Virus record (IMG/VR): IMGVR_UViG_3300029882_000009 | Location: 33,746-97,745 of that record | Direction: 5' to 3' (one strand) | DNA from: a virus | Length of the DNA: 64,000 bases | Shown: positions 1-64,000 of the stretch, in pieces | Layout of the letters: each line of letters starts with the position of its first letter | Position numbering within the stretch: the first letter of the stretch is position 1 | Position numbers and translations under genes: made by a program | Notes under the pieces: generated by a model | Told to the model about the DNA's origin: nothing | Seen by the model: the letters and a program-made list of their open reading frames with translations, nothing else | The model's database searches: none

Positions 1-1
1 C

Positions 2-130
2 GCCAATACTTCCCTGTGGGAAACTTTTTGTCAACTTCAGAACGGTCCACTCACAGATTTCAAATTGAATGACTATGAAGACCTGTGTGAAGCTGCTGGA
101 CTTACTGACTATGTGAAGACAAATATATGA
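2..130 (+). CDS. C-terminal end of an unidentified protein (partial)
   Basis: An open frame runs in from the left edge and stops at TGA 128-130. The 42 visible residues are acidic and polar (ending TDYVKTNI) and show no recognisable motif. The stop overlaps the ATG of the next gene as ATGA, the same coupling used throughout this rightward block, which supports it being the tail of a real gene cut by the window edge. Confidence 0.6.
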   Translation, partial: ANTSLWETFCQLQNGPLTDFKLNDYEDLCEAAGLTDYVKTNI

Positions 131-450
131 ATAAATTACTAGCTTGTTCTGTTCGTATCACATACCCAATGCAATTTACAACTTATGGTCCAAATGCTCC
201 GTGTGATGTTTGGGGGATTAAGAGTGTAACAGAGCGGATAATATCTGTGATAATTGTTGCAATGTCAGGGGCAGATATTAAACATCAAGCCTTTAAAGAA
301 GCTCAAAGAGTAGAAGTTAATGGATGTTCGAGTGGTACGTTAGAATTGGTTTCTGTAACCGACTATTCTTCTTACAAGAACAATAAACATCTATTAGATT
401 TTGATTTCCCCAATATTGACAAGGAAAATAAAGAATATGCTAATACTTGA
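127..450 (+). CDS. hypothetical protein, 107 aa
   Basis: Not recognised. The ATG overlaps the stop of the preceding gene by four bases, and the 3' end overlaps the start of the kinase gene. The protein has an Ala/Ile/Val-rich middle around residues 38-47 and a polar, Lys/Asn-rich end. It has no signal peptide, Cys cluster or nucleotide-binding motif. The tight overlaps on both sides argue that it is expressed with the nucleotide-metabolism genes that follow. Confidence 0.55.
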   Translation: MNKLLACSVRITYPMQFTTYGPNAPCDVWGIKSVTERIISVIIVAMSGADIKHQAFKEAQRVEVNGCSSGTLELVSVTDYSSYKNNKHLLDFDFPNIDKENKEYANT

Positions 451-1357
451 AGGTACGGACAATACAGGTAAAACTACGGTCGCGAAAGCGTTATCTAAGC
501 TCTTACCAGGCTGGAGTTATCGACATCATTCAAAACCACCTATTGACGTCTACACCTATTTCTCTACGTTTCTTGCCGACAGTCATTCAAGAGTAATCGT
601 AGATCGTTTTCATTGGTCAAACTATGCTTACTCTCAGACATACCATGATCAGCCATTAATGAACAAACATCAATGGCGCTGTCTTGAACTTATGTTGATG
701 GCCCAAAATACTCATACTCTCTATATGTACGATGATCCTGAGAACGTTATTGGACGCTGGGGAAGTGGGGAGATGTATGAGGCGAAGGCGGATAAGATTA
801 GGGAGTTAAGCGAACATTATCTTGAACTCTACAAGGGTATTCCCGATGCGGATATTCGATGTACTTTACCTGCTAGCATGTACAACCTTAGAGATTTAAT
901 GGATGAAAACGGAGATCCAACTGAGAAATTAAAGGTTATAGCTATTAACTCCATAACTTCATCGACTGCTGCTTCAAAGTTATTGCCTCCGAGTCTTGGT
1001 ATGGGCGCGGTTGGTGGTTTCATGGTCATTGGTGATACTCCATTATGGCCAGCGGATGATGATAAACGTCCCCAAGTTCCGTGGAATTATGATGGTTGGT
1101 TATGGCAAGCTATAGATGAATATAAAGTCAAATGGTGGAATGGGTATTACACCTATGCCTCAGCGTTTGATAGTAATTATCAGATGGGACATTACATTCA
1201 CAAGGTTATTAAACCAAAAAAGATACTTTACGTAGGTAACGTACCATCCACTGTTTCTTATGTTTCAACATTACACATGCCAATACCTTTCAGCAGCACT
1301 AGATGGGTACCGGACAAATGGAAACTGGAAGTCGGAGAGTTTTTAAATGGGAATTAG
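437..1357 (+). CDS. Thymidylate kinase-like P-loop kinase with a C-terminal UDG-like extension
   Basis: The ATG at 437 is preferred over the upstream ATG at 401 because AAGGAAA lies about 10 nt before it and the P-loop then sits at the N terminus. Residues 6-14 read GTDNTGKTT, a Walker A like that of dTMP kinases. The segment IVDRFHWSNYAYSQ matches the DR(Y/F/H) nucleotide-binding motif of that family. After about residue 150 comes an extension of about 150 residues that is not part of a normal thymidylate kinase. It contains MVIGDTP, then PWNYDGWLWQAI, and later KILYVGNVPS and HMPIPF, an order resembling uracil-DNA-glycosylase folds (GEAPG-like, then a glycine-rich segment, then a final H-P segment). 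The kinase call is firm. The glycosylase-like reading is an inference. The gene overlaps both neighbours, and its place beside dCMP deaminase fits phage dTTP supply. Confidence 0.75.
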   Translation: MLILEGTDNTGKTTVAKALSKLLPGWSYRHHSKPPIDVYTYFSTFLADSHSRVIVDRFHWSNYAYSQTYHDQPLMNKHQWRCLELMLMAQNTHTLYMYDDPENVIGRWGSGEMYEAKADKIRELSEHYLELYKGIPDADIRCTLPASMYNLRDLMDENGDPTEKLKVIAINSITSSTAASKLLPPSLGMGAVGGFMVIGDTPLWPADDDKRPQVPWNYDGWLWQAIDEYKVKWWNGYYTYASAFDSNYQMGHYIHKVIKPKKILYVGNVPSTVSYVSTLHMPIPFSSTRWVPDKWKLEVGEFLNGN

Positions 1358-2717
1358 ATCTGTAGAGTATGACTTCGAAAATTACGCTATCAAAGAAGTT
1401 GTCTCAGATATGGAAGTATCACTGGATATTACGGCCAATTCTTACTACAGTGATAGATTGCGTGGTATGGTATACGATCTGTCAACAAAACTCGCTTCTA
1501 ACAATGTCTTTGAAGAAGTAGTTCATGATCCTGTAGTAAAGAAATATACCAGCCACACAATATCAATACCGTTGACATGGTGGGATCATTTGAAAGACAC
1601 CTATAATGAGTATTGGCGCATGAATATTTTTAAAGTTAGTAAGCGTGAAATAATGGTAGAGAGAGTAATAAACAACTATCACAAACACGTCTATAGAGTT
1701 GTTCATGTTTGTCCTCATTTACCGCTGCGAAAAGATGATTTACATAACTGTATTAATTTCATACAGAAGGATCAATATATGAGTACTATTGTTATATATC
1801 ACAAGGCTGATTTCGATGGTTTGTTTTGCAGGGAAATTGCACATAAGGCACTCGGCGATAAAGACGTTGAGTACATCGGATGGGATTATGGTGACATAGA
1901 GCCTGTGTGTGACAAAGACGACACCATTTATATACTTGACATTAATGTTCCTTCATTGATGGATCATAAAGGTGTAATATGGATAGATCATCACAAGACT
2001 GCCATAGACCGATACGGAAAATTGCCCGGACTGCAAATTGATGGAGTGGCTGCTTGTCGTCTTTGTTGGCAATATTTAATTGAGGGTTCCCGAGAAACTT
2101 TAGTTAAGGAAATGTTTATTGATCGGTTACTTCCTGAGCCTATTGCTGTACGTCTCGCTGGGGAATATGATATTTGGGATAAGAGAGACGAGCGAGCAGA
2201 TACTTTTCAGTTCGGTCTTCGTAGTGTTGATCTTAATTCCAAACCACATGGTTTATATTCATATTGGGATAGACTGCTTGATAACGGTAAATATGCAGCT
2301 TGCACTGTTGACGAACTATTACAAAACGGTAAACTGATTCAAGATTACCAAACCAAACAATATGCTAAAACTATCAAATCATGCGGTTTTACTCTGGATT
2401 GGGAAGGTATCACATTCCTTGCTATAAATACATCAAGAGGATATAATTCTCACCTGTTTACCGCAGCGTTAACAGATGATCATGATGCCTGTCTTGGTTT
2501 TGGATGGGATGGCAATAAATGGTCAATTTCCTTATATGGTGCTCCACATCGACCTGATATTGATCTTTCACAAATCGCTATCAAGTATGGTGGGGGCGGA
2601 CACAAACAGGCTTGTGGTTTTCAATCACGTAATTTACCTTTTGTCTTAATGACCGAACAAGAACGAAAAGTTCAAAAGGAAGTTAACGGTTATGGATGTA
2701 GTGATGGTGGTGGGTAA
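1347..2717 (+). CDS. DHH-family phosphoesterase with an extra N-terminal domain
   Basis: The 456-aa protein has a novel N-terminal part (about 1-144) joined to a DHH phosphoesterase (about 145-430). Visible motifs are HKADFDGLF (metal-binding, motif I type), IDHHKTAID (the DHH motif) and KYGGGGHKQACGF (DHHA1 substrate-binding GGGH). The family comprises RecJ exonucleases and nanoRNA or cyclic-dinucleotide phosphodiesterases. The short spacing and small DHHA1 domain look more like the NrnA/oligoribonuclease side than RecJ. The start at 1347 has GGAGAG upstream. At codon 145 an in-frame ATG (1779) is preceded by AGAAGG at 8-nt spacing exactly where the DHH domain begins, so a shorter second product is possible. 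Confidence 0.85.
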   Translation: MGIRSVEYDFENYAIKEVVSDMEVSLDITANSYYSDRLRGMVYDLSTKLASNNVFEEVVHDPVVKKYTSHTISIPLTWWDHLKDTYNEYWRMNIFKVSKREIMVERVINNYHKHVYRVVHVCPHLPLRKDDLHNCINFIQKDQYMSTIVIYHKADFDGLFCREIAHKALGDKDVEYIGWDYGDIEPVCDKDDTIYILDINVPSLMDHKGVIWIDHHKTAIDRYGKLPGLQIDGVAACRLCWQYLIEGSRETLVKEMFIDRLLPEPIAVRLAGEYDIWDKRDERADTFQFGLRSVDLNSKPHGLYSYWDRLLDNGKYAACTVDELLQNGKLIQDYQTKQYAKTIKSCGFTLDWEGITFLAINTSRGYNSHLFTAALTDDHDACLGFGWDGNKWSISLYGAPHRPDIDLSQIAIKYGGGGHKQACGFQSRNLPFVLMTEQERKVQKEVNGYGCSDGGG

Positions 2718-3187
2718 TGAACAGAATCAGTCTTGACACTCGCTATATGTTGATTGCTCATACCGTAGCTCTTGGTTCTACCTGTTTACGTCGTAAAGTA
2801 GGAGCAGTATTACTTCGCGAAGGTCGTATCATTTCCACAGGTTATAATGGAACACCTTCAGGAAGCCCTCACTGTTCGTCTGACACGTGCGGACCAGGTA
2901 AATCCTGCACAGACACCATTCATGCTGAAATCAACGCTATAACAAGAGCTAGAGAGCAAGGGGATACACTCTATTGTACCGACCAACCTTGTCTACCTTG
3001 TATTAAAGCCATTGTTTCTCATAATTCCAATATTCGTATCTTATATTGGCGTTCCTATGAAGACAAAGTAAGAGATGAATGGTGTCAAAAGATGGGCGTT
3101 GAAATCTATGAAATTGGCTGGGATGACATGATAGATAAATATTCAGCATTAATAGGATTAGGAGAAGATAAATGTGTGACTGTATAA
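2717..3187 (+). CDS. dCMP deaminase
   Basis: Zinc-dependent cytidine/deoxycytidylate deaminase fold: catalytic H69-A-E71 in TIHAEINAI and the second zinc motif PCLPC with C92 and C95. An additional CSSDTCGPGKSC segment precedes the catalytic motif, as in ComEB-type dCMP deaminases, where it forms an extra zinc site. It converts dCMP to dUMP, the feedstock for dTMP, consistent with the thymidylate-kinase-like gene two genes upstream. The start codon overlaps the previous stop as TAATG. The length of 156 aa is normal for the family. Confidence 0.92.
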   Translation: MNRISLDTRYMLIAHTVALGSTCLRRKVGAVLLREGRIISTGYNGTPSGSPHCSSDTCGPGKSCTDTIHAEINAITRAREQGDTLYCTDQPCLPCIKAIVSHNSNIRILYWRSYEDKVRDEWCQKMGVEIYEIGWDDMIDKYSALIGLGEDKCVTV

Positions 3188-3402
3188 CGATGGTGAATGA
3201 AGCGTTAAAACCTACAGGTTTTTCTTTGTGTTGGTCTACTGCCATACCTTCAGAGGGAGGGCAAGCATGGACATTTATTCCTATAAAAACATGGAAACAA
3301 GGTAAAGGATTAAAACTTATTGATGGTCCAGTAATTCAACCTAAATTTTGTTCGTTTTGTGGTAATCCGGTAGGATTGTGTGGGGACGGGGTTGTTGTTT
3401 AG
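3172..3402 (+). CDS. hypothetical small protein with a C-x2-C motif
   Basis: 76 aa, starting inside the end of the deaminase gene with GGAGAAG upstream. It carries FCSFCGNPVG near the C terminus, half of a zinc ribbon, plus C2 and C4 at the N terminus that could supply the remaining ligands. No known family was recognised. The overlap with the deaminase indicates translational coupling. Confidence 0.6.
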   Translation: MCDCITMVNEALKPTGFSLCWSTAIPSEGGQAWTFIPIKTWKQGKGLKLIDGPVIQPKFCSFCGNPVGLCGDGVVV

Positions 3403-3559
3403 AGAAATAATTTATGTCTATCTCTTTTGTGGCTTGACACTTATGGGACTACCATATTGGCTCACTCACATATTTAGTCCTATTAGATTTTTGCTTCTCA
3501 CACTAACATGGCCTTATTGGGTATGGGCATCTATACAGACAGGGAATGATATAGAGTGA
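3380..3559 (+). CDS. small membrane protein, about 59 aa
   Basis: An open frame ends at TGA 3557-3559, overlapping the GTG start of the next gene as GTGA. It encodes two hydrophobic stretches (IIYVYLFCGLTLMGLPYWL and RFLLLTLTWPYWVW). The start is uncertain: GTG 3380 has TAGGA just upstream, and TTG 3392 or 3395 follows GGGGACGGGG. Its function is unknown. The operon-style overlap and clear membrane segments support a real gene. Confidence 0.5.
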   Translation: MGTGLLFREIIYVYLFCGLTLMGLPYWLTHIFSPIRFLLLTLTWPYWVWASIQTGNDIE

Positions 3560-3834
3560 GCACATTGATTGAAAAAGCTGAACTAGCTCGCATTCATTGG
3601 GAATCTATCCCTAAAGGTACGATAGAAAAATACAATGCATGGGATGTGTGGTCCGATGCCTGTAAGCGAAGAGATAGTTGGATAAGTAGATTAACCAACG
3701 CTCGTCTTAAAGTGTGTGAAGCCGCAATATTCTTTAAAGCTAATGTATCATGTCCCCCAGACTTTGAAAATCCTGAAAAGTATCTGATAAAGTTTGTATA
3801 TACACTTGAACTTATTGAAAGTGAAAACACATGA
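3556..3834 (+). CDS. hypothetical protein, 92 aa
   Basis: It begins with GTG overlapping the preceding stop and ends four bases inside the next gene (ATGA). The protein has many Trp and charged residues and may be a mixed helical domain. No motif was recognised. The coupling on both sides is the main evidence for expression. Confidence 0.6.
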   Translation: MSTLIEKAELARIHWESIPKGTIEKYNAWDVWSDACKRRDSWISRLTNARLKVCEAAIFFKANVSCPPDFENPEKYLIKFVYTLELIESENT

Positions 3835-4250
3835 ATGAACGTGAACTTTACCAACCCCTTATAAAAGGTGCTAACGCTGAGGGATGGTTGTTGTGGAGAG
3901 TCAAAGACGGCACTTATGGGAAAAATCCTTTTGATATAAGTGGTGTTGCCCCTGACGGTCGAGCGGTAGGTTTTGAGGTTAAAAAATTAATAAGGATAAG
4001 AGAAGACCAACCTATTGGTTGGTCTGTCTTTGAGTCCCATCAACTTGCCTATCTAAAAGCTTATCAGAAACATGGTGGTCATGCAATCATGGGGTTTTAC
4101 GGAACGTCAGACAATCGTCTTATTCTGGTTCGATATGACGAATTGCGTAACCCTAAAGCTTTACTGGAAACTTATCAGATGGTTGAATTGAAGAAGGATA
4201 AAGAAATTTGGACTGGCTGGTCTAAATATGAAATGTTGGGGAGGCCATAA
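3831..4250 (+). CDS. RecU-like PD-(D/E)XK nuclease (Holliday junction resolvase type)
   Basis: 139 aa. Residues NPFDISGVAPDGRAVGFEVKK provide the PD-(D/E)xK core, with D35 and E49-V-K51. SHQLAYLKAYQKHGG (H70, Q71) matches the helix that follows the core in RecU-like resolvases, where His/Gln and a GG turn are conserved. Such enzymes resolve branched DNA during recombination or before packaging. A VRR-NUC or restriction-like assignment cannot be excluded, because only the core motifs are visible. It is the last gene of the rightward block and converges on the late operon 25 nt away. Confidence 0.75.
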   Translation: MNERELYQPLIKGANAEGWLLWRVKDGTYGKNPFDISGVAPDGRAVGFEVKKLIRIREDQPIGWSVFESHQLAYLKAYQKHGGHAIMGFYGTSDNRLILVRYDELRNPKALLETYQMVELKKDKEIWTGWSKYEMLGRP

Positions 4251-4274
4251 CTTCATCCATTTGTCTTAGTTCCT

Positions 4275-5009
4275 CTACTGGCAAGTCCCTGCAGCGAGAC
4301 TGTAGACCTGATTAACAACATATGAACCCCTCGTCTTCGGCAGCCACTCACACAGTTCCGCAATCTCATACATGCCGGAGCCTAGATTCTGCCCCTGAGC
4401 ATCCTCATGCCAGCAATTATCGAGCGGATCTGTCAGCGTGTCGTCAATCTCAAGACTCAACAATTCCGTCATATATGAGAAATCAGTATAATAATTGACT
4501 GCGATCACGAGCCCCTTGCGGAAGGTTAGCCATGTATGTAGACTACCTGCTGCATACCCGTTGCAAGTAAAAGTAGTTCCAGGTGCGACAAATATGACGT
4601 AGATATCGTTGCCGCCGCCCTGCCTGCCGAAGATCTTGGACAGGATAGAGTTAAGCAGGCCAGTTGGCCCATACGTATTTTGTACAACCGTAGACGCTGG
4701 CCCTACATCCATCGTTGAAGCGGTGGCTACGTTGATCGATGATGAGTATGCGCCGAGTGCACCTGAATCGTACTGCAGAATTACCGGGTCCGGGCTGGAC
4801 GCGATATACTTAACAAACTGAGTAAGTGCGGACTGTGTTGCCGATGGGTAGGCTCCCATGAAAATCAAATGGTATTGCGGGTTACTGATCGTGACGCCGC
4901 CGTAGTTCTGGAACCCGGACGGGCTGATTGGGCCGACGATTGTCTGTGCAAACGACGGGCCGGAGAGCAGGAGTGATAGACACATAAGTGCCCAAAGTCT
5001 AGTTTTCAT
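4275..5009 (-). CDS. Secreted EXORDIUM/metallopeptidase-like protein with altered zinc motif
   Basis: The N terminus is a clear Sec signal peptide (MKTRLWALMCLSLLLSGPSFA then Q). The mature part resembles bacterial proteins related to plant EXORDIUM, which end in a metal site of the form SHExxEAxTDP followed by YEIxDxC. Here the corresponding text is SLEIDDTLTDP and MYEIAELCEW, so the first zinc-binding His is replaced by Leu. An active peptidase is therefore doubtful and a binding role may remain. The G+C content looks higher than in the early genes. It is the most promoter-distal gene of the late block, downstream of the lysis genes, where phages often keep accessory genes. The family assignment is from memory of the motif. 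Confidence 0.55.
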   Translation of the reverse strand: MKTRLWALMCLSLLLSGPSFAQTIVGPISPSGFQNYGGVTISNPQYHLIFMGAYPSATQSALTQFVKYIASSPDPVILQYDSGALGAYSSSINVATASTMDVGPASTVVQNTYGPTGLLNSILSKIFGRQGGGNDIYVIFVAPGTTFTCNGYAAGSLHTWLTFRKGLVIAVNYYTDFSYMTELLSLEIDDTLTDPLDNCWHEDAQGQNLGSGMYEIAELCEWLPKTRGSYVVNQVYSLAAGTCQ

Positions 5010-5090
5010 TCTATTTTCCCCTTTTTAGCGAGTTAGTGCGCAGAAATTGCATGAGTTGAGTGATAGCAAATCATCGTGCATGGGGTGCCT

Positions 5091-5471
5091 CTATTCGAAC
5101 TCTGCGGCGACCTGGAGTGAGTTGGCGTTAATTACAGCGGACTCGATTGCAAGCCCAGCTATCTCGACTGTTACACCATTGCTGTTGCGGTGAACCGTAA
5201 CCAGCGGAGGTAGCTTGGACACATGTTCCATAATTTGATTCAACACAAAGCCTTTGACAAGGAAGGTGATCGGTAAACCTCCGGCGTCCACTTCCGCTAT
5301 CTGCGCTTCGATCCAGTTACCTGATATGTTCAGGTGAAACAACACTTTGCAATTGATCTCGTCAACCTTAGTGGTTACTTGCAGATCGTTACCTACAAAA
5401 CTAAAGACGAACGGGAGCGACAAGGCAAAGGTTACCCAATCAAAGTCGGCGGTTGTTAGATTGGCAGTCAT
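5091..5471 (-). CDS. hypothetical protein, 126 aa
   Basis: Not recognised. The ATG overlaps the stop of the upstream gene (ATGA). The sequence is beta-rich with alternating hydrophobics (LPPLVTVHRNSNGVTVEIAG), like a small structural or lipid-binding fold. It has no signal peptide. It forms a coupled pair with the 74-aa gene upstream and shares the higher G+C of the 4.3-6.8 kb segment. Confidence 0.6.
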   Translation of the reverse strand: MTANLTTADFDWVTFALSLPFVFSFVGNDLQVTTKVDEINCKVLFHLNISGNWIEAQIAEVDAGGLPITFLVKGFVLNQIMEHVSKLPPLVTVHRNSNGVTVEIAGLAIESAVINANSLQVAAEFE

Positions 5472-5692
5472 TTTGTTGGAGTTGCTGGCACATCGGGGGA
5501 AATAACGATGTCTATATCGAGTGCCTCAGTGACCCCGTTGACCGTCACCGGCTGCTTGAGATCCAGTGTGCCAGTCATGCCAGCCGTGGCTTTTTCCAGT
5601 ACCGACATGTCCGCACCTTCGAGCTGACCGAAATAGGCTAACGACTTAGTAATTTCTGATGATTTTAATCCAATGTTCATTTTTATCTCCAT
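5468..5692 (-). CDS. hypothetical protein, 74 aa
   Basis: Start ATG 5692 has GGAGATAAAA upstream. The protein has an N-terminal helix (SSEITKSLAYFGQLEGADMSV) and a beta-like C-terminal half ending SPDVPATPTK. No family was recognised. The stop overlaps the next start by four bases. Confidence 0.6.
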   Translation of the reverse strand: MEIKMNIGLKSSEITKSLAYFGQLEGADMSVLEKATAGMTGTLDLKQPVTVNGVTEALDIDIVISPDVPATPTK

Positions 5693-5708
5693 ACAAACCG
5701 GGATAGAC

Positions 5709-5957
5709 CTAAGCGTCTTCGTTGGGTTCGCCTACGGTCACGATTTCCTCAACGATGTTGTTGATATCTTTTTCAAGCCAGCCTTCGGGCTTAGGCTTGC
5801 TAGGCTTTGGCTTATTGTCTGCCTGTGCCTGTGCGGAGTCCGGGAATTGCGCGTCCTCGAAACTGTCGAGGGTTGGTGGGTCATTTGGATCTACTTGTAT
5901 TTCAGTCCTCCGGTTGTGGGATCTGTGATAAAAACAAAGGGATCTGTTGCCGCCCAA
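5709..5957 (-). CDS. hypothetical Pro/Lys/Asp-rich protein, start uncertain
   Basis: The body is low-complexity and acidic (PNDPPTLDSFEDAQ, NKPKPSKPKPEG), probably disordered. The TTG at 5957 has AGGGA six bases upstream, but it would place 19 unusual residues inside the end of the upstream gene. A perfect GGAGG (5907-5911) sits six bases before an in-frame ATA at 5898-5900, immediately after the upstream stop, so the protein may start there with a rare AUA codon. No function was recognised. Confidence 0.45.
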   Translation of the reverse strand: MGGNRSLCFYHRSHNRRTEIQVDPNDPPTLDSFEDAQFPDSAQAQADNKPKPSKPKPEGWLEKDINNIVEEIVTVGEPNEDA

Positions 5958-6132
5958 TTCCTGTCCCTATGCCGAGCATTCTTTCCAAGGCATCAAGACG
6001 TTGCTTGACTTCTGCCACATCTTGACCTAATGCTGTAATCTCTGGCTCCATCTCATCAACGGTCTCTTTTACTGCATCGGTTGCTGCAGCATCGGCATCG
6101 ATTCCCTGTTGATTGTTTGGTGTTGCGTCCAT
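5902..6132 (-). CDS. hypothetical coiled-coil protein, 76 aa
   Basis: It starts at ATG 6132 after AGGAGAAACC. The central part (KETVDEMEPEITALGQDV and AEVKQRLDALERMLGIG) has heptad-like leucine spacing typical of a short coiled coil, preceded by an Ala/Asp-rich region. Its place after the endolysin and a tiny membrane protein suggests a lysis or host-envelope role, but no family was recognised. Confidence 0.6.
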   Translation of the reverse strand: MDATPNNQQGIDADAAATDAVKETVDEMEPEITALGQDVAEVKQRLDALERMLGIGTGIGRQQIPLFLSQIPQPED

Positions 6133-6141
6133 TGGTTTCTC

Positions 6142-6237
6142 CTAAAGGTTCATGTTTTTGAGCTTGATTGCAAGATACACGAATGCACCGACAGCAACAA
6201 CTGCGCCGCCGAGTATGGCGGAAAGCCATGGGTTCAT
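6142..6237 (-). CDS. 31-aa single-span membrane protein, holin candidate
   Basis: ATG 6237 follows a perfect AGGAGG at 7-nt spacing. The product is one transmembrane helix (LSAILGGAVVAVGAFVYLAI) with a short basic tail (KLKNMNL). It lies between the endolysin gene and a coiled-coil gene, with its ribosome site overlapping the endolysin stop. Small pinholin-like proteins sit in such positions, but 31 aa with one span is also compatible with an accessory lysis peptide. Confidence 0.65.
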   Translation of the reverse strand: MNPWLSAILGGAVVAVGAFVYLAIKLKNMNL

Positions 6238-6248
6238 AATATTTCCTC

Positions 6249-6791
6249 CTATCCCTGAATGTCGGTGGCAGTCTTCAGGGCGTCAAGGCGATTAATCCAG
6301 CCTCGTAAAAATTGTTCATCGTGCGGGTAATGTGTGGCCAGGTACTCGTAGAACTGGACGCGCGCATTGATGTCAGCGAGCGCTAGGTTCGCCGGGTGTT
6401 GCGTGTTGTGAATAGCGTCACTTAAAGCTTGTGACCATTCCTCGCTCGTTGCAGATGTGTTGAAAATCTGGTTAAGTGTCAGGATTGCACGCCCAATGCC
6501 TTCGTTTACGCTACAGTCGAAGGTCACGATATCGAGCGGGACCGGCAGTCCTTCGCAGTGACACGGGGACCAATACCGCGTACTGTAGATGTCCTCTACT
6601 TCTGTCTGTGTAATGAGCCGCACGTCCTGCGTTGGTTCACCCTTAGATTTCCGGTAGGCGTCATAGTCTATGTGGGTTATCCCGAAGTTGGTTGCGCCTC
6701 CGTTGTCGCCAGGATCATCTGTATAGCCGCCCTCAGCTTGCAGGACGAATGCGAGAGATATTTGGAAACGGGTTTTTGTCGTTGTGGTCAT
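6249..6791 (-). CDS. Endolysin, GH108 N-acetylmuramidase
   Basis: 180 aa. The N-terminal motif EGGYTDDPGDNGGATNFGIT, with catalytic E20, is diagnostic of glycoside hydrolase family 108. A C-terminal peptidoglycan-binding-like helical part follows (LRGWINRLDAL). It cleaves the glycan backbone of peptidoglycan at lysis. There is no signal peptide or N-terminal membrane helix, so it would need a holin, and the 31-aa membrane protein directly downstream is a candidate. The start overlaps the stop of the intein-containing gene by four bases. The length is normal for this family in Gram-negative phages. Confidence 0.9.
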   Translation of the reverse strand: MTTTTKTRFQISLAFVLQAEGGYTDDPGDNGGATNFGITHIDYDAYRKSKGEPTQDVRLITQTEVEDIYSTRYWSPCHCEGLPVPLDIVTFDCSVNEGIGRAILTLNQIFNTSATSEEWSQALSDAIHNTQHPANLALADINARVQFYEYLATHYPHDEQFLRGWINRLDALKTATDIQG

Positions 6792-7984
6792 TCCTGATGC
6801 TGGCTTTCTATATCACCGATACTTGCACCACTTGCTGGCATGACAATTGCATCTGTCTCAGTATCCGCTTTCCAGAAACGTTGTGGTTGCCATAAAGGAT
6901 ATGGAAGTAAATGAATACCACGTAATCCTATATGGTGAAGACGACAATTATGTACAGCCAATCCACCACCAATATAACTGTTACAACCTGACACCTCTAT
7001 GTGGTATACTAAACCACTATGGAACTTTCTACTAATTTGCCGAGGCGCTGCCCACCGTGCCTTGAGGGCCGGAATATTAGATACGATATCAACATTTGTC
7101 GTATCTGTGAAGGGCAATTCACCGTGCCTCACAAAGTCGCCAGTAAATACACCACTTGTAGTTCCGTCTGTGAATCTTCGCGTAGAAGTATTGACAAACT
7201 GATTTATCCCAAACAAAGAATTTGCCCGATTTGTAACATGTCTTTCATTCGAGGGAAAGGAGGTCATCAATCGTTTTGCTCCAACTATGGAATTAAAACC
7301 GATAACAGAATCGAGAATCTCCAAATCTTCGAAACTAATTCCGACCACCTCAAGCACGAACATAGAATCGGTAAGTTCGACAACCGGCCTCCACGTCCCA
7401 GAAACGAGAAAGGGATGTTCGTTAGTGGCACCATATCCATTGACAATATTGATATACTCACTAACATACCGACTTCCAGTACCAGTGACTAAATGAGGGT
7501 TTAGGTCGTGTCCCACAACTTCATCACCGATACTAATTTCACTTATTGGCTTTTGGTCGCCATCAGCCATCAACACAGGGGTGTCTCCGGTTTGGCAAAG
7601 TACAGTTAGATTCCCTTCACCTTCTATGAACTCCAAAAATTGTTCATCAGATGTAAGACCGAACTCGGGATATAGTTCTTCGAACTTTGAAATATCCACA
7701 CCTTCTTGTAGTGAATATTCAACTAAAGAATGGTGTAATTCAAGATCCCCAGCGCACTCATGATTTCCAACCCAGCACTTCATCTTACCAAGTTTGGTAA
7801 GACGTGCTTTGGCTTGGTTAAAATATTTGTAGTGAGGATCTCCAACACGTGGAGGATGTTCAGGTACAGCTTCACGAATATGAATGGTCGTGCTTTGATA
7901 ATGAGCGGCAGTGACAGTACTGACATTTGTTGCAGTATTGGTCACTGTTTGCTTAACATCGACTGTCTCTGTAACATCTGCCAT
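6788..7984 (-). CDS. HNH-like phage protein interrupted by an intein
   Basis: The precursor is 398 aa. The flanks (1-129 and 347-398) form a phage HNH-type protein: CWVGNHECAGDLELHHSLVE supplies the first His pair (H84, H85) and the segment after splicing reads NLTVLCRLHHIGLRGIH. The insert between L129 and C347 has all splicing blocks of an intein and splits the second His-rich motif, so the HNH protein is only whole after splicing. Related small HNH proteins of phages (LEL-HH then ENL-LC-xHH-GG-H) are known. Their role is uncertain and may be packaging-associated nicking. The gene lies between a 131-aa gene and the endolysin, with start and stop abutting neighbours. Confidence 0.85.
   Translation of the reverse strand: MADVTETVDVKQTVTNTATNVSTVTAAHYQSTTIHIREAVPEHPPRVGDPHYKYFNQAKARLTKLGKMKCWVGNHECAGDLELHHSLVEYSLQEGVDISKFEELYPEFGLTSDEQFLEFIEGEGNLTVLCQTGDTPVLMADGDQKPISEISIGDEVVGHDLNPHLVTGTGSRYVSEYINIVNGYGATNEHPFLVSGTWRPVVELTDSMFVLEVVGISFEDLEILDSVIGFNSIVGAKRLMTSFPSNERHVTNRANSLFGINQFVNTSTRRFTDGTTSGVFTGDFVRHGELPFTDTTNVDIVSNIPALKARWAAPRQISRKFHSGLVYHIEVSGCNSYIGGGLAVHNCRLHHIGLRGIHLLPYPLWQPQRFWKADTETDAIVMPASGASIGDIESQHQE
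6947..7597 (-). other. Intein (217 aa) within the HNH-like protein
   Basis: Precursor residues 130-346. Block A is CQTGDTPVLMADG...ISIGDEVVGHD, with C130 as the first nucleophile. Block B is GATNEHPFLVSGTWRP, with the T187-x-x-H190 motif. Blocks F and G are VYHIEVSGCNSYIGG and GLAVHN, with penultimate H345, terminal N346 and +1 C347. All residues needed for standard class 1 splicing are present. A minimal intein needs about 130-150 residues, so 60 or more extra residues separate blocks B and F. They match no LAGLIDADG or HNH endonuclease in this frame. The same DNA read on the other strand encodes an HNH-like protein. Confidence 0.9.
7019..7492 (+). pseudogene. Antisense zinc-ribbon/HNH homing-endonuclease-like ORF inside the intein
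   Basis: A 157-codon frame on the strand opposite the intein. It has CPPC (C11, C14), a full ribbon CRICEGQFTVP...TTCSSVC (C27, C30, C47, C51) and a partial one, CPICNMSF...SFCS (C69, C72, C87). An HNH C-terminal half follows: GIKTDNRIENLQIFETNSD then HLKHEHRIGK (N96, N100, H110). This order of Cys ribbons and NRIENL-x-H is typical of phage HNH homing endonucleases. The expected first His pair before NGxKTDNR is missing (FCSNYG stands where VHHING would be), so it looks deleted and inactive. There is no ribosome site before ATG 7019. It may be a relic whose reverse strand now serves as intein linker. Confidence 0.7.
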
Positions 7985-8380
7985 TTAAGCGACTTTCTTC
8001 AATGCTGCTACTGCCGCAGCGTAAGCTGTTGCAATTGCGCCTGGTACGAGACCGACCGCATACGCAGACAGGCCACTAACGATTGTTCCAACTACAGGAT
8101 TGATCTTTGATAGACCAGATACAACTATAGCAATAGCGGTATCATTTTTTGGTTGAAGAATTGCAGCAACTGCTGCTTCACTGAGAGTTCCATCAGCGCT
8201 GAGAAGTGTGGTAATTTCTGACTGAAAATAAGTTGTAAGATTTTCGGTAAGTGGAGTTACCAAACCTTCAATTTGGGCGGTCGCTGCGTTTTCATCAGCG
8301 ATACCTTTTAGGTGTGTTTCAAAGTATACATATGGCTTTACAACGAGCCAATGAAGAACGTCTGATTCAATACTGGGCAT
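7985..8380 (-). CDS. hypothetical protein with hydrophobic C terminus, 131 aa
   Basis: First gene after a near-perfect promoter (8416-8444), so it heads the lysis transcription unit. The N-terminal part is mixed helical. The C-terminal half contains two hydrophobic Ala/Gly/Val-rich segments (NPVVGTIVSGLSAYAVGLV and PGAIATAYAAAVAALKKVA). It ends directly before the HNH/intein gene. The position and hydrophobicity make a holin-like or membrane-associated lysis role possible, but no family was recognised. Confidence 0.65.
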   Translation of the reverse strand: MPSIESDVLHWLVVKPYVYFETHLKGIADENAATAQIEGLVTPLTENLTTYFQSEITTLLSADGTLSEAAVAAILQPKNDTAIAIVVSGLSKINPVVGTIVSGLSAYAVGLVPGAIATAYAAAVAALKKVA

Positions 8381-8415
8381 GATATTTATCCTTTTCTTTC
8401 GATAATTACACTTAT

Positions 8416-8444
8416 ATTATACAGGATTTTTGAATAGTTGTCAA
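8416..8444 (-). promoter_or_regulatory. Strong leftward sigma70-type promoter for the lysis unit
   Basis: Read on the minus strand: TTGACA (8439-8444), 17-nt spacer, TATAAT (8416-8421), both consensus hexamers. It lies in the 66-nt gap upstream of the 131-aa gene and would drive that gene, the HNH/intein gene and the endolysin. Confidence 0.85.
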
Positions 8445-8446
8445 TA

Positions 8447-9058
8447 TTATGGTTTTGGGGCTCTGGTGACAATATTGGTTTCGGTTACATTCATGGTGTC
8501 ATCATGTTTTTTGGCGTTATCTTCGAGTACTTTTACTCTCGACATTAATTCCTTACCAACACTTACCTCATGCTCCCACAGATCCTTATAATTTTGAGCT
8601 TCTGCCTTAGCTGCTCTGATATCAGCCTGGGCCGCACCAAGTTGTTGCATCACATCTCCAAGTCGTCGCTCCGCATCAAGCAATTGAGTATAGAGTGTTT
8701 CTTGAAGCCCATCGACTCGCGCGTTAATTGTAGCTCTTTGGCCATTGAGTTCGGACCATGCATCACTTAATTCTTTACGAGCTTCAAGTTCCCGGTCTAA
8801 AGCCGCTTGCGCTGAAGCGGCTTTGGCAACTGCTATTTCAGTATCACGCGTTGCTTTGATTAACTCAGCTATTCGTTTAGCTTCTGCAATTTCCCCGTCC
8901 GATTTCGCTTTCGCGTCTGCCGTTGCCGCATCTGATTTTGATTTCGCTGCTGATATCTCTTCCTTGCGCTTACTTAAAAATGCCGATATCATTGAAGCTA
9001 TTGTGAATAGTCCAAGAATAGTGCCTACAACCGCTTGTGTATTTGTTATGGATATCAT
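8447..9058 (-). CDS. Spanin-like or coiled-coil membrane protein, 203 aa
   Basis: One N-terminal transmembrane helix (AVVGTILGLFTIASMISAFL) followed by about 150 residues of Ala/Glu/Lys-rich coiled coil (KSKSDAATADAKAKSDGEIA, later LDAERRLGDVMQQLGAAQA) and a short tail. This N-in topology with a long periplasmic coil is that of Rz-type inner-membrane spanins, and the gene lies next to the lysis unit. No separate lipoprotein o-spanin was seen. The gene appears leaderless: an extended -10 promoter ends six bases before the ATG and there is no ribosome site. Confidence 0.6.
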   Translation of the reverse strand: MISITNTQAVVGTILGLFTIASMISAFLSKRKEEISAAKSKSDAATADAKAKSDGEIAEAKRIAELIKATRDTEIAVAKAASAQAALDRELEARKELSDAWSELNGQRATINARVDGLQETLYTQLLDAERRLGDVMQQLGAAQADIRAAKAEAQNYKDLWEHEVSVGKELMSRVKVLEDNAKKHDDTMNVTETNIVTRAPKP

Positions 9059-9064
9059 TTTTTA

Positions 9065-9093
9065 AGTATACCAGAATGTCTTTTGTCTGTGAA
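9065..9093 (-). promoter_or_regulatory. Leftward promoter immediately before a start codon
   Basis: Minus strand: TTCACA (9088-9093), 17-nt spacer ending TGG, TATACT (9065-9070). It has an extended -10 and ends six bases before ATG 9058, so transcription should start at or next to the start codon. Confidence 0.7.
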
Positions 9094-9105
9094 CAATTAA
9101 AAAGA

Positions 9106-10725
9106 TTATGGTAGTATGATTTGTTGCATAACATTGCCAGATAAGGTCTGTATAGAGATGTAAAGCGTATCGCTTGTCCCCAATGTCTCAAATATCGAAT
9201 ACGGATTCGTGTAGAGATTGCTACGTTCGCCGCTCGTGAGCTGGCGGTTAAAGGCGTAAAAGAAATCATAGCTACCTATAAACGGGTAATTGCCAAGTAC
9301 TAATTCATATCCTCCTATACAGGCATTTGTATTTGATGCAGTAATTGTTGTAAAGGTCCCGCTAGCCTCGGCTGTGCCGGAGCCGTCTAAATAGATAGTC
9401 CAAGTCGTGCCATCAAACGTAAAAAATGCTGTGTGCCAATTGTTATCGACTACATCAGTAGTTCCCGTAACAATAGTGCTGCCATTATTTATTTTTAAGA
9501 AATTTGATTCTGTATAGATGTTAATCTGACCGTCTCCTGTAGCCGGACCCATCGAGAATAAAACACCCAGTGGCGCTGACGCCGTTTTAAACCTTATCAT
9601 GAACTCGCGAGGATTGGAGCCTAAAACCAGGTCAGTATCCGGGAATAATACTCCATTATTGCTAGATGCACCAAGCAAACAATATCCTGCATCGCCTGTC
9701 GTCCAAGACATACCAGTCTGCAGTGTACCAGTCTGGCTATTGGCCGCTTCTTGTGTGGATGTGCCGGTGCCCTCGTTAAATTGAAAAGCAGCAACACAAG
9801 CCGTAGCTGGTCCTGTAGATGTCATAGATGCAGGGACAGCTAACTTAGTAGTAGTACCTGGTGCTGGTGCAACACCTTCCAATAGATACATTTGTCCCCG
9901 ATTACCACTGGTTGGTGATGGTAGTGATGGTACAAGGATAACACCGCCCCCTGCACTACCGGTACTTGAAAGTGTTCCGTCTGGAGTAACAGATAAACCA
10001 GATCCGACTTTTATACCACCTAATTGGGTTGTTGTTGCCGGTAACAATAACGATGAGCCACCACCTACATCTCTACGTATCCAAATCTTGTTAATAGCAT
10101 CAAGGCGATACATTCCCATTGACGTTTCATAACTATCAATTAAATCAACAATAGTATTATGAAATAATTTAGTGGTGGCAGGATCTGGTAAAGAGAAGAG
10201 AACGAGCGGTACGGCAGTTATGGTCAGCGATCCATCGCTAACACCCCCTGATGTTACACTTTCTGGAGTTGTCGCAAAATAAACATTAGCACCTGGATCA
10301 AGTACAAACCCTTTAACTTCAGTACTTGCAGCCTCCAACAAAAATGATGTATTTTCAAGGATTGGTGGTTGAATTGAGGCTAAATTAGCAGCGGCTGTTA
10401 TCGCTGCAGATTGTGCGGAAGCAGCAGCAAGAGCATTTGTCCCAGTGCCGGAAGACCCATAGCCTATAATCTGAGGGTTGTGATTTTTACCTTTAGTATT
10501 ATTAACAGTAACTTGATCGCCAGCCCTGAGATTATTACCTGTAGAATTTTCAACTTGAATAAGTGACTGTATTTGGCCAGCAACCAATACATCTGCTGCG
10601 TAAGTGCCATTTGCATTTGTATAAACACGTGTTACAGCACCCTTTTGAGTCTCAATCGTAGCATTAGCTTCCGCTTTAGCTCGGCTTTGGGATGTATTTA
10701 CAATTGATGTGTAGAGACCACTCAT
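9106..10725 (-). CDS. Tail fibre-like protein with C-terminal LamG domain
   Basis: 539 aa. The N-terminal third is helical and beta-stranded with Ala repeats (ALAAASAQSAAITAAANLAS). The middle has the fibre-type phrase TTTQLGGIKVGSGLSVTPDG. The C-terminal 200 residues form a concanavalin/LamG-like jelly roll (VAAFQFNEGTGTSTQEAANS, NNWHTAFFTFDGTTWTIYLDG, NACIGGY). LamG domains bind sugars or surface proteins, so this is a probable receptor-binding or side-fibre protein. It is last in the tail gene run, four bases after the large baseplate-like gene, which also ends in a LamG domain. Confidence 0.8.
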   Translation of the reverse strand: MSGLYTSIVNTSQSRAKAEANATIETQKGAVTRVYTNANGTYAADVLVAGQIQSLIQVENSTGNNLRAGDQVTVNNTKGKNHNPQIIGYGSSGTGTNALAAASAQSAAITAAANLASIQPPILENTSFLLEAASTEVKGFVLDPGANVYFATTPESVTSGGVSDGSLTITAVPLVLFSLPDPATTKLFHNTIVDLIDSYETSMGMYRLDAINKIWIRRDVGGGSSLLLPATTTQLGGIKVGSGLSVTPDGTLSSTGSAGGGVILVPSLPSPTSGNRGQMYLLEGVAPAPGTTTKLAVPASMTSTGPATACVAAFQFNEGTGTSTQEAANSQTGTLQTGMSWTTGDAGYCLLGASSNNGVLFPDTDLVLGSNPREFMIRFKTASAPLGVLFSMGPATGDGQINIYTESNFLKINNGSTIVTGTTDVVDNNWHTAFFTFDGTTWTIYLDGSGTAEASGTFTTITASNTNACIGGYELVLGNYPFIGSYDFFYAFNRQLTSGERSNLYTNPYSIFETLGTSDTLYISIQTLSGNVMQQIILP

Positions 10726-10728
10726 GAT

Positions 10729-13700
10729 TTATGTTACCGCAATCGCATTGTAATGATTAAGTATGGCACCCGCCGACAATGGATAGTTGTAGATCGCAAG
10801 ATTATTATATTGAGAATCAGTAAAACCATCTGCTGTTGGGTATCCTCCACCACTCCCTTGTACATACCCAAGCGAAAATAAATTAGATCCCACAAGTGGT
10901 GTCCCGGACGGTATAAAAGATTGAATAAGAACTCCGTTTAAATATACTGCTAGATTTACACCGTCCCAAGTCATAACAATATGCGCCAGTGTATTGAAGG
11001 GTCGCGGGGTATAACTTGTAGTGTATGTCCCTCCTGTGAATGCCATGCCGATTATTAACTCAGTTGGGACGCCGTAAATCGCGTTGGCTGTATCGGTATT
11101 ACAGTTAAACATAATTCCGGAGGTTAAACTACTCCATTGCGTTGTTGTTCCTGCAAAACCGAGGCCGTTGTCTATGCTTGGGAGATTACACAAGAACTCT
11201 ATCGTGAATTGTGGCAGACTCTCTGGTTGTACAGTCGTTTGAATACCAGGCGTTGTAGACGAGCCCGACTGCATCCCAAATGGCTGATCAGCACATAATG
11301 AAGATCCAGAAATCACCACCCCAGTGTATGCGCCAGTATACGTCGATCCTATAATTAGATTTTGTGCCGTCTCATCATTTACAGCGTCACTTAAAGGCCA
11401 GAGAGCAAGAGGTTTAGAATTTAGTTGTTGTTGCGTAAATCCACCACGTTCTTGAGAGAACAACAAGAATCCTGTATATTCATCATACATAGTAGCAGTT
11501 TTAACATCTTGGCGTTCTCCAACACGTACAATTCTTTGAACATAAGACCATTGATCAGACCCTTGAACCCCAACTCTGGGGTTAAAATACTTGATGATTT
11601 GACCAGGCTCAATTATCGGAATACTTGCGGTTTTTTGATAAACCGGATTACGCTGCCAAGCGTTCATATTCATAAACCATTGACCAGTTTCAGTACACTG
11701 ATCTAATGTACCAAGCAACGGGTTATTTATTTCTTCATTTTTAATACCGTATAGTAATTGATTTGGTGAATATGCACCTGTCACATCCACTGTTGGGGGT
11801 GTTGGTGTGATTTCTGTGTCACCACAATTTATGACTGCCCCCGTTGCTTCGATACCTTGGGGATCGTAGACCTCTATGGCAGAAATCATTGCATTTCCGT
11901 ATTGTTGACCTGATGGGGTTCCACTCGGAGGTGACACATTTTGAAAAGTGATAATTATATTCCCAGACGCATCACATCCAATACCTTCATAAGTTTTAGT
12001 TGAGGCTACTAATGATCCGTTCGCGTTTGCCCATGTATCAAAATTTTCATCTATGAATCCGTTGTTGAATATAATGTTAAATACACGAAAACCAGGACCA
12101 GATGTTGGCAAATTAGGAGCCGCTGGGGGAATTGTGTTTGGTGGGACTATTGTTGGATCACCATAACTGAGTATTACTGTATAGCCACGACCGAACTGTA
12201 ACCCACCAATTGTATAAGTGAACGAATCGCCCGTAGCATTCGTGGTTGTATAACGAGATGTTTGGAATATTTCTTGTGGGGCAGGTACTGTTAAATAGGT
12301 TAAGTCAAATGTTTCACCATCTGGATAACCTGCTTCTTCTACAGTTTTTGAAGTTCCACCAGACGATGTATACCCAGGTGGTTGATTGTTTGGAAACGCT
12401 GGGGCATCTGGGATTCCTTCGACTTCGTTGGATGCAGTTCCAGCTATTGCTCCATAATATGGCACTATATAATAATAATACGGAGTTCCATTTATCAATC
12501 CTGTATCGCTATAAGCGGTTCCTGTTAGCCCCGAAACAAGTAATGTTTCGCCCCCAGAAGTTAACCCTCGATATAGGCTATATGAGGTAGCTCCATGAGC
12601 ATCTACTGTCCATGCAAGATCTACACCCCCACTTGGTTGAGAAGTCAAGCTTAAAATTACTGGTGGGGGGTTGTCCGAACCATAATCTTTATAGGTCATA
12701 TCGTAAAAAACGATTTGGCCCTGTTCGTAAGCAATCTGCGCAAGTTGAGATATATATAATCCATCAGCGGAAATAACCAGTGTCATTGGGGTTACTTCTT
12801 CCCCGGCTAGATGGCTATATTGTAATGAGTTCTGAAGAGCAAAAGTAGTTCCTGTTATTTTGCGAATTATTGCATATTCTCTGGTTTTGCCAGTACCAAT
12901 AGCAATTACGTTCATTGTTGCAATACTTGGTGGTGAACCAGGAGTTGTGTAACCAGACGCACTCACTACTTGAATAGTTTGAGGGGTGGGTGGAATTGTT
13001 GTCGCAACCGGAGACACATTGCTTGATAGTGTTGTGGGAGATGGAAGGGATGATAAATTCACATAAACTTCTACGGGTGTACCCATACCTAATGGTTGAA
13101 GGGATGTAGAGTCTTCTGGATTAAGCACTTGGTAAGTCCGATGATCCCCAAAAACATCAATAGCGGTTGCCAAAGAAAATGAAATGGAATTGTAATCAGT
13201 GATCTTTGTAAGTGTAGCGTTAGTGCTTGCAACTGGTTGACCATAAATGTCAATATCAAAATCCCAACCATTGTTGTCTGAGTTGGCGTAACCAAAGAAT
13301 GGCAAATCTTGCCATACAGTTAATCCAGTCGCCGGGGAGAGAGCAGCTACCAACAGAAACAACATCCCCATATCGTGACCATTGTCATCAGTGGCTATGA
13401 CACCGGGATATGGACCGGTATCATTATTATGCCCATTACTCTCCCACGGCCCCATAGGAACAGGTGTTCCATCAGGAGTAATAGCTGTCGGGTCAGCACA
13501 TAGTGTTTTAAGATTATCGGGACTTCCAGATACATCACCACCGGAAGAATTGTGAAAATTCGGACAATAAACAACTGCGTAAACGCCGGTAGCAGTCAAC
13601 AAATTTTGAGATTGGCTATTCTGCGTCAACGGAACAAGATAACTCGCCCCTTTACCTGTAGAAATACTATTCAGAGTATTGGCATTACCTAACGATGTAA

Positions 13701-14535
13701 GAAGTTGTGGTGGTCCATAGGTAATTACTTCATTAAGCGACTGACCCAAAACCGTAACCTGATTATTAAATGTAAATATACGATTGCTTGGTCTTATAGT
13801 CATTGTTATGGTTCCGTCAGGGAACACGAAAGAAACAAGACTATCATCCGGCGGAGAAGTGGCGTCAGGCCAGCCAACTAAGGCAGGAGCGCCGGAAGCA
13901 GCACTGCCAACTCTTGGCCTCGTCGCTAATGCTCCCGTATAGTTGAACCACACGAAATATAGTACAAGGTTGAATATATCTGCAAAGGCATCAGCAACAG
14001 ACATTCCTGGAAACTGCACAAATGGAACAACGTAGTCCAGCGGAAACAGATTGGTGTTTGCGCTCTTCGCATATTGAAATAACATGTCCGAAGCTATCAA
14101 ATTTGCTTGTTGATTGTACCAAGGGTTAGTTGTGACGTTCTTGGTCAACAATGGATACATGGGATCGAAAACTATGACAGAAAATAGATCAGAACTTAAA
14201 CGTCTATATTCCCAATCTGTTTCGGTAATCGAACCAAAGAAAATTGGGTAATAATAATCGGTTTCGGTTGATGGATCATAAAATCCAATTTCAAGACTAA
14301 TTATGCGACCTTCAACAAAAACATTCGCAGCGGTAGTTGATCCATAAGTGTCAAAATATCCGTTCGCGTTTGTGAGTGTTAATGTAAGTTTATGAGATTC
14401 AAGTACATCAGTATGATCAGTTTCATATCTTTGTACATATGAACTAACATCCATAAACGTGGTGACGCCATCAGCCTCCAATGCAAGGCAGCGAATAATT
14501 CCATGTCGGGTTGTATTTAATAAGTTGTATGTCAT
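10729..14535 (-). CDS. Large baseplate/tail-tip protein with FnIII and LamG domains
   Basis: 1268 aa. The N-terminal region (SSYVQRYETDHTDVLESHKL, LTLTLTNANGYFD) resembles hub/distal tail proteins of long-tailed phages. A fibronectin type III domain spans about 618-712 (VDLAWTVDAHGATSYSLYRG, GTPYYYYIVPYYG). The last about 150 residues are a LamG jelly roll (FTIEFLCNLP, TLAHIVMTWDGVNLAVYLNG). It is probably the main tail-tip protein that positions fibres and contacts the host. It follows the tape measure gene and one small tail gene, the usual order. No peptidase or lysozyme motif was noticed in it. Confidence 0.8.
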   Translation of the reverse strand: MTYNLLNTTRHGIIRCLALEADGVTTFMDVSSYVQRYETDHTDVLESHKLTLTLTNANGYFDTYGSTTAANVFVEGRIISLEIGFYDPSTETDYYYPIFFGSITETDWEYRRLSSDLFSVIVFDPMYPLLTKNVTTNPWYNQQANLIASDMLFQYAKSANTNLFPLDYVVPFVQFPGMSVADAFADIFNLVLYFVWFNYTGALATRPRVGSAASGAPALVGWPDATSPPDDSLVSFVFPDGTITMTIRPSNRIFTFNNQVTVLGQSLNEVITYGPPQLLTSLGNANTLNSISTGKGASYLVPLTQNSQSQNLLTATGVYAVVYCPNFHNSSGGDVSGSPDNLKTLCADPTAITPDGTPVPMGPWESNGHNNDTGPYPGVIATDDNGHDMGMLFLLVAALSPATGLTVWQDLPFFGYANSDNNGWDFDIDIYGQPVASTNATLTKITDYNSISFSLATAIDVFGDHRTYQVLNPEDSTSLQPLGMGTPVEVYVNLSSLPSPTTLSSNVSPVATTIPPTPQTIQVVSASGYTTPGSPPSIATMNVIAIGTGKTREYAIIRKITGTTFALQNSLQYSHLAGEEVTPMTLVISADGLYISQLAQIAYEQGQIVFYDMTYKDYGSDNPPPVILSLTSQPSGGVDLAWTVDAHGATSYSLYRGLTSGGETLLVSGLTGTAYSDTGLINGTPYYYYIVPYYGAIAGTASNEVEGIPDAPAFPNNQPPGYTSSGGTSKTVEEAGYPDGETFDLTYLTVPAPQEIFQTSRYTTTNATGDSFTYTIGGLQFGRGYTVILSYGDPTIVPPNTIPPAAPNLPTSGPGFRVFNIIFNNGFIDENFDTWANANGSLVASTKTYEGIGCDASGNIIITFQNVSPPSGTPSGQQYGNAMISAIEVYDPQGIEATGAVINCGDTEITPTPPTVDVTGAYSPNQLLYGIKNEEINNPLLGTLDQCTETGQWFMNMNAWQRNPVYQKTASIPIIEPGQIIKYFNPRVGVQGSDQWSYVQRIVRVGERQDVKTATMYDEYTGFLLFSQERGGFTQQQLNSKPLALWPLSDAVNDETAQNLIIGSTYTGAYTGVVISGSSLCADQPFGMQSGSSTTPGIQTTVQPESLPQFTIEFLCNLPSIDNGLGFAGTTTQWSSLTSGIMFNCNTDTANAIYGVPTELIIGMAFTGGTYTTSYTPRPFNTLAHIVMTWDGVNLAVYLNGVLIQSFIPSGTPLVGSNLFSLGYVQGSGGGYPTADGFTDSQYNNLAIYNYPLSAGAILNHYNAIAVT

Positions 14536-14544
14536 TATGTTGCG

Positions 14545-14919
14545 TTACGGCATTGATACGACTTGCATTTTTAAGGTTACATTCATCAATGCGTCCAAAC
14601 TGCCCTTTAATTGTCCATCAGCAGGTTTTAGATCCATGCAAAATACGGTGTAGGAAGTTGGCGGGTCATTCCAGTCGGTGAACACTAAATTCTTTACAAG
14701 AGCTACCTTACCTACCAGAACATTATATATAGCCGTTGGTATGGTAGGCCACATCAATTCTATGGTTTGATCTGAAACTATCACTCCATAGGTTGTGATA
14801 ACACCGCCTTGAAGTGTAGGTTCGTATGTGGCTGACACAGGCTGGTATGGAACCTGTTTAGGAGCGTTAAAAGGAAAGGTGTATCCATCCAATGTGCATG
14901 TTGTTTGGTTCGTCATCAC
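14545..14919 (-). CDS. Minor tail protein, 124 aa
   Basis: It lies between the tape measure and tail-tip genes, the slot of small distal-tail or hub-adaptor proteins. Starts are GTG 14919 or ATG 14916; both follow AGAGGA, and the GTG overlaps the tape-measure stop. The sequence is beta-rich (YEPTLQGGVITTYGVIVSDQ and TVFCMDLKPADGQLKGSLDA). The function is inferred from position, not from a family match. Confidence 0.65.
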   Translation of the reverse strand: MMTNQTTCTLDGYTFPFNAPKQVPYQPVSATYEPTLQGGVITTYGVIVSDQTIELMWPTIPTAIYNVLVGKVALVKNLVFTDWNDPPTSYTVFCMDLKPADGQLKGSLDALMNVTLKMQVVSMP

Positions 14920-17900
14920 GAAGTTCCTCTACGGGCGTTATCAATGGTCAACAGATGACCCAGCGCCTCAGAAGTATCATTAACTATATGAGAATGAATA
15001 GCTGAAGGATCTGGATTGCCATTCACTGTAATATGATTAACAATTGTATGGTTTGCGGGGGTTGGCGCTGGGCCGGATTCCATACTGTGAACGCCAGCAG
15101 CGCCCATACTTGTAGTCCCCAATAGCGCACGTAGTCCGTCCTGCCCTGTATACTGACCTTTAGCTATAGGACTATAATCCGTAAACACATCTTGGAAATC
15201 TTGTTTTTGTGTAACATCCCCAACGGCATATTTAGAAGGTCCACCATTGCCAAAAGCCCCAAACATCTGTGCTACAGACATTGCAAGACCGACATATCCC
15301 AGTGCCGTACTTAATCCTGCCATACCAGTTGATGCTGTTTTGGCTGCAGTCGCCGCTGCAGTCGCCCCGGACGCACCTATACTAGCTGCAGCCGCCCCAG
15401 CCGTGGCCGCCGAGGCGGCTGCAGCCGCCCCAGCACTGGCTGTTGCTGCAGTTGTGGCGGCAGAGACAGCAGCACCGGCTACAGGACCTAATGTAGCAGC
15501 GGCTACTGCAGCACTCGCAGCATTGGCTGCAGCCATACCTTGCGATGCTGCAGTTATGACTGTTGATGCTTTTGGCATTAACGACATTACACTTTGAGCA
15601 ACTTTTAAACCAGATTGGACTTTACTTAAAGTTTTTTCTACAGGGGTTGTTGCGTCACCTTTCAATCCTAAAGCCGCTGCTCCTGCCGTAACCGCATTCG
15701 CATCCGCTGTAGTTTGAGAAACAGAGCCTTGCGGAGAATTAGCTGCATCCGATATACTGTTGAATGCACTAATATCACCAGATACATTACCAAGTCCTTG
15801 TGTGGCTCCAATTGCACTGGATGTGCCTTTTCCATTCCCGCCGCTACTTCCACCATCACCACCCACCTGTTGCGTAGCGATCACGTGATCAACTGCTTTC
15901 TGTGTCTCGGTTAAAGGATCTGGGGGTGCTTGGGGTGTAGTAGATCCAGATGATTTCCCAACACCAGTTAAGGCCGCAACTAGTTCTGGGAATCTGGTGT
16001 TAATTATTGCAGACAAACCATTCAATGCTGGTACTACAATATTACCTACTTGAGCATATTTATCAACCCATGCCTTAGCGTCATCCGCAGCTTTTTTAGT
16101 AGCATCTTCTTTCGGATTTTTACCTTTTAGCTCAACCGACAAAACTTCCTTTTTAACGAAATCGGTCAGCGACTTCTTCTCGTATTCTTTAAGAATATCC
16201 TCTCCAGCCTTACGAATATTCTCAGATCGATTACCTTTACTGGTGAGTACATCAAATGCTTTTTCGAAATATCCTCCAATTGTATCAGCAGTCTTTTTCG
16301 CATCCTCTTGTGTAGAGGCGAGTTGTTGTTTGGTCGCAGTCGCTATATCTGATGCAACAGTCTTTGCCTCCTCCGGCGAAAGAGAAGCACCCTGTAACGT
16401 CTTCAAATCAGAGATATAGCTCTCAAGAGAGAGATGGCCTTCCTTAACAGCATCTTGCCAGCCAGAAATCATATCTGTGGCATCTTGCCAATCTGCGGAG
16501 CGTAGAGTTTCGGCAATAGGGGCCATTTTCTCATTGAATTGTTCAGATGTTATAGTGCCAGCATCTAGTTCCGCACGTAGATCATGTATGTCTTTTATAA
16601 ACCCATTACGTAAATTATCCCGACTTGCTGCGCCCAAAGCGAACAATGCCTGAGTCTGGCGATCTGTGGCTGCTATCGTTGTATCTAAATCTTCTGATTT
16701 GGCAGCATTTGTAGCAGCCGTGACATACCGTTGTACATCAACAGCCGATTGTGGTTTTTGTTTTGGATCAGTGGGATGCAAATATAGTTGCGCCTGATCT
16801 TGAATGGCCTGTAACTTATCTGACAAGTCTGTTTTGCCCGTAGCGGACGCAGTCGCATCATGAAGTGAGCGACTAGCTTCCACATATGCTCGTGCAGCCT
16901 CAGCAGTGTCTTTAGCAGTTTGTTTTAATGTTTCAGCATGTTTTTTTGCAAATTCATCTAGAGAATCCCCAAAACTATGCTCACCATTTTCAGCCTCTCT
17001 AAGTGCAGCGGTTAATTCTTTAAGTTTGTCTTTTGCTGCTTCGTAAGCATGTTCTTGGTCTTGAGTTGCACCCTTACCATGCTTCATTTTTTCAGGGTCA
17101 GAAAGTATACTTATATGTTCTTTCATCTCCTTAACAGTACTTATCGCTACTTTCATCTTCTCATTAAGAAGTGCGAATGCGTTTACATCCGCGTCAATAG
17201 GTTTATGTGTTTCGCGAAGATGATTTTCCCATGCGGTTGTAGCAGCGTCCAGTGCGTCAATCTTTGACTGGTATATTTCACTTTCTGTTTGATTTTCAGA
17301 TAATAAATCTGCCGCTGAAGAAGATTTTATACCCTTACCTGAAGTACTACCATCACTCACACCTTTTTTACTATTATCAGGAGCGCGAAGAGGACGGTTT
17401 GGATCAAAATCATTAATATTATAATGATCCATAATTTTTCGTGCCGCAGTTTCAGCTTGATCATAGCGACCACGCAAATCTGCTCTAGGCTGTTGTACAT
17501 TAGCCGCATTGTTACCTGGGGTATGATTAGGGTTCCAAATCTTAAATAGTTGATTATAGTATGATGCTGCCGCTGTTGCAGGGTTTGTCATGCTAGAAAC
17601 AGGACCCCATTTGTCTGTCTCTCCCTGTCTCTGCTGGAATACCCCTATACTATCATGATCGTTGTGTTTCCCAAGATCTGGAAGATTTTTCAAACCACTT
17701 TCTACGATACCTGTTTCAACAGCCGATAGAATCTGGCTTTGTGATGCACCCATCTTCTGGCCCACTTCAATGATAGTTCGCGCAATTGCCCCGGACGAAT
17801 TGGGGTTGGTTGCGTCCATTGCCGCATCTGTTCTTGATTGATTATAATTTTGTGTTAAGCCTGATTGTATTGTGCCCAAATTACGTAATTGTGCTGCCAC

Positions 17901-20900
17901 ATCAGACAATTCTTGAGGGGTTCCATGATGAAGAACTGAAGTTTTTAAACCATTTACATCACCACTGCCAAATAATCCATTACCCTCATACTGAGAAGTG
18001 TATGGGTTACTCATATCTTCTGGATTGTTGGGATCTGCATCTCTAAACTGCCACCCTTTCAACCACGGCAATGCGTTACCATTAGGATTTTCTGTGGGCA
18101 CCATACCGGTCTTGAGAGACCACTGTAATCTTTTGATATCCGTAGCATTGTCGTCTCTTTGTTCTGCCGTACCTTGAGCAGTTACCAGATCTGTTTTTTC
18201 GAGGGCATCTTGAGCCGCTGCGGTCATATCTCGAAGATTGTTCGCTGCAGTAGCCGCGTTGTTGCCCATAACTAAGATAGCATTACCTTGAGCATCGTAG
18301 CCGCTAACCAAATCAGGAGATAGCAATGATATTTTATTCTGAATATCGTGAATTTCATCTAATTGCTCTTTTGTTTTTGGCCCTTTATTGTCATTCAGGT
18401 CAGCGAGTTGTTTAAGCAGGGCCAATGTAGCTTGTGCATGTTCTTGCCCTGCTCGTGCAGCTTTCAAATGGGCGTCTTGCTCATCCAGCAAATCCTGATT
18501 AGTTTTTGTGTGACTATCACCTAATTTATCGTATAGATAAATGAGACCGGCTATTACTGCTACCAAAGCAGTTATTGCCCAAACTACAGGGCCACCGAAC
18601 ACTTCTGATAGAGCAATACCTCCAGCAGCCAACTCTCCTGTTTCCGTTGTAACTACTGATAGTGGAAGTGCCCAAGACTTAAACGCTGCACCTATACGCA
18701 TTCCATAACCAACAATTGTGAATAGGGCACCAATCAACACAGCACTAACCGCAGCAAATGTGGTTGTTTTAACAATAGCACCTTCCATTGCAGGTGACAT
18801 ACCGTTAAAAGTAGTAATAGCCCCCTCAATTGTTGTCATTAATTTAATGACTGTAGGTTTTAATATAGACTCGGCATCTGAAGCGAATGAGGCCACTGAA
18901 GCATTAAAATGTTTCTGAGTTTGTTCCAAACTCGTATTCATCATGTCGCTGGCTTTTGTTGTACTTCCGGCTGAGTTGGAAATATCATTAAGTGTTTTGG
19001 CAAATCGAACGCCGCCATCATTCAGCAATGAAAAGACAGCTTGATTCTTACGCATATCAGGAAACAGCTTATCGAGCATGTCTGATTTGCCACCGGTTGC
19101 CTTTTCAAGTTCCTGTATTGTCTCTTCAAAACCAAACTTTCGAATATGCTCGGAACCTTCACCCAAAGCCAGCCAGCTAAGATGCAACTTATCTGCTTCT
19201 TTGCGCATAGCAACCGTTGGGTTGATAAGGCCGTTCATGAAGTTTTTAAGATACGTAGATGCAGTTGCAGCATTCTTAGTTGTCTGAGTCATGTTGGCGA
19301 GCGCAGCAGAATATTCCTGCACACTCATACCAGCATTCTTCGCCATCTCCATGCCGTTTGCGAACGCCGGGACCATTTCCTTACCGGGTTGTAGTGAATC
19401 GGTAACGGCACGTGTATAAATGTCTGTAACTTCCGCAGCGTCAGAAGCATGGAGTCTAAAGGCAATTAATGTTTTGGTTAATAGTTCAGTACTATCACCC
19501 ATTTCTGCTTCATTACCTTTAGCAAAATTGGCTGCATTAGCAAGAACTTTCATTCCCTCAGCGCCCTTAAATCCAGCACTTTCAACAGGGTATAGTGCTT
19601 GCGCTACAGCATCAGGCATCTGATCATAAGCTTTGGCAACAGCAATTACTTCCTTACGTATTTGTTCGTATGGTCTAGTATCACCGGCAGTTGCCTGGAT
19701 ACGCTTAATCATATCTTCGGTCTGCATACCATTTTTTACAAGCTCACCAATACCATATAGAGCAACACCACCAGCAGCCGCAAGTGCAAACCCGGCACTC
19801 GCCATCATATAGGATTGACCCATAAGATCACGCGAACCAGAACCTGTAAATTGAGAAGATTGTTTTGCTCGTGCTTTTATGGCTTCGGGAGATTGTAGGT
19901 AGTCAATCTTACCTTGTTTTGAAGCAGCAGCCAACATAGCATCTGCTTCATTCTCGGCCCTTTCAACACTCCCAGCTTTATTAACGGCTGTTTTAATAGC
20001 CTCAGAACGTTGATATTGTTCAACAGAAAGGGCTAAGGCTGCGGACTTTTCTGCCTCACTCTGCCTAAACGCTTTTTCATCTTCTTTATATCCAAAATTA
20101 GCGAGTAAGACTCGTTGTTTTTCTAAATCTTTTTCTTCTTTTATTACTATACGTGCTAACGCTAATTTGTCAGCTTCAGCTGCACCAAACATATCCTTTT
20201 CGTATTTGTATAGTACTGCTTCTGCCGCAGCAACTTCCTTTTCCATTTCTATGCGTTCTGCAGCAAGTGTTTTGGCGCTGGCAAGTTTCTCTATCTCGCC
20301 TTCTTTAAATTCTTGGACTTCGTCAGCAGCCGCTTCCCTGGCCACTGTTGTTCCAAGGCCACGCCGTGTGTTCAAGAGTCTTTGATATTCAACACTATCT
20401 GCTACCGCTCTATTTTCGGCGGCTAGCTCTGCCTCTAAAGCGTTTAACCTACCAGTTAAATATTGGTCGTATTCTATAGCACTAAGTCTATTGCCTTCAA
20501 ATGCTTTAGCACGAGCCGCGTCTAGATTTACTATGCGACCACCAGCACCACCTGCAGCCGTTCTTCCACGTCCACCACCGCCGCCTCCTCCGCCAGTATT
20601 GCCAGCAGCTCTATTAGCGTTATTTATAGCATCAGTTACACGACCGAGAACGCCCAAATCTGTTGCTAGACCGCGAATTTCTGTTCGTGCTATACCAGCA
20701 GATGTACGAACGCCATTTAACCAGGTAGTTGTAGTTTCTAGTTTTGGATTTAGAGTGTCTGAGGCTGCTGTGAGACCGTTGAAAGACCCGGAGAGTAGAT
20801 CTATTTTGCCAACAAGGGAATCAATGCGTCTATTGAGTGCAGTGATAGGGCCGCCGAGGGATTTTTGAACACGCTCACCAATTGCTTCTACAGTTTTGGC

Positions 20901-20999
20901 ATAACCATCCAGGCGGCGTTCGGCATCCATCAGGGCTCTATCAAGCCCTGTTAGATCACCGCCGAGCGCTACTGTGGGATTTGCAATTTCTTCTGACAT
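14916..20999 (-). CDS. Tail tape measure protein with a lytic transglycosylase-like domain
   Basis: 2027 aa, the longest gene. The N-terminal 360 residues are coiled coil. Residues about 400-700 match the TP901-type tape-measure core (ALYPVESAGFKGAEGMKVLA, YSAALANMTQTTKNAATAST), followed by membrane-like helices (AAVSAVLIGALFTIVGYGMR, VVWAITALVAVIAGLIYLYD). At about 1075-1190 a lysozyme/transglycosylase-like module appears (SQILSAVETGIVESGLKNLP, DSIGVFQQRQG, AASYYNQLF), with a Glu in VESGL as probable catalytic acid. Long helices and an Ala-rich end follow. It sets tail length and helps DNA cross the envelope; the muralytic module would open peptidoglycan during entry. Confidence 0.93.
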   Translation of the reverse strand: MSEEIANPTVALGGDLTGLDRALMDAERRLDGYAKTVEAIGERVQKSLGGPITALNRRIDSLVGKIDLLSGSFNGLTAASDTLNPKLETTTTWLNGVRTSAGIARTEIRGLATDLGVLGRVTDAINNANRAAGNTGGGGGGGGRGRTAAGGAGGRIVNLDAARAKAFEGNRLSAIEYDQYLTGRLNALEAELAAENRAVADSVEYQRLLNTRRGLGTTVAREAAADEVQEFKEGEIEKLASAKTLAAERIEMEKEVAAAEAVLYKYEKDMFGAAEADKLALARIVIKEEKDLEKQRVLLANFGYKEDEKAFRQSEAEKSAALALSVEQYQRSEAIKTAVNKAGSVERAENEADAMLAAASKQGKIDYLQSPEAIKARAKQSSQFTGSGSRDLMGQSYMMASAGFALAAAGGVALYGIGELVKNGMQTEDMIKRIQATAGDTRPYEQIRKEVIAVAKAYDQMPDAVAQALYPVESAGFKGAEGMKVLANAANFAKGNEAEMGDSTELLTKTLIAFRLHASDAAEVTDIYTRAVTDSLQPGKEMVPAFANGMEMAKNAGMSVQEYSAALANMTQTTKNAATASTYLKNFMNGLINPTVAMRKEADKLHLSWLALGEGSEHIRKFGFEETIQELEKATGGKSDMLDKLFPDMRKNQAVFSLLNDGGVRFAKTLNDISNSAGSTTKASDMMNTSLEQTQKHFNASVASFASDAESILKPTVIKLMTTIEGAITTFNGMSPAMEGAIVKTTTFAAVSAVLIGALFTIVGYGMRIGAAFKSWALPLSVVTTETGELAAGGIALSEVFGGPVVWAITALVAVIAGLIYLYDKLGDSHTKTNQDLLDEQDAHLKAARAGQEHAQATLALLKQLADLNDNKGPKTKEQLDEIHDIQNKISLLSPDLVSGYDAQGNAILVMGNNAATAANNLRDMTAAAQDALEKTDLVTAQGTAEQRDDNATDIKRLQWSLKTGMVPTENPNGNALPWLKGWQFRDADPNNPEDMSNPYTSQYEGNGLFGSGDVNGLKTSVLHHGTPQELSDVAAQLRNLGTIQSGLTQNYNQSRTDAAMDATNPNSSGAIARTIIEVGQKMGASQSQILSAVETGIVESGLKNLPDLGKHNDHDSIGVFQQRQGETDKWGPVSSMTNPATAAASYYNQLFKIWNPNHTPGNNAANVQQPRADLRGRYDQAETAARKIMDHYNINDFDPNRPLRAPDNSKKGVSDGSTSGKGIKSSSAADLLSENQTESEIYQSKIDALDAATTAWENHLRETHKPIDADVNAFALLNEKMKVAISTVKEMKEHISILSDPEKMKHGKGATQDQEHAYEAAKDKLKELTAALREAENGEHSFGDSLDEFAKKHAETLKQTAKDTAEAARAYVEASRSLHDATASATGKTDLSDKLQAIQDQAQLYLHPTDPKQKPQSAVDVQRYVTAATNAAKSEDLDTTIAATDRQTQALFALGAASRDNLRNGFIKDIHDLRAELDAGTITSEQFNEKMAPIAETLRSADWQDATDMISGWQDAVKEGHLSLESYISDLKTLQGASLSPEEAKTVASDIATATKQQLASTQEDAKKTADTIGGYFEKAFDVLTSKGNRSENIRKAGEDILKEYEKKSLTDFVKKEVLSVELKGKNPKEDATKKAADDAKAWVDKYAQVGNIVVPALNGLSAIINTRFPELVAALTGVGKSSGSTTPQAPPDPLTETQKAVDHVIATQQVGGDGGSSGGNGKGTSSAIGATQGLGNVSGDISAFNSISDAANSPQGSVSQTTADANAVTAGAAALGLKGDATTPVEKTLSKVQSGLKVAQSVMSLMPKASTVITAASQGMAAANAASAAVAAATLGPVAGAAVSAATTAATASAGAAAAASAATAGAAAASIGASGATAAATAAKTASTGMAGLSTALGYVGLAMSVAQMFGAFGNGGPSKYAVGDVTQKQDFQDVFTDYSPIAKGQYTGQDGLRALLGTTSMGAAGVHSMESGPAPTPANHTIVNHITVNGNPDPSAIHSHIVNDTSEALGHLLTIDNARRGTS

Positions 21000-21022
21000 T
21001 ATACTTTGTCTTTATATTTTAA

Positions 21023-21178
21023 CTATCGAAAGAACGTATCGAAAGACTCACCACTTAATTGAGGAGTCTCTTCACTTTCACGGCGAATCTTATCGGGATC
21101 ACCACCGGATTCGCGAATTTTTTGGTCTATCAATTGCTCCAAATATAATTGAATTTGAAGTCTTGTCATTGATGACAT
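21023..21178 (-). CDS. Second tail-assembly-chaperone component, 51 aa
   Basis: A short frame between the chaperone gene and the tape measure. Its ATG overlaps the chaperone stop (TAATG). The product is helical and charged (RLQIQLYLEQLIDQKIRESG, DPDKIRRESEETPQ). Many long-tailed phages have a small second frame here, made as a frameshift fusion or separately. The frame is -1 to the upstream gene, but no clear slippery heptamer was seen, so reinitiation at the overlap is the simpler reading. Confidence 0.65.
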   Translation of the reverse strand: MSSMTRLQIQLYLEQLIDQKIRESGGDPDKIRRESEETPQLSGESFDTFFR

Positions 21179-21690
21179 TATATATTCTTTAGTGAATCTA
21201 TATTCTCTTCCGAAGATTGAATAGACAAAGGCTCGGTCAAGTTTGTTAGCGCTGTCTGGTCGCCGAATATCCCCGTCAGCGCTTCGAAGTTTTTTATGAT
21301 AAGTGGTATATCTTCAGCTTCGATTATTAGACGTAGAGCTTCGAGACGTTTGTGAATACGAAGATTGTCAGAAACCCAAGACTCGGGTTGTCGCAATGAC
21401 GCTGCGATAATTACAGTAGCGTTCGGAAGTAGCACTTTGAGAATTTGAGGGACGATAGGAATCATGAGCGCTGAGGAAAATATGGGACGCTCTTCAGGAG
21501 GGAGTTGAAAATGTGCGACGGAATCAATGATAGATACGACCGACGACAAAGCATCAGTCACTTTCATTAGAGCACCATCTGGCATAGGAAATATTTCGTA
21601 GTCCGTTCCATTGTTTGAAAACGGTTTTGGTGTAGGATTGAGAATCTCTTCAGGAGTCTTCTCAGCAACAATACTCTTCTTGGCAGCCAT
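21178..21690 (-). CDS. Tail assembly chaperone
   Basis: 170 aa, directly upstream of the 51-aa frame and the tape measure gene, the fixed position of gpG-like chaperones that hold the tape measure before tube assembly. The sequence is mostly helical (AHFQLPPEERPIFSSALMIP, HKRLEALRLIIEAEDIPLI) with an N-terminal beta segment (FSNNGTDYEIFPMPDGALMK), like other members of this role. The assignment is from position and general character. Confidence 0.7.
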   Translation of the reverse strand: MAAKKSIVAEKTPEEILNPTPKPFSNNGTDYEIFPMPDGALMKVTDALSSVVSIIDSVAHFQLPPEERPIFSSALMIPIVPQILKVLLPNATVIIAASLRQPESWVSDNLRIHKRLEALRLIIEAEDIPLIIKNFEALTGIFGDQTALTNLTEPLSIQSSEENIDSLKNI

Positions 21691-21750
21691 TTTTCTTCCT
21701 TAATTGGGGTAGTGATTATCAACTCATGTGCCAATAATCGTAATATGATA

Positions 21751-21778
21751 GAGGAGGAGGAATTACAAACTCCTCCTC
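21751..21778 (-). terminator. Intercistronic hairpin after the major tail gene
   Basis: Nine-base perfect inverted repeat GAGGAGGAG / CTCCTCCTC with a 10-nt loop, just downstream of the major tail protein gene. No U-run follows on the minus strand, so it may be a partial terminator or a 3' stabiliser that raises major tail protein mRNA over the downstream genes. Confidence 0.5.
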
Positions 21779-21796
21779 ACATTGAACCGTAATTCG

Positions 21797-22384
21797 TTAG
21801 GAGTGGAAGCCAGGTACAGCGCCATTTGCGAAGAAGCGCTCTGCTATTCCACCGATTTGACCGTCTTGGCGGACGTAGGTGTAATCCCATAGGGCGAGAA
21901 GATCAACATCGATATCGGTAACAGCATCTCGTGTCAAATTGAAACCAATGTTGCCATCCATCTTCATCTTCGGGAACACATAAAGTTCCTGGGGATTACC
22001 GTTGGTGGATACGCCGACAACTGTCACATAACCAGAACGGTCACTAAGATTTTCGGTATAATACTGGGTTTCTGGGCCGAACGAATCCGCAAGGTCAAGA
22101 ATGAAAGTGCCACCAAGAAGAAGCTGCCAGTAACGAAGATCAGCCTTTGCGTTACTGATTTTGCACTTGGTTTCACGATCAGTCTCAAAAGCATCAAGTT
22201 GGTGTACGCTTTCTCCGCCAGTAACACGCGCAGACTTTGAAGTCTTCGTCATGTTCATCTCTTTGAGAGCATAAAGGTTACACGCAACATTGGAAGGGAA
22301 TGGGTAGCTAGACCCAGCCGACCATGGATAGATTATAAGCGCCTGTACGCCTACACGCGCTGGTTGTACTGTAGGTAGTGCCAT
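21797..22384 (-). CDS. Major tail (tube) protein
   Basis: 195 aa. It lies between the tail-terminator-like gene and the chaperone pair, has AAGGAAAA before the ATG, and is followed by a stable hairpin, all typical of the abundant tube protein. The sequence is a beta-rich domain (NMTKTSKSARVTGGESVHQL, YVFPKMKMDGNIGFNLTRDA). No second tube or sheath gene follows, supporting a non-contractile tail. The call is from gene order plus composition. Confidence 0.8.
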   Translation of the reverse strand: MALPTVQPARVGVQALIIYPWSAGSSYPFPSNVACNLYALKEMNMTKTSKSARVTGGESVHQLDAFETDRETKCKISNAKADLRYWQLLLGGTFILDLADSFGPETQYYTENLSDRSGYVTVVGVSTNGNPQELYVFPKMKMDGNIGFNLTRDAVTDIDVDLLALWDYTYVRQDGQIGGIAERFFANGAVPGFHS

Positions 22385-22466
22385 AGTATATTTTCCTTAT
22401 TTCTGTTTACTGCACATTCGCTATATTCGCGAAATAATTAAATATACAAATACAGATCAAAACAGA

Positions 22467-22958
22467 TCAATATCCAATCCGATTCATCATGACTTTGTAA
22501 GTCGATCCCCAACGTTCATAGGTCGGATCGGTTGTTGGCAAATAACCAGTTGGCGCAGATTGATGAAAAACATCACATCTGTAATTGGCCGATACATTCT
22601 GACCTTTGATGCCACTAAACCCTACCAATGGATTTCCAAGCAAAATGTCTTGTATTCGAACCTGTATAGCTCTTAGTGTTCCTAAAGCGTCTTCGTCAAT
22701 ATTAGGGTTGCTACGGGTCACTATCTCTAACTTAAAACGCCCCCAAAAAAAGATTGCAAGAGTATTATCCCCATAACTTTCTTGGTTATCTTCATACCCA
22801 TAAACAATTATGGAAGGGTACGAAGCATTTTTTCGCTCTCTTGGCGAAGTCACAGATACAGCACTTAATCCCGCAGCTTGGAAAAGACTTAATATAATCG
22901 CATCATTCACCAAAAGACTTCGAATGAATATGATTAAATCGTCCAATTTACATTCCAA
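22467..22958 (-). CDS. Tail terminator/completion-like protein
   Basis: 163 aa, between the HK97 gp10-like gene and the major tail protein, the slot of the tail terminator. An N-terminal helix (LDDLIIFIRSLLVNDAIILS) is followed by beta strands (YPSIIVYGYEDNQESYGDNT, GRFKLEIVTRSN), the layout of gpU-like terminators. The family is inferred from position and fold layout only. Confidence 0.65.
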   Translation of the reverse strand: MECKLDDLIIFIRSLLVNDAIILSLFQAAGLSAVSVTSPRERKNASYPSIIVYGYEDNQESYGDNTLAIFFWGRFKLEIVTRSNPNIDEDALGTLRAIQVRIQDILLGNPLVGFSGIKGQNVSANYRCDVFHQSAPTGYLPTTDPTYERWGSTYKVMMNRIGY

Positions 22959-22963
22959 TTCTT

Positions 22964-23476
22964 TTATATATTGCGCAATGCTCGATCATAAATAGCTGCA
23001 ATTTCTAGAACATGTTCTGCAACAGCATTTTCAAGAAAATGTGTTGCTTGAATACCAGAAACCATATGAGGCCAAAAGAGACTATTCTCGTTACGAGATT
23101 GTGGTACACCAGTTTCGGGATTGATCCAGTGTAACGCATCAGCATCAACAAGAGGTATTTCGTGTCTCTCGGTCCCCCACTCAAGCCAACCTGCATGTTC
23201 TGAGGTAGCTGTAAGTGTCATACGAACTGTATCCCCGGTTCTTACAATTGCTGTAAACCATGAGTTACGAAGTTCTTCTGTTAATTCTTTGTCGAAAGGT
23301 GGTCTATCCTTATTATACACTAATTCGTCAAGGTTAGCAATAGCCATTGCCTGTACAAATAAAATAGCTTCACGAGTTGCTGCATTAAAGGCATTTCTGT
23401 ATTTCAACGACTCTTTTAAACGCCAATCCCGGAAGTGTTGGCTACTTCCAGCTTTCATTTTTAGTGCTGAATCCAT
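22964..23476 (-). CDS. HK97 gp10-like tail completion (neck) protein
   Basis: 170 aa. A long N-terminal helix (NAATREAILFVQAMAIANLD) is followed by the family's signature HAGWLEWGTERHEIP with its E-x-GT-x-x-H core, then HWINPETGVPQ and a closing helix ATHFLENAVAEH. This family joins head and tail. It is six bases upstream of the tail-terminator gene, the canonical order. Confidence 0.8.
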   Translation of the reverse strand: MDSALKMKAGSSQHFRDWRLKESLKYRNAFNAATREAILFVQAMAIANLDELVYNKDRPPFDKELTEELRNSWFTAIVRTGDTVRMTLTATSEHAGWLEWGTERHEIPLVDADALHWINPETGVPQSRNENSLFWPHMVSGIQATHFLENAVAEHVLEIAAIYDRALRNI

Positions 23477-23482
23477 ATTTTA

Positions 23483-23848
23483 TTATGGCACTATTTTAGG
23501 ACCTTTTGGGTAACGCGCCCAATAAACAACAGTAGAATGACCTATATAAATATCGTTGTTGTCATCATGTGTATATTTCCAACCACCGTGTGTTAAGCGA
23601 ATATATTTAAGTGTTTTTATTGTACCTGTGCCTATCATAGCCATTATTGGCTCTCCAACATCTGGCATTTTATCTTCTGGTTTAATCCATTCAATAATCT
23701 CTTTATGTACCCTATTACTCTTATATATCTGTAAATCACGTTCCTGCTCGCGTTCATAACAATCAATACACAACACAATTGTAGTAAAGTTAGGTAATAA
23801 TTTGGAAATCTTACCATCGTTAGGACAAGATAAGGTGAAGCATTTCAT
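23483..23848 (-). CDS. DUF551-like protein with a C-x-C/C motif
   Basis: The start is ATG 23848, which overlaps the preceding stop (ATGA) and has GGAGAG upstream. The C-terminal part (EWIKPEDKMPDVGEPIMAM, GGWKY, VVYWARYPKGPK) fits DUF551, a short W-x-x-xxD-xxP-x-xG ... W-x-x-P domain found in many phages, function unknown. The N-terminal half has C2, C7 and later CIDC, a possible zinc site. It lies between the glycan cassette and the neck gene. Confidence 0.65.
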   Translation of the reverse strand: MKCFTLSCPNDGKISKLLPNFTTIVLCIDCYEREQERDLQIYKSNRVHKEIIEWIKPEDKMPDVGEPIMAMIGTGTIKTLKYIRLTHGGWKYTHDDNNDIYIGHSTVVYWARYPKGPKIVP

Positions 23849-25554
23849 TTTGTTCTCTCCAATACAAAATGCATGGTCGATGGCCCTATCCAACCTCCCC
23901 AATCAGATTCCTCAAACTGTGATTGTTTATCAGAGGGTTTCCAACCGAACTGTTTGAATTTGTTAATCCATTGATCGTAATTCCACTTAGTCACATGTAG
24001 ATCAACACCATTACTCCATGAACTGTCATTCGAAGCAGTGAAAACACAGATCGAATCTTCGTGTGTATGTGTGCTTATATTCCAGAACATCATAGTAAGA
24101 TCGTCTTCGTGAATATGTTCTAGAACCTCAAAAGATGTTACGACATCAAATTTGTCATACGTGAGGGTAAAAGGTTTTGTTATATCCGCTGTGAAGAAAT
24201 GATCAGAGTATTTACCCATCCATTCACTATTGCCGTTTGTGATTGGATAATCTGCACCTTCTATACCGATTGATAAAACACCTTCACCAAGCATTTGACG
24301 TACAAATTTACCTCCAGCGCAGCCAAGATCAAGGTGGGATTCTATATCAAATGAAAGAAGGCGTTGTACTAATTCCGGATTTCCAGTATTCCACAATGCG
24401 CCGAGAGGGTTTTGATAATCCTGCGATTCGTAGGCGATTGGGTATTCGGTCGAAATTTTTACTGGTCCATTAACGCCATTGTTGTGCGCGTTTCTATCAA
24501 TCGCTTGTTTAATGATATTTTCCCAAATATGGATAACACGATCAGGATCGTATTTATCCTTAATAGCTGGCATCATAAGTTCGCGATTTTTCTGTTGCCA
24601 GTCAGGATCGTTTAGTGCGTTTGAAACTGCAATCGGATAATCGTTGTAATCTGCATTATGACCATATTCAACTGTATTGTGCATCCCTCCGCAATTTACA
24701 ACGAGGGGCACCGCGCCAAAAATCTGGGATTTTATTGTGGACGCTGGGGAAATTTCCGCATCGAATGTCGAAGGGTAGGTTAGTAACTCTGCTTTTGATA
24801 ATTCAATAGCTAGTTCATCATGGCTACAATTTTTGAGTGGTAATACACCAAGTTCCTCATTGCCGTTTTCCCATTTCTCAAACCAAGGACGATCAACATC
24901 ACACATTCTGTCGTGTGCGATACTGAAACGCCAACAAATTTGTAGGGTAGCATGAGGAGCACGACGCTTAATTTCCGACCAATAGTTCATAAGACGTTCA
25001 AGGCCACGCGTAGGGCAACTACAATACACACAGCGGCCAGGAATACGTTCTACATTTATATCAAACGTTGGAACCATAATTGGACATACGCGGATTTTTG
25101 ATGCTGGCACCCCGTGTTCAATGTAGAGTTTTCTGTGATGCTCATTGAGAAGAATTATAAGATCAACATTCTTTAATGCACCGTTCTCAATCTCTTCGTG
25201 TGTAAACATATGGTCAGATATTGGAATATCGTGACACAAAAGAACTTGTAATGGTGCATGTCGTTCTCTCACTAAATTCTTGTTACGCTGGGAGCAATAG
25301 ACATCGCAATCTGGAGCAGGACCATCTTGATAATTGATATAGGTTACGCCATCATAAACACCAGCATGGTCACGACAATCGTTGCGAAAAGTGACCCGAT
25401 GACCAAGTTTTACAAGATATTTAGCAGTATATTGAGCCTGTTCCTCGCTCCCTCCAAAATATCTGTTTCCTTCTAAGTGCGATTCAGGCCACCAACCACC
25501 AGGAGATCCACCGGAGTCACAATCAATCACTATATTGAGAGAATTTAAATTCAA
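23845..25554 (-). CDS. Glycosyltransferase (GT4-like) fused to a SAM methyltransferase
   Basis: 569 aa. Residues about 1-350 are a GT-B glycosyltransferase: N-terminal YFGGSEEQAQYTAKYLVKLG, later CPTRGLERLMNYW and ISPASTIKSQIFGAVPLVVN with the E/xG donor site region. Residues about 385-569 are a class I methyltransferase: HLDLGCAGGKFVRQM (SAM motif I) and FDVVTSFEVLEHI (motif post-II). The start codon is TTG with AAGGA six bases upstream. A fused transferase and methylase could add and cap a sugar. It is the last gene of a four-gene glycan cassette inside the tail genes. Confidence 0.85.
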   Translation of the reverse strand: MNLNSLNIVIDCDSGGSPGGWWPESHLEGNRYFGGSEEQAQYTAKYLVKLGHRVTFRNDCRDHAGVYDGVTYINYQDGPAPDCDVYCSQRNKNLVRERHAPLQVLLCHDIPISDHMFTHEEIENGALKNVDLIILLNEHHRKLYIEHGVPASKIRVCPIMVPTFDINVERIPGRCVYCSCPTRGLERLMNYWSEIKRRAPHATLQICWRFSIAHDRMCDVDRPWFEKWENGNEELGVLPLKNCSHDELAIELSKAELLTYPSTFDAEISPASTIKSQIFGAVPLVVNCGGMHNTVEYGHNADYNDYPIAVSNALNDPDWQQKNRELMMPAIKDKYDPDRVIHIWENIIKQAIDRNAHNNGVNGPVKISTEYPIAYESQDYQNPLGALWNTGNPELVQRLLSFDIESHLDLGCAGGKFVRQMLGEGVLSIGIEGADYPITNGNSEWMGKYSDHFFTADITKPFTLTYDKFDVVTSFEVLEHIHEDDLTMMFWNISTHTHEDSICVFTASNDSSWSNGVDLHVTKWNYDQWINKFKQFGWKPSDKQSQFEESDWGGWIGPSTMHFVLERTK

Positions 25555-25556
25555 AA

Positions 25557-25664
25557 TTAATCCTTAAATGGTCGCTTACACCACATTGTCCAGTAGTGCA
25601 TAAACACTATTCCCAAATTAAAACTGATAACAGCAATAACTAAGTCTTTTGGTGGTGTTATCAT
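25557..25664 (-). CDS. 35-aa single-span membrane peptide
   Basis: ATG 25664 overlaps the stop of the phosphoesterase gene (ATGA). The stop is followed by the TTG of the glycosyltransferase gene. The product has one hydrophobic helix (LVIAVISFNLGIVFMHYW) and a basic end (CKRPFKD). It may anchor or assist the neighbouring sugar enzymes. No family is known. Confidence 0.5.
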   Translation of the reverse strand: MITPPKDLVIAVISFNLGIVFMHYWTMWCKRPFKD

Positions 25665-26248
25665 ATTTCTACCTCTACCCATCTACGAGCTACGTTAATA
25701 ACTCTTGTATTATAATGTTGGTATTCTCCTGCGCCTTCGTGAATGTGACCGCAGATAAACAACTTTGGATGATGTTTGTCTATATAGGCACGAGCGTATG
25801 GACTACCAAGACCGTTGTCACATATCCCAAAAGGCGGCCCATGAGAGACTACAATATCAACATAAGGAAAACTCCATGTTTCCTCTTGCTGCCCTTTACT
25901 GGATGTCATATTCCAGTTGAAACAGTTTGGACCAAACAAACTTGTTTCTGAAACACCACGAATTGACATTCCATTTGATAGTGTCCATCTGTGGCTTTCT
26001 ATGCAACAACATGTATGTGTGAAATTACTAGATATTCCATTATCGTGATTCCCGCTTATCCACACAACTGATTGGTAATTTTCACTTAGTTGATTCAGCC
26101 ATACTTTAGCTTTGTCATATTCGTGTTGTCTCCAATTTCCAAAATTTGTAAGATCTCCTGCAATAATCACAACATCAGCTTCTGGCATCATTTCAGGGTC
26201 AAACCGCTCAAACTCGCAGTGGATATCAGACATACAAAGAAGTTTCAT
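25661..26248 (-). CDS. Calcineurin-like metallophosphoesterase
   Basis: 195 aa with the complete metal-site series: MSDIH, IIAGDLT, WISGNHDN, VVSHGPP and CGHIHEG. It is a small single-domain phosphatase/phosphodiesterase. The neighbouring SIS-domain isomerase and heptosyltransferase-like genes make a sugar-phosphate or nucleotide-sugar substrate possible, but a substrate cannot be read from the sequence. It is coupled to both neighbours by one-to-four-base overlaps. Confidence 0.88.
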   Translation of the reverse strand: MKLLCMSDIHCEFERFDPEMMPEADVVIIAGDLTNFGNWRQHEYDKAKVWLNQLSENYQSVVWISGNHDNGISSNFTHTCCCIESHRWTLSNGMSIRGVSETSLFGPNCFNWNMTSSKGQQEETWSFPYVDIVVSHGPPFGICDNGLGSPYARAYIDKHHPKLFICGHIHEGAGEYQHYNTRVINVARRWVEVEI

Positions 26249-26958
26249 TACCTTAACTCCAACTGTCTGCGCACTTCATCTCTTTTTTCAGGAGTAACGT
26301 CATCAAGACCACCACCATGACCTTGAGGGATCTGAATATACATCTGTCGATTTGATACCTGAACTTGCGATTTAACAATATCAACAACCTTACGAAAAAT
26401 CATGTGAGTCATTATTCCATGAATATCCTCACAAATCTGAATATCGTCACTGTTAACCACAAGCGGCACCGGAGAATAGATGAGAGCTTCACCACCACCA
26501 CAACCTGTAAGGGTTATGGTGTCAAGCTTTAGTTCCTTAGCAGCTTTAAGAACTTCCATAATATTCTTAGAATTCCCACTGCTAGAAATTATAAGGAGAC
26601 AATCGTAGTTCTGTTTCTTGCGTGTTTTGAATTCATTTTTTAGTTCACAGGCAAGAGCTTCAACATAGCTTACATCATTACTCCACGCTGTGAGAAGAGG
26701 GATATTGTCAGTAAGACATCGAGCATCCATTCCGTGCTCACCGGTCTCAATGGCAATTCCTTTAGATAGATCAGCGACAAAATGAGAAGCCATTGCAGCC
26801 GAACCACCATTGCCGCAAATCAATAGGCGATGATGATTGCGCCAAACATCATGTAGTATCTTGGCAACTTTGTCAATTTGTGTAGTGTTGATTTGATCAA
26901 TGCTTCTAAGAAGATCAATCTTGTACGATTCCGTAGTATTTTTTAGATCTTGGTCCAT
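26248..26958 (-). CDS. SIS-domain sugar-phosphate isomerase, GmhA-like
   Basis: 236 aa. NHHRLLICGNGGSAAMASHF is the phosphosugar-binding loop of GmhA/DiaA proteins. CLLIISSSGNSKNIMEVLKA is the second SIS signature, followed by CEDIHGIMTHMI. GmhA converts sedoheptulose 7-phosphate to heptose 7-phosphate, the first step to ADP-heptose. With the heptosyltransferase-like gene directly upstream this suggests a heptose-type sugar. The C-terminal tail (IPQGHGGGLDDVTPEKRDEV) is extra relative to GmhA. DiaA-like or other SIS roles remain possible. Confidence 0.82.
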   Translation of the reverse strand: MDQDLKNTTESYKIDLLRSIDQINTTQIDKVAKILHDVWRNHHRLLICGNGGSAAMASHFVADLSKGIAIETGEHGMDARCLTDNIPLLTAWSNDVSYVEALACELKNEFKTRKKQNYDCLLIISSSGNSKNIMEVLKAAKELKLDTITLTGCGGGEALIYSPVPLVVNSDDIQICEDIHGIMTHMIFRKVVDIVKSQVQVSNRQMYIQIPQGHGGGLDDVTPEKRDEVRRQLELR

Positions 26959-28778
26959 TTATGCTTCCCTGCCTTTAAGTTAAGATCCCATGCTCCAAAT
27001 TCGTTAAATTCATTTTCTTTGTGCCATTCAGGAGATGGAGTGTGCTCTGCAAGTTCTGCACCTATAGATTGAATACGTGCGACTGTTGGGAATACACATT
27101 TTACTTTATTGGCTCGTGCCCACCAGTCAAACTCTCCGTTGATATTGGAAACGTTAGATCTGTAAAGATTTCCATCAAGGCCATAGATGGCTTCATATCG
27201 ATCTTCCCACATTGCCCAACCCCAGGGAATAAATGCTTCTTGCTCTTCATATTGATAGGGGTTAATGCCTTCAATACTTGATATACGGTTATAGCCAGTA
27301 ATGGATGTTATTTCAGTATCGTCCTTATACTTGTCTCCAGCCCACACAAACCAATCAAGAGCGTCTTTGGATGGAATAGTATCGTCTTCTAGAAATATAA
27401 CGTAATCAGAGATACTAAAGGCAAGAGGGAGAAGAAATAACTTACTTTCATCAACTCCGCGTCGAGGATGGGAAACTATGATTTGAACATCTCCAGCCTT
27501 ACCACTATCCTTAAAACTCTGTGCGATCTTACGTACTTCTACACATGAGTTGAAATTGTTTGTGTCAATATCAATATGAACAAGTACGAGATAATCTTTG
27601 ATATTGTTACATTTCCCCAGTGCATCAAAAAATTGCTGGGAATATTTTGGCCTTCGGTAATGAGTTGTAGCAATTACTTTTTTACAGGTTGTTTCAATCT
27701 TCATATTGTTGCTTTTCCGATATGATGGAGTCGGACGTTCAAGTATCTTTTCGATAGCACTGACAACTTCCGCTGGGGGAATATCCAGACAATGTGGTTG
27801 GTCGTCATCAGCCTTATTCATACAAAAGTACTGGCGGCAGGGATAACGCGCACAATTATGACGTGCATCGATAGTTACCAGCTTTGTATGTGTCTCGCGC
27901 TCTGTGACATCCATAGCCCCAAAATAGGCTACTGTAGGACAATCGAGGGAACCAGCTAAATGAAAAATGCCCGTATCGGGAGTCAAAACAACATCTGAGG
28001 CTTTAAGAACAGCAGCCAGTTCTCTCATACTTAAATCGCCAGAAGCATTGATGATTGAAGGATGGTAAGAGGACAGATCGAGTTTTGTAGTGTGGGTAAC
28101 TATACAAGAATAACCTAATGTACATAGATGATTTAGAACCGCTCTGTGAGTTGATTCGCCCCAGTTACGATTATAGCGGGAAGATGTCCAATTATATGCA
28201 ATGGTAGTATGTTGATCTCCTCGCATAAGAGATACCCAATCTTTACCCCATACTATCTCGCTTTCAGTAAGGTAAAAATCAAGATGCTTGTCGTCTCCGG
28301 CTTCAATATCGGCCACTTTGCAAAAGGCGTCAACACGATGATCATGGGTTCCGGCAAGTTCAAGATTCTCTACTACCATACGAAGATCTAGAGTTATATC
28401 CCATCGATCACGTTTTTGATTATCTTCTTGTAATGAAAACACACGACGAACATAGGGGTTATGATCAAAAATCAACATATTCTCACGGTTACACATTACA
28501 TCGACAATGGCACCGAGAGCTTTTAATTTACGGACTAGTGGAGTAATTAGCAAAACGTCGCCAAAACCTGTATCACGCACAACAAGGATGGTGGTGTTTG
28601 GAGGAAATGGACCACTATATTGTCTGAATATGTTGTAATGAGCTGCCCCTATAGAGATAAGAATATCTGCAATTTCATCAGAAACGGTACACTTACCATC
28701 CGTAAACTGAATAGTTGCCCCCCCAGCTACAGGTAGTTTAAGTTTAACGTTAGGAATTTTGCTAGTGAGGGTCTTCAT
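26943..28778 (-). CDS. Two-domain glycosyltransferase: GT9 heptosyltransferase-like plus a second transferase
   Basis: 611 aa. The N-terminal about 350 residues are GT9-like: ILVVRDTGFGDVLLITPLVR (acceptor-side GDxL motif) and LTPDTGIFHLAGSLDCPTVA (ADP-heptose-side motif). From about residue 365 a second GT-A-like domain follows: KKVIATTHYRRPKYSQQFF, YVIFLEDDTIPSKDALDWFV (acidic EDD metal motif) and WGWAMWEDRYE. It would add two sugars in sequence. It overlaps the GmhA-like gene by 16 bases. Phage-borne GT9 genes are uncommon. Targets could be the particle, host LPS or a glycolipid. Confidence 0.82.
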   Translation of the reverse strand: MKTLTSKIPNVKLKLPVAGGATIQFTDGKCTVSDEIADILISIGAAHYNIFRQYSGPFPPNTTILVVRDTGFGDVLLITPLVRKLKALGAIVDVMCNRENMLIFDHNPYVRRVFSLQEDNQKRDRWDITLDLRMVVENLELAGTHDHRVDAFCKVADIEAGDDKHLDFYLTESEIVWGKDWVSLMRGDQHTTIAYNWTSSRYNRNWGESTHRAVLNHLCTLGYSCIVTHTTKLDLSSYHPSIINASGDLSMRELAAVLKASDVVLTPDTGIFHLAGSLDCPTVAYFGAMDVTERETHTKLVTIDARHNCARYPCRQYFCMNKADDDQPHCLDIPPAEVVSAIEKILERPTPSYRKSNNMKIETTCKKVIATTHYRRPKYSQQFFDALGKCNNIKDYLVLVHIDIDTNNFNSCVEVRKIAQSFKDSGKAGDVQIIVSHPRRGVDESKLFLLPLAFSISDYVIFLEDDTIPSKDALDWFVWAGDKYKDDTEITSITGYNRISSIEGINPYQYEEQEAFIPWGWAMWEDRYEAIYGLDGNLYRSNVSNINGEFDWWARANKVKCVFPTVARIQSIGAELAEHTPSPEWHKENEFNEFGAWDLNLKAGKHKWTKI

Positions 28779-28830
28779 ATGACTCTTTCTTTGATCTATT
28801 TACTTAATTATGACACAAATAATCCTATTT

Positions 28831-29343
28831 TTAATCACCCTCGGGGCTTAGTGTTCTTAAAGGCACCTTGAGATGATGCTTACGTCCACCATCGTCTACG
28901 GCGGCTTCTACACGGTAGGTTTGTCCATTACTGTCTACGATACGGTCAAGGAATAATATATCTGTAGATGCCGCGTTTGGTACATGATTTACAATTCTAT
29001 TACAATATAAGAAATGGGTGATGTGCTGGGCCGTGCCTTCCATTTCACTGGTTAAAATACCTTGCCCTTTCATTGGAATATAAGATTGAATAGTCCCTCT
29101 AAATTGTTGAGTTGGGTAGGTCGAAAAATTAATCGTCTGATTCCCTCTCGAAGTTTCGGTATATGTTGGCCGTAGGCGTGTATAGGTATCGGGCAGTAAA
29201 TTCCAGTCAATTCCTGTGTGCCAAACACCAGCAGGATTTCCAGAAGGAAAACCAGTAGGAGCGGAACCTTGACTGACTCCGCTCCCTGGATCGTTCCCTA
29301 GACTATTGCCGGGATCATTACCTATTCCGTCTCCGAGAGGCAT
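28831..29343 (-). CDS. Head closure/stopper-like protein
   Basis: 170 aa. A Gly/Asn-rich disordered start (GDGIGNDPGNSLGNDPG) is followed by a beta-rich domain (SRGNQTINFSTYPTQQFRGT, GQTYRVEAAVDDGGRKHHLK). It lies in the head-tail joining stretch between the connector at 32.6 kb and the neck gene at 23 kb, where a stopper is expected. The role is inferred from order and beta character; no family was recognised. Confidence 0.5.
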   Translation of the reverse strand: MPLGDGIGNDPGNSLGNDPGSGVSQGSAPTGFPSGNPAGVWHTGIDWNLLPDTYTRLRPTYTETSRGNQTINFSTYPTQQFRGTIQSYIPMKGQGILTSEMEGTAQHITHFLYCNRIVNHVPNAASTDILFLDRIVDSNGQTYRVEAAVDDGGRKHHLKVPLRTLSPEGD

Positions 29344-29352
29344 ATAATTTCC

Positions 29353-30174
29353 TTATGGTTGAGGTATCGTTCCGGTTGTTGTTGTACGAGAAGCGACAGC
29401 CGGATTGGTTACCTGACTCGTTGGGTATTGTGTCGATGTTGTGATGATTGGTGAACCATCACCAGAGAACTGATAAGCCGTACTTAATATATGTGTACTG
29501 GCATTCCATGTGTTCGTAACACCGGTTACTAGAGACGGAGCGGCTTGTAAGAGAACCATGATTTGACCAAACGTTAGACCATGACTGATAGTATACGACA
29601 TTAAAGTAGCCGCATTCTGTGATGCAGTTGGTGGTGTAGTTGTGAGACTATACCCTGTTTTATCATTGTTAGTCGTGACGACTACACCACCTACGGAGAC
29701 TTGGTTGCTGCTGTTTACTGTAGGCAGCCCACCCGAGGTTGTGGGTGCCGCATTCGGCAGTGCCGTTAAAATGTACGAACTATCTTTCGTAAATACAACT
29801 ATTGTTACAGCCGGAAGAAACGTGTGACCAGCAAGGGTGACTGTGAGGGGGACATGTAACTCTCCATAAGTACTTGGGTCATATGTTATACTATACCCTC
29901 CATCACCATAATCGATTAGAGTCATAATCGGTGCGCCTGACGGTTGGGCGCGTGTTCCGTTTATGAGTTCGCCCGCTGTATTGGGGACTGTTGTAGCCGT
30001 AAGTGTAGTGGTTGTGTTTGATGTTAGTGTTGTAGCCCCGATGGTTACTGTCGCTCCTGGTACAAGAACGCCTGTAGTATCAATCTGTACCCATGAATAT
30101 GTAACAGGGGCGGCTGAAACGATTGCAGGAGATCCAATAATCGTGAGAGCTAACAGAAGTTTTAAAAGTCGCAT
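29353..30174 (-). CDS. Signal-peptide-bearing fibre-like protein
   Basis: 273 aa. The N terminus MRLLKLLLALTIIGSPAIVSA then APVTY is a Sec signal with an AxA site. The mature part is Thr/Gly-rich beta structure (VTIGATTLTSNTTTTLTATT), with NNDKTGYSLT, a phrase seen in tail/neck fibre proteins, and a helix MSYTISHGLTFGQIMVLLQA. It lies two bases after the secreted SGNH gene. A signal peptide on a particle protein is odd; it may instead be exported to modify the host surface. Confidence 0.6.
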   Translation of the reverse strand: MRLLKLLLALTIIGSPAIVSAAPVTYSWVQIDTTGVLVPGATVTIGATTLTSNTTTTLTATTVPNTAGELINGTRAQPSGAPIMTLIDYGDGGYSITYDPSTYGELHVPLTVTLAGHTFLPAVTIVVFTKDSSYILTALPNAAPTTSGGLPTVNSSNQVSVGGVVVTTNNDKTGYSLTTTPPTASQNAATLMSYTISHGLTFGQIMVLLQAAPSLVTGVTNTWNASTHILSTAYQFSGDGSPIITTSTQYPTSQVTNPAVASRTTTTGTIPQP

Positions 30175-30176
30175 GT

Positions 30177-32603
30177 TTAGTTCCTTGACCTTGAGGTCTG
30201 ATGGCTCGTAAAGAGGCGGCCGCTTGATGTTGCAGGATTCAGAAGTGGCAACGCAAGTGCTGCCACCGGCGGAGCCAACGCTAAATGAGCGTAAGCATAA
30301 GGGTGCAGACTGTCTACGCTATCCGCGATATTCCACAAACCTGCCGTAGATCCGTAAATGACATTAGGGCTACCTATCGATGCCACTACAGTCTGTAGGT
30401 TCGAGGCTTCGTAGCCTCCAAAAGGTTCCAGGACAAGCTGCCTGGTTCCGTTTAGTCCTGCAAATGTGTTGGCTGTTCCTGTATAGCCTATCGCCTTAAT
30501 GATAGTCTCAAAAGCCGTAGTAATGTCTGCGCTTCCGTCGTTCGTCCCTTCATTGTAAATTACCAAATCGGGCACAGGTGAGAAGGTTCTTGCTTGCCCT
30601 GCCCAAAGCAGGTTATATGACGACGAGAGACTCGGGACATTACCCGAACCGGCTGTAATTATCCCGGTCCCATCGAATGCGACTATGCCGACCTCCGCAT
30701 TCAACAAATTACACATCAAAAATGCCCAATCAGGGAGGATGTCGTTTTGATCAGTGTCGTTAGGAAGCGTATTCCCGTAGACAAAACGACCTTCGGAAAT
30801 ACTATCTCCCCAGATTAGGGCACAGTATTTCCGAATTGCCGGGGTTGTAAGCGAAGCACCCGGATCCAACGTCAGGCCCGTGAACTGAATTGCGGTGGTT
30901 TGAGTGTTCCATCTATCGTTGCTGCCGTTGGTCGATTTGACAACGAATTCCAGTAAGTGTTTAACCTCACTGGTGCCCGTAGGAAAGGTCAAAGTCCATG
31001 TCTGCGCGCCCGACGCGGTCGGTACATACTGTTGCCATGGCCCAGTGTCCAGCCGTGCCCAACACTGAGAATAAGGTACGGCAGATCCTATCGTCAGATC
31101 AATTACACACGTCGCAGTGTTATCGATCTGGACGCGGAAATAGGCCCCACTATTGATTGTCTTTGCTGCCGAACCCGACACAAGCCAGTTGTAGGGACTG
31201 TAGAATAAATGAGAGTCATTAGGCGCAATCTGGACAGGTCCAGGATTAACGGTGTACGTTAGGTTGGAGGGATTCGTCAGCCCTCCGCCGTTCGTAGCCG
31301 AGAAAGTTGCTGTTCCGCTCGTTGACGGAGTATAGGTATCGGTTACCCCTGTCGTTCCATTCAGTGTCACGGTCGATGTGGCAAACGATCCGCTTACGCC
31401 CGATTGAGCCGGAGTGACGACGGCAGTAGTTGTCCCATTTCCGGTAAACGTCAGTGTAACTGCAGCGCCAATCGCGCCCGAAGTAGCACTCTCCGACATC
31501 GTGTACGTGGTTGCTGAGGTAGGGTTAGTCGTCAGTGGTGTACCCGTGGTTGTGGACGGCACCGTTACGGTAGCAGGGGTTCCCGCACTGTCTGTCGTTA
31601 CTCCTCGGTAGTAATATGTCGTCGCAGGAGACAACCCGGTATTTGCCGGGAACAATGGAGTAGAGCCGACAACAGGGGAGCCTACGTTTGAGTAGGTGCC
31701 ATTTGTTGCTGTCGAAGCTTGCTCCTGAGTGGAGTAAGGGGGAGTTCCTCCCGTGATCAAGGATTCTTGTGGCGTAATCGAAGTTGAAGTAATAGTATTG
31801 GCCGTGATCGTTCCGCCTGTCAACGCTGGCGCAGTATACGATGTAGTAATATCGTACTTTGTAGCCTCCGTGTAACACACTGCGTTCAGATCGCTCGTGC
31901 TCAGGTTGGCGTTGTATAACGCAAACTCTGCGACGTCGCCAATACTGGTTACCGATCCGCTGCCGGACTGGGCAGTATCTTCCGCCTCGCCGATTGAGGT
32001 AGGTCCCCCTATGGCGGTGGAATTGTAGGTTGCGGTACCAATCAGGCTGCCGTTAACGTAGAAACTGCCTGTGGTGGTGCCGGCGTTAAACTGCCAAACG
32101 TAGATAGCCCACGTGGTAGCATCGAGCAAAGAGGTGTTTGTGCTGGTCCCGTAATATCCCCCGGCATACCACCCCATATCGAGGCCGCCTATACCGGGTG
32201 ATGTCGTATAGATAAGCCATCGACCCGATGTGGTATCAAAAAGCCAGCGATTAGCTGTTGTGTCAGGTACCCTGACGACGCCGATTACTGTGTACGATCC
32301 AGCACTAGACGACAACGACGTGGTATAGAGACCCTGATTTACACCCGAGCTAAACGTCACATAGGGGAGGCTGTTCGGCCCCGTAGTGTGGTAAATGGGA
32401 TAGGACGGAGTAAGAGGCTGCGTAGGCGTAGGCCCGACATTCGCTGTCCATGACGATATCGCCGTACCGTCCGCAACAGGAGTGATGTCGCCGCCGCGTA
32501 AGAGCCAGATCGGCGCAGTTGTAATGCCGCCGAGATTCTGCGCCCAAGCTCCGACAGGCAAAATCATCAATAGAACGAGCAGTATTAGGTTTCTAAGTTT
32601 CAT
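30177..32603 (-). CDS. Secreted SGNH/GDSL esterase with LamG and Ig-like domains
   Basis: 808 aa. A signal peptide (NLILLVLLMILPVGAWA then QN) is followed by a LamG-like domain at about 90-245 (TTWAIYVWQFNAGTTTGSFY, NGSLIGTATYN). Two Ser/Thr-rich Ig/FnIII-like repeats (about 265-455) and a beta-sandwich (460-580) come next. A C-terminal SGNH hydrolase closes the protein: IWGDSISEG with nucleophile S601, YNEGTNDGS and DSLHPYAYAH with the D764/H767 pair. SGNH enzymes deacetylate or de-esterify polysaccharides, so this is a candidate capsule or exopolysaccharide esterase. Its G+C is visibly higher than that of neighbouring connector genes, suggesting a separate origin. Confidence 0.82.
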   Translation of the reverse strand: MKLRNLILLVLLMILPVGAWAQNLGGITTAPIWLLRGGDITPVADGTAISSWTANVGPTPTQPLTPSYPIYHTTGPNSLPYVTFSSGVNQGLYTTSLSSSAGSYTVIGVVRVPDTTANRWLFDTTSGRWLIYTTSPGIGGLDMGWYAGGYYGTSTNTSLLDATTWAIYVWQFNAGTTTGSFYVNGSLIGTATYNSTAIGGPTSIGEAEDTAQSGSGSVTSIGDVAEFALYNANLSTSDLNAVCYTEATKYDITTSYTAPALTGGTITANTITSTSITPQESLITGGTPPYSTQEQASTATNGTYSNVGSPVVGSTPLFPANTGLSPATTYYYRGVTTDSAGTPATVTVPSTTTGTPLTTNPTSATTYTMSESATSGAIGAAVTLTFTGNGTTTAVVTPAQSGVSGSFATSTVTLNGTTGVTDTYTPSTSGTATFSATNGGGLTNPSNLTYTVNPGPVQIAPNDSHLFYSPYNWLVSGSAAKTINSGAYFRVQIDNTATCVIDLTIGSAVPYSQCWARLDTGPWQQYVPTASGAQTWTLTFPTGTSEVKHLLEFVVKSTNGSNDRWNTQTTAIQFTGLTLDPGASLTTPAIRKYCALIWGDSISEGRFVYGNTLPNDTDQNDILPDWAFLMCNLLNAEVGIVAFDGTGIITAGSGNVPSLSSSYNLLWAGQARTFSPVPDLVIYNEGTNDGSADITTAFETIIKAIGYTGTANTFAGLNGTRQLVLEPFGGYEASNLQTVVASIGSPNVIYGSTAGLWNIADSVDSLHPYAYAHLALAPPVAALALPLLNPATSSGRLFTSHQTSRSRN

Positions 32604-32617
32604 GAAGATCCTTTAAC

Positions 32618-33322
32618 TTACCAGACACCCATATTGCCATCTTTATTTTGCCCATAATTAGGGTCAAATATACGTTTTGGTGAGTTTGTTATTGTTGATT
32701 GAATTACAAGTGATCGAAGCCTTTTGGCTCTTTCACAAAAACTCTTAGAAAGTTCAGCTTTGTTTTGCATATATTCACCAATCTTTACAATATATGCAAG
32801 TCGAGCATCGCTTGTTGCTATCTGTTCCAGCGCCCATGCTGCAGCTAATATTGGATTTTGATTGCTAAAACTCAGACAATAAATAAGTTCAGCATCGGTA
32901 AATATTGCCTTGGCAAGATTTTTATCGTCTACATGAAAACGAACTTGTCCAATTAATGTTGTAGGATCATAGGCTGCACCCTCAACTATAATAGATTGAG
33001 CAAGTATTATCTCATAATTGTAATCTAAAATACGAGTTATTGAGTCCGCATTTGAAGTAATGGACACAGAGAAAAGACCGGAATATACGGCTGGTGCTGG
33101 GAAAGGGGTTGTGTTAAGCAGGTAATAAGCTTGAGGCTGCGCCAGCGCTCCTGGATCAGAACCACTTATTGAAGAAGGGCCAAGAAATATAGTCCCATCA
33201 CTACGAGTTAATGTGAAAGTACCATTGACGATAGTATATAACGACCCAATAGGAGCATTGAATTGTGCAGTAAGTACTGGCTCTTCACCTGAACGAGCAT
33301 AGAAATTAGCATCGTAGGGCAT
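32618..33322 (-). CDS. Head-tail connector (adaptor) protein
   Basis: 234 aa. The second half, from about residue 124 (LIGQVRFHVDDKNLAKAIFT, DAELIYCLSFSNQNPILAA and a long helix ending MQNKAELSKSFCERAKRLRS), is a helical bundle typical of gp6/gp15-like adaptors. These read xDxxL...FTDxEL then a run of helices. The N-terminal half is beta-rich (FTLTRSDGTIFLGPSSISGS), possibly an Ig-like decoration. Gene order after the capsid genes agrees. Confidence 0.75.
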   Translation of the reverse strand: MPYDANFYARSGEEPVLTAQFNAPIGSLYTIVNGTFTLTRSDGTIFLGPSSISGSDPGALAQPQAYYLLNTTPFPAPAVYSGLFSVSITSNADSITRILDYNYEIILAQSIIVEGAAYDPTTLIGQVRFHVDDKNLAKAIFTDAELIYCLSFSNQNPILAAAWALEQIATSDARLAYIVKIGEYMQNKAELSKSFCERAKRLRSLVIQSTITNSPKRIFDPNYGQNKDGNMGVW

Positions 33323-33773
33323 CGACTTCTAGCTCCTTGGAACTATCATGAATCTCTTCGTTTACAGATGGAGGCATTATAAGGCTGTTTGTTTCAGCGT
33401 TTATTGTCGATCCATCACTTTGCTTCTCAAACTGACCACAATCATGAAATGCCAACCAGTGAAGGATATGATAGCGCCATGCAATGGCGTGTGCTTCAGA
33501 TCGAACTGGTAGAGGAGCATCGTAAGGATTGTAATCGATCACTATACAGGCCCGATTTATTTTGTTTTTACTATTTGGATGGAAAGAAAACCATTCCATT
33601 TTATCGTCAGTGGTGATCTGTCTTTGATCCCCAGCAAGCTTGTATATAAAATCTTCAGCTTGTGTTTTTGATTCAAACACCACAACACGTTGACTAACCG
33701 ATAAAAGACGATAATTACCGGACTTAGGAACACCGACCGCTATAGCGCAGTAACCTTTAGGGATTTCTATCAT
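33306..33773 (-). CDS. hypothetical protein, 155 aa
   Basis: It overlaps the connector gene by 17 bases and the upstream nucleotide-sponge gene by four (ATGA). The sequence is mixed, with AIAWRYHILHWLAFHDCGQF as its most distinctive stretch. No family was recognised. Its position between capsid and connector genes beside an anti-defence gene makes an accessory rather than structural role plausible. Confidence 0.55.
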   Translation of the reverse strand: MIEIPKGYCAIAVGVPKSGNYRLLSVSQRVVVFESKTQAEDFIYKLAGDQRQITTDDKMEWFSFHPNSKNKINRACIVIDYNPYDAPLPVRSEAHAIAWRYHILHWLAFHDCGQFEKQSDGSTINAETNSLIMPPSVNEEIHDSSKELEVDALRC

Positions 33774-34102
33774 GAATTTCCTATCCCATTTCTACTGCGT
33801 ATACGATGCAAAAGCCACTGTAAGGCTTCTTGAACCTTAACAATAGCATGTTCATTTTCCGGGCATTTAGTATGGCTCTTGAAGTTCTGTAGGCGATGTA
33901 GAACAACGGCTAGAAGTACCTCGTTCGTAATTCCGTTTACACCATTTTCAGAAACAGGACCGTGTTGAAAATTTAGCTCAGTATAAAACCCGTTTTCTGC
34001 TGAAACCTGATAACAATATATATCAGACATTTCAACATTCAACTGAGTATTGATAAGATTAATCTCGTGAGCATTAACCTTTTTATTTGTCGGAGTTTCC
34101 AT
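33770..34102 (-). CDS. Acb2/Tad1-type hairpin protein, candidate anti-CBASS sponge
   Basis: 110 aa. The segment ELNFQHGPVSENGVNGITNE leads into EVLLAVVLHRLQNFKSHTK, then CPENEHAIVKVQEALQWLLH and RIRSRNGIGN. This matches the phage family whose signature is FQNGPIKExGVNG, LLAIVxxRLxxFQ, C-REN-ALTKxxEAL-WL-xRT-xR. That helical hairpin forms Acb2 hexamers that sequester cyclic di- and trinucleotides made by CBASS, and it is related to Tad1, which traps the Thoeris signal. The match is from motif memory. The gene sits directly downstream of the major capsid gene, so it would be expressed late and strongly. Confidence 0.8.
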   Translation of the reverse strand: METPTNKKVNAHEINLINTQLNVEMSDIYCYQVSAENGFYTELNFQHGPVSENGVNGITNEVLLAVVLHRLQNFKSHTKCPENEHAIVKVQEALQWLLHRIRSRNGIGNS

Positions 34103-34139
34103 GTAACTCTTTTCTTATATTCTTACTTATATCTGATTG

Positions 34140-35165
34140 TTACAGGGTACAACCAGAGATCAAATAGCCGCCGATTGCAAGGCCATTCGCGTCCTTGGCA
34201 ATGATCTTCCAGTCACGAAGGCAGGAGCCTTCGATATACTGACCGTTGAGGATTTCCCATCGGTAACGACGAACTTGAAACCCGCGTACTCCGGTAGTCT
34301 CATCTGGAGCTTCGAATGTTCGACCAAAGTGCATCGTTCGAGGACCAGTGTTTGAAGTACGGTAGTAAACAAGAGCCATATTCTGGCCCTGATCATCCAC
34401 CCATACATCTCCAGTAGTCGCTGCGCCAGTTGGATTTTCAGCCTGAGTATTCTTCTGCTGGAAACCTTCGATGACATCCAATCCTCTAATGGTCTTAGAA
34501 AGACCAGAAACCGTCTGGCCTTCAATTGTGGTGAACTTGTACAAATCCTTGTAGAGCGGGTGATCTGCAAGGGTTCGTGCGCTATCTACGGTCAATAGAA
34601 GCGTATTTGCGTTTCGCTGAATACCCTTGATAACCTGAATACGACCATTTTTAAGATCGGTAAACGGGTTAGAGTTTGCACTGGCATACTGCGCCCATGA
34701 AGTTCCGGTAGAGCCAGTTGTCAACTGTTCCTGATAAGCTGCATTATAATTGGCACGAGTGCCAACCTTATTTGCAACCTGAACCTCATTATCGAGCTTG
34801 ATACGCTCAGTAACGAGATAGGTAGCATCAATGTCAGGTTGCAGCGGATTATCAGCATATGCCAACTCTTCGTCGGAAACCAAAGATTTCAGAGAGAGCT
34901 TTTCAGCATAGTAGTTATCGGTTGAGACCGCATAGTCAATCGACGCGGCTTCTGTTCCGGGGCGGCGAATTGAAAGGGGATTGCCCTTTGCATCCGTTCC
35001 AGAAGTTGATAGGAATGCGCTGGTCGAATAAACAAAATATTTATCCGAACGCTTTGCAACCGGAAGTGGCGGAAAAACATCGTCAGCAATCAGATTTTCA
35101 TTCATATACATGATACTCAAATCTGAAAGTGCCTGGTCGATGTGAACTTGTCCTAGTACTGGCAT
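34140..35165 (-). CDS. Major capsid protein
   Basis: 341 aa. It follows the decoration gene and protease-scaffold gene. The N-terminal part MPVLGQVHIDQALSDLSIMY and DDVFPPLPVAKRSDKYFVYS is the start typical of HK97-fold capsid proteins of this type. IRRPGTEAASIDYAVSTDNY and later RTMHFGRTFEAPDETTGVRG, RRYRWEILNGQYIEGS fit the E-loop to P-domain run. No separate prohead protease gene exists; that domain is in the 781-aa protein upstream. Confidence 0.85.
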   Translation of the reverse strand: MPVLGQVHIDQALSDLSIMYMNENLIADDVFPPLPVAKRSDKYFVYSTSAFLSTSGTDAKGNPLSIRRPGTEAASIDYAVSTDNYYAEKLSLKSLVSDEELAYADNPLQPDIDATYLVTERIKLDNEVQVANKVGTRANYNAAYQEQLTTGSTGTSWAQYASANSNPFTDLKNGRIQVIKGIQRNANTLLLTVDSARTLADHPLYKDLYKFTTIEGQTVSGLSKTIRGLDVIEGFQQKNTQAENPTGAATTGDVWVDDQGQNMALVYYRTSNTGPRTMHFGRTFEAPDETTGVRGFQVRRYRWEILNGQYIEGSCLRDWKIIAKDANGLAIGGYLISGCTL

Positions 35166-35185
35166 TTATTTTAACCTTTCTTAAC

Positions 35186-35584
35186 TTACGAAGCTGAACC
35201 AGGGTTCAACATCACATCAACAAGATTGCCGGAAAGTGCGGTATTAAGCGCAGTTCCGATAACGAGTTGGAGCGCACCCCCAGAAGCCGATTCTGAGATA
35301 GGTACTGCCTGACCAATTGAGTTAGATGTTAACTGTTGACCAGCGGTAACATTTGCACCGGCTACAACCTGTGCAATATCATCCTGTTGAACTCCAGCGT
35401 AACCTTTTGGGTCAGTTGGTTCAACGGTAATACCAATAAAACCAAGATTGTAAGGACCAGATGCAAGAGCGGCATTTCCTGCATTAACAAGAGATGTAAC
35501 CGCAATTAGATATTGTCCTATAGTAGCTGCAGGTGCTCCGTCAAACGGAAATGTAGAACGATTTCCGATTCTCTGTAGGGCCAT
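35186..35584 (-). CDS. Capsid decoration (cement) protein
   Basis: 132 aa between scaffold and capsid genes, where head-stabilising proteins sit. It is Ala/Gly/Val-rich beta structure (GYAGVQQDDIAQVVAGANV, QAVPISESASGGALQLVIGT), resembling DUF2190/gpD-like decoration proteins. A ribosome site (AGGAGGACAAAT) precedes the ATG. Confidence 0.7.
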   Translation of the reverse strand: MALQRIGNRSTFPFDGAPAATIGQYLIAVTSLVNAGNAALASGPYNLGFIGITVEPTDPKGYAGVQQDDIAQVVAGANVTAGQQLTSNSIGQAVPISESASGGALQLVIGTALNTALSGNLVDVMLNPGSAS

Positions 35585-35612
35585 TTATTTGTCCTCCTTT
35601 AGGACCGGATGA

Positions 35613-37958
35613 TTATACATTGAAAGATTCCCGATGCTGCATGGCTAGATCCTTGTGTTCCATGCAGACTGCCGTAAATGCAGATGCATAATCCTCTTTG
35701 GTATCCTTCATGCGATCTTTGGTGAGTTTTGTAAGTTGAGCACCAGCATCACTCGATGCACCTTCGCGTGAATAACGAGAAGTTGCACCATCCGCTGTTG
35801 GTTTATTACCGGCGAGGGCAGGAATTGGCTGAGCCAAATCATAAGATGGTTTAACCGCTGCAAAGGCTGTAGGATTGTCCTTTGCCAACTTCAGGAGTTC
35901 GTCGGCTTGCGCCGGGGTAATCTTGAAATCATCCTTCAATTTTTCGATATAGTGCGAATCTTCTCCGAAGAGAATTGCACTTTCACGATCAGCGACTGCT
36001 GTAGAGAGTGTTGCAATCTGAGTTTCAAAACCAGTAAGCTGAGTCTTGAAACCAGCATTTTCGGTCTTAAAAGCAGCATTGTCCTGCTTGAGAGCCGCGT
36101 TTTCCTGCTTGAGAGCATTGAACTCCGCGCGGTCGGCTTCGCTCATTTGAACCGTAAGTGTAGCTTCCGACATATGTATATCCTCCGTGGTAGTCGCCAG
36201 TGAAGGCGGCGTATAATTGTCAGGCATTCCTGCTTTGAACCAGCTTTTAATTTGAGCAAACATACCGGGTCTGTTTGTTTGTTGTAGTTTTACACCCTTA
36301 TAATTTTCGTGGGCTAAAGGCATACCCATAAGTGCGCGTGACATATACGCATCGCACGAAGCACCGTTACTCATGCTTGAATCATGAATGTGCTGTATCT
36401 GCTTCAGGAGAGCAGGGGTAATGAATTCTGCCGTCTCGTTTGTGAAAGCAGATTTACCATCACAATTTGCACCCATGCAACAAGCCATATCGTGATGTGC
36501 TTGCATTGGACTGGAGTAATAAGCATCATCCATTCCGCCCATTTTAGCCTTAGCATTCGAAAATGCGGCCATCATAGCAGCGGATTCGATACGTGGATGT
36601 TTTACAATAGCAAGACCATCTAATGTCTTTGTTTTACGATCCCATGTACAGCTCAACTTCTTTTCATCTGGCGAAAGAAGATTGTCGAGCCAGGTTGGGA
36701 TGGCAACAGCGCCGAATAAATCATTGCCTTCTTTGCGAACACCAACCAGCTTGCCAAGTTTGCCATCAAGTACGGTATCTGTATGTTCAAGATCAAGCTG
36801 TACTGGTGTGAATTTTTGTACAGCGTTTTCCATGTTGTCAACACTAAAAGTAAAATCCTTATCAGGATAGTCCCCAACCTCAAATAGTTTTGAGTTTGGG
36901 TAAACTACATAATCCCCAACAGCATTTTTCTTATCGGTCAAAAATGGTACTACATTAACAAATTTGTCTAAGTCCATATTAATTTCCTTGTTAAACTGTG
37001 TAAGATCTACAGCCAACGGCATCGGTATTGCCCCATGTTTGAGGGGTATCAAGGTTCTGCGACCTTTGTAATCTGAAAATATAAGTTCATCAACTGAGTG
37101 TTCAGTGCCTATTAATGTGTGTGATTCAATACTATTATTTGAATATTTTACACCAGTTCCAGGTTTAAGATACCCTATTGTGGAGTGTGGTACATATTCC
37201 CCATATGATTGAATGTTTGGTAAACACTTTAATTGATCGTGAAGCAAACTTAGTGCTGGACTAATTATATCATATTTTAACACATCGTGTTCACTATTTG
37301 CAAATATATTTGTGGAACTAAATATTATTTGAAAAGGATCAACTCCAATTAGGGATTTTTGAATGTCGCTGGTATTCACTTTGCGGTCTAAACCATAAAG
37401 AACAGTGATGTGGGGATTGTTCTCGCGACTATCTTTTTCGTTAATGGCAAAATCAGAAGGGTCTATCGGATATGACTTGATCTTGTTACCGTAGGGTGTT
37501 GGAGCAAGATCGACGTAAACGCATCCAAAATCGTGAGAATAATCTACTTCCTCAGACATCGCCGCAGTTTCGCCACAAAGAGGACATTTTGTAAATGGTT
37601 CATTTGTGGTGAGAGTGGAAGTTTCAAAACACGAACCACATCTATATTCTCTATTTTTCTTCTCTTCACCTATTGGCTTATCAACATGAAGACTGCCAAG
37701 GTCGGCAAAAAGGTTTCTGCCGTGAATACCGCCGTGCAACAAGCTCTCTATGTATCGAGGATCGTCCACAGGCTGATCGAAGAAGTGAGAATTGTTTACC
37801 CACCAATTATGATTAACAAGAAATTGAAACGGGGTTAGGTTTTTGGTGGCAACAATATCTTCAGCAAAGATAGGTATTGTGCCAACACTAAATGACTGCA
37901 AATTTGCAGATTCTAATCCTATTTGACAAGATGTTAATAACTCAGATGGTGGCTTCAT
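35613..37958 (-). CDS. Zinc ribbon + 2H phosphoesterase + capsid protease + scaffold fusion
   Basis: 781 aa with four recognisable parts. (1) A zinc ribbon with C107-x2-C110 and C125-x2-C128. (2) A 2H-phosphoesterase-like domain with two H-x-T/S motifs, NPHITVLYGL (H183) and VPHSTIGYLKPG (H258). (3) A prohead protease of the Mu-I/DUF2213 kind at about 330-460: VQLDLEHTDTVLDGKLGKLV (H392), IPTWLDNLL and KKLSCTWD (S436). (4) A coiled-coil scaffold at about 600-690 (ALKQENAALKQDNAAFKTEN) with an acidic tail. Protease-scaffold fusions are normal in phages; the added 2H domain is the odd part. 2H enzymes cleave cyclic phosphates and include the anti-CBASS nuclease Acb1. Confidence 0.75.
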   Translation of the reverse strand: MKPPSELLTSCQIGLESANLQSFSVGTIPIFAEDIVATKNLTPFQFLVNHNWWVNNSHFFDQPVDDPRYIESLLHGGIHGRNLFADLGSLHVDKPIGEEKKNREYRCGSCFETSTLTTNEPFTKCPLCGETAAMSEEVDYSHDFGCVYVDLAPTPYGNKIKSYPIDPSDFAINEKDSRENNPHITVLYGLDRKVNTSDIQKSLIGVDPFQIIFSSTNIFANSEHDVLKYDIISPALSLLHDQLKCLPNIQSYGEYVPHSTIGYLKPGTGVKYSNNSIESHTLIGTEHSVDELIFSDYKGRRTLIPLKHGAIPMPLAVDLTQFNKEINMDLDKFVNVVPFLTDKKNAVGDYVVYPNSKLFEVGDYPDKDFTFSVDNMENAVQKFTPVQLDLEHTDTVLDGKLGKLVGVRKEGNDLFGAVAIPTWLDNLLSPDEKKLSCTWDRKTKTLDGLAIVKHPRIESAAMMAAFSNAKAKMGGMDDAYYSSPMQAHHDMACCMGANCDGKSAFTNETAEFITPALLKQIQHIHDSSMSNGASCDAYMSRALMGMPLAHENYKGVKLQQTNRPGMFAQIKSWFKAGMPDNYTPPSLATTTEDIHMSEATLTVQMSEADRAEFNALKQENAALKQDNAAFKTENAGFKTQLTGFETQIATLSTAVADRESAILFGEDSHYIEKLKDDFKITPAQADELLKLAKDNPTAFAAVKPSYDLAQPIPALAGNKPTADGATSRYSREGASSDAGAQLTKLTKDRMKDTKEDYASAFTAVCMEHKDLAMQHRESFNV

Positions 37959-38242
37959 GAATCTAGTGGTGTAGAAAACTGACGGGTTTTGATCCGTACT
38001 TGATCTCTTGGAAGAGAATTGTTTACCTTAAAATAAGATGGAAACGGTTGATTACACAACCGATAATAATGAGTTGCAAATTCATAGAGTGCTCCGTTTA
38101 GTTGCGCGTACTCTAGTTTTTGAGCTTTTATCGGTAACTCTATCGCCTTCTCTACCTTCAACATCTGTCTCTTGTACATATCCTGGCGCGAGAATGGCAT
38201 CAGGTTGAGGGGCAGAAAGTCTGTTCGTTCGAATATACTCAT
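37955..38242 (-). CDS. hypothetical protein, 95 aa
   Basis: ATG 38242 has GGAGACGACC upstream. The stop overlaps the start of the protease-scaffold gene (ATGA). The protein is helical and basic (QDMYKRQMLKVEKAIELPIK, LEYAQLNGALYEFATHYYRL). Its first 161 bases also encode the end of the preceding gene in another frame. The good ribosome site and downstream coupling support it. Confidence 0.6.
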   Translation of the reverse strand: MSIFERTDFLPLNLMPFSRQDMYKRQMLKVEKAIELPIKAQKLEYAQLNGALYEFATHYYRLCNQPFPSYFKVNNSLPRDQVRIKTRQFSTPLDS

Positions 38243-38459
38243 GGTCGTCTCCTGTTATGTTGGGACAATTTATTCCGTCTGTAATATATATTGCACATTC
38301 ATTACAGATTGCATAAACGCATTGGCAATCTTCACAATAAAAACTGGAGATATGTTCGGTGTCAAATCGTTCATTTTCCATGCGGCGCTGATTTTGATCA
38401 TGTTTGCAACGACCGCAAAACACGCGTCTATCATTTACAACTTGCCAAGGGAGGGTCAT
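38082..38459 (-). CDS. Zinc-finger protein, 125 aa, with overlapping C-terminal tail
   Basis: Residues 15-60 carry four Cys pairs (FCGRCKHDQ, FYCEDCQCVY, ICNEC and NCPN), enough for two zinc sites. The last about 53 residues are low-complexity and charged (VEGREGDRVTDKSSKTRVRA) and lie over the start of the next gene in a different frame, so they may be a later read-through extension. The start is ATG 38459, which overlaps the stop of the upstream glycosyltransferase gene. Confidence 0.6.
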   Translation of the reverse strand: MTLPWQVVNDRRVFCGRCKHDQNQRRMENERFDTEHISSFYCEDCQCVYAICNECAIYITDGINCPNITGDDHEYIRTNRLSAPQPDAILAPGYVQETDVEGREGDRVTDKSSKTRVRATKRSTL

Positions 38460-39343
38460 TATTTCAATATCCTATTCACTTGTGTAATGAATCGTCCTAT
38501 ATTATCGTCGAATTCTACGAGTTCAACATTTGGACTGTTCAGCCATCGTCTGAAATAACTATCAGGATGTCCCAGAGGTTTATTGGCAATAACTAACGCT
38601 GGAATATTCTGGATAACAGAATAATGAGACAAAGCTGATGATGTTGTTATAATACCCTGACTCATATCACAAAGTGCAAATACATCCATCATAGTATTTG
38701 AAAGATTCAGCCGATTATGAAGACGTGGATGAAAAATATCTACTTCATAACCCATTCCAGTCAAAACATAATGGTGTGGTGTGTAAGATAGTAAATAAGC
38801 TATTGCTTGCTCCCACAACGGCCAATGATCTTCTATAGGACTACTATTGAACGAGTATGGGTGTAATACATAGAATTCTCCGTCTGGCTTAAACTCTCTG
38901 GCCCAACTCCATGCTTTGTGAGGGAGACGCGCCCCAGACCAATGATAAGCTCGTCGTCTTTCCATCAACGCTGCGGAAATATGGGTAGACACCACTGTAA
39001 ATGGGTCAATATCAGTACGGGCGATTACACCCCTTGCTGGCCATTGATCCTCATCAATTGGTGTTCTGCTTGCATAAAAATAACAATCTTCATAATCGCC
39101 ACGGTCTTTTGGTTTAACATAAACACATTCGTCTATAAAAGACTGTTTACAAATGAACTCTTGGATAGTCGGGTCCATACCAAAGTGAATCATGCCCCCA
39201 CGTCCCACAAAGTGTTTGAATGTACCTAAATCGATTAGTGTATCACCCCATGCACCAAAAGAAGTTCCCCACATATGAGGTCTATGTCTTGGTGTCCATC
39301 GAGGTTCGATCAGTGCATTCTTGATCGATATCAAAGATTCCAA
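38459..39343 (-). CDS. GT9-like (heptosyltransferase-fold) glycosyltransferase
   Basis: 294 aa. The N-terminal GTSFGAWGDTLIDLGTFKHF is the GT9 GD-x-L acceptor motif. The C-terminal CDMSQGIITTSSALSHYSVI, PALVIANKPLG is the donor-binding region (T/S-x-SxxxH-xxxxxxxP-xxV-xx). It is a second, separate sugar transferase, 10 kb from the main glycan cassette and close to the capsid genes, so capsid glycosylation is possible. The acceptor is unknown. Confidence 0.72.
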   Translation of the reverse strand: MESLISIKNALIEPRWTPRHRPHMWGTSFGAWGDTLIDLGTFKHFVGRGGMIHFGMDPTIQEFICKQSFIDECVYVKPKDRGDYEDCYFYASRTPIDEDQWPARGVIARTDIDPFTVVSTHISAALMERRRAYHWSGARLPHKAWSWAREFKPDGEFYVLHPYSFNSSPIEDHWPLWEQAIAYLLSYTPHHYVLTGMGYEVDIFHPRLHNRLNLSNTMMDVFALCDMSQGIITTSSALSHYSVIQNIPALVIANKPLGHPDSYFRRWLNSPNVELVEFDDNIGRFITQVNRILK

Positions 39344-39345
39344 AA

Positions 39346-39612
39346 CTAATCTCCATATTCAATAATTATATTGGATGCCGTTGTACTGGCTGATTTAATC
39401 ATCTTAAATCTTCCTGTAAGGCGAGTACCGCTTGGTATATTCATATACACACCACTTGAACCATCATCAAGTACTAGGTTGACGTTTCCTGTAGTGCCCA
39501 CAAATATAGATACACAAGTACCACCCGAGAACAATACATCGTTGGTGTAGGTGGATACACTTGAAGGCGGATCTGTCGGGGAAGAAACAAGACTGCCAAT
39601 TGCGAATGCCAT
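39346..39612 (-). CDS. hypothetical structural-type protein, 88 aa
   Basis: Small beta-rich protein (YTNDVLFSGGTCVSIFVGTT, GNVNLVLDDGSSGVYMNIPS, ending ASTTASNIIIEYGD). Such proteins lie near portal and capsid genes in several phages and may be head decoration or spike components. No family name was recognised. Its stop is two bases upstream of the glycosyltransferase start. Confidence 0.6.
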   Translation of the reverse strand: MAFAIGSLVSSPTDPPSSVSTYTNDVLFSGGTCVSIFVGTTGNVNLVLDDGSSGVYMNIPSGTRLTGRFKMIKSASTTASNIIIEYGD

Positions 39613-39627
39613 AATTTTATCCTTATT

Positions 39628-39873
39628 TTACTCCAGTCCAAGACCAACCCCCAACTGCGCATCCGTAAGAGAAGAGTTGGGAACATTACCACTCAGTGCA
39701 AGTTTTACGTCATCAATGTGTAAAAAGTCATTGGTGTCTACATACTCACCATTACCTTTTACCGTAAAAAATGGACCGTTAAGATTTTTAACACTGATCG
39801 ATACGCGTTTAAGGCTACTGATCTTTATAGCCTTATCATTATCAACTGCAAGTCTGCCATTGTGATAATACAT
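39628..39873 (-). CDS. hypothetical protein, 81 aa
   Basis: Starts directly at the stop of the upstream gene. It has beta-type first half (KRVSISVKNLNGPFFTVKGN) and a C-terminal LSGNVPNSSLTDAQLGVGLG. No motif was recognised. It is part of the compact portal-to-scaffold stretch. Confidence 0.55.
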   Translation of the reverse strand: MYYHNGRLAVDNDKAIKISSLKRVSISVKNLNGPFFTVKGNGEYVDTNDFLHIDDVKLALSGNVPNSSLTDAQLGVGLGLE

Positions 39874-40350
39874 TTACTTATACCATGATGGGTCAAAGTT
39901 ATCTGGGAGTCTCATGCTTGTCTTTGTTACTGGGCAGCGCCACATGTTTGGGCGACCATCGTTCAATTTTTCGAGAAGTTCTGGTCGAACACCATCCGGG
40001 AAAGTGATCCCTGGTCGTTCTTTTGTAGAAACATTGAGGGCATGAGAATTTGTAGTCTGCAGTATTGCTGGTGTCTGTACAGCATTGGGGTTCAATTGTC
40101 GTTTCAAATCTGTGTTTTCGATACAAGCTTGTTCATATCGAGTTGTCATTTCAAGAAGCTTATCTTGAAGATCAACGATAACTGTCTCCGATGATTGTTC
40201 AAGATCGACTACTGGCTCTTTTGTCTTCGGAAGCTTCGCTGGTGGAGTAACAGTTGGTTGCTCGTTATAGACAACAGGTGTTACTGGCGGTGTTTGGTTG
40301 TTAGAACCGGTGGCCGATTCTCCAGTGGTTGATGGTGTATAAGCTCTCAT
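39874..40350 (-). CDS. hypothetical protein, 158 aa, disordered start and coiled coil
   Basis: The first about 45 residues are Thr/Pro-rich and disordered. Residues about 50-85 form a coiled coil (VIVDLQDKLLEMTTRYEQA). A C-terminal segment GRPNMWRCPVTKTSMRLPDN closes the protein. It lies right after the portal gene. A minor scaffold or portal-associated role is possible but not shown. Confidence 0.55.
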   Translation of the reverse strand: MRAYTPSTTGESATGSNNQTPPVTPVVYNEQPTVTPPAKLPKTKEPVVDLEQSSETVIVDLQDKLLEMTTRYEQACIENTDLKRQLNPNAVQTPAILQTTNSHALNVSTKERPGITFPDGVRPELLEKLNDGRPNMWRCPVTKTSMRLPDNFDPSWYK

Positions 40351-40360
40351 AGTTTATTCC

Positions 40361-41740
40361 TTAGTGTGTATTGGTATCGGTCGCTGTCGGTAGTTGTACT
40401 GGCGCTGGCAATTTTTTATCACCGGGGTCTATTGGTGGAAGACCAAGAATGTCACGAACCTGTTTAGATAGTGGGTTCATGTTACCCAATTCCATGAGGA
40501 TTTGAAGAGATTGAGCTAAGAAGAACATTCCTTGTGGATCTTTCTTATCACTGGTAAGAGTAATGGAAGGAGCAAGATCGACTGCCGATTCTCCATAATT
40601 ATACCGGATAAGACGGCGCATTATCTGGCCATAAACAACCTGTTCAAGATCTGCCTTTACAAGATCGATACCATACTGCTGAGTGTTCTCGTGAACTTCC
40701 CCCAGCGCCATTGAACCTACCCGCATTCCTTCACCGGTGGTCAGGGTGTTTCCCAAGAGATTCTGAACAATCTCTTCCTTGTGCCAGTTTGCAATAGTTT
40801 TAAAGTTATTTAGAGTATTGGCATCAAGAGTTACAACTTCATATTCACAATTGTCGGGGAGAAGGGCGGCAGAGCCTTGTCTTATGTTATCTATCGCTAC
40901 CTGCGCAGCAGCTAAGGCAATAAGGTCTCCGATTGGATACTTAACAACCAGGAACGGAGAACCAAACCGTTCGGCAGCCATAGCCCAAAACTTGAGTACG
41001 GAATCCAATATCCAATAATGTTTGTAGGAAGCACGTGCGTCACCATCTCCATAAGGAAGCCCATGTTTAGGATTATAAGTATAGAATATGACCTTTTCGA
41101 CTGGGATGGGTGGCTGATAACCCTCAAGCGGGGTATATGGTCGTATATTGACCGGAGCCAATGTTCTAAGATCGACATCAAACCCAATTTCTTTTGCAGG
41201 TTTAGAGGCAAAATATTCAAATCCAATTTTACCCTTATAAGGACCATCTTTAAATGTGCGCCATATCATTTCAGTACAGTGAAAACCGTCCCAACAAGCA
41301 CGTAGAAGTTCGAAGAGGACCATTCTGAAGTCTTGAGGTAGATCTTCCTGTGTCTGAATATGAGTTAAGGTGTAATGGGCAAAAGCGGCAAGCTCGGCAG
41401 CTTTTTCGAATTGAGGATCTTGAGGGTCGCGAATGGCAGAGATAACACGCCAACCATCAGCAAGGATAGAGTTTCGTTTAACGTTAAAAGGAGCACGGCA
41501 AGCAGCCAGAGTTAGCATCGTATCAAAGATGTCATAACCTTTTTGAGAGATTAATTGATCTGGATTATATTGAGCAAAACGCATCGAGGCGGCATAGATG
41601 GAATCATATGCACCCATGATAGCCTGAAAACGTTCTTTTGCCTCCATGATAACAGGCATGGCTTCACGAATATAACTGGTTGCTTGAATCGCAGTTACTG
41701 TTTGTCCTATTGGCGCTGCGGATACTGGATTTGAAGGCAT
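40361..41740 (-). CDS. Portal protein (DUF935 / Mu gp29-like)
   Basis: 459 aa. ILADGWRVISAI, FELLRACWDGFHCTEMIWRT, HGLPYGDGDARASYKHYWIL, KFWAMAAERFGSPFLVVKYP and the helix before LLGNTLTTGEGMRVGSMALG are the characteristic series of Mu gp29-type portals. It forms the dodecameric DNA channel at one capsid vertex. It lies three genes downstream of the large terminase, the usual place. Confidence 0.9.
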   Translation of the reverse strand: MPSNPVSAAPIGQTVTAIQATSYIREAMPVIMEAKERFQAIMGAYDSIYAASMRFAQYNPDQLISQKGYDIFDTMLTLAACRAPFNVKRNSILADGWRVISAIRDPQDPQFEKAAELAAFAHYTLTHIQTQEDLPQDFRMVLFELLRACWDGFHCTEMIWRTFKDGPYKGKIGFEYFASKPAKEIGFDVDLRTLAPVNIRPYTPLEGYQPPIPVEKVIFYTYNPKHGLPYGDGDARASYKHYWILDSVLKFWAMAAERFGSPFLVVKYPIGDLIALAAAQVAIDNIRQGSAALLPDNCEYEVVTLDANTLNNFKTIANWHKEEIVQNLLGNTLTTGEGMRVGSMALGEVHENTQQYGIDLVKADLEQVVYGQIMRRLIRYNYGESAVDLAPSITLTSDKKDPQGMFFLAQSLQILMELGNMNPLSKQVRDILGLPPIDPGDKKLPAPVQLPTATDTNTH

Positions 41741-42031
41741 TTAAACTCTCTCAGAAACTTGAGGTTCTAAGAACCAATCTGCATCTACTGCTGGAGGACC
41801 GAAACTTGCGTATATGGTAGGTTTATCACCTAACGATACAAGATAGTACGCCATTGTAATATCTCCATCAGTATTATGACCAAAAAGTATACGAATTGCG
41901 TGGATACAAACGTCAGCGTCTACAGCATTGACATGAACACCCTGAGTATCAACTGCTTCACGTTTTACATGAACAAGTTGGCCCAATTGGTATTTAGGTT
42001 GAGTAAACGGAACGTCTGTTAATTTTACCAT
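41741..42031 (-). CDS. hypothetical protein, 96 aa
   Basis: Conserved-looking small protein (KYQLGQLVHVKREAVDTQGV and AIRILFGHNTDGDITMAYYL) with an SH3-like beta pattern. It starts six bases after the upstream gene and ends at the portal start. No family was recognised. Confidence 0.55.
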   Translation of the reverse strand: MVKLTDVPFTQPKYQLGQLVHVKREAVDTQGVHVNAVDADVCIHAIRILFGHNTDGDITMAYYLVSLGDKPTIYASFGPPAVDADWFLEPQVSERV

Positions 42032-42037
42032 TATTTA

Positions 42038-42388
42038 TTAAAGAGCCTGAAACTGCCCTCTATCACAACAACCACCGTATAGTACTGCCTCACCTATAAA
42101 TGGTTGTAGTGGAATTGGGCCAAGATACAGATTTGTGCCATCAGTACAAATCTGAACTCCAGGCACAAAACAAAGAGCTTCGGCAATGTTATCACCCTGT
42201 TGGGTTGTGACTTGAACTACACAACCAATGCCATCTATCTGCATGGCCTTTGTGGACTTCATCCAACCACCAGATTTACTGGACGCTTTTGAAATGAGAC
42301 GAAAAAGATCTCCATTTCCAAACGTTTTAAGGTCAGAAATTTGTGCTTTTGCTTGTTCTATATCAGTTATATCTAATACTTTATCCAT
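42038..42388 (-). CDS. hypothetical protein, 116 aa
   Basis: Between the large terminase and the portal. An N-terminal helix (TDIEQAKAQISDLKTFGNGD, LFRLISKASSK) is followed by GGWMKSTKAMQIDGIGCVVQ and beta strands ending in GGCCDRGQF. This general layout occurs in phage proteins next to terminase genes. No function was recognised. Confidence 0.55.
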   Translation of the reverse strand: MDKVLDITDIEQAKAQISDLKTFGNGDLFRLISKASSKSGGWMKSTKAMQIDGIGCVVQVTTQQGDNIAEALCFVPGVQICTDGTNLYLGPIPLQPFIGEAVLYGGCCDRGQFQAL

Positions 42389-42400
42389 ATTATTTCCTTA

Positions 42401-44137
42401 TTACCAATTTGTTCCTACATTATTGATTGAGAAAGTAAGTTTCTTTTGGAGTTCGTTAACTTTCTTCGCTTCTTCGAGGGATTTCCTTGTAACTCCATTA
42501 TACGGCGAAAAGCAGTAAGAAAGCATGTCTGCAAAGTCAGGGGACTGAATTCCGCGTCTTTTCATGTCAGTCTTTGACTCTATCTTTATCTTACCTGTTT
42601 GTGTAGAAAAATAGAGTGGTTGTGATAGTTGAGAAATAAGCTCCTGATGGTTGGGAATGGATATCAAATCCTCAATAGGATGTTGAACACCAAGAGTTAC
42701 ATATTCCCATGTCTTTTCAAAACGTGTACGGAGACACCAATACGATTCGGCACGAATATTAAGAAATTTTTGGGTGGAAGTACGTCCATCAGGCCATTTA
42801 GCTTTAGAAGCTGGTTCACCACCATTTATACCACGGATAGAGAAAGCTGGCTGTTTGTCTAAGGAGGCAAGAGCACCTTTTACTCCAGCGCCTACACCTA
42901 CGCAGTCATAATTTAAGGCATCAACATGATATTTATTGCAATATTCTACCGCAAAATTTGCCGTTTCTGTTGTGTTCTTGTTGCGCCAACTATGAATATG
43001 TTGCAAAATCGGACCTTGACGCTGACCAAAGACAGATTGATTTTTACCTGAGTCAGATACATCAAGTCCAGCTACTTTGTCCCACATGGAGTCAAATGGT
43101 AATTGGAGATTAATAGCGGCGCGTATCCAAATACCAGGAATTGTAATACCTTCGATAGAGGCAGTGTAGTCTCTATCAATTTCTTGAGCAAGAATAACAG
43201 GATCAAGACGGCCCTTTTCTTTTTCGTACCAGGGATAGATAAGGCGTGAGAGAGGGGGAGCGTCTTCACCCCATCCGTGACCCGAAGCCAGATATATGGA
43301 TGGGGAATCAGGAGTGGGAATAGAGAACGCATTCCATAAATTCTTACGTGGGTCGTCTTTCCAGTCAAATTCGAAGACAGAGACAAGACCGGAGTGTCTT
43401 TTTCTGTAAAAAGCATTACCAGGACCATTTGGGGTGGAAATATCTACTGTGACACGGGTATTTTGAGAGAGAGCGCCTTCTACCTTCTCGGCACGTTCGA
43501 TAAAGGCAGATTCATCAACAAAATACATCGAGGTTCGGCCACCACGACCAATGTTGTCACCGCCTTCTCCGCTGACCATAGAATTATTGTTAGGATTAAC
43601 AATTTTGTTGATATGGTCGTGTTTAGATGGAATAAAAGATGGTGGCATCATCCATTTTGGAAGATGACGGTATAGAAACCGAAATTTCTCAAAAATTGAG
43701 TCAGGTTCGTCAAGGTTGTCTACCAATTCCAACTTACGGGAACCAAAACCGAACTTGCGACCTGAGAAGAAGAGGAAACGATGGAGGACGAAGACGCAAG
43801 AGAGCCACGTGAAGCCTACATCCCTACATTTCTCAGCGAGACCATTTTCTTGAGTTTCTTCCAAAATAGAAAGCCAACTGAGATAGTCTGCTTGTTTAGG
43901 AAACAGAATAAACGGGAGAGTAGATGCTCGTTCGCGAGGATCAAATGTATAGCAGAATTCGTTTACGAAATAGTTGATGTCAAGCTTGCAACGTAAGAGG
44001 ACAGCGGCCTGTAATTCAGGATCATCGTCCATCTTACAAAGGTTAAAATAACGACGTGAAAGTTCGGCATGAAGCTCTGAAGGAGAAAGAGCGCTAGTAG
44101 AAAGTTGATATGGTTCGCCTGTATATGGAAGGAGCAT
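42401..44137 (-). CDS. Terminase large subunit
   Basis: The start is ATG 44137, three bases after the upstream stop; the longer frame from 44233 overlaps that gene entirely and encodes an unlikely Cys/Trp-rich start. The 578-aa protein has an ATPase with the variant Walker A EKCRDVGFTWLSC and Walker B TSMYFVDESAF, then a nuclease with VAGLDVSDSGKNQSVFG, YDCVGVGAG and SPDFADMLSYCF. It cuts concatemers and drives DNA into the head. The KxRxxG(F/I)(S/T)W Walker A is shared with terminases of Mu-like-portal phages. Confidence 0.92.
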   Translation of the reverse strand: MLLPYTGEPYQLSTSALSPSELHAELSRRYFNLCKMDDDPELQAAVLLRCKLDINYFVNEFCYTFDPRERASTLPFILFPKQADYLSWLSILEETQENGLAEKCRDVGFTWLSCVFVLHRFLFFSGRKFGFGSRKLELVDNLDEPDSIFEKFRFLYRHLPKWMMPPSFIPSKHDHINKIVNPNNNSMVSGEGGDNIGRGGRTSMYFVDESAFIERAEKVEGALSQNTRVTVDISTPNGPGNAFYRKRHSGLVSVFEFDWKDDPRKNLWNAFSIPTPDSPSIYLASGHGWGEDAPPLSRLIYPWYEKEKGRLDPVILAQEIDRDYTASIEGITIPGIWIRAAINLQLPFDSMWDKVAGLDVSDSGKNQSVFGQRQGPILQHIHSWRNKNTTETANFAVEYCNKYHVDALNYDCVGVGAGVKGALASLDKQPAFSIRGINGGEPASKAKWPDGRTSTQKFLNIRAESYWCLRTRFEKTWEYVTLGVQHPIEDLISIPNHQELISQLSQPLYFSTQTGKIKIESKTDMKRRGIQSPDFADMLSYCFSPYNGVTRKSLEEAKKVNELQKKLTFSINNVGTNW

Positions 44138-44139
44138 GA

Positions 44140-44424
44140 TTAATATACAAAAAACATAATAGTCTTGCCACAACCATGACATTCCCAGCATGTTTTGGCA
44201 CATCTTACACAAACGGTATGTAGATGATTGCACTCACACAATACTGAAAAACAATAACCTGTTTGATGAGATGGTGTTGTTCCAGCCTCGAACAAATAAT
44301 GAGGTTTAAGAATTAATAGACCATCGTTATCACATTTAGCATCTATAAGATCAAACCTTCTCTGGGAAAGATGATCGGGATAACTCGGAGTATTTAAGTT
44401 TAAACTAACTTTCTGTTGGTTCAT
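44140..44424 (-). CDS. hypothetical Cys-rich protein, 94 aa
   Basis: The C-terminal half contains CECNHLHTVCVRCAKTCWEC and then HGCGK, enough Cys/His for two zinc sites. The start overlaps the upstream stop (ATGA). It may be a small zinc-finger adaptor near the terminase. No family was recognised. Confidence 0.6.
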   Translation of the reverse strand: MNQQKVSLNLNTPSYPDHLSQRRFDLIDAKCDNDGLLILKPHYLFEAGTTPSHQTGYCFSVLCECNHLHTVCVRCAKTCWECHGCGKTIMFFVY

Positions 44425-44996
44425 GCGTCAACCAAAATTCCATCTCTTAGAAAGCCATGATAGTTTCCGGCTTGAATAGAACCCGCACCAGCACTACAAG
44501 TGTTGCCATTTTTATCAACCGTAATTTTCGGAACCTCGCCATGTCTTATCCAGCATCTGTGTTCATTATCTTCTGGTTTTGTACAATTAGAAGCTCTTGA
44601 ATCTATACACCAAGGGCCGCCAGGAGTTTCAACAAAAAGAGCTTGAGTTCCTTCTGGAGTATTAAAAGAGTAAGACTCGCCCCACCACATTGCACCAGGG
44701 ACAGATTGATCGGAAGGTTCATTATTGTCAACTCTATGCCAAGGATGATATAGGCCACCACCATAGTAGTCAGCGATAGTAAACTGAAAACCACATTTAC
44801 AGATTGGAAGTGGAGAGTTGTGAGCTAAGTTGGAAAGAGCAAGAGAGTTTAATTCTGAAAATTGTTCTGTTCCTACAATTTCACTGCGATGGTAATTATA
44901 ATTGCCTGGGTATTCACATTTATCGTGATTTGAAAATACTGCTCTTAGATATCCGTATTCGTTTTTCTCTATCAAAAAACATTCAATATTTGGCAT
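44421..44996 (-). CDS. Conserved-type phage protein of unknown function, 191 aa
   Basis: The segments CKCGFQFTIADYYGGGLYHP, VPGAMWWGESY and GGPWCIDSRASNCTKP, ending GSIQAGNYHGFLRDGILVD, resemble a recurring phage protein of the terminase/portal neighbourhood whose role is unknown. Cys residues are spaced like a metal site (CKCG, CIDSRASNC, C near NTC). It is coupled to the next gene. Confidence 0.6.
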   Translation of the reverse strand: MPNIECFLIEKNEYGYLRAVFSNHDKCEYPGNYNYHRSEIVGTEQFSELNSLALSNLAHNSPLPICKCGFQFTIADYYGGGLYHPWHRVDNNEPSDQSVPGAMWWGESYSFNTPEGTQALFVETPGGPWCIDSRASNCTKPEDNEHRCWIRHGEVPKITVDKNGNTCSAGAGSIQAGNYHGFLRDGILVDA

Positions 44997-45001
44997 TGTA
45001 G

Positions 45002-45295
45002 TTATACAGTTTCATAGGTCAGGTTAAAGATTTCTTCTTTGCACGGATATAATTCACCCTTAACACCTTGAATAATAAAATCTCCCGGATTAACTTCCAT
45101 GATACCTTCTAATGTGCAGATAACCCACAGACCATTTGCGTGAATGTAAACACTTCCTTCTGTGGCTGTACCTTTGATGATGCCATTGAGTAACCACAAG
45201 GGCCATTCATGTTTTACATCCAAGAGATTTGCGGGAGGTTGATAACACATTTGGAATGCTTCTATAACGACTGGCTTTTTTTTAAATTTAGGCAT
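45002..45295 (-). CDS. Conserved phage protein (KKPVxIEAxQ...GDxIIxGxxGExYPC type), 97 aa
   Basis: Opens FKKKPVVIEAFQ and contains WPLWLLNGII, VICTLEGIMEVNPGDFIIQG and GELYPCKEEIFNLTYETV. This pattern defines a widespread small phage protein without a known biochemical role. The length is normal for it. Confidence 0.75.
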   Translation of the reverse strand: MPKFKKKPVVIEAFQMCYQPPANLLDVKHEWPLWLLNGIIKGTATEGSVYIHANGLWVICTLEGIMEVNPGDFIIQGVKGELYPCKEEIFNLTYETV

Positions 45296-45409
45296 TTATT
45301 TCCATCCACGAACAAAATGTAAAGCGCCATATGTCCAACAAATTGCCAGTGCTACCATATAACTGATTGGAGTTATCTGATCGGAACGTTTTCGATGATG
45401 TAGCGACAT
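45296..45409 (-). CDS. 37-aa membrane peptide
   Basis: ATG 45409; the stop is adjacent to the start of the 97-aa gene (TAAATG). One hydrophobic helix (ISYMVALAICWTYGALHFV) follows a basic start (SLHHRKRSDQ), so an N-in membrane peptide is expected. Unknown function. Confidence 0.45.
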   Translation of the reverse strand: MSLHHRKRSDQITPISYMVALAICWTYGALHFVRGWK

Positions 45410-45411
45410 AA

Positions 45412-45627
45412 TTATCGTTCCCTTAATGCGTCAATTAGTGCATCTCTTTCCATATAAGCTTTCGTCAATCTTTGATAATCAATACTGGACCACTGAACTC
45501 CGTAAATCTCAGTCTTTATGTTGTCATAAATGGCAAATAAGGATACACGCACAATCTCTTTGTGATCATATTCAGCATCATGGTTAGCATCAAACTTGCT
45601 GGTTACAGGCACAAATTGAACTGACAT
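45412..45627 (-). CDS. hypothetical protein, 71 aa
   Basis: Between the terminase small subunit and a membrane peptide, two to three bases from each. Mostly helical (IVRVSLFAIYDNIKTEIYGV, LTKAYMERDALIDALRER). No family was recognised. Confidence 0.55.
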   Translation of the reverse strand: MSVQFVPVTSKFDANHDAEYDHKEIVRVSLFAIYDNIKTEIYGVQWSSIDYQRLTKAYMERDALIDALRER

Positions 45628-45630
45628 ACA

Positions 45631-46239
45631 TTATCCTTCATATTCCTGGCCTTGCAGTTTTGCATGAATACGTGCGGCAAGTTCTGTGGGATCGAGATTG
45701 GCAAGAGCGGCCATTGATTCATTTCTTAAGGATGTGTTTGTAGTAGTATCAGAAATCTCCTGAACATTCGTAGGCTTGCCCATAACACGGTCTATCAAAT
45801 ATTCATTAGCAGCACGGTCTGGTTCAGCACGAAGCTGGCGACGTTCTACAATCACAAATTCTGTAGGTACAATATCAGGAAACGCTGGGCGACGGATACG
45901 AATGGGCTTGCCCTGTACGTCAAACATGGTTTGGCCATCGGGGGTACGAAGAGTATCTTCAACAGTTACAATAGCAGCAGGTTCCCAACGCTCTTCCCTG
46001 CGATCAAACCCACCGTTCGCGAGGCGAATTAAGTTCGCTACAAGTTGCGGAAGGTTATCGGCAATAAGAGATCTGGCTTCTTCAGATTGTTCAATACGAC
46101 GTGAGATAGACTGACGCTTAGTTTTGGTAGGGGAAGATGGCGCTCCCTCTGATTCTGTATTGAGCGAATCCACAGAAGGCGTATTTGGGTCAGGAGCTTC
46201 AATATCTATCGGTTGGTAATCTGCGCGTATTCGTGGCAT
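45631..46239 (-). CDS. Terminase small subunit-like protein
   Basis: 202 aa. A disordered N terminus is followed by SEEARSLIADNLPQLVANLI then NEYLIDRVMGKPTNVQEISD, the (Y/L)LLDRVxGKPxQ end motif seen in many small terminase subunits. LRNESMAALANLDPTELAAR closes it. It binds packaging-site DNA and feeds the large subunit. It starts the terminase-to-tail block and looks leaderless: a -10 TATAAT ends six bases before the ATG. Confidence 0.7.
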   Translation of the reverse strand: MPRIRADYQPIDIEAPDPNTPSVDSLNTESEGAPSSPTKTKRQSISRRIEQSEEARSLIADNLPQLVANLIRLANGGFDRREERWEPAAIVTVEDTLRTPDGQTMFDVQGKPIRIRRPAFPDIVPTEFVIVERRQLRAEPDRAANEYLIDRVMGKPTNVQEISDTTTNTSLRNESMAALANLDPTELAARIHAKLQGQEYEG

Positions 46240-46245
46240 GTAATG

Positions 46246-46274
46246 ATTATATCGGTTATTAGGAGAAAAAGCAA
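46246..46274 (-). promoter_or_regulatory. Leftward promoter for the terminase/late operon, leaderless type
   Basis: Minus strand: TTGCTT (46269-46274), 17 nt, TATAAT (46246-46251), then six bases to ATG 46239. The -35 overlaps the U-tract of the preceding RNA's terminator, so termination and new initiation are adjacent. Confidence 0.65.
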
Positions 46275-46614
46275 TAACCCTATCGAGAGTTTATTATCGA
46301 TAGGGTTGGAAGTCTCCGGTCAATCCTCTTCGGCCACCTAGTTTTTAGGAACTCAAACCTTACGGTGAATTTCCCCGCTCCGGCCTTTCGGCAACGCTTA
46401 CGCGCTTCAGATACCCGCAACCACCACGATGCAAGTCGTGTTCGTCTCCCGGCTAGGGTAATCAACCCCACTTTAGCCTACATATGCACCTGACGCATAA
46501 CGTCAGCCTTCGACTAAGCAGGGTTGTAAATAACCAGCGCATACTAAAGTATTTGGTACTTCCTTCTTTGGTTGTACTTCCCATCGAAGAATAAATAGGC
46601 ATAGGCGCTGGCCT
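46264..46614 (-). ncRNA. Candidate structured non-coding RNA, about 350 nt
   Basis: It has its own extended -10 promoter (46622-46630) and ends in an 11-bp hairpin with a short U-tract. No convincing ORF lies in it. The minus-strand RNA has many local helices: CCAGCGC pairs with GCGCTGG; CTGACG-ttatg-CGTCAG; GGCTA...TAGCC enclosing GGG...CCC; CACGA-cttgca-TCGTG; GCC-gaaa-GGC; CCTA-aaaac-TAGG. It lies between two protein genes in the late block and is not the 5' leader of either. tmRNA, RNase P and group I/II core motifs were not found. A phage-specific large RNA or a stand-alone OMEGA/HEARO-like RNA remains possible but unproven. Confidence 0.65.
46266..46307 (-). terminator. Rho-independent terminator of the structured RNA
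   Basis: Minus strand: AACCCTATCGA, 10-nt loop, TCGATAGGGTT (11 bp, perfect; 46276-46307), then ATTGC and five U (46266-46270). Confidence 0.65.
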
Positions 46615-46621
46615 TAAATAT

Positions 46622-46630
46622 ATTATATCA
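46622..46630 (-). promoter_or_regulatory. Extended -10 promoter for the structured RNA
   Basis: Minus strand TGATATAAT, a perfect TGnTATAAT. There is no good -35, as is usual for extended -10 promoters. Predicted start is at about 46614-46615. The preceding gene's terminator lies just upstream, so the RNA is an independent unit. Confidence 0.65.
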
Positions 46631-46641
46631 CAAAATTGAAG

Positions 46642-46671
46642 AAAAACACCCACTATTTTGGATAGTGGGTG
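46642..46671 (-). terminator. Rho-independent terminator of the 93-aa gene
   Basis: Minus strand CACCCACTAT, 5-nt loop, ATAGTGGGTG (10 bp, perfect), followed by five U. A textbook intrinsic terminator. Confidence 0.9.
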
Positions 46672-46712
46672 TGGTTGATTTGCTGTGGAGGAGGGTGAAC
46701 AAAACCATAGAA

Positions 46713-46994
46713 TTAAGCTGTCAAAGCAGCTTCATCAGCTTTTACTTCGGTATCTATAGCAGTGAGACGAGTGAGTTCAGCCTGGGCAGCCGTAACCTGG
46801 GCAGTAGCATCAGGAGGGGCGCTGCCAGCAGCAATTTCGGCATTGAGAGTGGCAATCTGAGCATTAAGATCGGCAATCTTTGTCTGGATTGCTGTAACAT
46901 CTGTTGCTTCTTGAGCTTCATCACCTTCGAGAGTGGTGAGTTCAGCATCGGTGGCTGCCTGGGCGGTAGAGACATCTGAGAGTGTGTCGGCCAT
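46713..46994 (-). CDS. Acidic coiled-coil protein, 93 aa, monocistronic
   Basis: Start ATG 46994 has AGGAACT about seven bases upstream; the frame open from 47060 has no ribosome site. The protein is Ala/Glu/Thr-rich helix with heptads (ELTTLEGDEAQEATDVTAIQ, IADLNAQIATLNAEIAAG) and a short break GSAPPDAT. It has its own -10 (47066-47071) and a strong terminator, so it is a separate, probably well-expressed unit. The sequence resembles short phage coiled-coil proteins of unknown role. Confidence 0.75.
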   Translation of the reverse strand: MADTLSDVSTAQAATDAELTTLEGDEAQEATDVTAIQTKIADLNAQIATLNAEIAAGSAPPDATAQVTAAQAELTRLTAIDTEVKADEAALTA

Positions 46995-47065
46995 TGTTTT
47001 TAGTTCCTTTTCTAAATCATGAGTAGTGAGATATTGTAAATTTTTCAATAAGAGTTTCACAACTT

Positions 47066-47071
47066 ATTATA
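47066..47071 (-). promoter_or_regulatory. -10 element for the 93-aa coiled-coil gene
   Basis: Minus strand TATAAT preceded by GGG. The -35 is weak (AGATTA/TAGATT). It lies about 70 nt upstream of the start codon in a gap between genes. Confidence 0.45.
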
Positions 47072-47106
47072 CCCAATCTCAGAAAATATAATCTATTTAT
47101 CATTCT

Positions 47107-47358
47107 TTAAAATAGAGAAGTCCTTTTCATTCGTTGTTGGGGGTCATCATTATATGTAGGCCGAACAGTTCCGTCAGTATTTGTGAAGGCTCCACAACGA
47201 CTGCATCGCGTGTATGGACCTAAATGATCTAATCGACCTGAGCAGTCTTTACATCTTGGAAGTAAACGATTTCGGCCATGTGATGGGATAGCTCGTTTTA
47301 TAGGTCTTCCATCGATAGAACGCTGTATTGGAATGTCTGTGGGAATATTAACTTTCAT
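47107..47358 (-). CDS. Zinc-ribbon protein, 83 aa
   Basis: CKDCSGRLDHLGPYTRCSRC is a complete C-x2-C...C-x2-C ribbon. The flanks are basic (RPIKRAIPSHGRNRLLPR). It could bind nucleic acid. It overlaps the upstream gene by 11 bases. No family was recognised. Confidence 0.6.
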   Translation of the reverse strand: MKVNIPTDIPIQRSIDGRPIKRAIPSHGRNRLLPRCKDCSGRLDHLGPYTRCSRCGAFTNTDGTVRPTYNDDPQQRMKRTSLF

Positions 47359-47539
47359 CTTTAAATCCTATCTGTTCGCCAAATATTCTACAAATTTCAC
47401 AAAATGCTTGATCTTGTGTGTAGTGAGGCCAGTTTATAATTTCTTCAACATCAAGTACAAAGGCTTCTAGTTTTTTAAGACGTTCGTGTGTTTTAATCAA
47501 ACCATCTGCGCTTTTAAAGTAATATAAATTTTCAGTCAT
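47348..47539 (-). CDS. hypothetical protein, 63 aa
   Basis: Mostly helical (GLIKTHERLKKLEAFVLDVE) with FCEIC near the end. It overlaps both neighbours by a few bases. No family was recognised. Confidence 0.55.
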   Translation of the reverse strand: MTENLYYFKSADGLIKTHERLKKLEAFVLDVEEIINWPHYTQDQAFCEICRIFGEQIGFKDES

Positions 47540-47783
47540 GAAACCCTAACCTATTTTTCTTGGATTGTTCTATCAATCTACTAACTGGAGTTTGTACCTT
47601 CTCTATATTTGCCTCAAACTCACCACTAAGGATGTGTTGGATAACATTGGTTAAAACTGTAGTGATAAGATCAACATGTTGAGAGTTGAAATGATCAGAG
47701 TGAAGGTTTAACTCTGTGACTACAGTACCTTCACTATCATTAATGGTCAAGGCTGTATGAAGAGAGCCTTTTAAATTATCCAT
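47532..47783 (-). CDS. hypothetical protein, 83 aa
   Basis: N-terminal beta hairpin (SLHTALTINDSEGTVVTELN) and a helix (DLITTVLTNVIQHILSGEF) before a basic end (SRLIEQSKKNRLGFHD). It starts one base after the S24 gene and overlaps the next. Unknown function. Confidence 0.55.
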   Translation of the reverse strand: MDNLKGSLHTALTINDSEGTVVTELNLHSDHFNSQHVDLITTVLTNVIQHILSGEFEANIEKVQTPVSRLIEQSKKNRLGFHD

Positions 47784-47784
47784 A

Positions 47785-48363
47785 TTATTCTTCTATATCC
47801 CTAAATTGTTTAATCGACATCACTACTCTACCTATCAAGAAAAAATCAGATTCTTGATGATATATTTTAATAGCTGGATCGTCATAACCGATAGCGGTAA
47901 CAACAGCAATATCTCCGTTTTTGGCAATTTGTTGACGCCGAGCAATTACTGTATCCCCGTCCATGATTCCAAAGTTACGCATCGAATCACCTTTGGCAGT
48001 AATGGCAAACAAGTCTCTACCGCTCTGACTCTGATCCACTGGGGGAAGTAGGGAAAGTGGGATCGCTATGGGATCGGTGGAATCTGGTAAATAAGATACC
48101 GCTGGGGAACATGTCATAGGGAGTGAAGTATCACGCTCCAAGATTTCCATTCCGTACTTGTATCTGGATCTTTTTATGTAGCCTTTTAACTCTAGCGAAT
48201 CAAGACATTTAGTTGTGGCGATAAAAGACTTTATGCCGGTTGCTTTACCAATCTCTTGAATGGTCGGCATTTTTTTGCTTGACATGATCTGACTACGGAC
48301 AAAAGCAAGAATCTCTTGTTCCTTTTCTTCATACTCTTGCAATGTATGTCTTCCAGGTTTCAT
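47785..48363 (-). CDS. LexA/CI-like S24 repressor
   Basis: 192 aa. The N-terminal winged HTH (QEILAFVRSQIMSSKKMPTI, IGKATGIKSFIATTKCLDSL, ELKGYIKR) has the layout of LexA. The C-terminal S24 domain has catalytic S127 in AKGDSMRNFGIMDGDTVI and K166 in DDPAIKIYH, as in LexA autoproteases. No Ala-Gly or Cys-Gly cleavage pair is visible in the linker (IPLSLLPPVDQSQSGRD), so self-cleavage may use another site or be lost. It likely represses the rightward promoter at 49.1 kb, whose spacer holds a palindrome. It is convergent in direction with the late block. Confidence 0.85.
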   Translation of the reverse strand: MKPGRHTLQEYEEKEQEILAFVRSQIMSSKKMPTIQEIGKATGIKSFIATTKCLDSLELKGYIKRSRYKYGMEILERDTSLPMTCSPAVSYLPDSTDPIAIPLSLLPPVDQSQSGRDLFAITAKGDSMRNFGIMDGDTVIARRQQIAKNGDIAVVTAIGYDDPAIKIYHQESDFFLIGRVVMSIKQFRDIEE

Positions 48364-48368
48364 GTTGT

Positions 48369-48581
48369 TTAATACTTATAATATTGATAAGGATATTGTG
48401 GTTTACCAGGGATAGAGATAGGGCGGGTTCTTGTTATCTGGTTGCGGTTGGTCATATCTGTAAGACTAGAAGAAATGTCAGATGTTTGACAATTTAGATG
48501 AGTAGCAATTTGTGCCGTGGTTAATCCCTGGTATTGACCGATAACTCTTTTAATGTCGTCACGCGTAATGTTTGTATTCAT
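48369..48581 (-). CDS. Small HTH regulator, leaderless
   Basis: 70 aa from ATG 48581. ITRDDIKRVIGQYQGLTTAQ, IATHLNCQTSDISSSLTDMT, NRNQITR is a winged-helix DNA-binding pattern. There is no ribosome site; TATAAT (48588-48593) ends six bases before the ATG. It lies directly upstream of the S24 gene and faces the divergent control region, so it is a likely partner in the early switch. Confidence 0.65.
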   Translation of the reverse strand: MNTNITRDDIKRVIGQYQGLTTAQIATHLNCQTSDISSSLTDMTNRNQITRTRPISIPGKPQYPYQYYKY

Positions 48582-48587
48582 TCTGTG

Positions 48588-48593
48588 ATTATA
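48588..48593 (-). promoter_or_regulatory. -10 element of the leftward early promoter
   Basis: Minus strand TATAAT exactly six bases before ATG 48581. No close -35 at 16-18 nt; TTGAAA occurs 20 nt upstream. It should produce a leaderless message for the HTH gene and then the S24 gene. Confidence 0.5.
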
Positions 48594-49006
48594 CACCATA
48601 AATTTACATATTTTTCAAAAATTTTTTGAGAAAGGGAAATAAAAGGCCGGTATTATTGATGAGTAAGTTTTTAATAAGATTGGGAACCCAAAATTTCTAC
48701 AAAAAATGTGAAAGACCGAGTCTATCTCTACGTATACGTCGATATGTTTCTCTTTGAATATTTTATTTACATTCCTTTATCTAAAACTTTCTATCTAATA
48801 ATTCCTTACACTAATATACAAGTTCACTTCCAAGTTTGCCCACCCTCCGCTCTAACACTACAATACATGCTACAACGTTGTAGAATCAACGCACACGTGT
48901 TACACTACAATTCTGGCGCTATGGCCCACCTATCCTCATTAAGTTATAGTGCGCATTTTTGAATGACGTTGTTGACACTTGTTGACATTGCTATCTGACA
49001 CTCAGT

Positions 49007-49045
49007 CATACGCGCGTACGCGTTATAGTCAGTCACGCGCGTATG
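49007..49045. repeat. 10-bp inverted repeat with CGCG core
   Basis: CATACGCGCG (49007-49016) and CGCGCGTATG (49036-49045) are perfect inverted copies. Between them lies CGCGTACGCG, itself a palindrome. Each arm is preceded by CAGTCA. It lies about 65 bp before the main rightward promoter and is a candidate operator or initiator-binding site. Confidence 0.6.
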
Positions 49046-49108
49046 CACACTCTACAGACACGCTTAAAAATAATTGTTAAAAATTGTGTTAAATAGCCTT
49101 AAAATGTG

Positions 49109-49137
49109 TTGACATGTACGGTACACTCTGGTAATAT
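49109..49137 (+). promoter_or_regulatory. Main rightward early promoter with palindromic spacer
   Basis: TTGACA (49109-49114), 17 nt, TAATAT (49132-49137) with TG before the -10. The spacer begins TGTACGGTACA, an 11-bp palindrome, exactly where a repressor would block RNA polymerase. The S24 protein encoded to the left is the obvious candidate. Confidence 0.85.
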
Positions 49138-49566
49138 ATAGTCACAGTACATTACAGTAAGGAATTGAATTAATCGGAGCGGTTACGCTGGCGGAGCATG
49201 GATCTAACAGCGTTTTTAGAAAATAGGGATTTATAAGCAACACACACATTTTGACTTTCACCAGTCACCAGTCACGTACTAGTTACCACGAAAATTGTAA
49301 CTTGCGCTAATCGGGTAGGCGCATAAAAATGAAAACGGGTTTAAGGCGCAGCAGGGACTATCGCGACGGTCGAGTCCAGTGTAGCGCATTGCCGTACAGT
49401 ATCCAACAAATAGGTTTTACAATCCTCATAGCTTAGTAAGTGCATAGTATTAGTCACAGTAGAATAACGTAGACTTGCACAATAACAGCACCTATCACAA
49501 ATTTTGTGACTGCATAGGTATCTAGCAAGTACCTATTAAGATGCAAAATGCGTAAAGGAGAAAACA

Positions 49567-49743
49567 ATGATTCAATATTTTGTTCTGACACATGGGACAT
49601 TAGATAATGGTTCTATACTAAGTACTAAACATGGCAAGATAAAAACCTTCTGCTCCCCAATTGCTGCTATACGCTGCATACGACGGGAAGGTAAACATAT
49701 AGATACGTCTAACTGGCGTGTTTATATAGTTACTCCAAACTAA
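49567..49743 (+). CDS. hypothetical protein, 58 aa
   Basis: First rightward early gene. AAAGGAG lies seven bases before the ATG. Product: MIQYFVLTHGTLDNGSILST followed by a basic region (AAIRCIRREGKHIDTSNWRV). It is a small alpha/beta protein of unknown role, possibly an early host-takeover factor by position. Confidence 0.65.
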   Translation: MIQYFVLTHGTLDNGSILSTKHGKIKTFCSPIAAIRCIRREGKHIDTSNWRVYIVTPN

Positions 49744-49754
49744 TTTTGTAACTC

Positions 49755-49778
49755 AGTTACAGAGTAAAATCTGTGACT
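49755..49778 (+). promoter_or_regulatory. Intergenic hairpin element copy 1
   Basis: AGTTACAGA - gtaaaa - TCTGTGACT (9 bp with one T-G pair), flanked by GTAACTC on the left and TATGATAC on the right. Those flanks can form a second helix. It lies between a stop and a ribosome site. It shares flanks and position with the YTAAYCA-loop hairpins but has a different loop. Confidence 0.6.
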
Positions 49779-49805
49779 TATGATACAAAACTAAAGGAGC
49801 AAGAA

Positions 49806-50039
49806 ATGGTCAAAACAATTGCAAAACTGTACGAAGGTAATCGCTGCCACGGAACGTTGGAAAGCGCAAAGGAATTAACAACAACAGAACAAAGGGAATA
49901 TGCACGTATTACATTGGCTGCATTCACCTATTTAACATGCGTACAATTCCGTGTGCCGAGATCGACTTTTAGCAACGATTTTACACGCTCAGATTTTTCC
50001 GGACATGTTAGGGATTTGACTAATATAGTAATTTTGTAA
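49806..50039 (+). CDS. hypothetical protein, 77 aa
   Basis: ATG 49806 is preferred to 49773 because AAAGGAG lies six to seven bases upstream and the earlier ATG lies inside the hairpin element. Helical, charged first half (SAKELTTTEQREYARITLAA) and RVPRSTFSNDFTRSDFSGHV. Unknown function. Confidence 0.65.
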   Translation: MVKTIAKLYEGNRCHGTLESAKELTTTEQREYARITLAAFTYLTCVQFRVPRSTFSNDFTRSDFSGHVRDLTNIVIL

Positions 50040-50042
50040 CTC

Positions 50043-50067
50043 ATAGGCTGGCTAATCACCAGCCTAT
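50043..50067 (+). promoter_or_regulatory. Intergenic hairpin element copy 2
   Basis: ATAGGCTGG - CTAATCA - CCAGCCTAT (9 bp), flanked by GTAACTC and CATGATAC. The second helix GTAxC/GxTAC is possible. It lies between the stop at 50039 and the next gene's ribosome site. Confidence 0.75.
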
Positions 50068-50100
50068 CATGATACAAAACTAAGTATCAAGGAGAATCAT

Positions 50101-50352
50101 ATGGTCCGAACAATATCGGTGAAATTTGACATGGCGAATATGAACATGTCCCGAATGATGGATTTTGAGAAGGAAGTATTGTCACTCAACAATTCTCAAA
50201 ACGAGCTATGTACCAGTCACGAAGTTGGATTTACGGCAGATCATGATGTAGTAATAATCTACTTTGTGTCAGACCTTCACACCATCAAGGCAATTAACCT
50301 TGCAATCAAAAAGTATGAGGGTATTAAAATGTCGGACAAATCTAGCTACTGA
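50101..50352 (+). CDS. hypothetical protein, 83 aa
   Basis: CAAGGAG lies eight bases before ATG. The protein starts with a Met-rich stretch (MANMNMSRMMDFEKEVLSLN) and ends with a beta-helix unit (HDVVIIYFVSDLHTIKAINL). Unknown function. Confidence 0.65.
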   Translation: MVRTISVKFDMANMNMSRMMDFEKEVLSLNNSQNELCTSHEVGFTADHDVVIIYFVSDLHTIKAINLAIKKYEGIKMSDKSSY

Positions 50353-50401
50353 AAATATAGGTACACAAATTTGGGCAAAGTATCCAAAATTAATGTATAC
50401 G

Positions 50402-50467
50402 CATAGGCATAGGCATAGGCATAGGCATAGGCATAGGCATAGGCATAGGCATAGGCATAGGCATAGG
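50402..50467 (+). repeat. Hexanucleotide tandem repeat (CATAGG) x 11
   Basis: Eleven perfect copies of CATAGG, directly followed by AGAATGTAATG, so the last repeat supplies the AGGAG of the next gene's ribosome site. The tract lies in a leader, not in a convincing coding frame. Copy number may change by slippage without affecting any frame, but it could alter spacing or structure around the ribosome site. Confidence 0.95.
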
Positions 50468-50475
50468 AGAATGTA

Positions 50476-50601
50476 ATGGACTCAATATTATCAGGATTTT
50501 TAGGAATGTTCGCTGGTGTAGTATTTATAATAATATTCCCAGTCGGATCAATTGTGGAATTTGTAATAAAATTACCATATATGTTATTCAGGAGAAAATA
50601 A
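50476..50601 (+). CDS. 41-aa membrane protein
   Basis: ATG 50476 after AGGAGAATGTA. A strongly hydrophobic helix (LGMFAGVVFIIIFPVGSIVE, FVIKL) and a basic end (LFRRK). The stop overlaps the next ATG (TAATG). Expression would depend on a ribosome site built from the CATAGG tract. Confidence 0.55.
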   Translation: MDSILSGFLGMFAGVVFIIIFPVGSIVEFVIKLPYMLFRRK

Positions 50602-50672
50602 TGAAAATTGAATATCTGGCACTTGTCGGCTTTCCCATGTTTGTATTAATATGGGTGCATATTGTCAATTGA
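50601..50672 (+). CDS. 23-aa membrane peptide
   Basis: Starts in the TAATG overlap with the previous gene; CAGGAGAA lies upstream. MKIEYLALVGFPMFVLIWVH then IVN is a single hydrophobic helix. Tiny, but coupled and preceded by a good ribosome site. Confidence 0.4.
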   Translation: MKIEYLALVGFPMFVLIWVHIVN

Positions 50673-50678
50673 TAACAG

Positions 50679-50707
50679 TATGTATTGATCTAATCAGTCA
50701 ATACATA
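50679..50707 (+). promoter_or_regulatory. Intergenic hairpin element copy 3
   Basis: TATGTATTGA - TCTAATCAG - TCAATACATA; with a T-G closing pair the loop is CTAATCA. The flanks AACAG and ATGATGTT allow an outer helix AACA/TGTT, which replaces the GTAxC/GxTAC helix of copies 1, 2 and 5. Confidence 0.75.
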
Positions 50708-50744
50708 ATGATGTTAATTACCATGCAAAATAGTTGGCATTAGA

Positions 50745-50870
50745 ATGGACGCTAAAATGAAAACTGGAACCTTATATATTCTAGAATATATAACACTAAG
50801 AACGTTTGAAATAACATGTAACAATATTGTTTTTGTAGATTACATATTGATAAAATCACACCAATTATAA
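50745..50870 (+). CDS. possible 41-aa protein
   Basis: Open frame MDAKMKTGTLYILEYITLRT... ending before the ribosome site of the pentapeptide gene. No clear ribosome site precedes it. It fills an otherwise empty 180-nt gap after hairpin copy 3. Weakly supported. Confidence 0.25.
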   Translation: MDAKMKTGTLYILEYITLRTFEITCNNIVFVDYILIKSHQL

Positions 50871-50884
50871 AGGAGAATACGAAT

Positions 50885-52138
50885 ATGAACATGACAACTG
50901 AAGAATTGGCACTAAAACTAACACTGCATCTAAAATGGCTAAATGGCGATTGTGATGGAGTTAGGCTTAATCTACGCAATGCCGATCTAAACAATGCCAA
51001 TCTACGCTTTGCCGATCTAAACAATGCCGATCTACGCAATGCCGATCTACGCTTTGCCGATCTAAACAATGCCGATCTACGCAATGCCGATCTAAACAAT
51101 GCCGATCTACGCTTTGCCGATCTAAACAATGCCGATCTAAGCAATGCCGATCTACGCTTTGCCTATCTAAGCAATGCCGATCTAAACAATGCCAATCTAA
51201 GCAATGCCGATCTAAGCAATGCCGATCTAAGCAATGCCGATCTAAGCAATGCCGATCTAAGCAATGCCGATCTACGCAATGCCATAACTACAGATACTAT
51301 TCTGGGGGTTAAGGAGGAAGTTAAAATATTAATGAATTCTAAAAATCGAACATTTGGTATCGAGATCGAAATTAACGATCTTGATGAATATGAAGCAGCG
51401 GATGTTTTGCAGTTTGCTGGCATTAACGCCAAAAAAGAAGACTATAATCACAAACTTCGCACACACTGGAAATGTACAACCGATTCAACGGTTGATGGAT
51501 GTGAAGTGGTATCGCCTCCTCTGACAATTGATAATATAGAAGAGGTACGTACTGTAATATCGGCATTGGAGAATGCTGGTGCCACTGTCAATTACAAATG
51601 TGGTTTACATGTCCATTGGGCAGCATCTGACTTGACACTTCTACAATTTAAAAGAATATGTAAAGGTTATATTAGAGCACAGCCCCTTGTGAATATCTTG
51701 CTAGAGCCACCACGACGAATGAATCGTAACAGTTATCTACATGACAACCCTCCTGATTTTTGCGATATTGATAGAGCCGAAAGTCAATCAGATTTGTCAT
51801 ATATTGTATGTTGTAACGATAGATACCGCAAATTAAATCTCGAGTCTTTACAGGTGCATGGAACCATTGAATTCCGTGCATATCATGGGACATTGGATGC
51901 ACAAGAAGTGATTGACTGGATTTATTTAACTAAATCTATAGTCGAACATTCGATATCGCAATCCAATATCAAACCACTGGATACTCTTCTGGCCAAACTT
52001 GGAGAACGATCAACACTTCACACTTGGCTATCGCCTCAGTATTTAGGGCTTGATAAAAATATGCAATCTCGTTTTATGCAAAGGTATGAAGATTTGAAAA
52101 TAATGGAGGCTGAATATTGTTCAAGATCAAGGTGGTAG
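50885..52138 (+). CDS. Pentapeptide-repeat / amidoligase fusion
   Basis: 417 aa. Residues about 27-135 are about 21 tandem pentapeptide repeats (A(D/N)L(N/R/S)(N/F)), encoded by nearly identical 15-nt units, a sign of recent expansion. From about 150 the protein is an amidoligase of the COOH-NH2 ligase family: FGIEIEINDLDEYEAADVLQ, DGCEVVSPPLTI, KCGLHVHW and IEFRAYHGTLDAQEVIDWIY, with Glu and His/Arg residues of an ATP-grasp/glutamine-synthetase-like site. These enzymes join amines to carboxylates and in known operons pair with gamma-glutamylcyclotransferases, as here. The N-terminal beta-helix may bind the substrate or mimic DNA. Confidence 0.85.
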   Translation: MNMTTEELALKLTLHLKWLNGDCDGVRLNLRNADLNNANLRFADLNNADLRNADLRFADLNNADLRNADLNNADLRFADLNNADLSNADLRFAYLSNADLNNANLSNADLSNADLSNADLSNADLSNADLRNAITTDTILGVKEEVKILMNSKNRTFGIEIEINDLDEYEAADVLQFAGINAKKEDYNHKLRTHWKCTTDSTVDGCEVVSPPLTIDNIEEVRTVISALENAGATVNYKCGLHVHWAASDLTLLQFKRICKGYIRAQPLVNILLEPPRRMNRNSYLHDNPPDFCDIDRAESQSDLSYIVCCNDRYRKLNLESLQVHGTIEFRAYHGTLDAQEVIDWIYLTKSIVEHSISQSNIKPLDTLLAKLGERSTLHTWLSPQYLGLDKNMQSRFMQRYEDLKIMEAEYCSRSRW

Positions 52139-52416
52139 GTTTAGGTGGTAATAACATCATATACGCAAATAGTGTTACAGATATGTTTCATCAATTGCGT
52201 AAATGTTCTCGTACAAGAACAAAATCAGATAGTGTATTCCGCCGTGAATATGCGAGACGGGTGGAATGGTTTTATCCGAATGTGGAGTTGCACCCGCAAA
52301 ATGCGGATATTCTGTTCCGAGAATTACAGGAACTTGGAGTAATACAAGATATAACAACGTCAAAATTACTTCGTGATGCGATTAACAAAGTAGGAAACAA
52401 TTTTAAAATAGATTAA
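52117..52416 (+). CDS. hypothetical protein, 99 aa, TTG start
   Basis: TTG 52117 follows GGAGG at 7-nt spacing and overlaps the end of the amidoligase gene by 22 bases. MFKIKVVGLGGNNIIYANSV looks like a beta start. Basic centre (LRKCSRTRTKSDSVFRREYA) and helical end. It probably works with the amidoligase, from coupling. No family was recognised. Confidence 0.65.
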   Translation: MFKIKVVGLGGNNIIYANSVTDMFHQLRKCSRTRTKSDSVFRREYARRVEWFYPNVELHPQNADILFRELQELGVIQDITTSKLLRDAINKVGNNFKID

Positions 52417-52423
52417 CAACACC

Positions 52424-52450
52424 ATACGCACATTTAACCAGTGTGCGTAT
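52424..52450 (+). promoter_or_regulatory. Intergenic hairpin element copy 4
   Basis: ATACGCACA - TTTAACCAG - TGTGCGTAT; with a T-G closing pair the loop is TTAACCA. The flanks AACACC and CATGATGTT give the AACA/TGTT outer helix. Between the stop at 52416 and the ribosome site of the next gene. Confidence 0.7.
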
Positions 52451-52486
52451 CATGATGTTAATTTTAATGTCACACAGGGAGAATAT

Positions 52487-52987
52487 ATGAATTTAGATAT
52501 AACTGAAGAAGAACGTACATCACTGCTTAGGGCACTATCGTACCAGCATTTTACGGATTGTATGGAACTATACGATAAAATCAGGGATATTCAACCTGAT
52601 ATACTCTTATTTGTATATGGAACTCTAAAACGAGGACATGGAAACCACCATTTATTGCAATATTCAAAATTTATTGCAGAAGTAGAAACTGAGCCAGAAT
52701 TCAGATTGTATTCTGGAGGTATTCCCTACCTTATACATGATCCTAAACACGGTTACAGTGTCAGTGGCGAACTCTATAAAGTGGATTACCATACCCTCAT
52801 GCGTGTTGACCGGTTAGAAGGACATCCAGACCATTACAAACGGACCAAAATTGAAATAGGCAACATTCAGTGTGAGACATATATCTATACTCGCAACATC
52901 AAAAACACCGAAGAATTGACAAATGGAGAATATACACATGCTTTATCTGGCTTATGGATCAAATCTCAGTATCGATCAAATGAATAG
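52487..52987 (+). CDS. Gamma-glutamylcyclotransferase-like protein 1 (AIG2/GGCT fold)
   Basis: 166 aa with a short helical N-terminal extension. DILLFVYGTLKRGHGNHHLL is the GGCT nucleotide-like loop (YGTLxxGxxN), and VDRLEGHPDHYKRT carries the catalytic Glu (E111). GGCT enzymes cyclise gamma-glutamyl amines to 5-oxoproline. With the upstream amidoligase this suggests making and removing a gamma-glutamyl-type amide. AGGGAGAA precedes the ATG. Confidence 0.85.
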   Translation: MNLDITEEERTSLLRALSYQHFTDCMELYDKIRDIQPDILLFVYGTLKRGHGNHHLLQYSKFIAEVETEPEFRLYSGGIPYLIHDPKHGYSVSGELYKVDYHTLMRVDRLEGHPDHYKRTKIEIGNIQCETYIYTRNIKNTEELTNGEYTHALSGLWIKSQYRSNE

Positions 52988-53582
52988 ACGCTGCCCTTAT
53001 GCTGATCTTGTTGACTCTTACATCCTACCTGATTTTGAATTAGTCTTTTGTGATGTAGCAACAATTCGACCAGCAGCTGGCAAACAGACATTATGCGCCC
53101 TTTACGATATCACAATCTTCTGTAAAGAGATTCTGGACATATATGAAGGAGTAGAAACTGGAAAATATAAAGTCTATACAACTATAACCCAATATGGTAA
53201 GGCTATTGTATATGCTATGCCGAACCTAAAACAAGTGCTAGAAGCCCCTACTGAGTGGTACGCTGACAAAATACGACAGGGTTATCGTGACTGGTGTTTA
53301 GATCTTGACCATTTAGAATCAATCATCTCGACCATGCCGGAACGCAACAAATGGAATAAATGGGACAATTTTGATTGGAACAAAGATTATTACACTCAAT
53401 ACGGCGATGGAGGAAAATGTTTGTCACGATATCCAGACCATAAAGCGACAAAAGAATCATTCTCAAAAGAACCAGTAAAAGCATTTAAGGCAAACAAAAC
53501 TAATTATCAGAACATAAGCACTGATAAAGATCGTATTGAAACGATGGAGTGGAATAAGAAATGGGCATTGAAGGAAGGATAG
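52938..53582 (+). CDS. Gamma-glutamylcyclotransferase-like protein 2
   Basis: The start is ATG 52938, which places YLAYGSNLS at the N terminus as in GGCT family members; GGAGAA lies upstream. LDIYEGVETGKYKVYT carries catalytic E70. The C-terminal about 90 residues are Lys/Trp-rich and specific to this protein. It overlaps GGCT-like 1 by 50 bases. Two GGCT paralogues after one amidoligase suggest two different amide substrates or a forward/back pair. Confidence 0.82.
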   Translation: MLYLAYGSNLSIDQMNRRCPYADLVDSYILPDFELVFCDVATIRPAAGKQTLCALYDITIFCKEILDIYEGVETGKYKVYTTITQYGKAIVYAMPNLKQVLEAPTEWYADKIRQGYRDWCLDLDHLESIISTMPERNKWNKWDNFDWNKDYYTQYGDGGKCLSRYPDHKATKESFSKEPVKAFKANKTNYQNISTDKDRIETMEWNKKWALKEG

Positions 53583-53605
53583 GTTAAAACATAGGTTAGT
53601 AACTC

Positions 53606-53630
53606 ATGCTGGCGCTAATCACGCCAGCAT
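53606..53630 (+). promoter_or_regulatory. Intergenic hairpin element copy 5
   Basis: ATGCTGGCG - CTAATCA - CGCCAGCAT (9 bp, perfect), flanked by GTAACTC and CATGATAC as in copy 2. It lies between the GGCT-like 2 stop and the next gene. The stem differs from copy 2 at paired positions, so structure is conserved over sequence. Confidence 0.75.
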
Positions 53631-53657
53631 CATGATACTAATCAATAAAGGGAATAT

Positions 53658-54014
53658 ATGAGAAAAACAAAAGAGAAGTTCCATAACTTCTATTCGTATA
53701 GTAAACAATGTCGTAAAACCGCTTATGATACCCCAGAATATCTAAACGAGAACGATAAGGTTACGCTGACAGAATTAATACACTGTCTACAAACTAATGA
53801 TATATCTAGATTTCATGCGCTTGCGCGCGGGAATAATAATCAAGGTTTGTTTTGGAGAATATTAGGCTGGCCAGAAGGTCTTAATTATTGTTACGATTAT
53901 GAATTTTGCGTATTAAGTGCAATGCCGGGGTTGATACGGCACGAATTGCCAAAATTACTAGCTGGTGTACCAGTATATACTAATCAAGGAGAAAATTATG
54001 ACTACACTATTTGA
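53658..54014 (+). CDS. hypothetical protein, 118 aa
   Basis: AAAGGGAA precedes the ATG. Basic, aromatic start (KEKFHNFYSYSKQCRKTAYD), a helical middle (DKVTLTELIHCLQTNDISRF) and LFWRILGWPEGLNYCYDYEF. No family was recognised. The 3' end overlaps the next gene. Confidence 0.6.
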   Translation: MRKTKEKFHNFYSYSKQCRKTAYDTPEYLNENDKVTLTELIHCLQTNDISRFHALARGNNNQGLFWRILGWPEGLNYCYDYEFCVLSAMPGLIRHELPKLLAGVPVYTNQGENYDYTI

Positions 54015-54219
54015 GTTTCCCACCAGACAAATAGCTAACAAGTTCTATGATGAAATTGTTAATGATGGAATATTTGATAGGATAGCATCTATGGACTCCA
54101 AAGTAACAATAATTGCAGTTAACGACGAGCAAATAGAACGTATGGCCAAATACAAATCGCTTGCGTCAAGATACTACAATGCTTCATTTAAAGAAGTAAC
54201 AATCGTAATAGGAGTATAA
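53998..54219 (+). CDS. hypothetical protein, 73 aa
   Basis: ATG 53998 has CAAGGAGAAAATT upstream; the longer frame from 53965 lacks a site. Beta-helix-beta pattern (TTLFEFPTRQIANKFYDEIV, KVTIIAVNDEQIERMAKY), with an RRM-like ferredoxin layout possible. Unknown function. Confidence 0.6.
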   Translation: MTTLFEFPTRQIANKFYDEIVNDGIFDRIASMDSKVTIIAVNDEQIERMAKYKSLASRYYNASFKEVTIVIGV

Positions 54220-54312
54220 TTGAATAGTATTACAAAAATCAATGTGATATGTTGTCTTACTGCATTCAGCATGTTCATAATGCTAGCAGTGGCAATATTT
54301 ATTTTTGGATAG
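54220..54312 (+). CDS. 30-aa membrane peptide, TTG start
   Basis: TTG 54220 directly follows the previous stop and has AGGAG five bases upstream. LNSITKINVICCLTAFSMFI then MLAVAIFIFG is one membrane helix. Unknown function. Confidence 0.4.
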   Translation: MNSITKINVICCLTAFSMFIMLAVAIFIFG

Positions 54313-54320
54313 GAGAATAT

Positions 54321-54587
54321 ATGATGCAAGTATTAGGTAAGGATTTGCCGCCTCAACTTCAAAAAGAAGTTTTATCCATGTTTGTACATAGATATACAGG
54401 TATTCACAAACCGGCATGGGTTAAGTCAAATAACCCGGTACAATTTGCCGACGACAAAGACTGGTTGGCACACACGTTGTTCTATGTCACGAAGAAGGGT
54501 CAAATTGCAAACAGGCCAAATCATTGCGAATCAAGTCCGACATGGCCTAACAATCCAGAATTAAGGAAAACATTCAATGCAAGTTAA
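54321..54587 (+). CDS. hypothetical protein, 88 aa
   Basis: ATG 54321 has AGGAGAAT upstream. LPPQLQKEVLSMFVHRYTGI, KPAWVK and DDKDWLAHTLFYVTKKGQIA suggest a small globular protein. It recalls a phage family with a W-L-A-x-TxF-xV motif of unknown function. Confidence 0.6.
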   Translation: MMQVLGKDLPPQLQKEVLSMFVHRYTGIHKPAWVKSNNPVQFADDKDWLAHTLFYVTKKGQIANRPNHCESSPTWPNNPELRKTFNAS

Positions 54588-54987
54588 AGGCTTAGAGTTA
54601 GATAAATTCACAACCGCATATTGTGTTGCAATGTTATGGTCAAGTCAGGATTGGAGTAAAGTAGATAATGTCACAATCCATAATCCCGAACCTATGGATG
54701 CGAATTACTCAATATTAGATATTGAAAAACGCACTTTGAAATTGATCATAAAGGATTGTGCAACATTCCAATCTGCGAATTCTGAAGATTTAGGTGAGTG
54801 TGGAGCTACCTTAGAACAGGCTGGTCATGACTACTGGTTAACTCGTAATCGACACGGAGTGGGCTTCTGGGACCGTTCTGATGACTACTACAGTCAAGAA
54901 CAGAGGGACAGATTAACTCTCGCCAGTCATAAAGCTGACGAACAAGATCCCTATATCTACAGAGGAAAGATAAGGATAGATTACTAA
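54577..54987 (+). CDS. Conserved phage protein (GHDFWLTRNxHGxGFWDR type), 136 aa
   Basis: The segment AGHDYWLTRNRHGVGFWDRS is the hallmark of a widespread phage and plasmid protein family. FTTAYCVAMLWSS and the end DPYIYRGKIRIDY also fit. The biochemical role is unknown. The start overlaps the previous gene by 11 bases. Confidence 0.8.
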   Translation: MQVKGLELDKFTTAYCVAMLWSSQDWSKVDNVTIHNPEPMDANYSILDIEKRTLKLIIKDCATFQSANSEDLGECGATLEQAGHDYWLTRNRHGVGFWDRSDDYYSQEQRDRLTLASHKADEQDPYIYRGKIRIDY

Positions 54988-55088
54988 TGATTGACTATCT
55001 GTTATCTCACCCAATAATTCCGATTACCATATTAATCGTATGGTTAATATTCGGAGCATGGTATATATGGAAAGGATATCCAAAATGA
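54987..55088 (+). CDS. 33-aa membrane peptide
   Basis: The ATG overlaps the previous stop (TAATG). IIPITILIVWLIFGAWYIW is a strong membrane helix. The stop overlaps the next ATG (ATGA). One of four tiny membrane peptides in this early block. Confidence 0.45.
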   Translation: MIDYLLSHPIIPITILIVWLIFGAWYIWKGYPK

Positions 55089-55276
55089 TTAAGAAGTCAT
55101 ATGAAGTGTTAATCGAAACATTAGGTACACACGGCGGTTCATACAGAAAAATATCTATTTATGCTGATAACGTTCAGGATGCAAAAGATAAAATTTCTAA
55201 AATTAAAACAAATAGAGAAACTAAATACCTACTCCTTAATACTTCAATGGGAGTGCGTAAAATTTTGTGCGCATAA
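55085..55276 (+). CDS. hypothetical protein, 63 aa
   Basis: ATG 55085 has AAAGGAT upstream and overlaps the preceding stop. KKSYEVLIETLGTHGGSYRK, NVQDAKDKISKI and ETKYLLLNTSMGVRKILCA give a compact alpha/beta domain. It is the last gene before a terminator. Unknown function. Confidence 0.6.
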   Translation: MIKKSYEVLIETLGTHGGSYRKISIYADNVQDAKDKISKIKTNRETKYLLLNTSMGVRKILCA

Positions 55277-55282
55277 ACCATA

Positions 55283-55309
55283 ACCAGCCAGAAATGGCTG
55301 GTCTTTTTT
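55283..55309 (+). terminator. Rho-independent terminator of the early block
   Basis: ACCAGCC, 6-nt loop, GGCTGGT (7 bp) followed by C and six T (55304-55309). It closes the rightward unit that began at 49.1 kb. Confidence 0.88.
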
Positions 55310-55389
55310 ATCTATCTTATATCTACTTATGCGCATAAACTATAATTTCTGTACGCTGAGGGATTTGGTTTGTTATGTCATAATAAAAC

Positions 55390-56514
55390 ATGACACACAA
55401 ACAGACAGAACTTAATAGACTACGTGCGTTGGAGATCAAATACACGCGAGAACAACGCTCTACGCCTAATCTAGAGCGTTCTATACCGTCCTTATGGTCA
55501 CGTGAGTATCAATCGGCGCTGGCGGAAAATGGTCGTTTAGAACGCCTTCAGGCTAAGTCTGATCTTCTTTCCAATATTGAATTAGACAAGTACTATCTTC
55601 TTAACCCTGATCATTGGACGCCTCCAGATACCACCCCCTTAAACGATGACGACTCTCTCATTAAGGACCATATCCTATTAACACCTATTCCAAAATTATT
55701 TAATGTAAATATTCCATCGACTTGTCCTTCTGAATTTAATATCGTTAAAATTCAGAAGTCTGACACTGAGCAACGTATTCACCCACCGCGCTATCACCTT
55801 ACCGAACAAGAACAGAAAGACAATCCTCTTTTAACCATATCAGAATGTATCCAATATACTGACAGTACCCTGAATGCGAACTGGTTCTATGCCCAAATCA
55901 TTTCCCACCGGCTTAGAGCTACATGGCACATAGTGCCAGACAGTGACTATAAACAGCCGCGTGTAGCGTTCTCTGAACTACAGAGATGGAACCTTACCAG
56001 AGTACGATATCGCAATCAAAATAGTTTTAACCATAATACGATATCGCTTATTCAAGATTTTAAAGATCCTGAATATTATGAAGTTTTTGACTGGTATCGA
56101 ACGCTGGGGTATGTTTCATATTCTTCTAATAATTTTTCTGATAATATTGAGAATGCAAAACGTAATAATATCAAGAATGGTTTTTCAAAAAATCTCGTTT
56201 TAGTTTTCGATATAAATAAAAATCCCATATCCTCACCTGTTCGCATGACTGAAGCATTTTCAATTTTATTTGAAAATTCAAAATCCCATATTTCTTCTCC
56301 AAAAATTAGAAAACCATATCGCTCATTTACAGAAAAAACTGAGCGGCGTGATGAAATCTTAATTTGCCATGAATCCTTCGCTGCGAGATACGAGCACGGA
56401 ATTCCATCCTTAACCTCCATATCCACATGGGAACCCTCGTCAATGCTTGCTAAAGAGCGCTCTATTGGTTCACTCTCAGATTTATCAAAACGCAAACTTC
56501 CAAAACGAAAATAA
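55390..56514 (+). CDS. Orphan protein, 374 aa
   Basis: No recognisable domain. Helical, charged N terminus (TELNRLRALEIKYTREQRST, LAENGRLERLQAKSDLLSNI), a central Pro/Thr region, then DTEQRIHPPRYHL, TLNANWFYAQIISHRLRATW and a basic Ser-rich end (LSDLSKRKLPKRK). There is no ribosome site; a CATAAT lies five bases before the ATG, so it may be leaderless. It flanks the inverted-repeat region and could be an origin-associated protein. Low G+C and Asn/Ser/Pro richness set it apart from the earlier genes. Confidence 0.65.
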   Translation: MTHKQTELNRLRALEIKYTREQRSTPNLERSIPSLWSREYQSALAENGRLERLQAKSDLLSNIELDKYYLLNPDHWTPPDTTPLNDDDSLIKDHILLTPIPKLFNVNIPSTCPSEFNIVKIQKSDTEQRIHPPRYHLTEQEQKDNPLLTISECIQYTDSTLNANWFYAQIISHRLRATWHIVPDSDYKQPRVAFSELQRWNLTRVRYRNQNSFNHNTISLIQDFKDPEYYEVFDWYRTLGYVSYSSNNFSDNIENAKRNNIKNGFSKNLVLVFDINKNPISSPVRMTEAFSILFENSKSHISSPKIRKPYRSFTEKTERRDEILICHESFAARYEHGIPSLTSISTWEPSSMLAKERSIGSLSDLSKRKLPKRK

Positions 56515-57495
56515 ATATTTATTTCATATGAACAACAATCATAACAAGATGAAATAGCACTATTTAATTGTTAATAACTATCAACAAACGACAATCAATC
56601 AATAAGTGTGTTACGTGACACACTCTTGGAGTGCTTATATATATAGACCTTATAGATTTTACAAAATCAAGAAATCAATTAAATATGAAATATAGATTTA
56701 AAAATTGATAGGAAATAGGAAGAAATGGGTGAAACAAAAGAAGAATAATTATTGAAGAGTAGGTTATAGTATAGAGAAAACCGAATATGGGGTGTAAAAG
56801 CAAGATATATATATACATTGGAACATTTGTTTGTATATATAATATATATATTATATATATAATAAAAAAGAACTTAATATCATATATATATACCCCGGGG
56901 GGGTATCTTTAACCCTATATATACAATCTATATTTCATATGATCTTTTCCATTTTTTAGATTCTACTTTTCTCTAACTTATAAAAATCTATTTCTCAATA
57001 ATATTACGTTTTACAGTCTCTACGTGTGTAACCCCGTCAAGAGTGTGTCATACAACACACTTATCAAATCTCTCATTTACTAACACTTGTTGATACATAA
57101 CTTAACTTATTAAACTTTTTAAAAAAAATCGTTCATATGAAATATAGATTTTATTCTCAATAAATGTATCGTTAACTATCAACAATAACATTTTCCCTAT
57201 TTTCAATATTTTCAATACAGTTTTCTAATCACAAATCATCTAGGTGGAAAATTAAAGACCAACGACATTAATCCACAATGCCATTCTTTGCCGCCTCACG
57301 TCCGCGCACACACGATTAACAACAATTTACACACTATACGACCATTTATACTATCTCCTGACCATACAGAGCCATTTTTACAGGTATCAATACAAGAATA
57401 GGATATAAAGGATTACCAACTATCAAACCAACTATCAAACCAACTATCAAACCAACTATCAAACCAACTATCAAACCAACTATCAACTACCACCA
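56515..57495. other. AT-rich nested inverted-repeat region, candidate replication origin
   Basis: About 980 nt without genes. Three inverted pairs are nested: ATTTCATATGAAC 56521-56533 with 57131-57143 (13/13); 56602-56628 with 57038-57064 (24/27, each arm itself a GTGTG...CACAC hairpin); and ATATGAAATATAGATT 56683-56698 with 56925-56940 (16/16). The two outer pairs share a centre at 56832-56833. Near it lies a perfect 26-bp AT palindrome (56834-56859) and a C4G7 block (56893-56903). Six 12-bp iterons and a promoter follow on the right. This resembles origins that use palindromes, iterons and an AT-rich unwinding element. A telomere-resolution site is an alternative. Confidence 0.65.
57415..57486 (+). 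repeat. Six tandem 12-bp iterons
   Basis: ACCAACTATCAA repeated six times without error, ending nine bases before the -35 of the promoter for the 349-aa gene. The 12-bp period is close to one helical turn, as expected if an initiator or repressor binds each copy on one face. Confidence 0.95.
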
Positions 57496-57524
57496 TTGAC
57501 ATTTTTTGAATCACTCATTATAAT
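57496..57524 (+). promoter_or_regulatory. Consensus rightward promoter beside the iterons
   Basis: TTGACA (57496-57501), 17 nt, TATAAT (57519-57524): both consensus. It serves the gene at 57553, which has AAAGG as ribosome site. The iterons abut its upstream edge, suggesting autoregulation by the encoded protein. Confidence 0.9.
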
Positions 57525-57552
57525 AGTGTCACAAATCCAAAGGTTATACTCC

Positions 57553-58545
57553 ATGCCAAAATTAAAACAACCACCAAGTACAGATGATAACAATAGTGAT
57601 AATGAATTTGTTATTCACACAGATTCGTTTTACCAATATACTCCTGCCGATACTCCAACATTCAATAATTCATTGGATGAAATAAACAATTCATATATAT
57701 ATCACCTTCTTAGGGCACCATATGCCTTTAAAAGAGCACAGGAATATTTATCAATTCTTGAAAAACCCGAACAGTGTTTTCAATATCCTGTAACAGAAAT
57801 GTCTGTTAACCTACTCTTGTTAAAAACACCAACACCTTCTATTCAACCAGAACCATCACTAGAGATGTCTAATATTAACAGTAAACATAACACCACTGGG
57901 GTAATACTTCCAGGGTTTTATGCCGAGCCTATTAGATCGACACCATCATCGAATAACCTAACGGCTGTTAAAATAAATTACAGGCCACCTACTGTTGGTA
58001 AAACATACCTTCACTATCTTGTTAAAATTCTCAACTATCTTGATCAACCAATAATTAAACGTATGGGAATTTATGTTTTTCTTACTGACTACCATCATCT
58101 TCGAGCCAGAGACAAAAAACAAACCTATACCTTAATTGTTGTACCGGATATTGAAAGACCGTTTATTCCTTCGACATGGAATCAATTAACATTCGATAAT
58201 GGAAATGTACCAATAGATTCAGACCTACCCCTAATCGAATGCTTAAATGAAACTCACTTACAACCTCATAAAATAAAAACATATAATTACAAACAGTACA
58301 GACCAAAAACACTTATTAATAAAAATCTTAGCGACAATCTGAAGATTAAAAATCAACAATTGCCAAAACCATCAACCCTCAGTGTAATCAAACAACAAGA
58401 ACTTAGAATAAAACTTCGACACGAAACAACACCTATAACTCCTACTTCTACGACCGACATTGTAAAAGAATTGTTTAATGATAGACCATCGGAAGAAACT
58501 CCAGATATCCTAAAAGATCTTTTCAGACCATTTGAGAAAGAATAA
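57553..58545 (+). CDS. Orphan protein, 330 aa, possible iteron-binding factor
   Basis: ATG 57553 is the start; a TTG at 57496 is part of the promoter. Acidic start (STDDNNSDNEFVIHTDSFYQ), a central region with YLHYLVKILNYLDQPIIKRM, GIYVFLTDYHHLRARDKKQT and TLIVVPDIERPFIP, and a polar end (VKELFNDRPSEETPDILKDL). There is no known replication or transposition motif. Position beside iterons and palindromes suggests an initiator-like or control protein, by inference only. Confidence 0.7.
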   Translation: MPKLKQPPSTDDNNSDNEFVIHTDSFYQYTPADTPTFNNSLDEINNSYIYHLLRAPYAFKRAQEYLSILEKPEQCFQYPVTEMSVNLLLLKTPTPSIQPEPSLEMSNINSKHNTTGVILPGFYAEPIRSTPSSNNLTAVKINYRPPTVGKTYLHYLVKILNYLDQPIIKRMGIYVFLTDYHHLRARDKKQTYTLIVVPDIERPFIPSTWNQLTFDNGNVPIDSDLPLIECLNETHLQPHKIKTYNYKQYRPKTLINKNLSDNLKIKNQQLPKPSTLSVIKQQELRIKLRHETTPITPTSTTDIVKELFNDRPSEETPDILKDLFRPFEKE

Positions 58546-58549
58546 TTAA

Positions 58550-59059
58550 GTGAGAAAAACAGCAAAAATATTAATTGATGACATAAACCAAATTTTAATA
58601 AATGGAAATTTTACAATATATGAACATTCAGATTATTATAAAGTTAGTCGATCATTAACACAAGAAAACAGAGAATATAGAAACGCAACAAATAAACATA
58701 GACAGTTTTATGTTTTAGAATATATAGAATCTAAATGTTCTAATTATAACTATAATTATTCATTCATAATTGATTGTATATGTTCTAAATCTGGAACCGG
58801 TCCAACAACTTCTTATCTTTACAATATCGCAACAATATTGAAATATTTTGAGAATAACAAACATGAATATTTAATACCTGTAATAATAAACAACAACAAA
58901 ATTTACGGTAAAAATCCTTACGACTACCAACTCATATTGTTCTCTAGACATATTCCATCAATAAATGGATCTCTAGGTAAGTTAATCACCAATCTCACTT
59001 CAACAGATTTGTTCAAACTGGCCAACAAATTAGAGTGGAAAGAAAAACAGTCAGAGTAA
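58550..59059 (+). CDS. Orphan protein, 169 aa
   Basis: GTG start five bases after the previous stop, with a weak AGAAAG site. Very Asn/Tyr/Ile-rich (KCSNYNYNYSFIIDCICSKS, HEYLIPVIINNNKIYGKNPY). The segment FVLEYIESK-like beta strands then IPSINGSLGKLITNLTSTDL hints at an alpha/beta fold, but no family was recognised. Coupled to the 330-aa gene. Confidence 0.6.
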   Translation: MRKTAKILIDDINQILINGNFTIYEHSDYYKVSRSLTQENREYRNATNKHRQFYVLEYIESKCSNYNYNYSFIIDCICSKSGTGPTTSYLYNIATILKYFENNKHEYLIPVIINNNKIYGKNPYDYQLILFSRHIPSINGSLGKLITNLTSTDLFKLANKLEWKEKQSE

Positions 59060-59284
59060 CCATTCTTCAATACATGTGGCCATCTCTCCTGTTCTATCGC
59101 TCAGTCGGTCATATAGTGCCCTACACACTATCATAGGTCTTAAAACGCGTTACAACGCGATTATGAGCTTTTTACTCTTAATTGCAGAGTAACTCTTTAC
59201 ATACTTTGGAATAAAGAAATATTCTAAGTTTATACACTAACCCACATTTAATTTTTACCCTTAAAAATAATTTATAACAAACTG

Positions 59285-59313
59285 TTGATTTTTAACGTTA
59301 TTTATGGTATAGT
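59285..59313 (+). promoter_or_regulatory. Rightward promoter close to the HNH gene start
   Basis: TTGATT (59285-59290), 17 nt, TATAGT (59308-59313). Nine bases separate it from ATG 59323, so the message has almost no leader and no ribosome site. Confidence 0.65.
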
Positions 59314-59322
59314 ATACCTACA

Positions 59323-60000
59323 ATGGAACAAAAATTAAGAGCATCTATAATCAAGGCGTACAAAGGCCGCTGCCAGTATTGTGGCAGGGAGGGCGCTGAT
59401 CAGATTGAACATATACATCCTCAGTGTACAGGCGGTACTGACGACCTACTAAATCTAACTCTTGCTTGTCAACCTTGTAATCTGAAGAAGTCGGGCGACG
59501 AACTGCCTGAAGTTTATAAGGGATTGCTTATGATTGAAGCGCAGCGCAAACTCTCGTATATCCTTCAACTCATACAGTCAACACCAAGAACACCCAAGGT
59601 AAAAACACCGAAACCTATTCCAGTATACGAGTTCTCTTATCATCTAGGTTTTAACAAAAACCCGACAAACACAAATATTTTCAATGCAATATTTAGAGAC
59701 ATCCAAAGCAACCAATTAGATATTGATAATATAATCCTTGACTCTAGCTGGTTGTCACAAAACCACTACACAATCAGCGACTTTCAAAACTTCAAGGCTG
59801 ATATGACAATATATGGAAAATCTGATGGAAGAGATTGTGGTTTTGCATGGCGAAGTATGGAATTTCGTAGAAATCAGACATCAAACAATATCACAATCAA
59901 CAATGATTTTATTAAAACAATATTGTTGATTCCTTCTGAACTACGAAGTCAATTATTGGAAACCAACAAGTGTGTATCTGATACATACTATTTTAAGTAA
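59323..60000 (+). CDS. HNH endonuclease
   Basis: 225 aa. RCQYCGREGADQIEHIHPQC, TGGTDDLLNLTLACQPCNLK is a complete Cys4-HNH domain (C17, C20, H30, H32, N44, C49, C52). The C-terminal 130 residues are a separate domain (FEFSYHLGFN-like, DISDFQNFKADMTIYGKSDG) that may give DNA specificity. It could be a free-standing homing or a packaging/defence nuclease. It appears leaderless. Its 3' end leads into the next gene after 10 bases. Confidence 0.85.
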   Translation: MEQKLRASIIKAYKGRCQYCGREGADQIEHIHPQCTGGTDDLLNLTLACQPCNLKKSGDELPEVYKGLLMIEAQRKLSYILQLIQSTPRTPKVKTPKPIPVYEFSYHLGFNKNPTNTNIFNAIFRDIQSNQLDIDNIILDSSWLSQNHYTISDFQNFKADMTIYGKSDGRDCGFAWRSMEFRRNQTSNNITINNDFIKTILLIPSELRSQLLETNKCVSDTYYFK

Positions 60001-60010
60001 GGATAAAAGA

Positions 60011-60319
60011 ATGAATCACAAAATCAAGTTTACACCAACAGAAGATCAAGAACTAACCACAGCGCAGAACGTGCTCAACAATCTATTCAGCGAGGCAGAG
60101 CAGGGCCGATATAAAGAATGGGAACAGTACTTTATAGGCGCTCGTGATAGGGTAACAACTGTAAAAGAAGGACAAGACAATACTCAAATACTTCTATTTC
60201 ATTTAAGACTTGCCGTAACAGCGCTCAACACTCACAATAGTTTTCCAGTCCCATCTTTGGACACTAACAGTCATGCAATAGCCGCCATGTGTTCGGAAGT
60301 AATCAGAGATTTAACTTAG
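60011..60319 (+). CDS. hypothetical protein, 102 aa
   Basis: ATG 60011 with AAGGA upstream; the frame open from 59972 overlaps the HNH gene. Helical throughout (DQELTTAQNVLNNLFSEAEQ, LLFHLRLAVTALNTHNSF). Unknown function. Confidence 0.6.
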   Translation: MNHKIKFTPTEDQELTTAQNVLNNLFSEAEQGRYKEWEQYFIGARDRVTTVKEGQDNTQILLFHLRLAVTALNTHNSFPVPSLDTNSHAIAAMCSEVIRDLT

Positions 60320-60358
60320 ATAATGTTAAAATAATTTATCTAAAATTAACAAAAACTG

Positions 60359-60387
60359 TTGACAACTAACTCAATCTACGGTATAAT
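60359..60387 (+). promoter_or_regulatory. Consensus rightward promoter
   Basis: TTGACA (60359-60364), 17 nt, TATAAT (60382-60387). It starts the small-gene group at 60414, which has CGAGGTA as ribosome site. Confidence 0.9.
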
Positions 60388-60413
60388 AACCTTAGAAATA
60401 AACGAGGTACAGT

Positions 60414-60617
60414 ATGACACAAAATGAAGCAATAGATCATATTTTGTTGCAGTTAAACGATAAAATTCCCATGAGTGTTGATGCACTTATCGCCAACAAT
60501 CCCACTTTGACACAAGGGCAAATAGTAGGATGTCTTGTACTTGCTGAGATGAAAAACAAAGCACATAGATTACCCAACAATATGTTTTTGAAGGGAGTGT
60601 ATTGTCGTGACAATTAA
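60414..60617 (+). CDS. Small HTH-like protein, 67 aa
   Basis: First gene after a consensus promoter. NEAIDHILLQLNDKIPMSVD, ALIANNPTLTQGQIVGCLVL, AEMKNKAHRL has the helix spacing of a winged HTH, a possible regulator or host-protein binder. No family match was recognised. Confidence 0.6.
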   Translation: MTQNEAIDHILLQLNDKIPMSVDALIANNPTLTQGQIVGCLVLAEMKNKAHRLPNNMFLKGVYCRDN

Positions 60618-60864
60618 TGAGCACACTAATCCTGAAGACACTCTCATAAAAGCCTATGAGACTCGCGGGTCTAAATATCGTATTGAAATTTGGCACCGTG
60701 TAGTCAATAACCTGTACGATTACCGAGAGTTCACCAGCGGTTCTTTAGTAGGATGCGGAGGGCCATATACACTATCAGACGTAATGACTCGTGTTAATCA
60801 AACGATTCGATACGCAGCCGGAACTGGACCGGGAAGTCAGAATTATAAGGAGGTTAAAATATGA
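60607..60864 (+). CDS. hypothetical protein, 85 aa, GTG start
   Basis: GTG 60607 overlaps the previous gene; GGGAG lies nine bases upstream. YETRGSKYRIEIWHRVVNNL, YDYREFTSGSLVGCGGPYTL gives a beta-rich small domain. The stop overlaps the next ATG (ATGA). Unknown function. Confidence 0.6.
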   Translation: MTINEHTNPEDTLIKAYETRGSKYRIEIWHRVVNNLYDYREFTSGSLVGCGGPYTLSDVMTRVNQTIRYAAGTGPGSQNYKEVKI

Positions 60865-61010
60865 ATTGTTTTGTAGTTATCAGATTTACCAACGGCAATT
60901 ATGGAGTTAAAGATATTCGTGATGGTGTTTATGTCACTGGTGGAATGACTCTAAAACAAGCTTCTGAATATGCAGACCGCAGGAATCTTAGAATGGCATG
61001 GGGTAAATAA
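60861..61010 (+). CDS. hypothetical protein, 49 aa
   Basis: AAGGAGG lies six to seven bases before the ATG, which overlaps the previous stop. MNCFVVIRFTNGNYGVKDIR, MTLKQASEYADRRN is a tiny beta-beta-alpha domain. Unknown function. Confidence 0.55.
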   Translation: MNCFVVIRFTNGNYGVKDIRDGVYVTGGMTLKQASEYADRRNLRMAWGK

Positions 61011-61011
61011 A

Positions 61012-61266
61012 ATGGCAACAATAAAAATAGATGTAGGTGATATGGCACCATGCACAGAGATGAGACTATCTAGATATATGCAATTAATGCAAATTGGATT
61101 GGTTGTACGGCGACCAATGGACAGAAGTATTGTAGGTAAAATTATAGGATTTTCAAAACGAGGTTATGGGTGGGTAGATGTAGAGTGTATTCCACGAAAC
61201 ACATCTGGAAGAATTACCTATAAAAACAACTTGCTATATGACTGGGAAATTGTCTACGAAAATTAA
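61012..61266 (+). CDS. hypothetical protein, 84 aa
   Basis: ATG 61012 follows the previous stop by one base. APCTEMRLSRYMQLMQIG, LVVRRPMDRSIVGKIIGFSK and KNNLLYDWEIVYEN form an SH3-like or small beta barrel pattern. The longer frame from 60970 overlaps the upstream gene. Unknown function. Confidence 0.6.
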   Translation: MATIKIDVGDMAPCTEMRLSRYMQLMQIGLVVRRPMDRSIVGKIIGFSKRGYGWVDVECIPRNTSGRITYKNNLLYDWEIVYEN

Positions 61267-61324
61267 CCACAAAAATAATTATAGAAAATTGTTAAAAACA
61301 CTAGTATTTTAATAATATCTGTAG

Positions 61325-61330
61325 TATAAT
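61325..61330 (+). promoter_or_regulatory. -10 element before the DUF932 gene
   Basis: TATAAT, followed by AACGGTAGAAATAA, nearly the same text that follows the promoter at 60382 (AACCTTAGAAATAA). The -35 is weak. The similarity of the start regions supports it as a promoter of the same class. Confidence 0.55.
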
Positions 61331-61365
61331 AACGGTAGAAATAACACTTACGAAGGAAACATAAA

Positions 61366-62508
61366 ATGACCACCGCAACGACAGAATTAACAGTAGCACC
61401 ATTCGAATTCAGCCCAATTCCAGAGGATCGTCTTTGGTCTAACTGGCCCCAACCAATTGCTATCAAAACCCACATTCGTGATTTGCAGGTAGAACCTGTC
61501 TCTGATGATTTTCTCAGGTTCACCGTACAGGAAACCGGTGAAGACGGGATTCTTGCCCCAGTTAGTGCAGGAATCGCCACAAATGAAGCTCTGACAAACC
61601 TATCTCTCAGCGCCATATTCCCACCGGAGTTTGTGTCAAAATTGCCAACTCCTCTTCGTGCATCGGTCATTAATGAGCGTATCACGAATCAAGCGCTAAC
61701 ATCTAAACGTAAGGATGATACCTACACTCTTGTCCGCGAAGGCGCAAAAGTTGTGTCTATCCTACCTGGCCGTCGTGATCTTTTACCTTACGATCAGACA
61801 ACAGAGCGGGTTTTTCAACTTCTAGACTCTCGGTATTCCGATATTGAAGTAAAGTATGCCAATGTCACGAATGAAGGACTAAGCGCTCGATTCTTGGTCC
61901 CGAACCACCAAGAAATAATCACGCCAGCGCTGGGGGATGTTATGTCTTTTGGCGTAGAACTCACCCAGAACTATGGGGGCCATATCAACCTCGATCTTTA
62001 TACTCAGCGGCTTGTATGCCTCAATGGTATGCAAAAGAAGGGCTCACAGTTCCGATGGGGAAAAGGGGAATCAGGCGGAACGGTAGAGCAGCAACTTGAA
62101 TGGCTACAAGAAGGTGTAAACTTCGCAGTACGTGAATTTGCCAACCTCAGTGAAAAGGCTCGTCTAATGGCAAATACAAGAGCTATCGGTGATACTCAGG
62201 ACCCACAGGAAGTATTGCGCAATCGAATGCGAGCTATGGGAGTTTCCGCTCGTTACTTCGATCAAATTTGGGCAGCGTATCTTGAAGAGCCAGGCCAGAG
62301 TGAATGGCACCTTTTGAACGCTTTTACTCGTGTTGCCACTCATAACCTCAATCGCTCTGAAGGTACTACCCTTCAGCGTCAAGCTGGTGATTGGACTTCT
62401 GGATTTGAGATTGTTACAGCGACATTGCCGAGGGTTACGGCGAACCGCGTACATGCTCATATCATAGATACGATTCCGGTTCTAGAAGGTGAGTTTGTCG
62501 CAGCTTAA
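61366..62508 (+). CDS. DUF932-family protein, 380 aa
   Basis: ATG 61366 has GAAGGAAAC upstream. RRDLLPYDQTTERVFQLLDS, LGDVMSFGVELTQNYGGHIN, LDLYTQRLVCLNGMQKKG and a long helical end are the layout of phage and plasmid DUF932 proteins. Their role is unknown, though they are often near replication genes. G+C and Arg content are higher than in the genes to the left. A short hairpin follows. Confidence 0.8.
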   Translation: MTTATTELTVAPFEFSPIPEDRLWSNWPQPIAIKTHIRDLQVEPVSDDFLRFTVQETGEDGILAPVSAGIATNEALTNLSLSAIFPPEFVSKLPTPLRASVINERITNQALTSKRKDDTYTLVREGAKVVSILPGRRDLLPYDQTTERVFQLLDSRYSDIEVKYANVTNEGLSARFLVPNHQEIITPALGDVMSFGVELTQNYGGHINLDLYTQRLVCLNGMQKKGSQFRWGKGESGGTVEQQLEWLQEGVNFAVREFANLSEKARLMANTRAIGDTQDPQEVLRNRMRAMGVSARYFDQIWAAYLEEPGQSEWHLLNAFTRVATHNLNRSEGTTLQRQAGDWTSGFEIVTATLPRVTANRVHAHIIDTIPVLEGEFVAA

Positions 62509-62522
62509 CTTCAAATAATGGT

Positions 62523-62545
62523 TGGCAGTTATCCATAAACTGCCA
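62523..62545 (+). promoter_or_regulatory. Intergenic hairpin after DUF932
   Basis: TGGCAGTT - atccata - AACTGCCA (8 bp, 7-nt loop) between the DUF932 stop and the next ATG. Similar in position to the hairpins at 49.7-53.6 kb but with a different loop and flanks. There is no U-run, so not an obvious terminator. Confidence 0.5.
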
Positions 62546-62557
62546 GAAAGATAAAAA

Positions 62558-62902
62558 ATGATCAAGAATCTAACACCGCACGTAATTAACATAGTTGAGC
62601 CGGGTTACGACATCAAGTCATTCCCCTCCATTGGGGTTGCTCGGTTATTTGTTCAATATAAATTTACAGGACAAGTATTGGGAATTCCAGTAAAAAGTGC
62701 ATCGTTCGGGGAAATTGAAGGATTACCTGAATATGACGGAAAGAGTATGTATATAACGTCAGCGATGGTCGCTGAGGCAGCATGGAGATTAGGGCGCCAT
62801 GACGTTTATAGTCCAGGACAGCTTGTAAGAGATGACGCTGGGGTGATAGTTGGTTGTGAGTGTTTACTCGCTAATCCGAATGGAGGATTTGTAAATGAAT
62901 AA
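62558..62902 (+). CDS. Conserved phage protein, 114 aa
   Basis: MIKNLTPHVINIVEPGYDIK and YITSAMVAEAAWRLGRHDVY, SPGQLVRDDAGVIVGCECLL match a recurring phage family: a NLTPHxIxI start and ITSxxVAxAAxRxGRxDxxxPGxxVRDxxGxIxGC. Function unknown. Overlaps the next gene by eight bases. Confidence 0.78.
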   Translation: MIKNLTPHVINIVEPGYDIKSFPSIGVARLFVQYKFTGQVLGIPVKSASFGEIEGLPEYDGKSMYITSAMVAEAAWRLGRHDVYSPGQLVRDDAGVIVGCECLLANPNGGFVNE

Positions 62903-63314
62903 TCCTATTTACACTATCAATCTTGGAAATGAAGCGGGGGCCAGTTTTTATAATGGTGGATGGGCAAAATCTATTACGGCGATAGATAAAACTAAAAATA
63001 ATGGATATTCTCTCATTGGAGAATTTTGCCTTAAAAATCTTGCCGGTCATACTCCTGGCCTATACCTTGTGTGTGACAAATCAGGATCAAGAAAAAATGT
63101 AGTTGACAAATATACATTATTGTCAATTTCTCCGGAAGGTACTGTTCAGATTCTTCAAACTGTTACAGGAAAGTCAGGATATACGCGAGGGCAAACAGGA
63201 TCAGACTGGGCAGTACAGTTATGGGAAGTGATAGAAGTTGCACTTGTTGCAATTGACGAATATAAACTGATCACAGCTCAACTTCTAATAGTTGCTAGAT
63301 CTATTCAAAACTAG
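62895..63314 (+). CDS. hypothetical protein, 139 aa
   Basis: Starts inside the end of the previous gene. AGASFYNGGWAKSITAIDKT, LYLVCDKSGSRKNVVDKYTL and a C-terminal hydrophobic helix (LWEVIEVALVAIDEYKLITA). No family was recognised. Confidence 0.6.
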   Translation: MNNPIYTINLGNEAGASFYNGGWAKSITAIDKTKNNGYSLIGEFCLKNLAGHTPGLYLVCDKSGSRKNVVDKYTLLSISPEGTVQILQTVTGKSGYTRGQTGSDWAVQLWEVIEVALVAIDEYKLITAQLLIVARSIQN

Positions 63315-63326
63315 CGGAGTTTAAAA

Positions 63327-64000
63327 ATGATAAAAATAGAAGAAATCACTCTTTCGAAAGGCAGCCACAAATCTATTGAAGACGGTATGTGTGTTATGGA
63401 AGCTGCATCTTATATTGCAAATGAGCCATATTCAGACCATCCTTCCTGTGTATGTCCGGTAATTGCATCTTTTTGCAGGGTTTGGAATGACAATCTACCA
63501 AACAATGCTGAACGTGATAAGTGGATAAAACCACTATTATCGAAATTGATTGGAACTGTTAACGATAATAAAATACAAAAGCGGGCGTATATTTGTGCGG
63601 ATTTTGCAGTACGGCAATTCGCTGCAGTTGCTTTTGAGTTTGTAAAGTTACCAGAAGAGGCTAAAAAACTACGGGAATTGCCCCCCATAGTTGATGTTGA
63701 GTCGGCAGAGTCGGCACGGTTGGCGGCAGAGTCGGCACGGTCGGCAGTGTCGGCATGGTCGGCACGGTTGGCGGCATGGTCGGCACGGTCGGCACGGTCG
63801 GCAGAGTCGGCACGGTTGGCGGCATGGTCGGCAGAGTCGGCACGGTCGGCAGAGTCGGCACGGTTGGCGGCAGTGTCGGCAGAGTCGGCACGGTTGGCGG
63901 CAGTGTCGGCAGAGTCGGCACGGTCGGCAGAGTCGGCACGGTTGGCGGCATGGTCGGCAGAGTCGGCACGGTCGGCAGAGTCGGCACGGTTGGCGGCATG
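63327..64000 (+). CDS. Conserved phage protein with Ala/Ser-rich repeat tail (partial)
   Basis: ATG 63327 with CGGAG upstream; it runs off the right edge. The first about 120 residues (EEITLSKGSHKSIEDGMCVM, EAASYIANEPYSDHPSCVCP, VIASFCRVWNDNLPNN) match a common phage protein that opens with a Gly-Ser-His then EDGMCVMEA-xY and a C-x-CPVI-xF motif. The rest is a repeat of short units (ESARLAA, WSAESARSA) encoded by GC-rich DNA. In relatives the end is also Ala-rich, but here it is a near-perfect tandem array and its end is not visible. Confidence 0.8.
   Translation, partial: MIKIEEITLSKGSHKSIEDGMCVMEAASYIANEPYSDHPSCVCPVIASFCRVWNDNLPNNAERDKWIKPLLSKLIGTVNDNKIQKRAYICADFAVRQFAAVAFEFVKLPEEAKKLRELPPIVDVESAESARLAAESARSAVSAWSARLAAWSARSARSAESARLAAWSAESARSAESARLAAVSAESARLAAVSAESARSAESARLAAWSAESARSAESARLAA
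63699..64000 (+). repeat. GC-rich short tandem repeat inside the last gene
   Basis: Interleaved units GAGTCGGCA, CGGTCGGCA, CGGTTGGCGGCA and TGGTCGGCA repeat to the window edge, in frame with the gene (S-A, R-S-A, R-L-A-A). Base composition is far more GC-rich than the surrounding 40% or so. The array lacks stop codons on both strands, producing a spurious antisense frame. Confidence 0.92.

Follow-up and report, generated by a model that had tools for sequence, protein, structure and literature searches.

Inteins are usually described as one polypeptide that carries both splicing and endonuclease domains, and any that lack an in-frame endonuclease are classed as mini-inteins that are immobile. 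In canonical large inteins (PI-SceI and others), the Hint splicing domain and the homing endonuclease form one unit, with the endonuclease fused in frame. Homing endonuclease genes also occur on the opposite strand of group I introns. These introns, too, hold an antisense endonuclease gene within a self-removing element, but they are removed at the RNA level and their sense strand need not stay open, whereas the sense frame of an intein must be stop-free. In the ShiLan type, described by Arsenault, Gosselin and Gogarten in 2025 (PMC11855218), a phage DNA methylase conceals an HNH endonuclease that is out of frame; there, a zinc-finger HNH gene overlaps the reading frame of its host gene and is thought to home. 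The words antisense, reverse and opposite are absent from that paper, which cites a 2025 preprint by Gosselin et al. on actinobacteriophage inteins of 'non-canonical architecture'. The title of the preprint, and its citation for overlapping frames, suggest that it deals with out-of-frame endonucleases in inteins. Collaborative homing between endonucleases and introns has been reviewed for introns (PMC2988022). Our literature search, outside which lay the Gosselin et al. 2025 preprint and Gorbalenya 1998, found nothing on antisense endonucleases in inteins. The same-strand out-of-frame HNH insertion is already published (PMC11855218); the antisense version in inteins may be new, subject to the 2025 preprint.

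We analysed a 64,000-nucleotide stretch of virus DNA (the window) that holds an HNH-like gene overlapping an intein. Like the ShiLan type, it combines the frame of an HNH gene that has zinc fingers with the frame of another gene. In the ShiLan type, however, the two frames share one strand and a splicing domain was not found, whereas in the window they lie on opposite strands and the overlapped element is a recognisable intein with a Hint domain. The minus strand contains the following features.

6788..7984, minus strand: host gene (extein) from the ORF list, encoding a phage HNH-family protein interrupted by an intein, 398-aa precursor.
6947..7597, minus strand: intein of 217 aa (CQTGDTPVLMADG...GGLAVHN), Pfam Hom_end_hint 4.5e-8.
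7373..7597, minus strand: N-terminal splicing half of the Hint domain, intein aa 1-75, with block B TNEH; ordered in the model, block pLDDT 57-96.
7019..7372, minus strand: intein linker, aa 76-193, opposite the HNH-homologous part; predicted to be disordered, block pLDDT 30-44.
6947..7018, minus strand: C-terminal splicing half of the Hint domain, intein aa 194-217, with the VHN end before Cys; block pLDDT about 69-90.

The sequence hallmarks of an intein are present (C1, block B TNEH and VHN^C, in frame in the host gene), and we take 6947-7597 to be an intein, a Hint element predicted to splice. Its insertion junctions read GNLTVL^C...N^CRLHH, which places it before the Cys of GNL..LC..HH; the empty site in an inteinless host homologue (L019) reads GNLEVLCAAHH, uninterrupted. 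Both the spliced extein (E=6e-6) and L019 (E=2e-6) matched the profile phrog_8048, an HNH endonuclease. Searching the PDB with an AlphaFold2 model of the intein returned the intein structures 6riy/6rix with a probability of 1.00, and the other matches were inteins or Hint relatives. In this model, residues 78-161 and 169-193 had a pLDDT below 50 and both Hint halves were ordered. A profile search found no in-frame LAGLIDADG endonuclease in the 217-aa intein, and the model shows its linker as disordered, so it is not a LAGLIDADG large intein. Searches for close relatives of the intein turned up only the inteinless host homologue and distant inteins, and plasmid blastn with the intein DNA gave no match.

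Opposite codons 37-193 of this intein, the plus strand encodes an ORF of 157 aa. The earlier note, which was made from the sequence of the window, had described this ORF as antisense to the intein linker, and we reproduced its coordinates and overlap. Its features are as follows.

7019..7492, plus strand: antisense ORF, 157 aa, most likely the relic of a zinc-ribbon HNH homing endonuclease gene, in phase 0 (in register with the intein codons); profile matches and recoding test.
7002..7010, plus strand: extended -10-like TGGTATACT just before ATG 7019, read from the sequence; a possible promoter remnant, on weak evidence.
7088..7180, plus strand: zinc ribbon 1, aa 24-54, complete (C27, C30, C47 and C51); phrog_3794 E=1.9e-3.
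7217..7285, plus strand: zinc ribbon 2, aa 67-89, incomplete (C69, C72 and C87), the fourth Cys apparently lost with a missing segment; profile alignment.
7283..7291, plus strand: putative deletion junction joining CSN to YGIK; profile jump and alignments with intact homologues.
7289..7369, plus strand: HNH C-terminal half, aa 91-117, GIKTDNRIENLQIFETNSDHLKHEHRI; phrog_30377 E=7.6e-4 and 66% identity to the L001 HNH protein.

An HNH C-terminal half, which the earlier note had read from the letters, was recovered by profile search (phrog_30377 'HNH endonuclease', E=7.6e-4 at aa 90-119); that note had named the lack of any HNH or zinc-ribbon match on the plus strand as grounds against its reading, and profiles of both kinds matched. 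A DZR_2 match was weak (E=5.5e-3, best stretch aa 7-35, under Pfam's cut-off) and no Pfam HNH match was obtained for the ORF. Over 35 aa, the HNH tail is 66% and 60% identical to two intact phage HNH proteins, L001 and L002, respectively. Homology extends from aa 24 to about aa 120, and the last ~37 codons mirror only the Hint-N coding sequence; the HNH-homologous stretch sits opposite the disordered intein linker. The structure model of the ORF had a low overall confidence (pTM 0.31), with a pLDDT of about 84-88 over aa 21-50 (ribbon 1) and about 84-91 over aa 101-120 (HNH tail). Between aa 77 and aa 91, the profile alignment jumps from model position 66 to 142. Intact homologues have ~60 extra residues between the CSN and GIKTDN positions, carrying an EHR..ME..LGR..EVVHH segment, and the window ORF lacks about 60 aa relative to them, including both catalytic His residues as well as the last Cys (the fourth) of ribbon 2. 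This corrects the earlier note, which had named the first His pair alone as lacking. Three viral scans for close relatives of the antisense protein returned HNH-tail matches or nothing, with the same ribbons in none; phage tblastn gave weak tail matches only, and a sequence search of solved structures gave nothing credible.

In GC-rich genes, the phase 0 antisense frame is often open, and an antisense frame might be both open and HNH-like by chance, as is common opposite coding sequence. We recoded the intein stretch synonymously 2,000 times using the virus's own codon usage. The antisense frame was open in 0/2,000 recodings, which contained a mean of 6.3 stops. The real ORF scored 31.1 bits against the HNH profile and 36.8 bits against the zinc-ribbon/HNH profile, compared with 23.3 and 18.3 bits, respectively, for the best decoys. 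Some decoys reached 23 bits because phase 0 preserves the middle codon bases, but none attained the real score. Moreover, the ribbon and HNH-tail segments match in the correct order, and many relatives have an equal arrangement with an intact HNH motif. With every decoy interrupted by stops and below the real score, we rejected a chance shadow ORF, which we consider extremely improbable, and treat the antisense HNH homology as real.

The two best HNH relatives of the window ORF, L001 and L002, are themselves antisense to inteins in large terminases, as is a third, L005. A profile built from these three HNH proteins found at least 588 related viral places, of which we examined the best 80. In 80/80, the HNH gene lay inside a long minus-strand ORF in one relative phase (phase 1), with the minus-strand ORF running off the contig end in a few; ranking by similarity to antisense members favours the phase-1 clade among these best 80 of at least 588. 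The antisense arrangement was not selected for, because the search used the HNH sequence alone. It was also present in bacterial genomes from GTDB (L100 and L101, SNF2-like helicase gene; and L103, strawberry-notch-like gene). Pfam Intein_splicing matched 53/57 non-redundant minus-strand ORFs, HNH_3 matched 58/58 plus-strand HNH proteins of the class, and most host genes of the intact class were terminases. Pectobacterium phage Abuela carries an antisense-HNH intein, and seven close relatives match over most or all of the stretch. These results indicate that the antisense arrangement is common and, elsewhere, apparently functional; judging from such matches, intact HNH copies appear to lie backwards in hundreds of other phage inteins. 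The class is widespread rather than a one-off, with members that are apparently intact and have their own promoter-like and ribosome-binding signals, which the earlier note had missed.

In the Abuela record (L117), the intein-bearing terminase-like gene (571-2835, minus strand) is annotated as 'hypothetical protein', and the antisense HNH gene (1944-2642, plus strand) is unannotated. In Pseudoalteromonas phage PHS3 (L118), the GenBank terminase (652-1827) is too short; the full ORF (655-2778, minus strand) has an intein antisense to an annotated HNH gene. HNH relatives in phiH, Thibault, Vibrio, Providencia and spring phages were rejected as antisense cases, being free-standing or intron-like by annotation, and relatives from these phages served as comparison rows in the HNH tree. 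Filuzino-type methylase matches were likewise set aside, as they lie on the same strand within the methylase, the known ShiLan situation. On a contig of a Nitrospira metagenome-assembled genome (L104), an antisense HNH ORF (2908-3375, plus strand) lies within a DNA methylase gene (1427-4393, minus strand) in which no Hint domain was found, an antisense counterpart of the ShiLan insertion.

In the phase-1 overlap, the wobble base of the HNH gene is the second codon position of the intein. In 38 independent pairs, we counted 1285/990/2083 differences at positions 1/2/3 of the intein codons in the N-terminal flank and 5116/4109/8256 in the C-terminal flank. In the overlap, they numbered 1700/2598/1804 in the same pairs, peaking at the HNH wobble base. 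The closest pairs were the most marked (2/21/2 in the overlap of L062 and L078), and the phage isolates Abuela and Taid differed at 11/4/143 positions in the extein and at 7/12/7 in the overlap. From these codon-position differences, it is the HNH protein that selection mainly sees in the overlap. The earlier note had proposed such a codon-position comparison; run on relatives of the arrangement, it supports HNH coding on the other strand. The intein frame is also maintained. Among 57 non-redundant loci, the intein frame opposite HNH contained 0 stops in 11,673 codons, compared with 368 expected from synonymous recoding of HNH, and the other two frames opposite HNH contained 391 and 595 stops. 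In a control of 25 HNH genes taken as free-standing, we counted 205 stops compared with 217 expected; one of the 25 (PHS3) proved to lie antisense to an intein, which slightly dilutes this control. In the intact class, selection acts on both frames, and the intein frame is kept open.

A Shine–Dalgarno-like motif was present at the first HNH ATG in 32/57 loci, compared with 139/1,974 other same-strand ATGs (p=4e-21). A sigma-70-like site with at least 10/12 matches occurred upstream of HNH in 12/56 loci compared with 1/975 control windows; the promoter-like site of L001, for example, is TTGACA-17-TACAAT with a TG extension. From this double enrichment, the antisense HNH gene apparently has transcription and translation starts of its own, placed opposite the C-terminal half of the intein or the splice junction. 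This sets these loci apart from canonical large inteins, as the endonuclease would be a separate opposite-strand gene with start signals of its own. In the window, no Shine–Dalgarno motif precedes ATG 7019, and a consensus scan found no -35 partner for the -10-like TGGTATACT.

Members of the HNH clade sit at no fewer than two P-loop positions, GNRxGK^C...HHN^T and GNR/Q^C...HHN^SGKT, and are also found in other genes. In the HNH tree, 58 antisense HNH proteins form one supported group, inside which two long-branched free-standing rows are placed with little certainty; L103, L104 and L123 fall outside it. L033 and L045 are neighbours in this tree (100/100), yet lie at different P-loop positions. 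Klebsiella phage terminases with ~67% identity to those of the Pectobacterium phages can be aligned on either side of the insert, which they lack. The arrangement and this patchy distribution point to homing by the antisense HNH protein. We also considered whether the nuclease instead serves the phage, for example in packaging with terminase, and does not mobilise the intein. In its favour, terminases make up most of the host genes, and HNH proteins can assist them, as PMC11855218 discusses. Against it, helicase and strawberry-notch-like genes also carry the arrangement, its P-loop position varies, and related terminases lack the insert altogether. We therefore regard a role in packaging as quite unlikely and favour mobilisation of the intein.

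The window copy differs from these intact genes. As its catalytic His pair is gone, it is most likely a dead relic, and linker codon usage lends this mild support: in the window it gives the intein frame an advantage of 0.15 log units per codon, the reverse of what 47/52 intact loci show. A parallel phase-1 relic was found in a terminase mini-intein of 177 aa (L124, 2867-3397, minus strand), in which ~62 codons of a truncated antisense HNH gene are left. The earlier note had suggested that a backwards endonuclease gene was deleted to keep the intein frame open. The backwards HNH gene in the linker and its deleted, relic-like appearance stand; the proposed motive is not supported, because antisense HNH and a stop-free intein frame coexist in 57/57 non-redundant relatives, and deletion was thus unneeded. 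The ORF might still encode a working protein, a nuclease-dead zinc-ribbon DNA-binder such as a transcription repressor or an aid to a nuclease elsewhere. Ribbon 1 is complete, conservation of the HNH tail is good, all 157 codons of the frame are free of stops, and some intron endonucleases are transcriptional autorepressors (PMC2988022). Ribbon 2, however, has no fourth Cys, there is no Shine–Dalgarno sequence, the linker codon usage favours the intein frame and the structure model has low overall confidence. We consider a working protein unlikely and retain the reading of a relic.

Whether the relic descends from the phase-1 class is a separate question. The window overlap is in phase 0, whereas every retrieved antisense relative is in phase 1. 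The window copy has zinc ribbons and a different Hint type, and what would tie it to the phase-1 class is a 27-aa HNH tail together with zinc ribbons typical of other HNH proteins. As its phase differs from that of all retrieved relatives, the window copy is probably of separate origin, with a zinc-ribbon HNH gene captured independently. A single origin, with the phase of a phase-1 antisense HNH gene changed through paired indels, would account for the 60-66% likeness of the HNH tail to L001 and L002 of that clade. It would need two compensating indels outside the HNH gene followed by ~150 stop-free codons in the new frame, and both the zinc ribbons and the Hint type of the window are unlike those of the phase-1 clade. 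We judge such a shared origin improbable and continue with separate capture.

Taken together, these data lead us to propose, with considerable confidence, a class of mobile inteins in which the homing endonuclease is an HNH gene on the opposite strand over the linker, with the window as a decayed and probably separately captured case. The intein would remove itself from the host protein by splicing, which would make the insertion harmless. A promoter and ribosome-binding site of its own, near the C-terminal half of the intein, would drive expression of the antisense HNH gene, and the nuclease should cut inteinless alleles, causing the whole unit to be copied in. In the window, about 60 aa of the HNH gene, including the catalytic His pair, would have been deleted, leaving DNA that now serves only as intein linker. 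The simplest history would be that a mini-intein captures a free-standing HNH gene, homes and then decays by deletion, probably more than once. Collaborative homing (PMC2988022) offers a likely origin, in which a nuclease gene would join up with a splicing element having the same target site; it was described for introns, whereas the joined product here would be an antisense overlap in an intein. We lean towards the fuller view that antisense-HNH inteins are an unrecognised, widespread mobile class that arose mostly from one event and was assembled more than once, the window being an independent decayed case.

If this is true, many supposed mini-inteins would be mobile and their endonuclease genes would be absent from annotation, as in the Abuela record. 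One stretch of DNA would encode a splicing element on one strand and, likely, the enzyme that spreads it on the other. Antisense-HNH inteins also provide a clear natural example in which two long antisense genes overlap and are both under selection, and they allow isolated phages to be used to test how homing endonucleases arise and decay within splicing elements.

Same-strand overlaps were also encountered. Terminase inteins in Gordonia phage Angelicage (L128, 1305-1838, plus strand) and at L143, L144, L179, L180, L196 and L199 contain same-strand out-of-frame endonuclease VII/HNH-like ORFs; going by the title and citation of the 2025 preprint, inteins such as that of Angelicage may be its subject. 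At L136-L140 and L146, inteins at DRLRGGQWHGAW^C have an HNH and zinc-ribbon ORF in another frame of the same strand (for example, L137, 2731-3432, plus strand). Mini-inteins of ~126 aa at DRLRGGQWHGAW^C in L131-L133 lack the HNH ORF and provide a with/without pair for the same-strand overlap. Elsewhere in the window, an ORF at 50885-52138 (plus strand) begins with pentapeptide-like N-A-D-L repeats followed by a different domain, and a repetitive antisense ORF (50752-51144, minus strand) lies opposite these repeats.

Follow-up and report, generated by a model that had tools for sequence, protein, structure and literature searches.

The five hairpins that stand between consecutive genes of a viral genome raise the question of which function could keep a terminal loop and an outer architecture nearly constant while the stems in between are exchanged altogether. 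They lie in a window of 64,000 nt, corresponding to bases 33746-97745 of a 97.7-kb viral record, where they span positions 49744-53643, all on the + strand and all intergenic. A previous sequence-only reading had regarded them as a functional RNA motif of early genes, perhaps a processing site, a protein-binding site or a translation switch. The assignment as a functional motif and as a processing site is supported by the present analysis and can be specified, while a translation switch, for which no evidence was found, and a dedicated RNA-binding protein are unsupported. Judged from sequence likeness and covariance models, the five hairpins are very probably T7-type RNase III processing sites, because they have the same anatomy and the same internal-loop letters as the T7 sites, match these sites in two covariance models (R2 and R3), possess covarying helices and are situated within a putative early unit.

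In each hairpin, an internal loop separates a lower helix (7-9 bp) from an upper one (9-11 bp) that is capped by a terminal loop containing UAA, and all five are found where the sequence-only reading had placed them. Site 1 (49744..49790, +), recognized by its fold and by a structural descriptor, reads TTTTGTA-ACTC-AGTTACAGA-(GTAAAA)-TCTGTGACT-TATGA-TACAAAA with a predicted cut after 49781. Site 2 (50032..50079, +), also recognized by the descriptor, has the same lower helix TTTTGTA/TACAAAA and reads TTTTGTA-ACTC-ATAGGCTGG-(CTAATCA)-CCAGCCTAT-CATGA-TACAAAA with a predicted cut after 50070; when a 59-nt stretch is folded as a single sequence, the lower 3' arm of this site goes preferentially into a competing helix. 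The divergent site 3 (50667..50720, +; AATTGATA-ACAG-TATGTATTGAT-(CTAATCA)-GTCAATACATA-ATGA-TGTTAATT; predicted cut after 50709) can form the lower helix AATTGATA/TGTTAATT, which includes two G-T pairs, or alternatively TAACA/TGTTA. Equally divergent is site 4 (52410..52464, +; ATTAACA-ACACC-ATACGCACA-(TTTAACCAG)-TGTGCGTAT-CATGA-TGTTAAT; predicted cut after 52453) with the lower helix ATTAACA/TGTTAAT. Site 5 (53594..53643, +), identified by its fold and as the top descriptor match, has the lower helix GGTTAGTA/TACTAATC and reads GGTTAGTA-ACTC-ATGCTGGCG-(CTAATCA)-CGCCAGCAT-CATGA-TACTAATC with a predicted cut after 53633.

The internal loop of sites 1, 2 and 5 is asymmetric with four nucleotides (ACUC) on the 5' side and five (YAUGA) on the 3' side. 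Sites 3 and 4 have retained the 3' side only (AUGA and CAUGA), differ on the 5' side (ACAG and ACACC) and possess near-symmetric loops of 4/4, or 5/5 if the last upper pair opens, and of 5/5, respectively. Of the structural features of T7 RNase III sites that were tested, sites 1, 2 and 5 thus display all, and sites 3 and 4 display a part. The terminal loop is CUAAUCA in three copies and UUAACCA in one, as had been noticed previously, and GUAAAA in copy 1, with UAA present in 5/5. The upper stems begin with AG, AT or TA and have no sequence in common. The second, outer helix that had been described to covary as GTAxC/GxTAC or AACA/TGTT is present, and with 7-9 bp it is longer than these motifs suggest; ATGAT, on the other hand, is not a trailing motif, but comprises the 3' side of the internal loop (xATGA) and the first base of the lower helix.

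The + strand gene run that harbours the sites begins near 49567. A scan detected a putative early promoter at 49109..49137 (+; TTGACA-17-TAATAT with TG before the -10 hexamer, 10/12 consensus matches); promoter-like sites overall are no more frequent than in shuffles, so its promoter function is only inferred. A likely terminator at 55283..55302 (+), with an 8 bp GC-rich stem followed by CTTTTTTATC, was recognized by scan and fold. All five sites are located inside this one unit of about 6 kb (~6.2 kb from promoter-like site to terminator), which would be transcribed early. Perfect-consensus promoter-like sites (TTGACA-17-TATAAT) on the + strand at 57496-57524 and 60359-60387 probably start further transcripts. 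The end of the window (63699-63998) is occupied by dense GTCGGCA-type tandem repeats, the - strand frame of which would encode a TVPTLP-rich protein.

According to the open reading frames, the sites fall between genes. The early genes that they separate (49567..54987, +) code for small unknown proteins as judged from open reading frames, Pfam and PHROGs; along the same stretch, Pfam and PHROGs indicate a protein with pentapeptide repeats and Amidoligase_2 (50885-52138, +), a GGACT-family protein (gamma-glutamyl cyclotransferase; 52487-52987, +) and a weak AIG2-like protein (52923-53582, +). In the first of these, the pentapeptide repeats correspond to a 15-bp DNA unit present 21 times and are joined to the putative Amidoligase_2 part. 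The hairpins had been reported to sit between a stop codon and the next ribosome site, and indeed copies 1-4 are at or overlap the upstream stop and copy 5 starts 12 nt after it, whereas the start following site 3 is without a clear ribosome site. Start codons are located 25-36 nt beyond the predicted cuts; for site 3, the nearest start (50745) is that of a doubtful 41-aa open reading frame, followed at 50885 by the first gene that has a clear ribosome site.

By its terminase and the absence of a T7-type RNA polymerase, the phage itself does not look T7-like. The terminase is at best ~37% identical to its counterparts in, for example, Pseudoalteromonas TW1 and Acinetobacter phages, outside the T7 group, and the domain PF00940 was not detected in the 97.7-kb, possibly incomplete record by a search that found it in T7 with an E-value of 9.9e-110. 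The tape measure protein comprises 2027 aa.

That the stems differ completely and nevertheless stay paired, the central claim of the sequence-only reading, holds. When the five copies are aligned by fitting to the model, 100% of the cells are paired compared to 70% in shuffles, changes on both sides have occurred in 12/16 pairs and the covariation score is 0.994 versus 0.31 in shuffles, with 0/500 shuffles reaching 0.994; these counts are not to be read as probabilities, given that the model shaped the alignment and that the copies may have arisen by duplication. Sliding the partner columns by 1-3 positions lets pairing fall to 23-46%, and a MAFFT alignment of copies 1, 2 and 5, which involves no model fit, has 10/16 pairs changed on both sides (0/500 shuffles). 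Compensatory change, one of the two points on which the earlier proposal had staked its validity, therefore far exceeds the shuffle and the sliding controls. Flanks are common to copies 1 and 2 and to copies 3 and 4, so these pairs probably arose by duplication, and as all five copies may descend from one, the agreement of their internal loops with those of T7 might represent few independent events.

The pattern YTAAYCA followed by ATGAT occurs four times in the 97.7-kb record, always on the + strand and always at these sites, while the reversed pattern has 0 occurrences in the whole record. With a descriptor in which the two arms of a lower helix enclose a left loop, an upper helix and xATGA, the five copies take the first five places among the + strand matches of the window with scores of at least 25.5, compared to 0.3 matches per shuffled window at a score of at least 22. 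As this descriptor was written after viewing the window and the T7 sites, the tests with covariance models weigh more.

Model R2 was built from window copies 1, 2 and 5 only, which as members of its training set score 62.0, 70.4 and 68.3 bits, respectively. Searched against the window together with T7 (104 kb), it recovered the held-out copy 4 (33.3 bits, E 4.6e-5) and copy 3 (24.7 bits, E 0.0058) and also T7 R0.3 (23.9 bits, E 0.0087). Across ten phages with a total of 450 kb (T7, T3, SP6, TW1, Ab105-1phi, T1 and lambda as a whole, RSP, S0112 and N4 with their first 50 kb only), the top two matches of the same model were T3 R0.3 (825-872), followed by T7 R0.3, with the next match at E 7.5; in the T3 record, 822-875 bear the annotation 'RNase III recognition site R0.3'. 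Model R3, which combines 13 sites, three from the window and ten from T7, T3 and SP6, recovered the held-out T3 sites R18.5, R1.1 and R6.5 (E 8.9e-9 to 1.8e-7) and T7 R6.5 (E 5.5e-7). The models did not include T7 sites with a different structure, for instance R1, R1.3 and R3.8. Over 47 other large IMG/VR contigs (~5.4 Mb), a non-random sample whose members had entered through unrelated pattern matches, model R3 gave one weak match of 19.5 bits, so the motif is uncommon among the phages of this sample and the models do not match everywhere.

The covariance search that had been suggested for related phages recovered, in place of copies in close relatives, R0.3 of T7 and T3. Only one other contig has the copies, a second contig of the same phage, which was also the only relative identified when IMG/VR was scanned with the terminase; it differs by two missing CATAGG units elsewhere and is, being identical across the sites, uninformative on their evolution. 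The hexamer tandem repeat ATAGGC concerned (~12 units, 50397-50467, just before the open reading frame at 50476) is two units shorter in the second contig, which means that the array varies in length. Loop-specific patterns had two IMG/VR matches, both in the second contig, and two matches in GTDB genomes, both without a stem. The pattern AACA...ATGATGTT gave, among the matches listed, one stem-like locus, which falls within an open frame of 810 codons and is attributed to chance. An Rfam scan of the hairpin region showed nothing at the gathering cut-off; the first 6.8 kb of T7 had no match either, and therefore no Rfam family was seen to cover the early T7 sites. Close to the packaging genes of the window, on the - strand at 46462-46527, a match to the Rfam family DUF3800-VIII RNA (RF03075) was detected with 53.9 bits versus a gathering cut-off of 40.2.

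Several other explanations can be considered for this set of observations. The conserved loop, kept in 4/5 copies and with its UAA in 5/5 though the stems have fully diverged, and absent from the ten T7, T3 and SP6 sites examined, would be expected of binding sites for a phage or host RNA-binding protein, for example an antiterminator or a translational repressor, that reads NUAAYCA while the stem only presents the loop. Such an explanation leaves the ACUC/YAUGA internal loop in common with T7 and T3 unaccounted for, and a scan of early proteins turned up no RNA-binding family, though most of these proteins match no family at all; we consider it improbable. Searching by eye for an antiterminator nut site gave no boxA-like sequence, and a K-turn or box C-D structure was dismissed, as AUGAUG resembles box C, but the opposite strand is without GA. 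Even less can be said for intercistronic protectors of 3' ends that block exonucleases or mark message ends only, without RNase III cleavage: strong folds directly after stop codons agree with this function, which has, however, no need for a conserved asymmetric internal loop or for a lower helix closing the junction, making it quite improbable.

The sites are also inverted repeats and a gene for a LexA-like repressor is located nearby (47785-48363), so that palindromic operators or origin repeats acting as double-stranded DNA might come to mind. With pairing conserved and stem sequence not, with the conserved parts being unpaired and asymmetric, and with all copies on one strand between genes, there is very little room for this view. 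Chance hairpins or recent functionless duplicates, to which the shared flanks of copies 1/2 and 3/4 could point, are hardly conceivable, as the stems have been wholly replaced and still pair, the descriptor finds far fewer matches in shuffled windows and the other IMG/VR stretches with the outer pattern TGTAACTC...YATGATACA have at most three uninterrupted stem pairs. Besides the possible common descent of the copies, the descriptor written with the sites in view and a conserved terminal loop that the enzyme is not known to need, two results count against the assignment as T7-type RNase III sites. The reverse test with model R1, built from T7 sites only, did not find the window copies, because this model is dominated by the T7 AAGG/CCTT stem; and sites 3 and 4 are without ACUC and do not appear among the matches that the joint model R3 gives at E<=1.

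As RNase III processing sites, the hairpins would function in the following way. A single early transcript would start near 49140 and end near 55300, and at the five intercistronic junctions it would fold into two-helix hairpins with the asymmetric ACUC/CAUGA internal loop. An RNase III domain (PF14622) was not found in the record and therefore the host enzyme would cut; it might bind the stacked helices and cleave once within the internal loop, on its 3' side and probably at CAU|GAU, the T7 cleavage bond being UUUAU|GAU. The upstream message would then end in a stable hairpin that guards against exonucleases, and the downstream message would gain a short leader, with 25-36 nt between its new 5' end and the start codon, changes that could affect message stability and translation. 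At sites 2, 3 and 4, the RNA beginning at the predicted cut could open directly with a hairpin, which was considered and rejected as not significant, with at least 5 bp arising in 8-27% of shuffles; more than three such pairs are seen in only one of ten T7, T3 and SP6 sites.

Neither the NUAAYCA loop nor the complete difference between the stems would be expected from T7. To our knowledge, RNase III requires neither a conserved terminal loop nor the AAGG...CCTT stem. Something probably holds the loop sequence, because freely drifting loops should have diverged as the stems did. NUAAYCA has the U-N-R pattern of a U-turn; a convincing complementary hairpin as a kissing partner was not found besides the opposite strands of the sites themselves, nor was a candidate protein for the loop. 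The diversity of the stems may, as a guess, prevent cross-pairing of arms between copies on one transcript. A non-T7 lineage might even have independently evolved or captured T7-type sites and added a NUAAYCA loop read by a trans factor, which would make the sites a place of regulated rather than constitutive cutting, a scenario that we regard as speculative and rather unlikely.

A second set of sites without kinship to T7 would allow the needs of the enzyme and of the phage strategy, such as ACUC/YAUGA and the helix lengths, to be separated from T7 ancestry as reflected in AAGG/CCTT, with five natural variants making the recognition code directly testable. If the assignment is true, phages other than T7-like ones also process their early transcript by intergenic cutting, and model R3 can be used to find further cases. 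A limited literature search found no reports of such sites outside the T7 group.

The T7 sites are textbook natural RNase III substrates with R1.1 as the standard test RNA; their positions were checked against the T7 sequence. T7 R0.3 reads GGATA-ACTC-AAGGGTATC-GCAA-GGTGCCCTT-TATGA-TATTC, R0.5 and R1.1 have ACTC/TATGA, R4.7 has CCTC/CATGA and R18.5 has ACTC/TATGG. These T7 sites are like the window sites in their lower helix, the 4/5-nt loop ACUC/YAUGR and an upper helix of 9-10 bp, and equally in their intergenic location and the stop codon near the lower helix; T7 also resembles the window phage in having five sites in its early unit. R1.1, from between T7 genes 1.0 and 1.1, is 60 nt long and has an asymmetric internal loop of 4/5 nt (PMC6121014); RNase III cuts it at one bond into 47 and 13 nt, while the early T7 precursor of ~7,000 nt is cut at five sites (PMC4858673). 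T7 differs by its AAGG...CCTT stem, also seen in the examined T3 and SP6 sites, whereas the stems of the five window sites lack it and all differ; by varied short terminal loops versus NUAAYCA; and by the single-subunit RNA polymerase of its group (Autographiviridae), which was not found in the record of the window phage. T3 (NC_003298), which differs from the window sites in the same points as T7, has ACTC/TATGA in its annotated R0.3, R0.5 and R4.7, and its R0.3 is the best outside match of the window-only model R2. SP6 (NC_004831), which equally differs by possessing a T7-type RNA polymerase, carries at 12224 and 30550 two strong intergenic candidates for T7-type RNase III sites, unannotated in its record, that resemble the window sites by ACTC/TATGA and by a lower helix overlapping the upstream stop, and in several of the T7, T3 and SP6 sites the stop codon likewise abuts or overlaps the lower helix.
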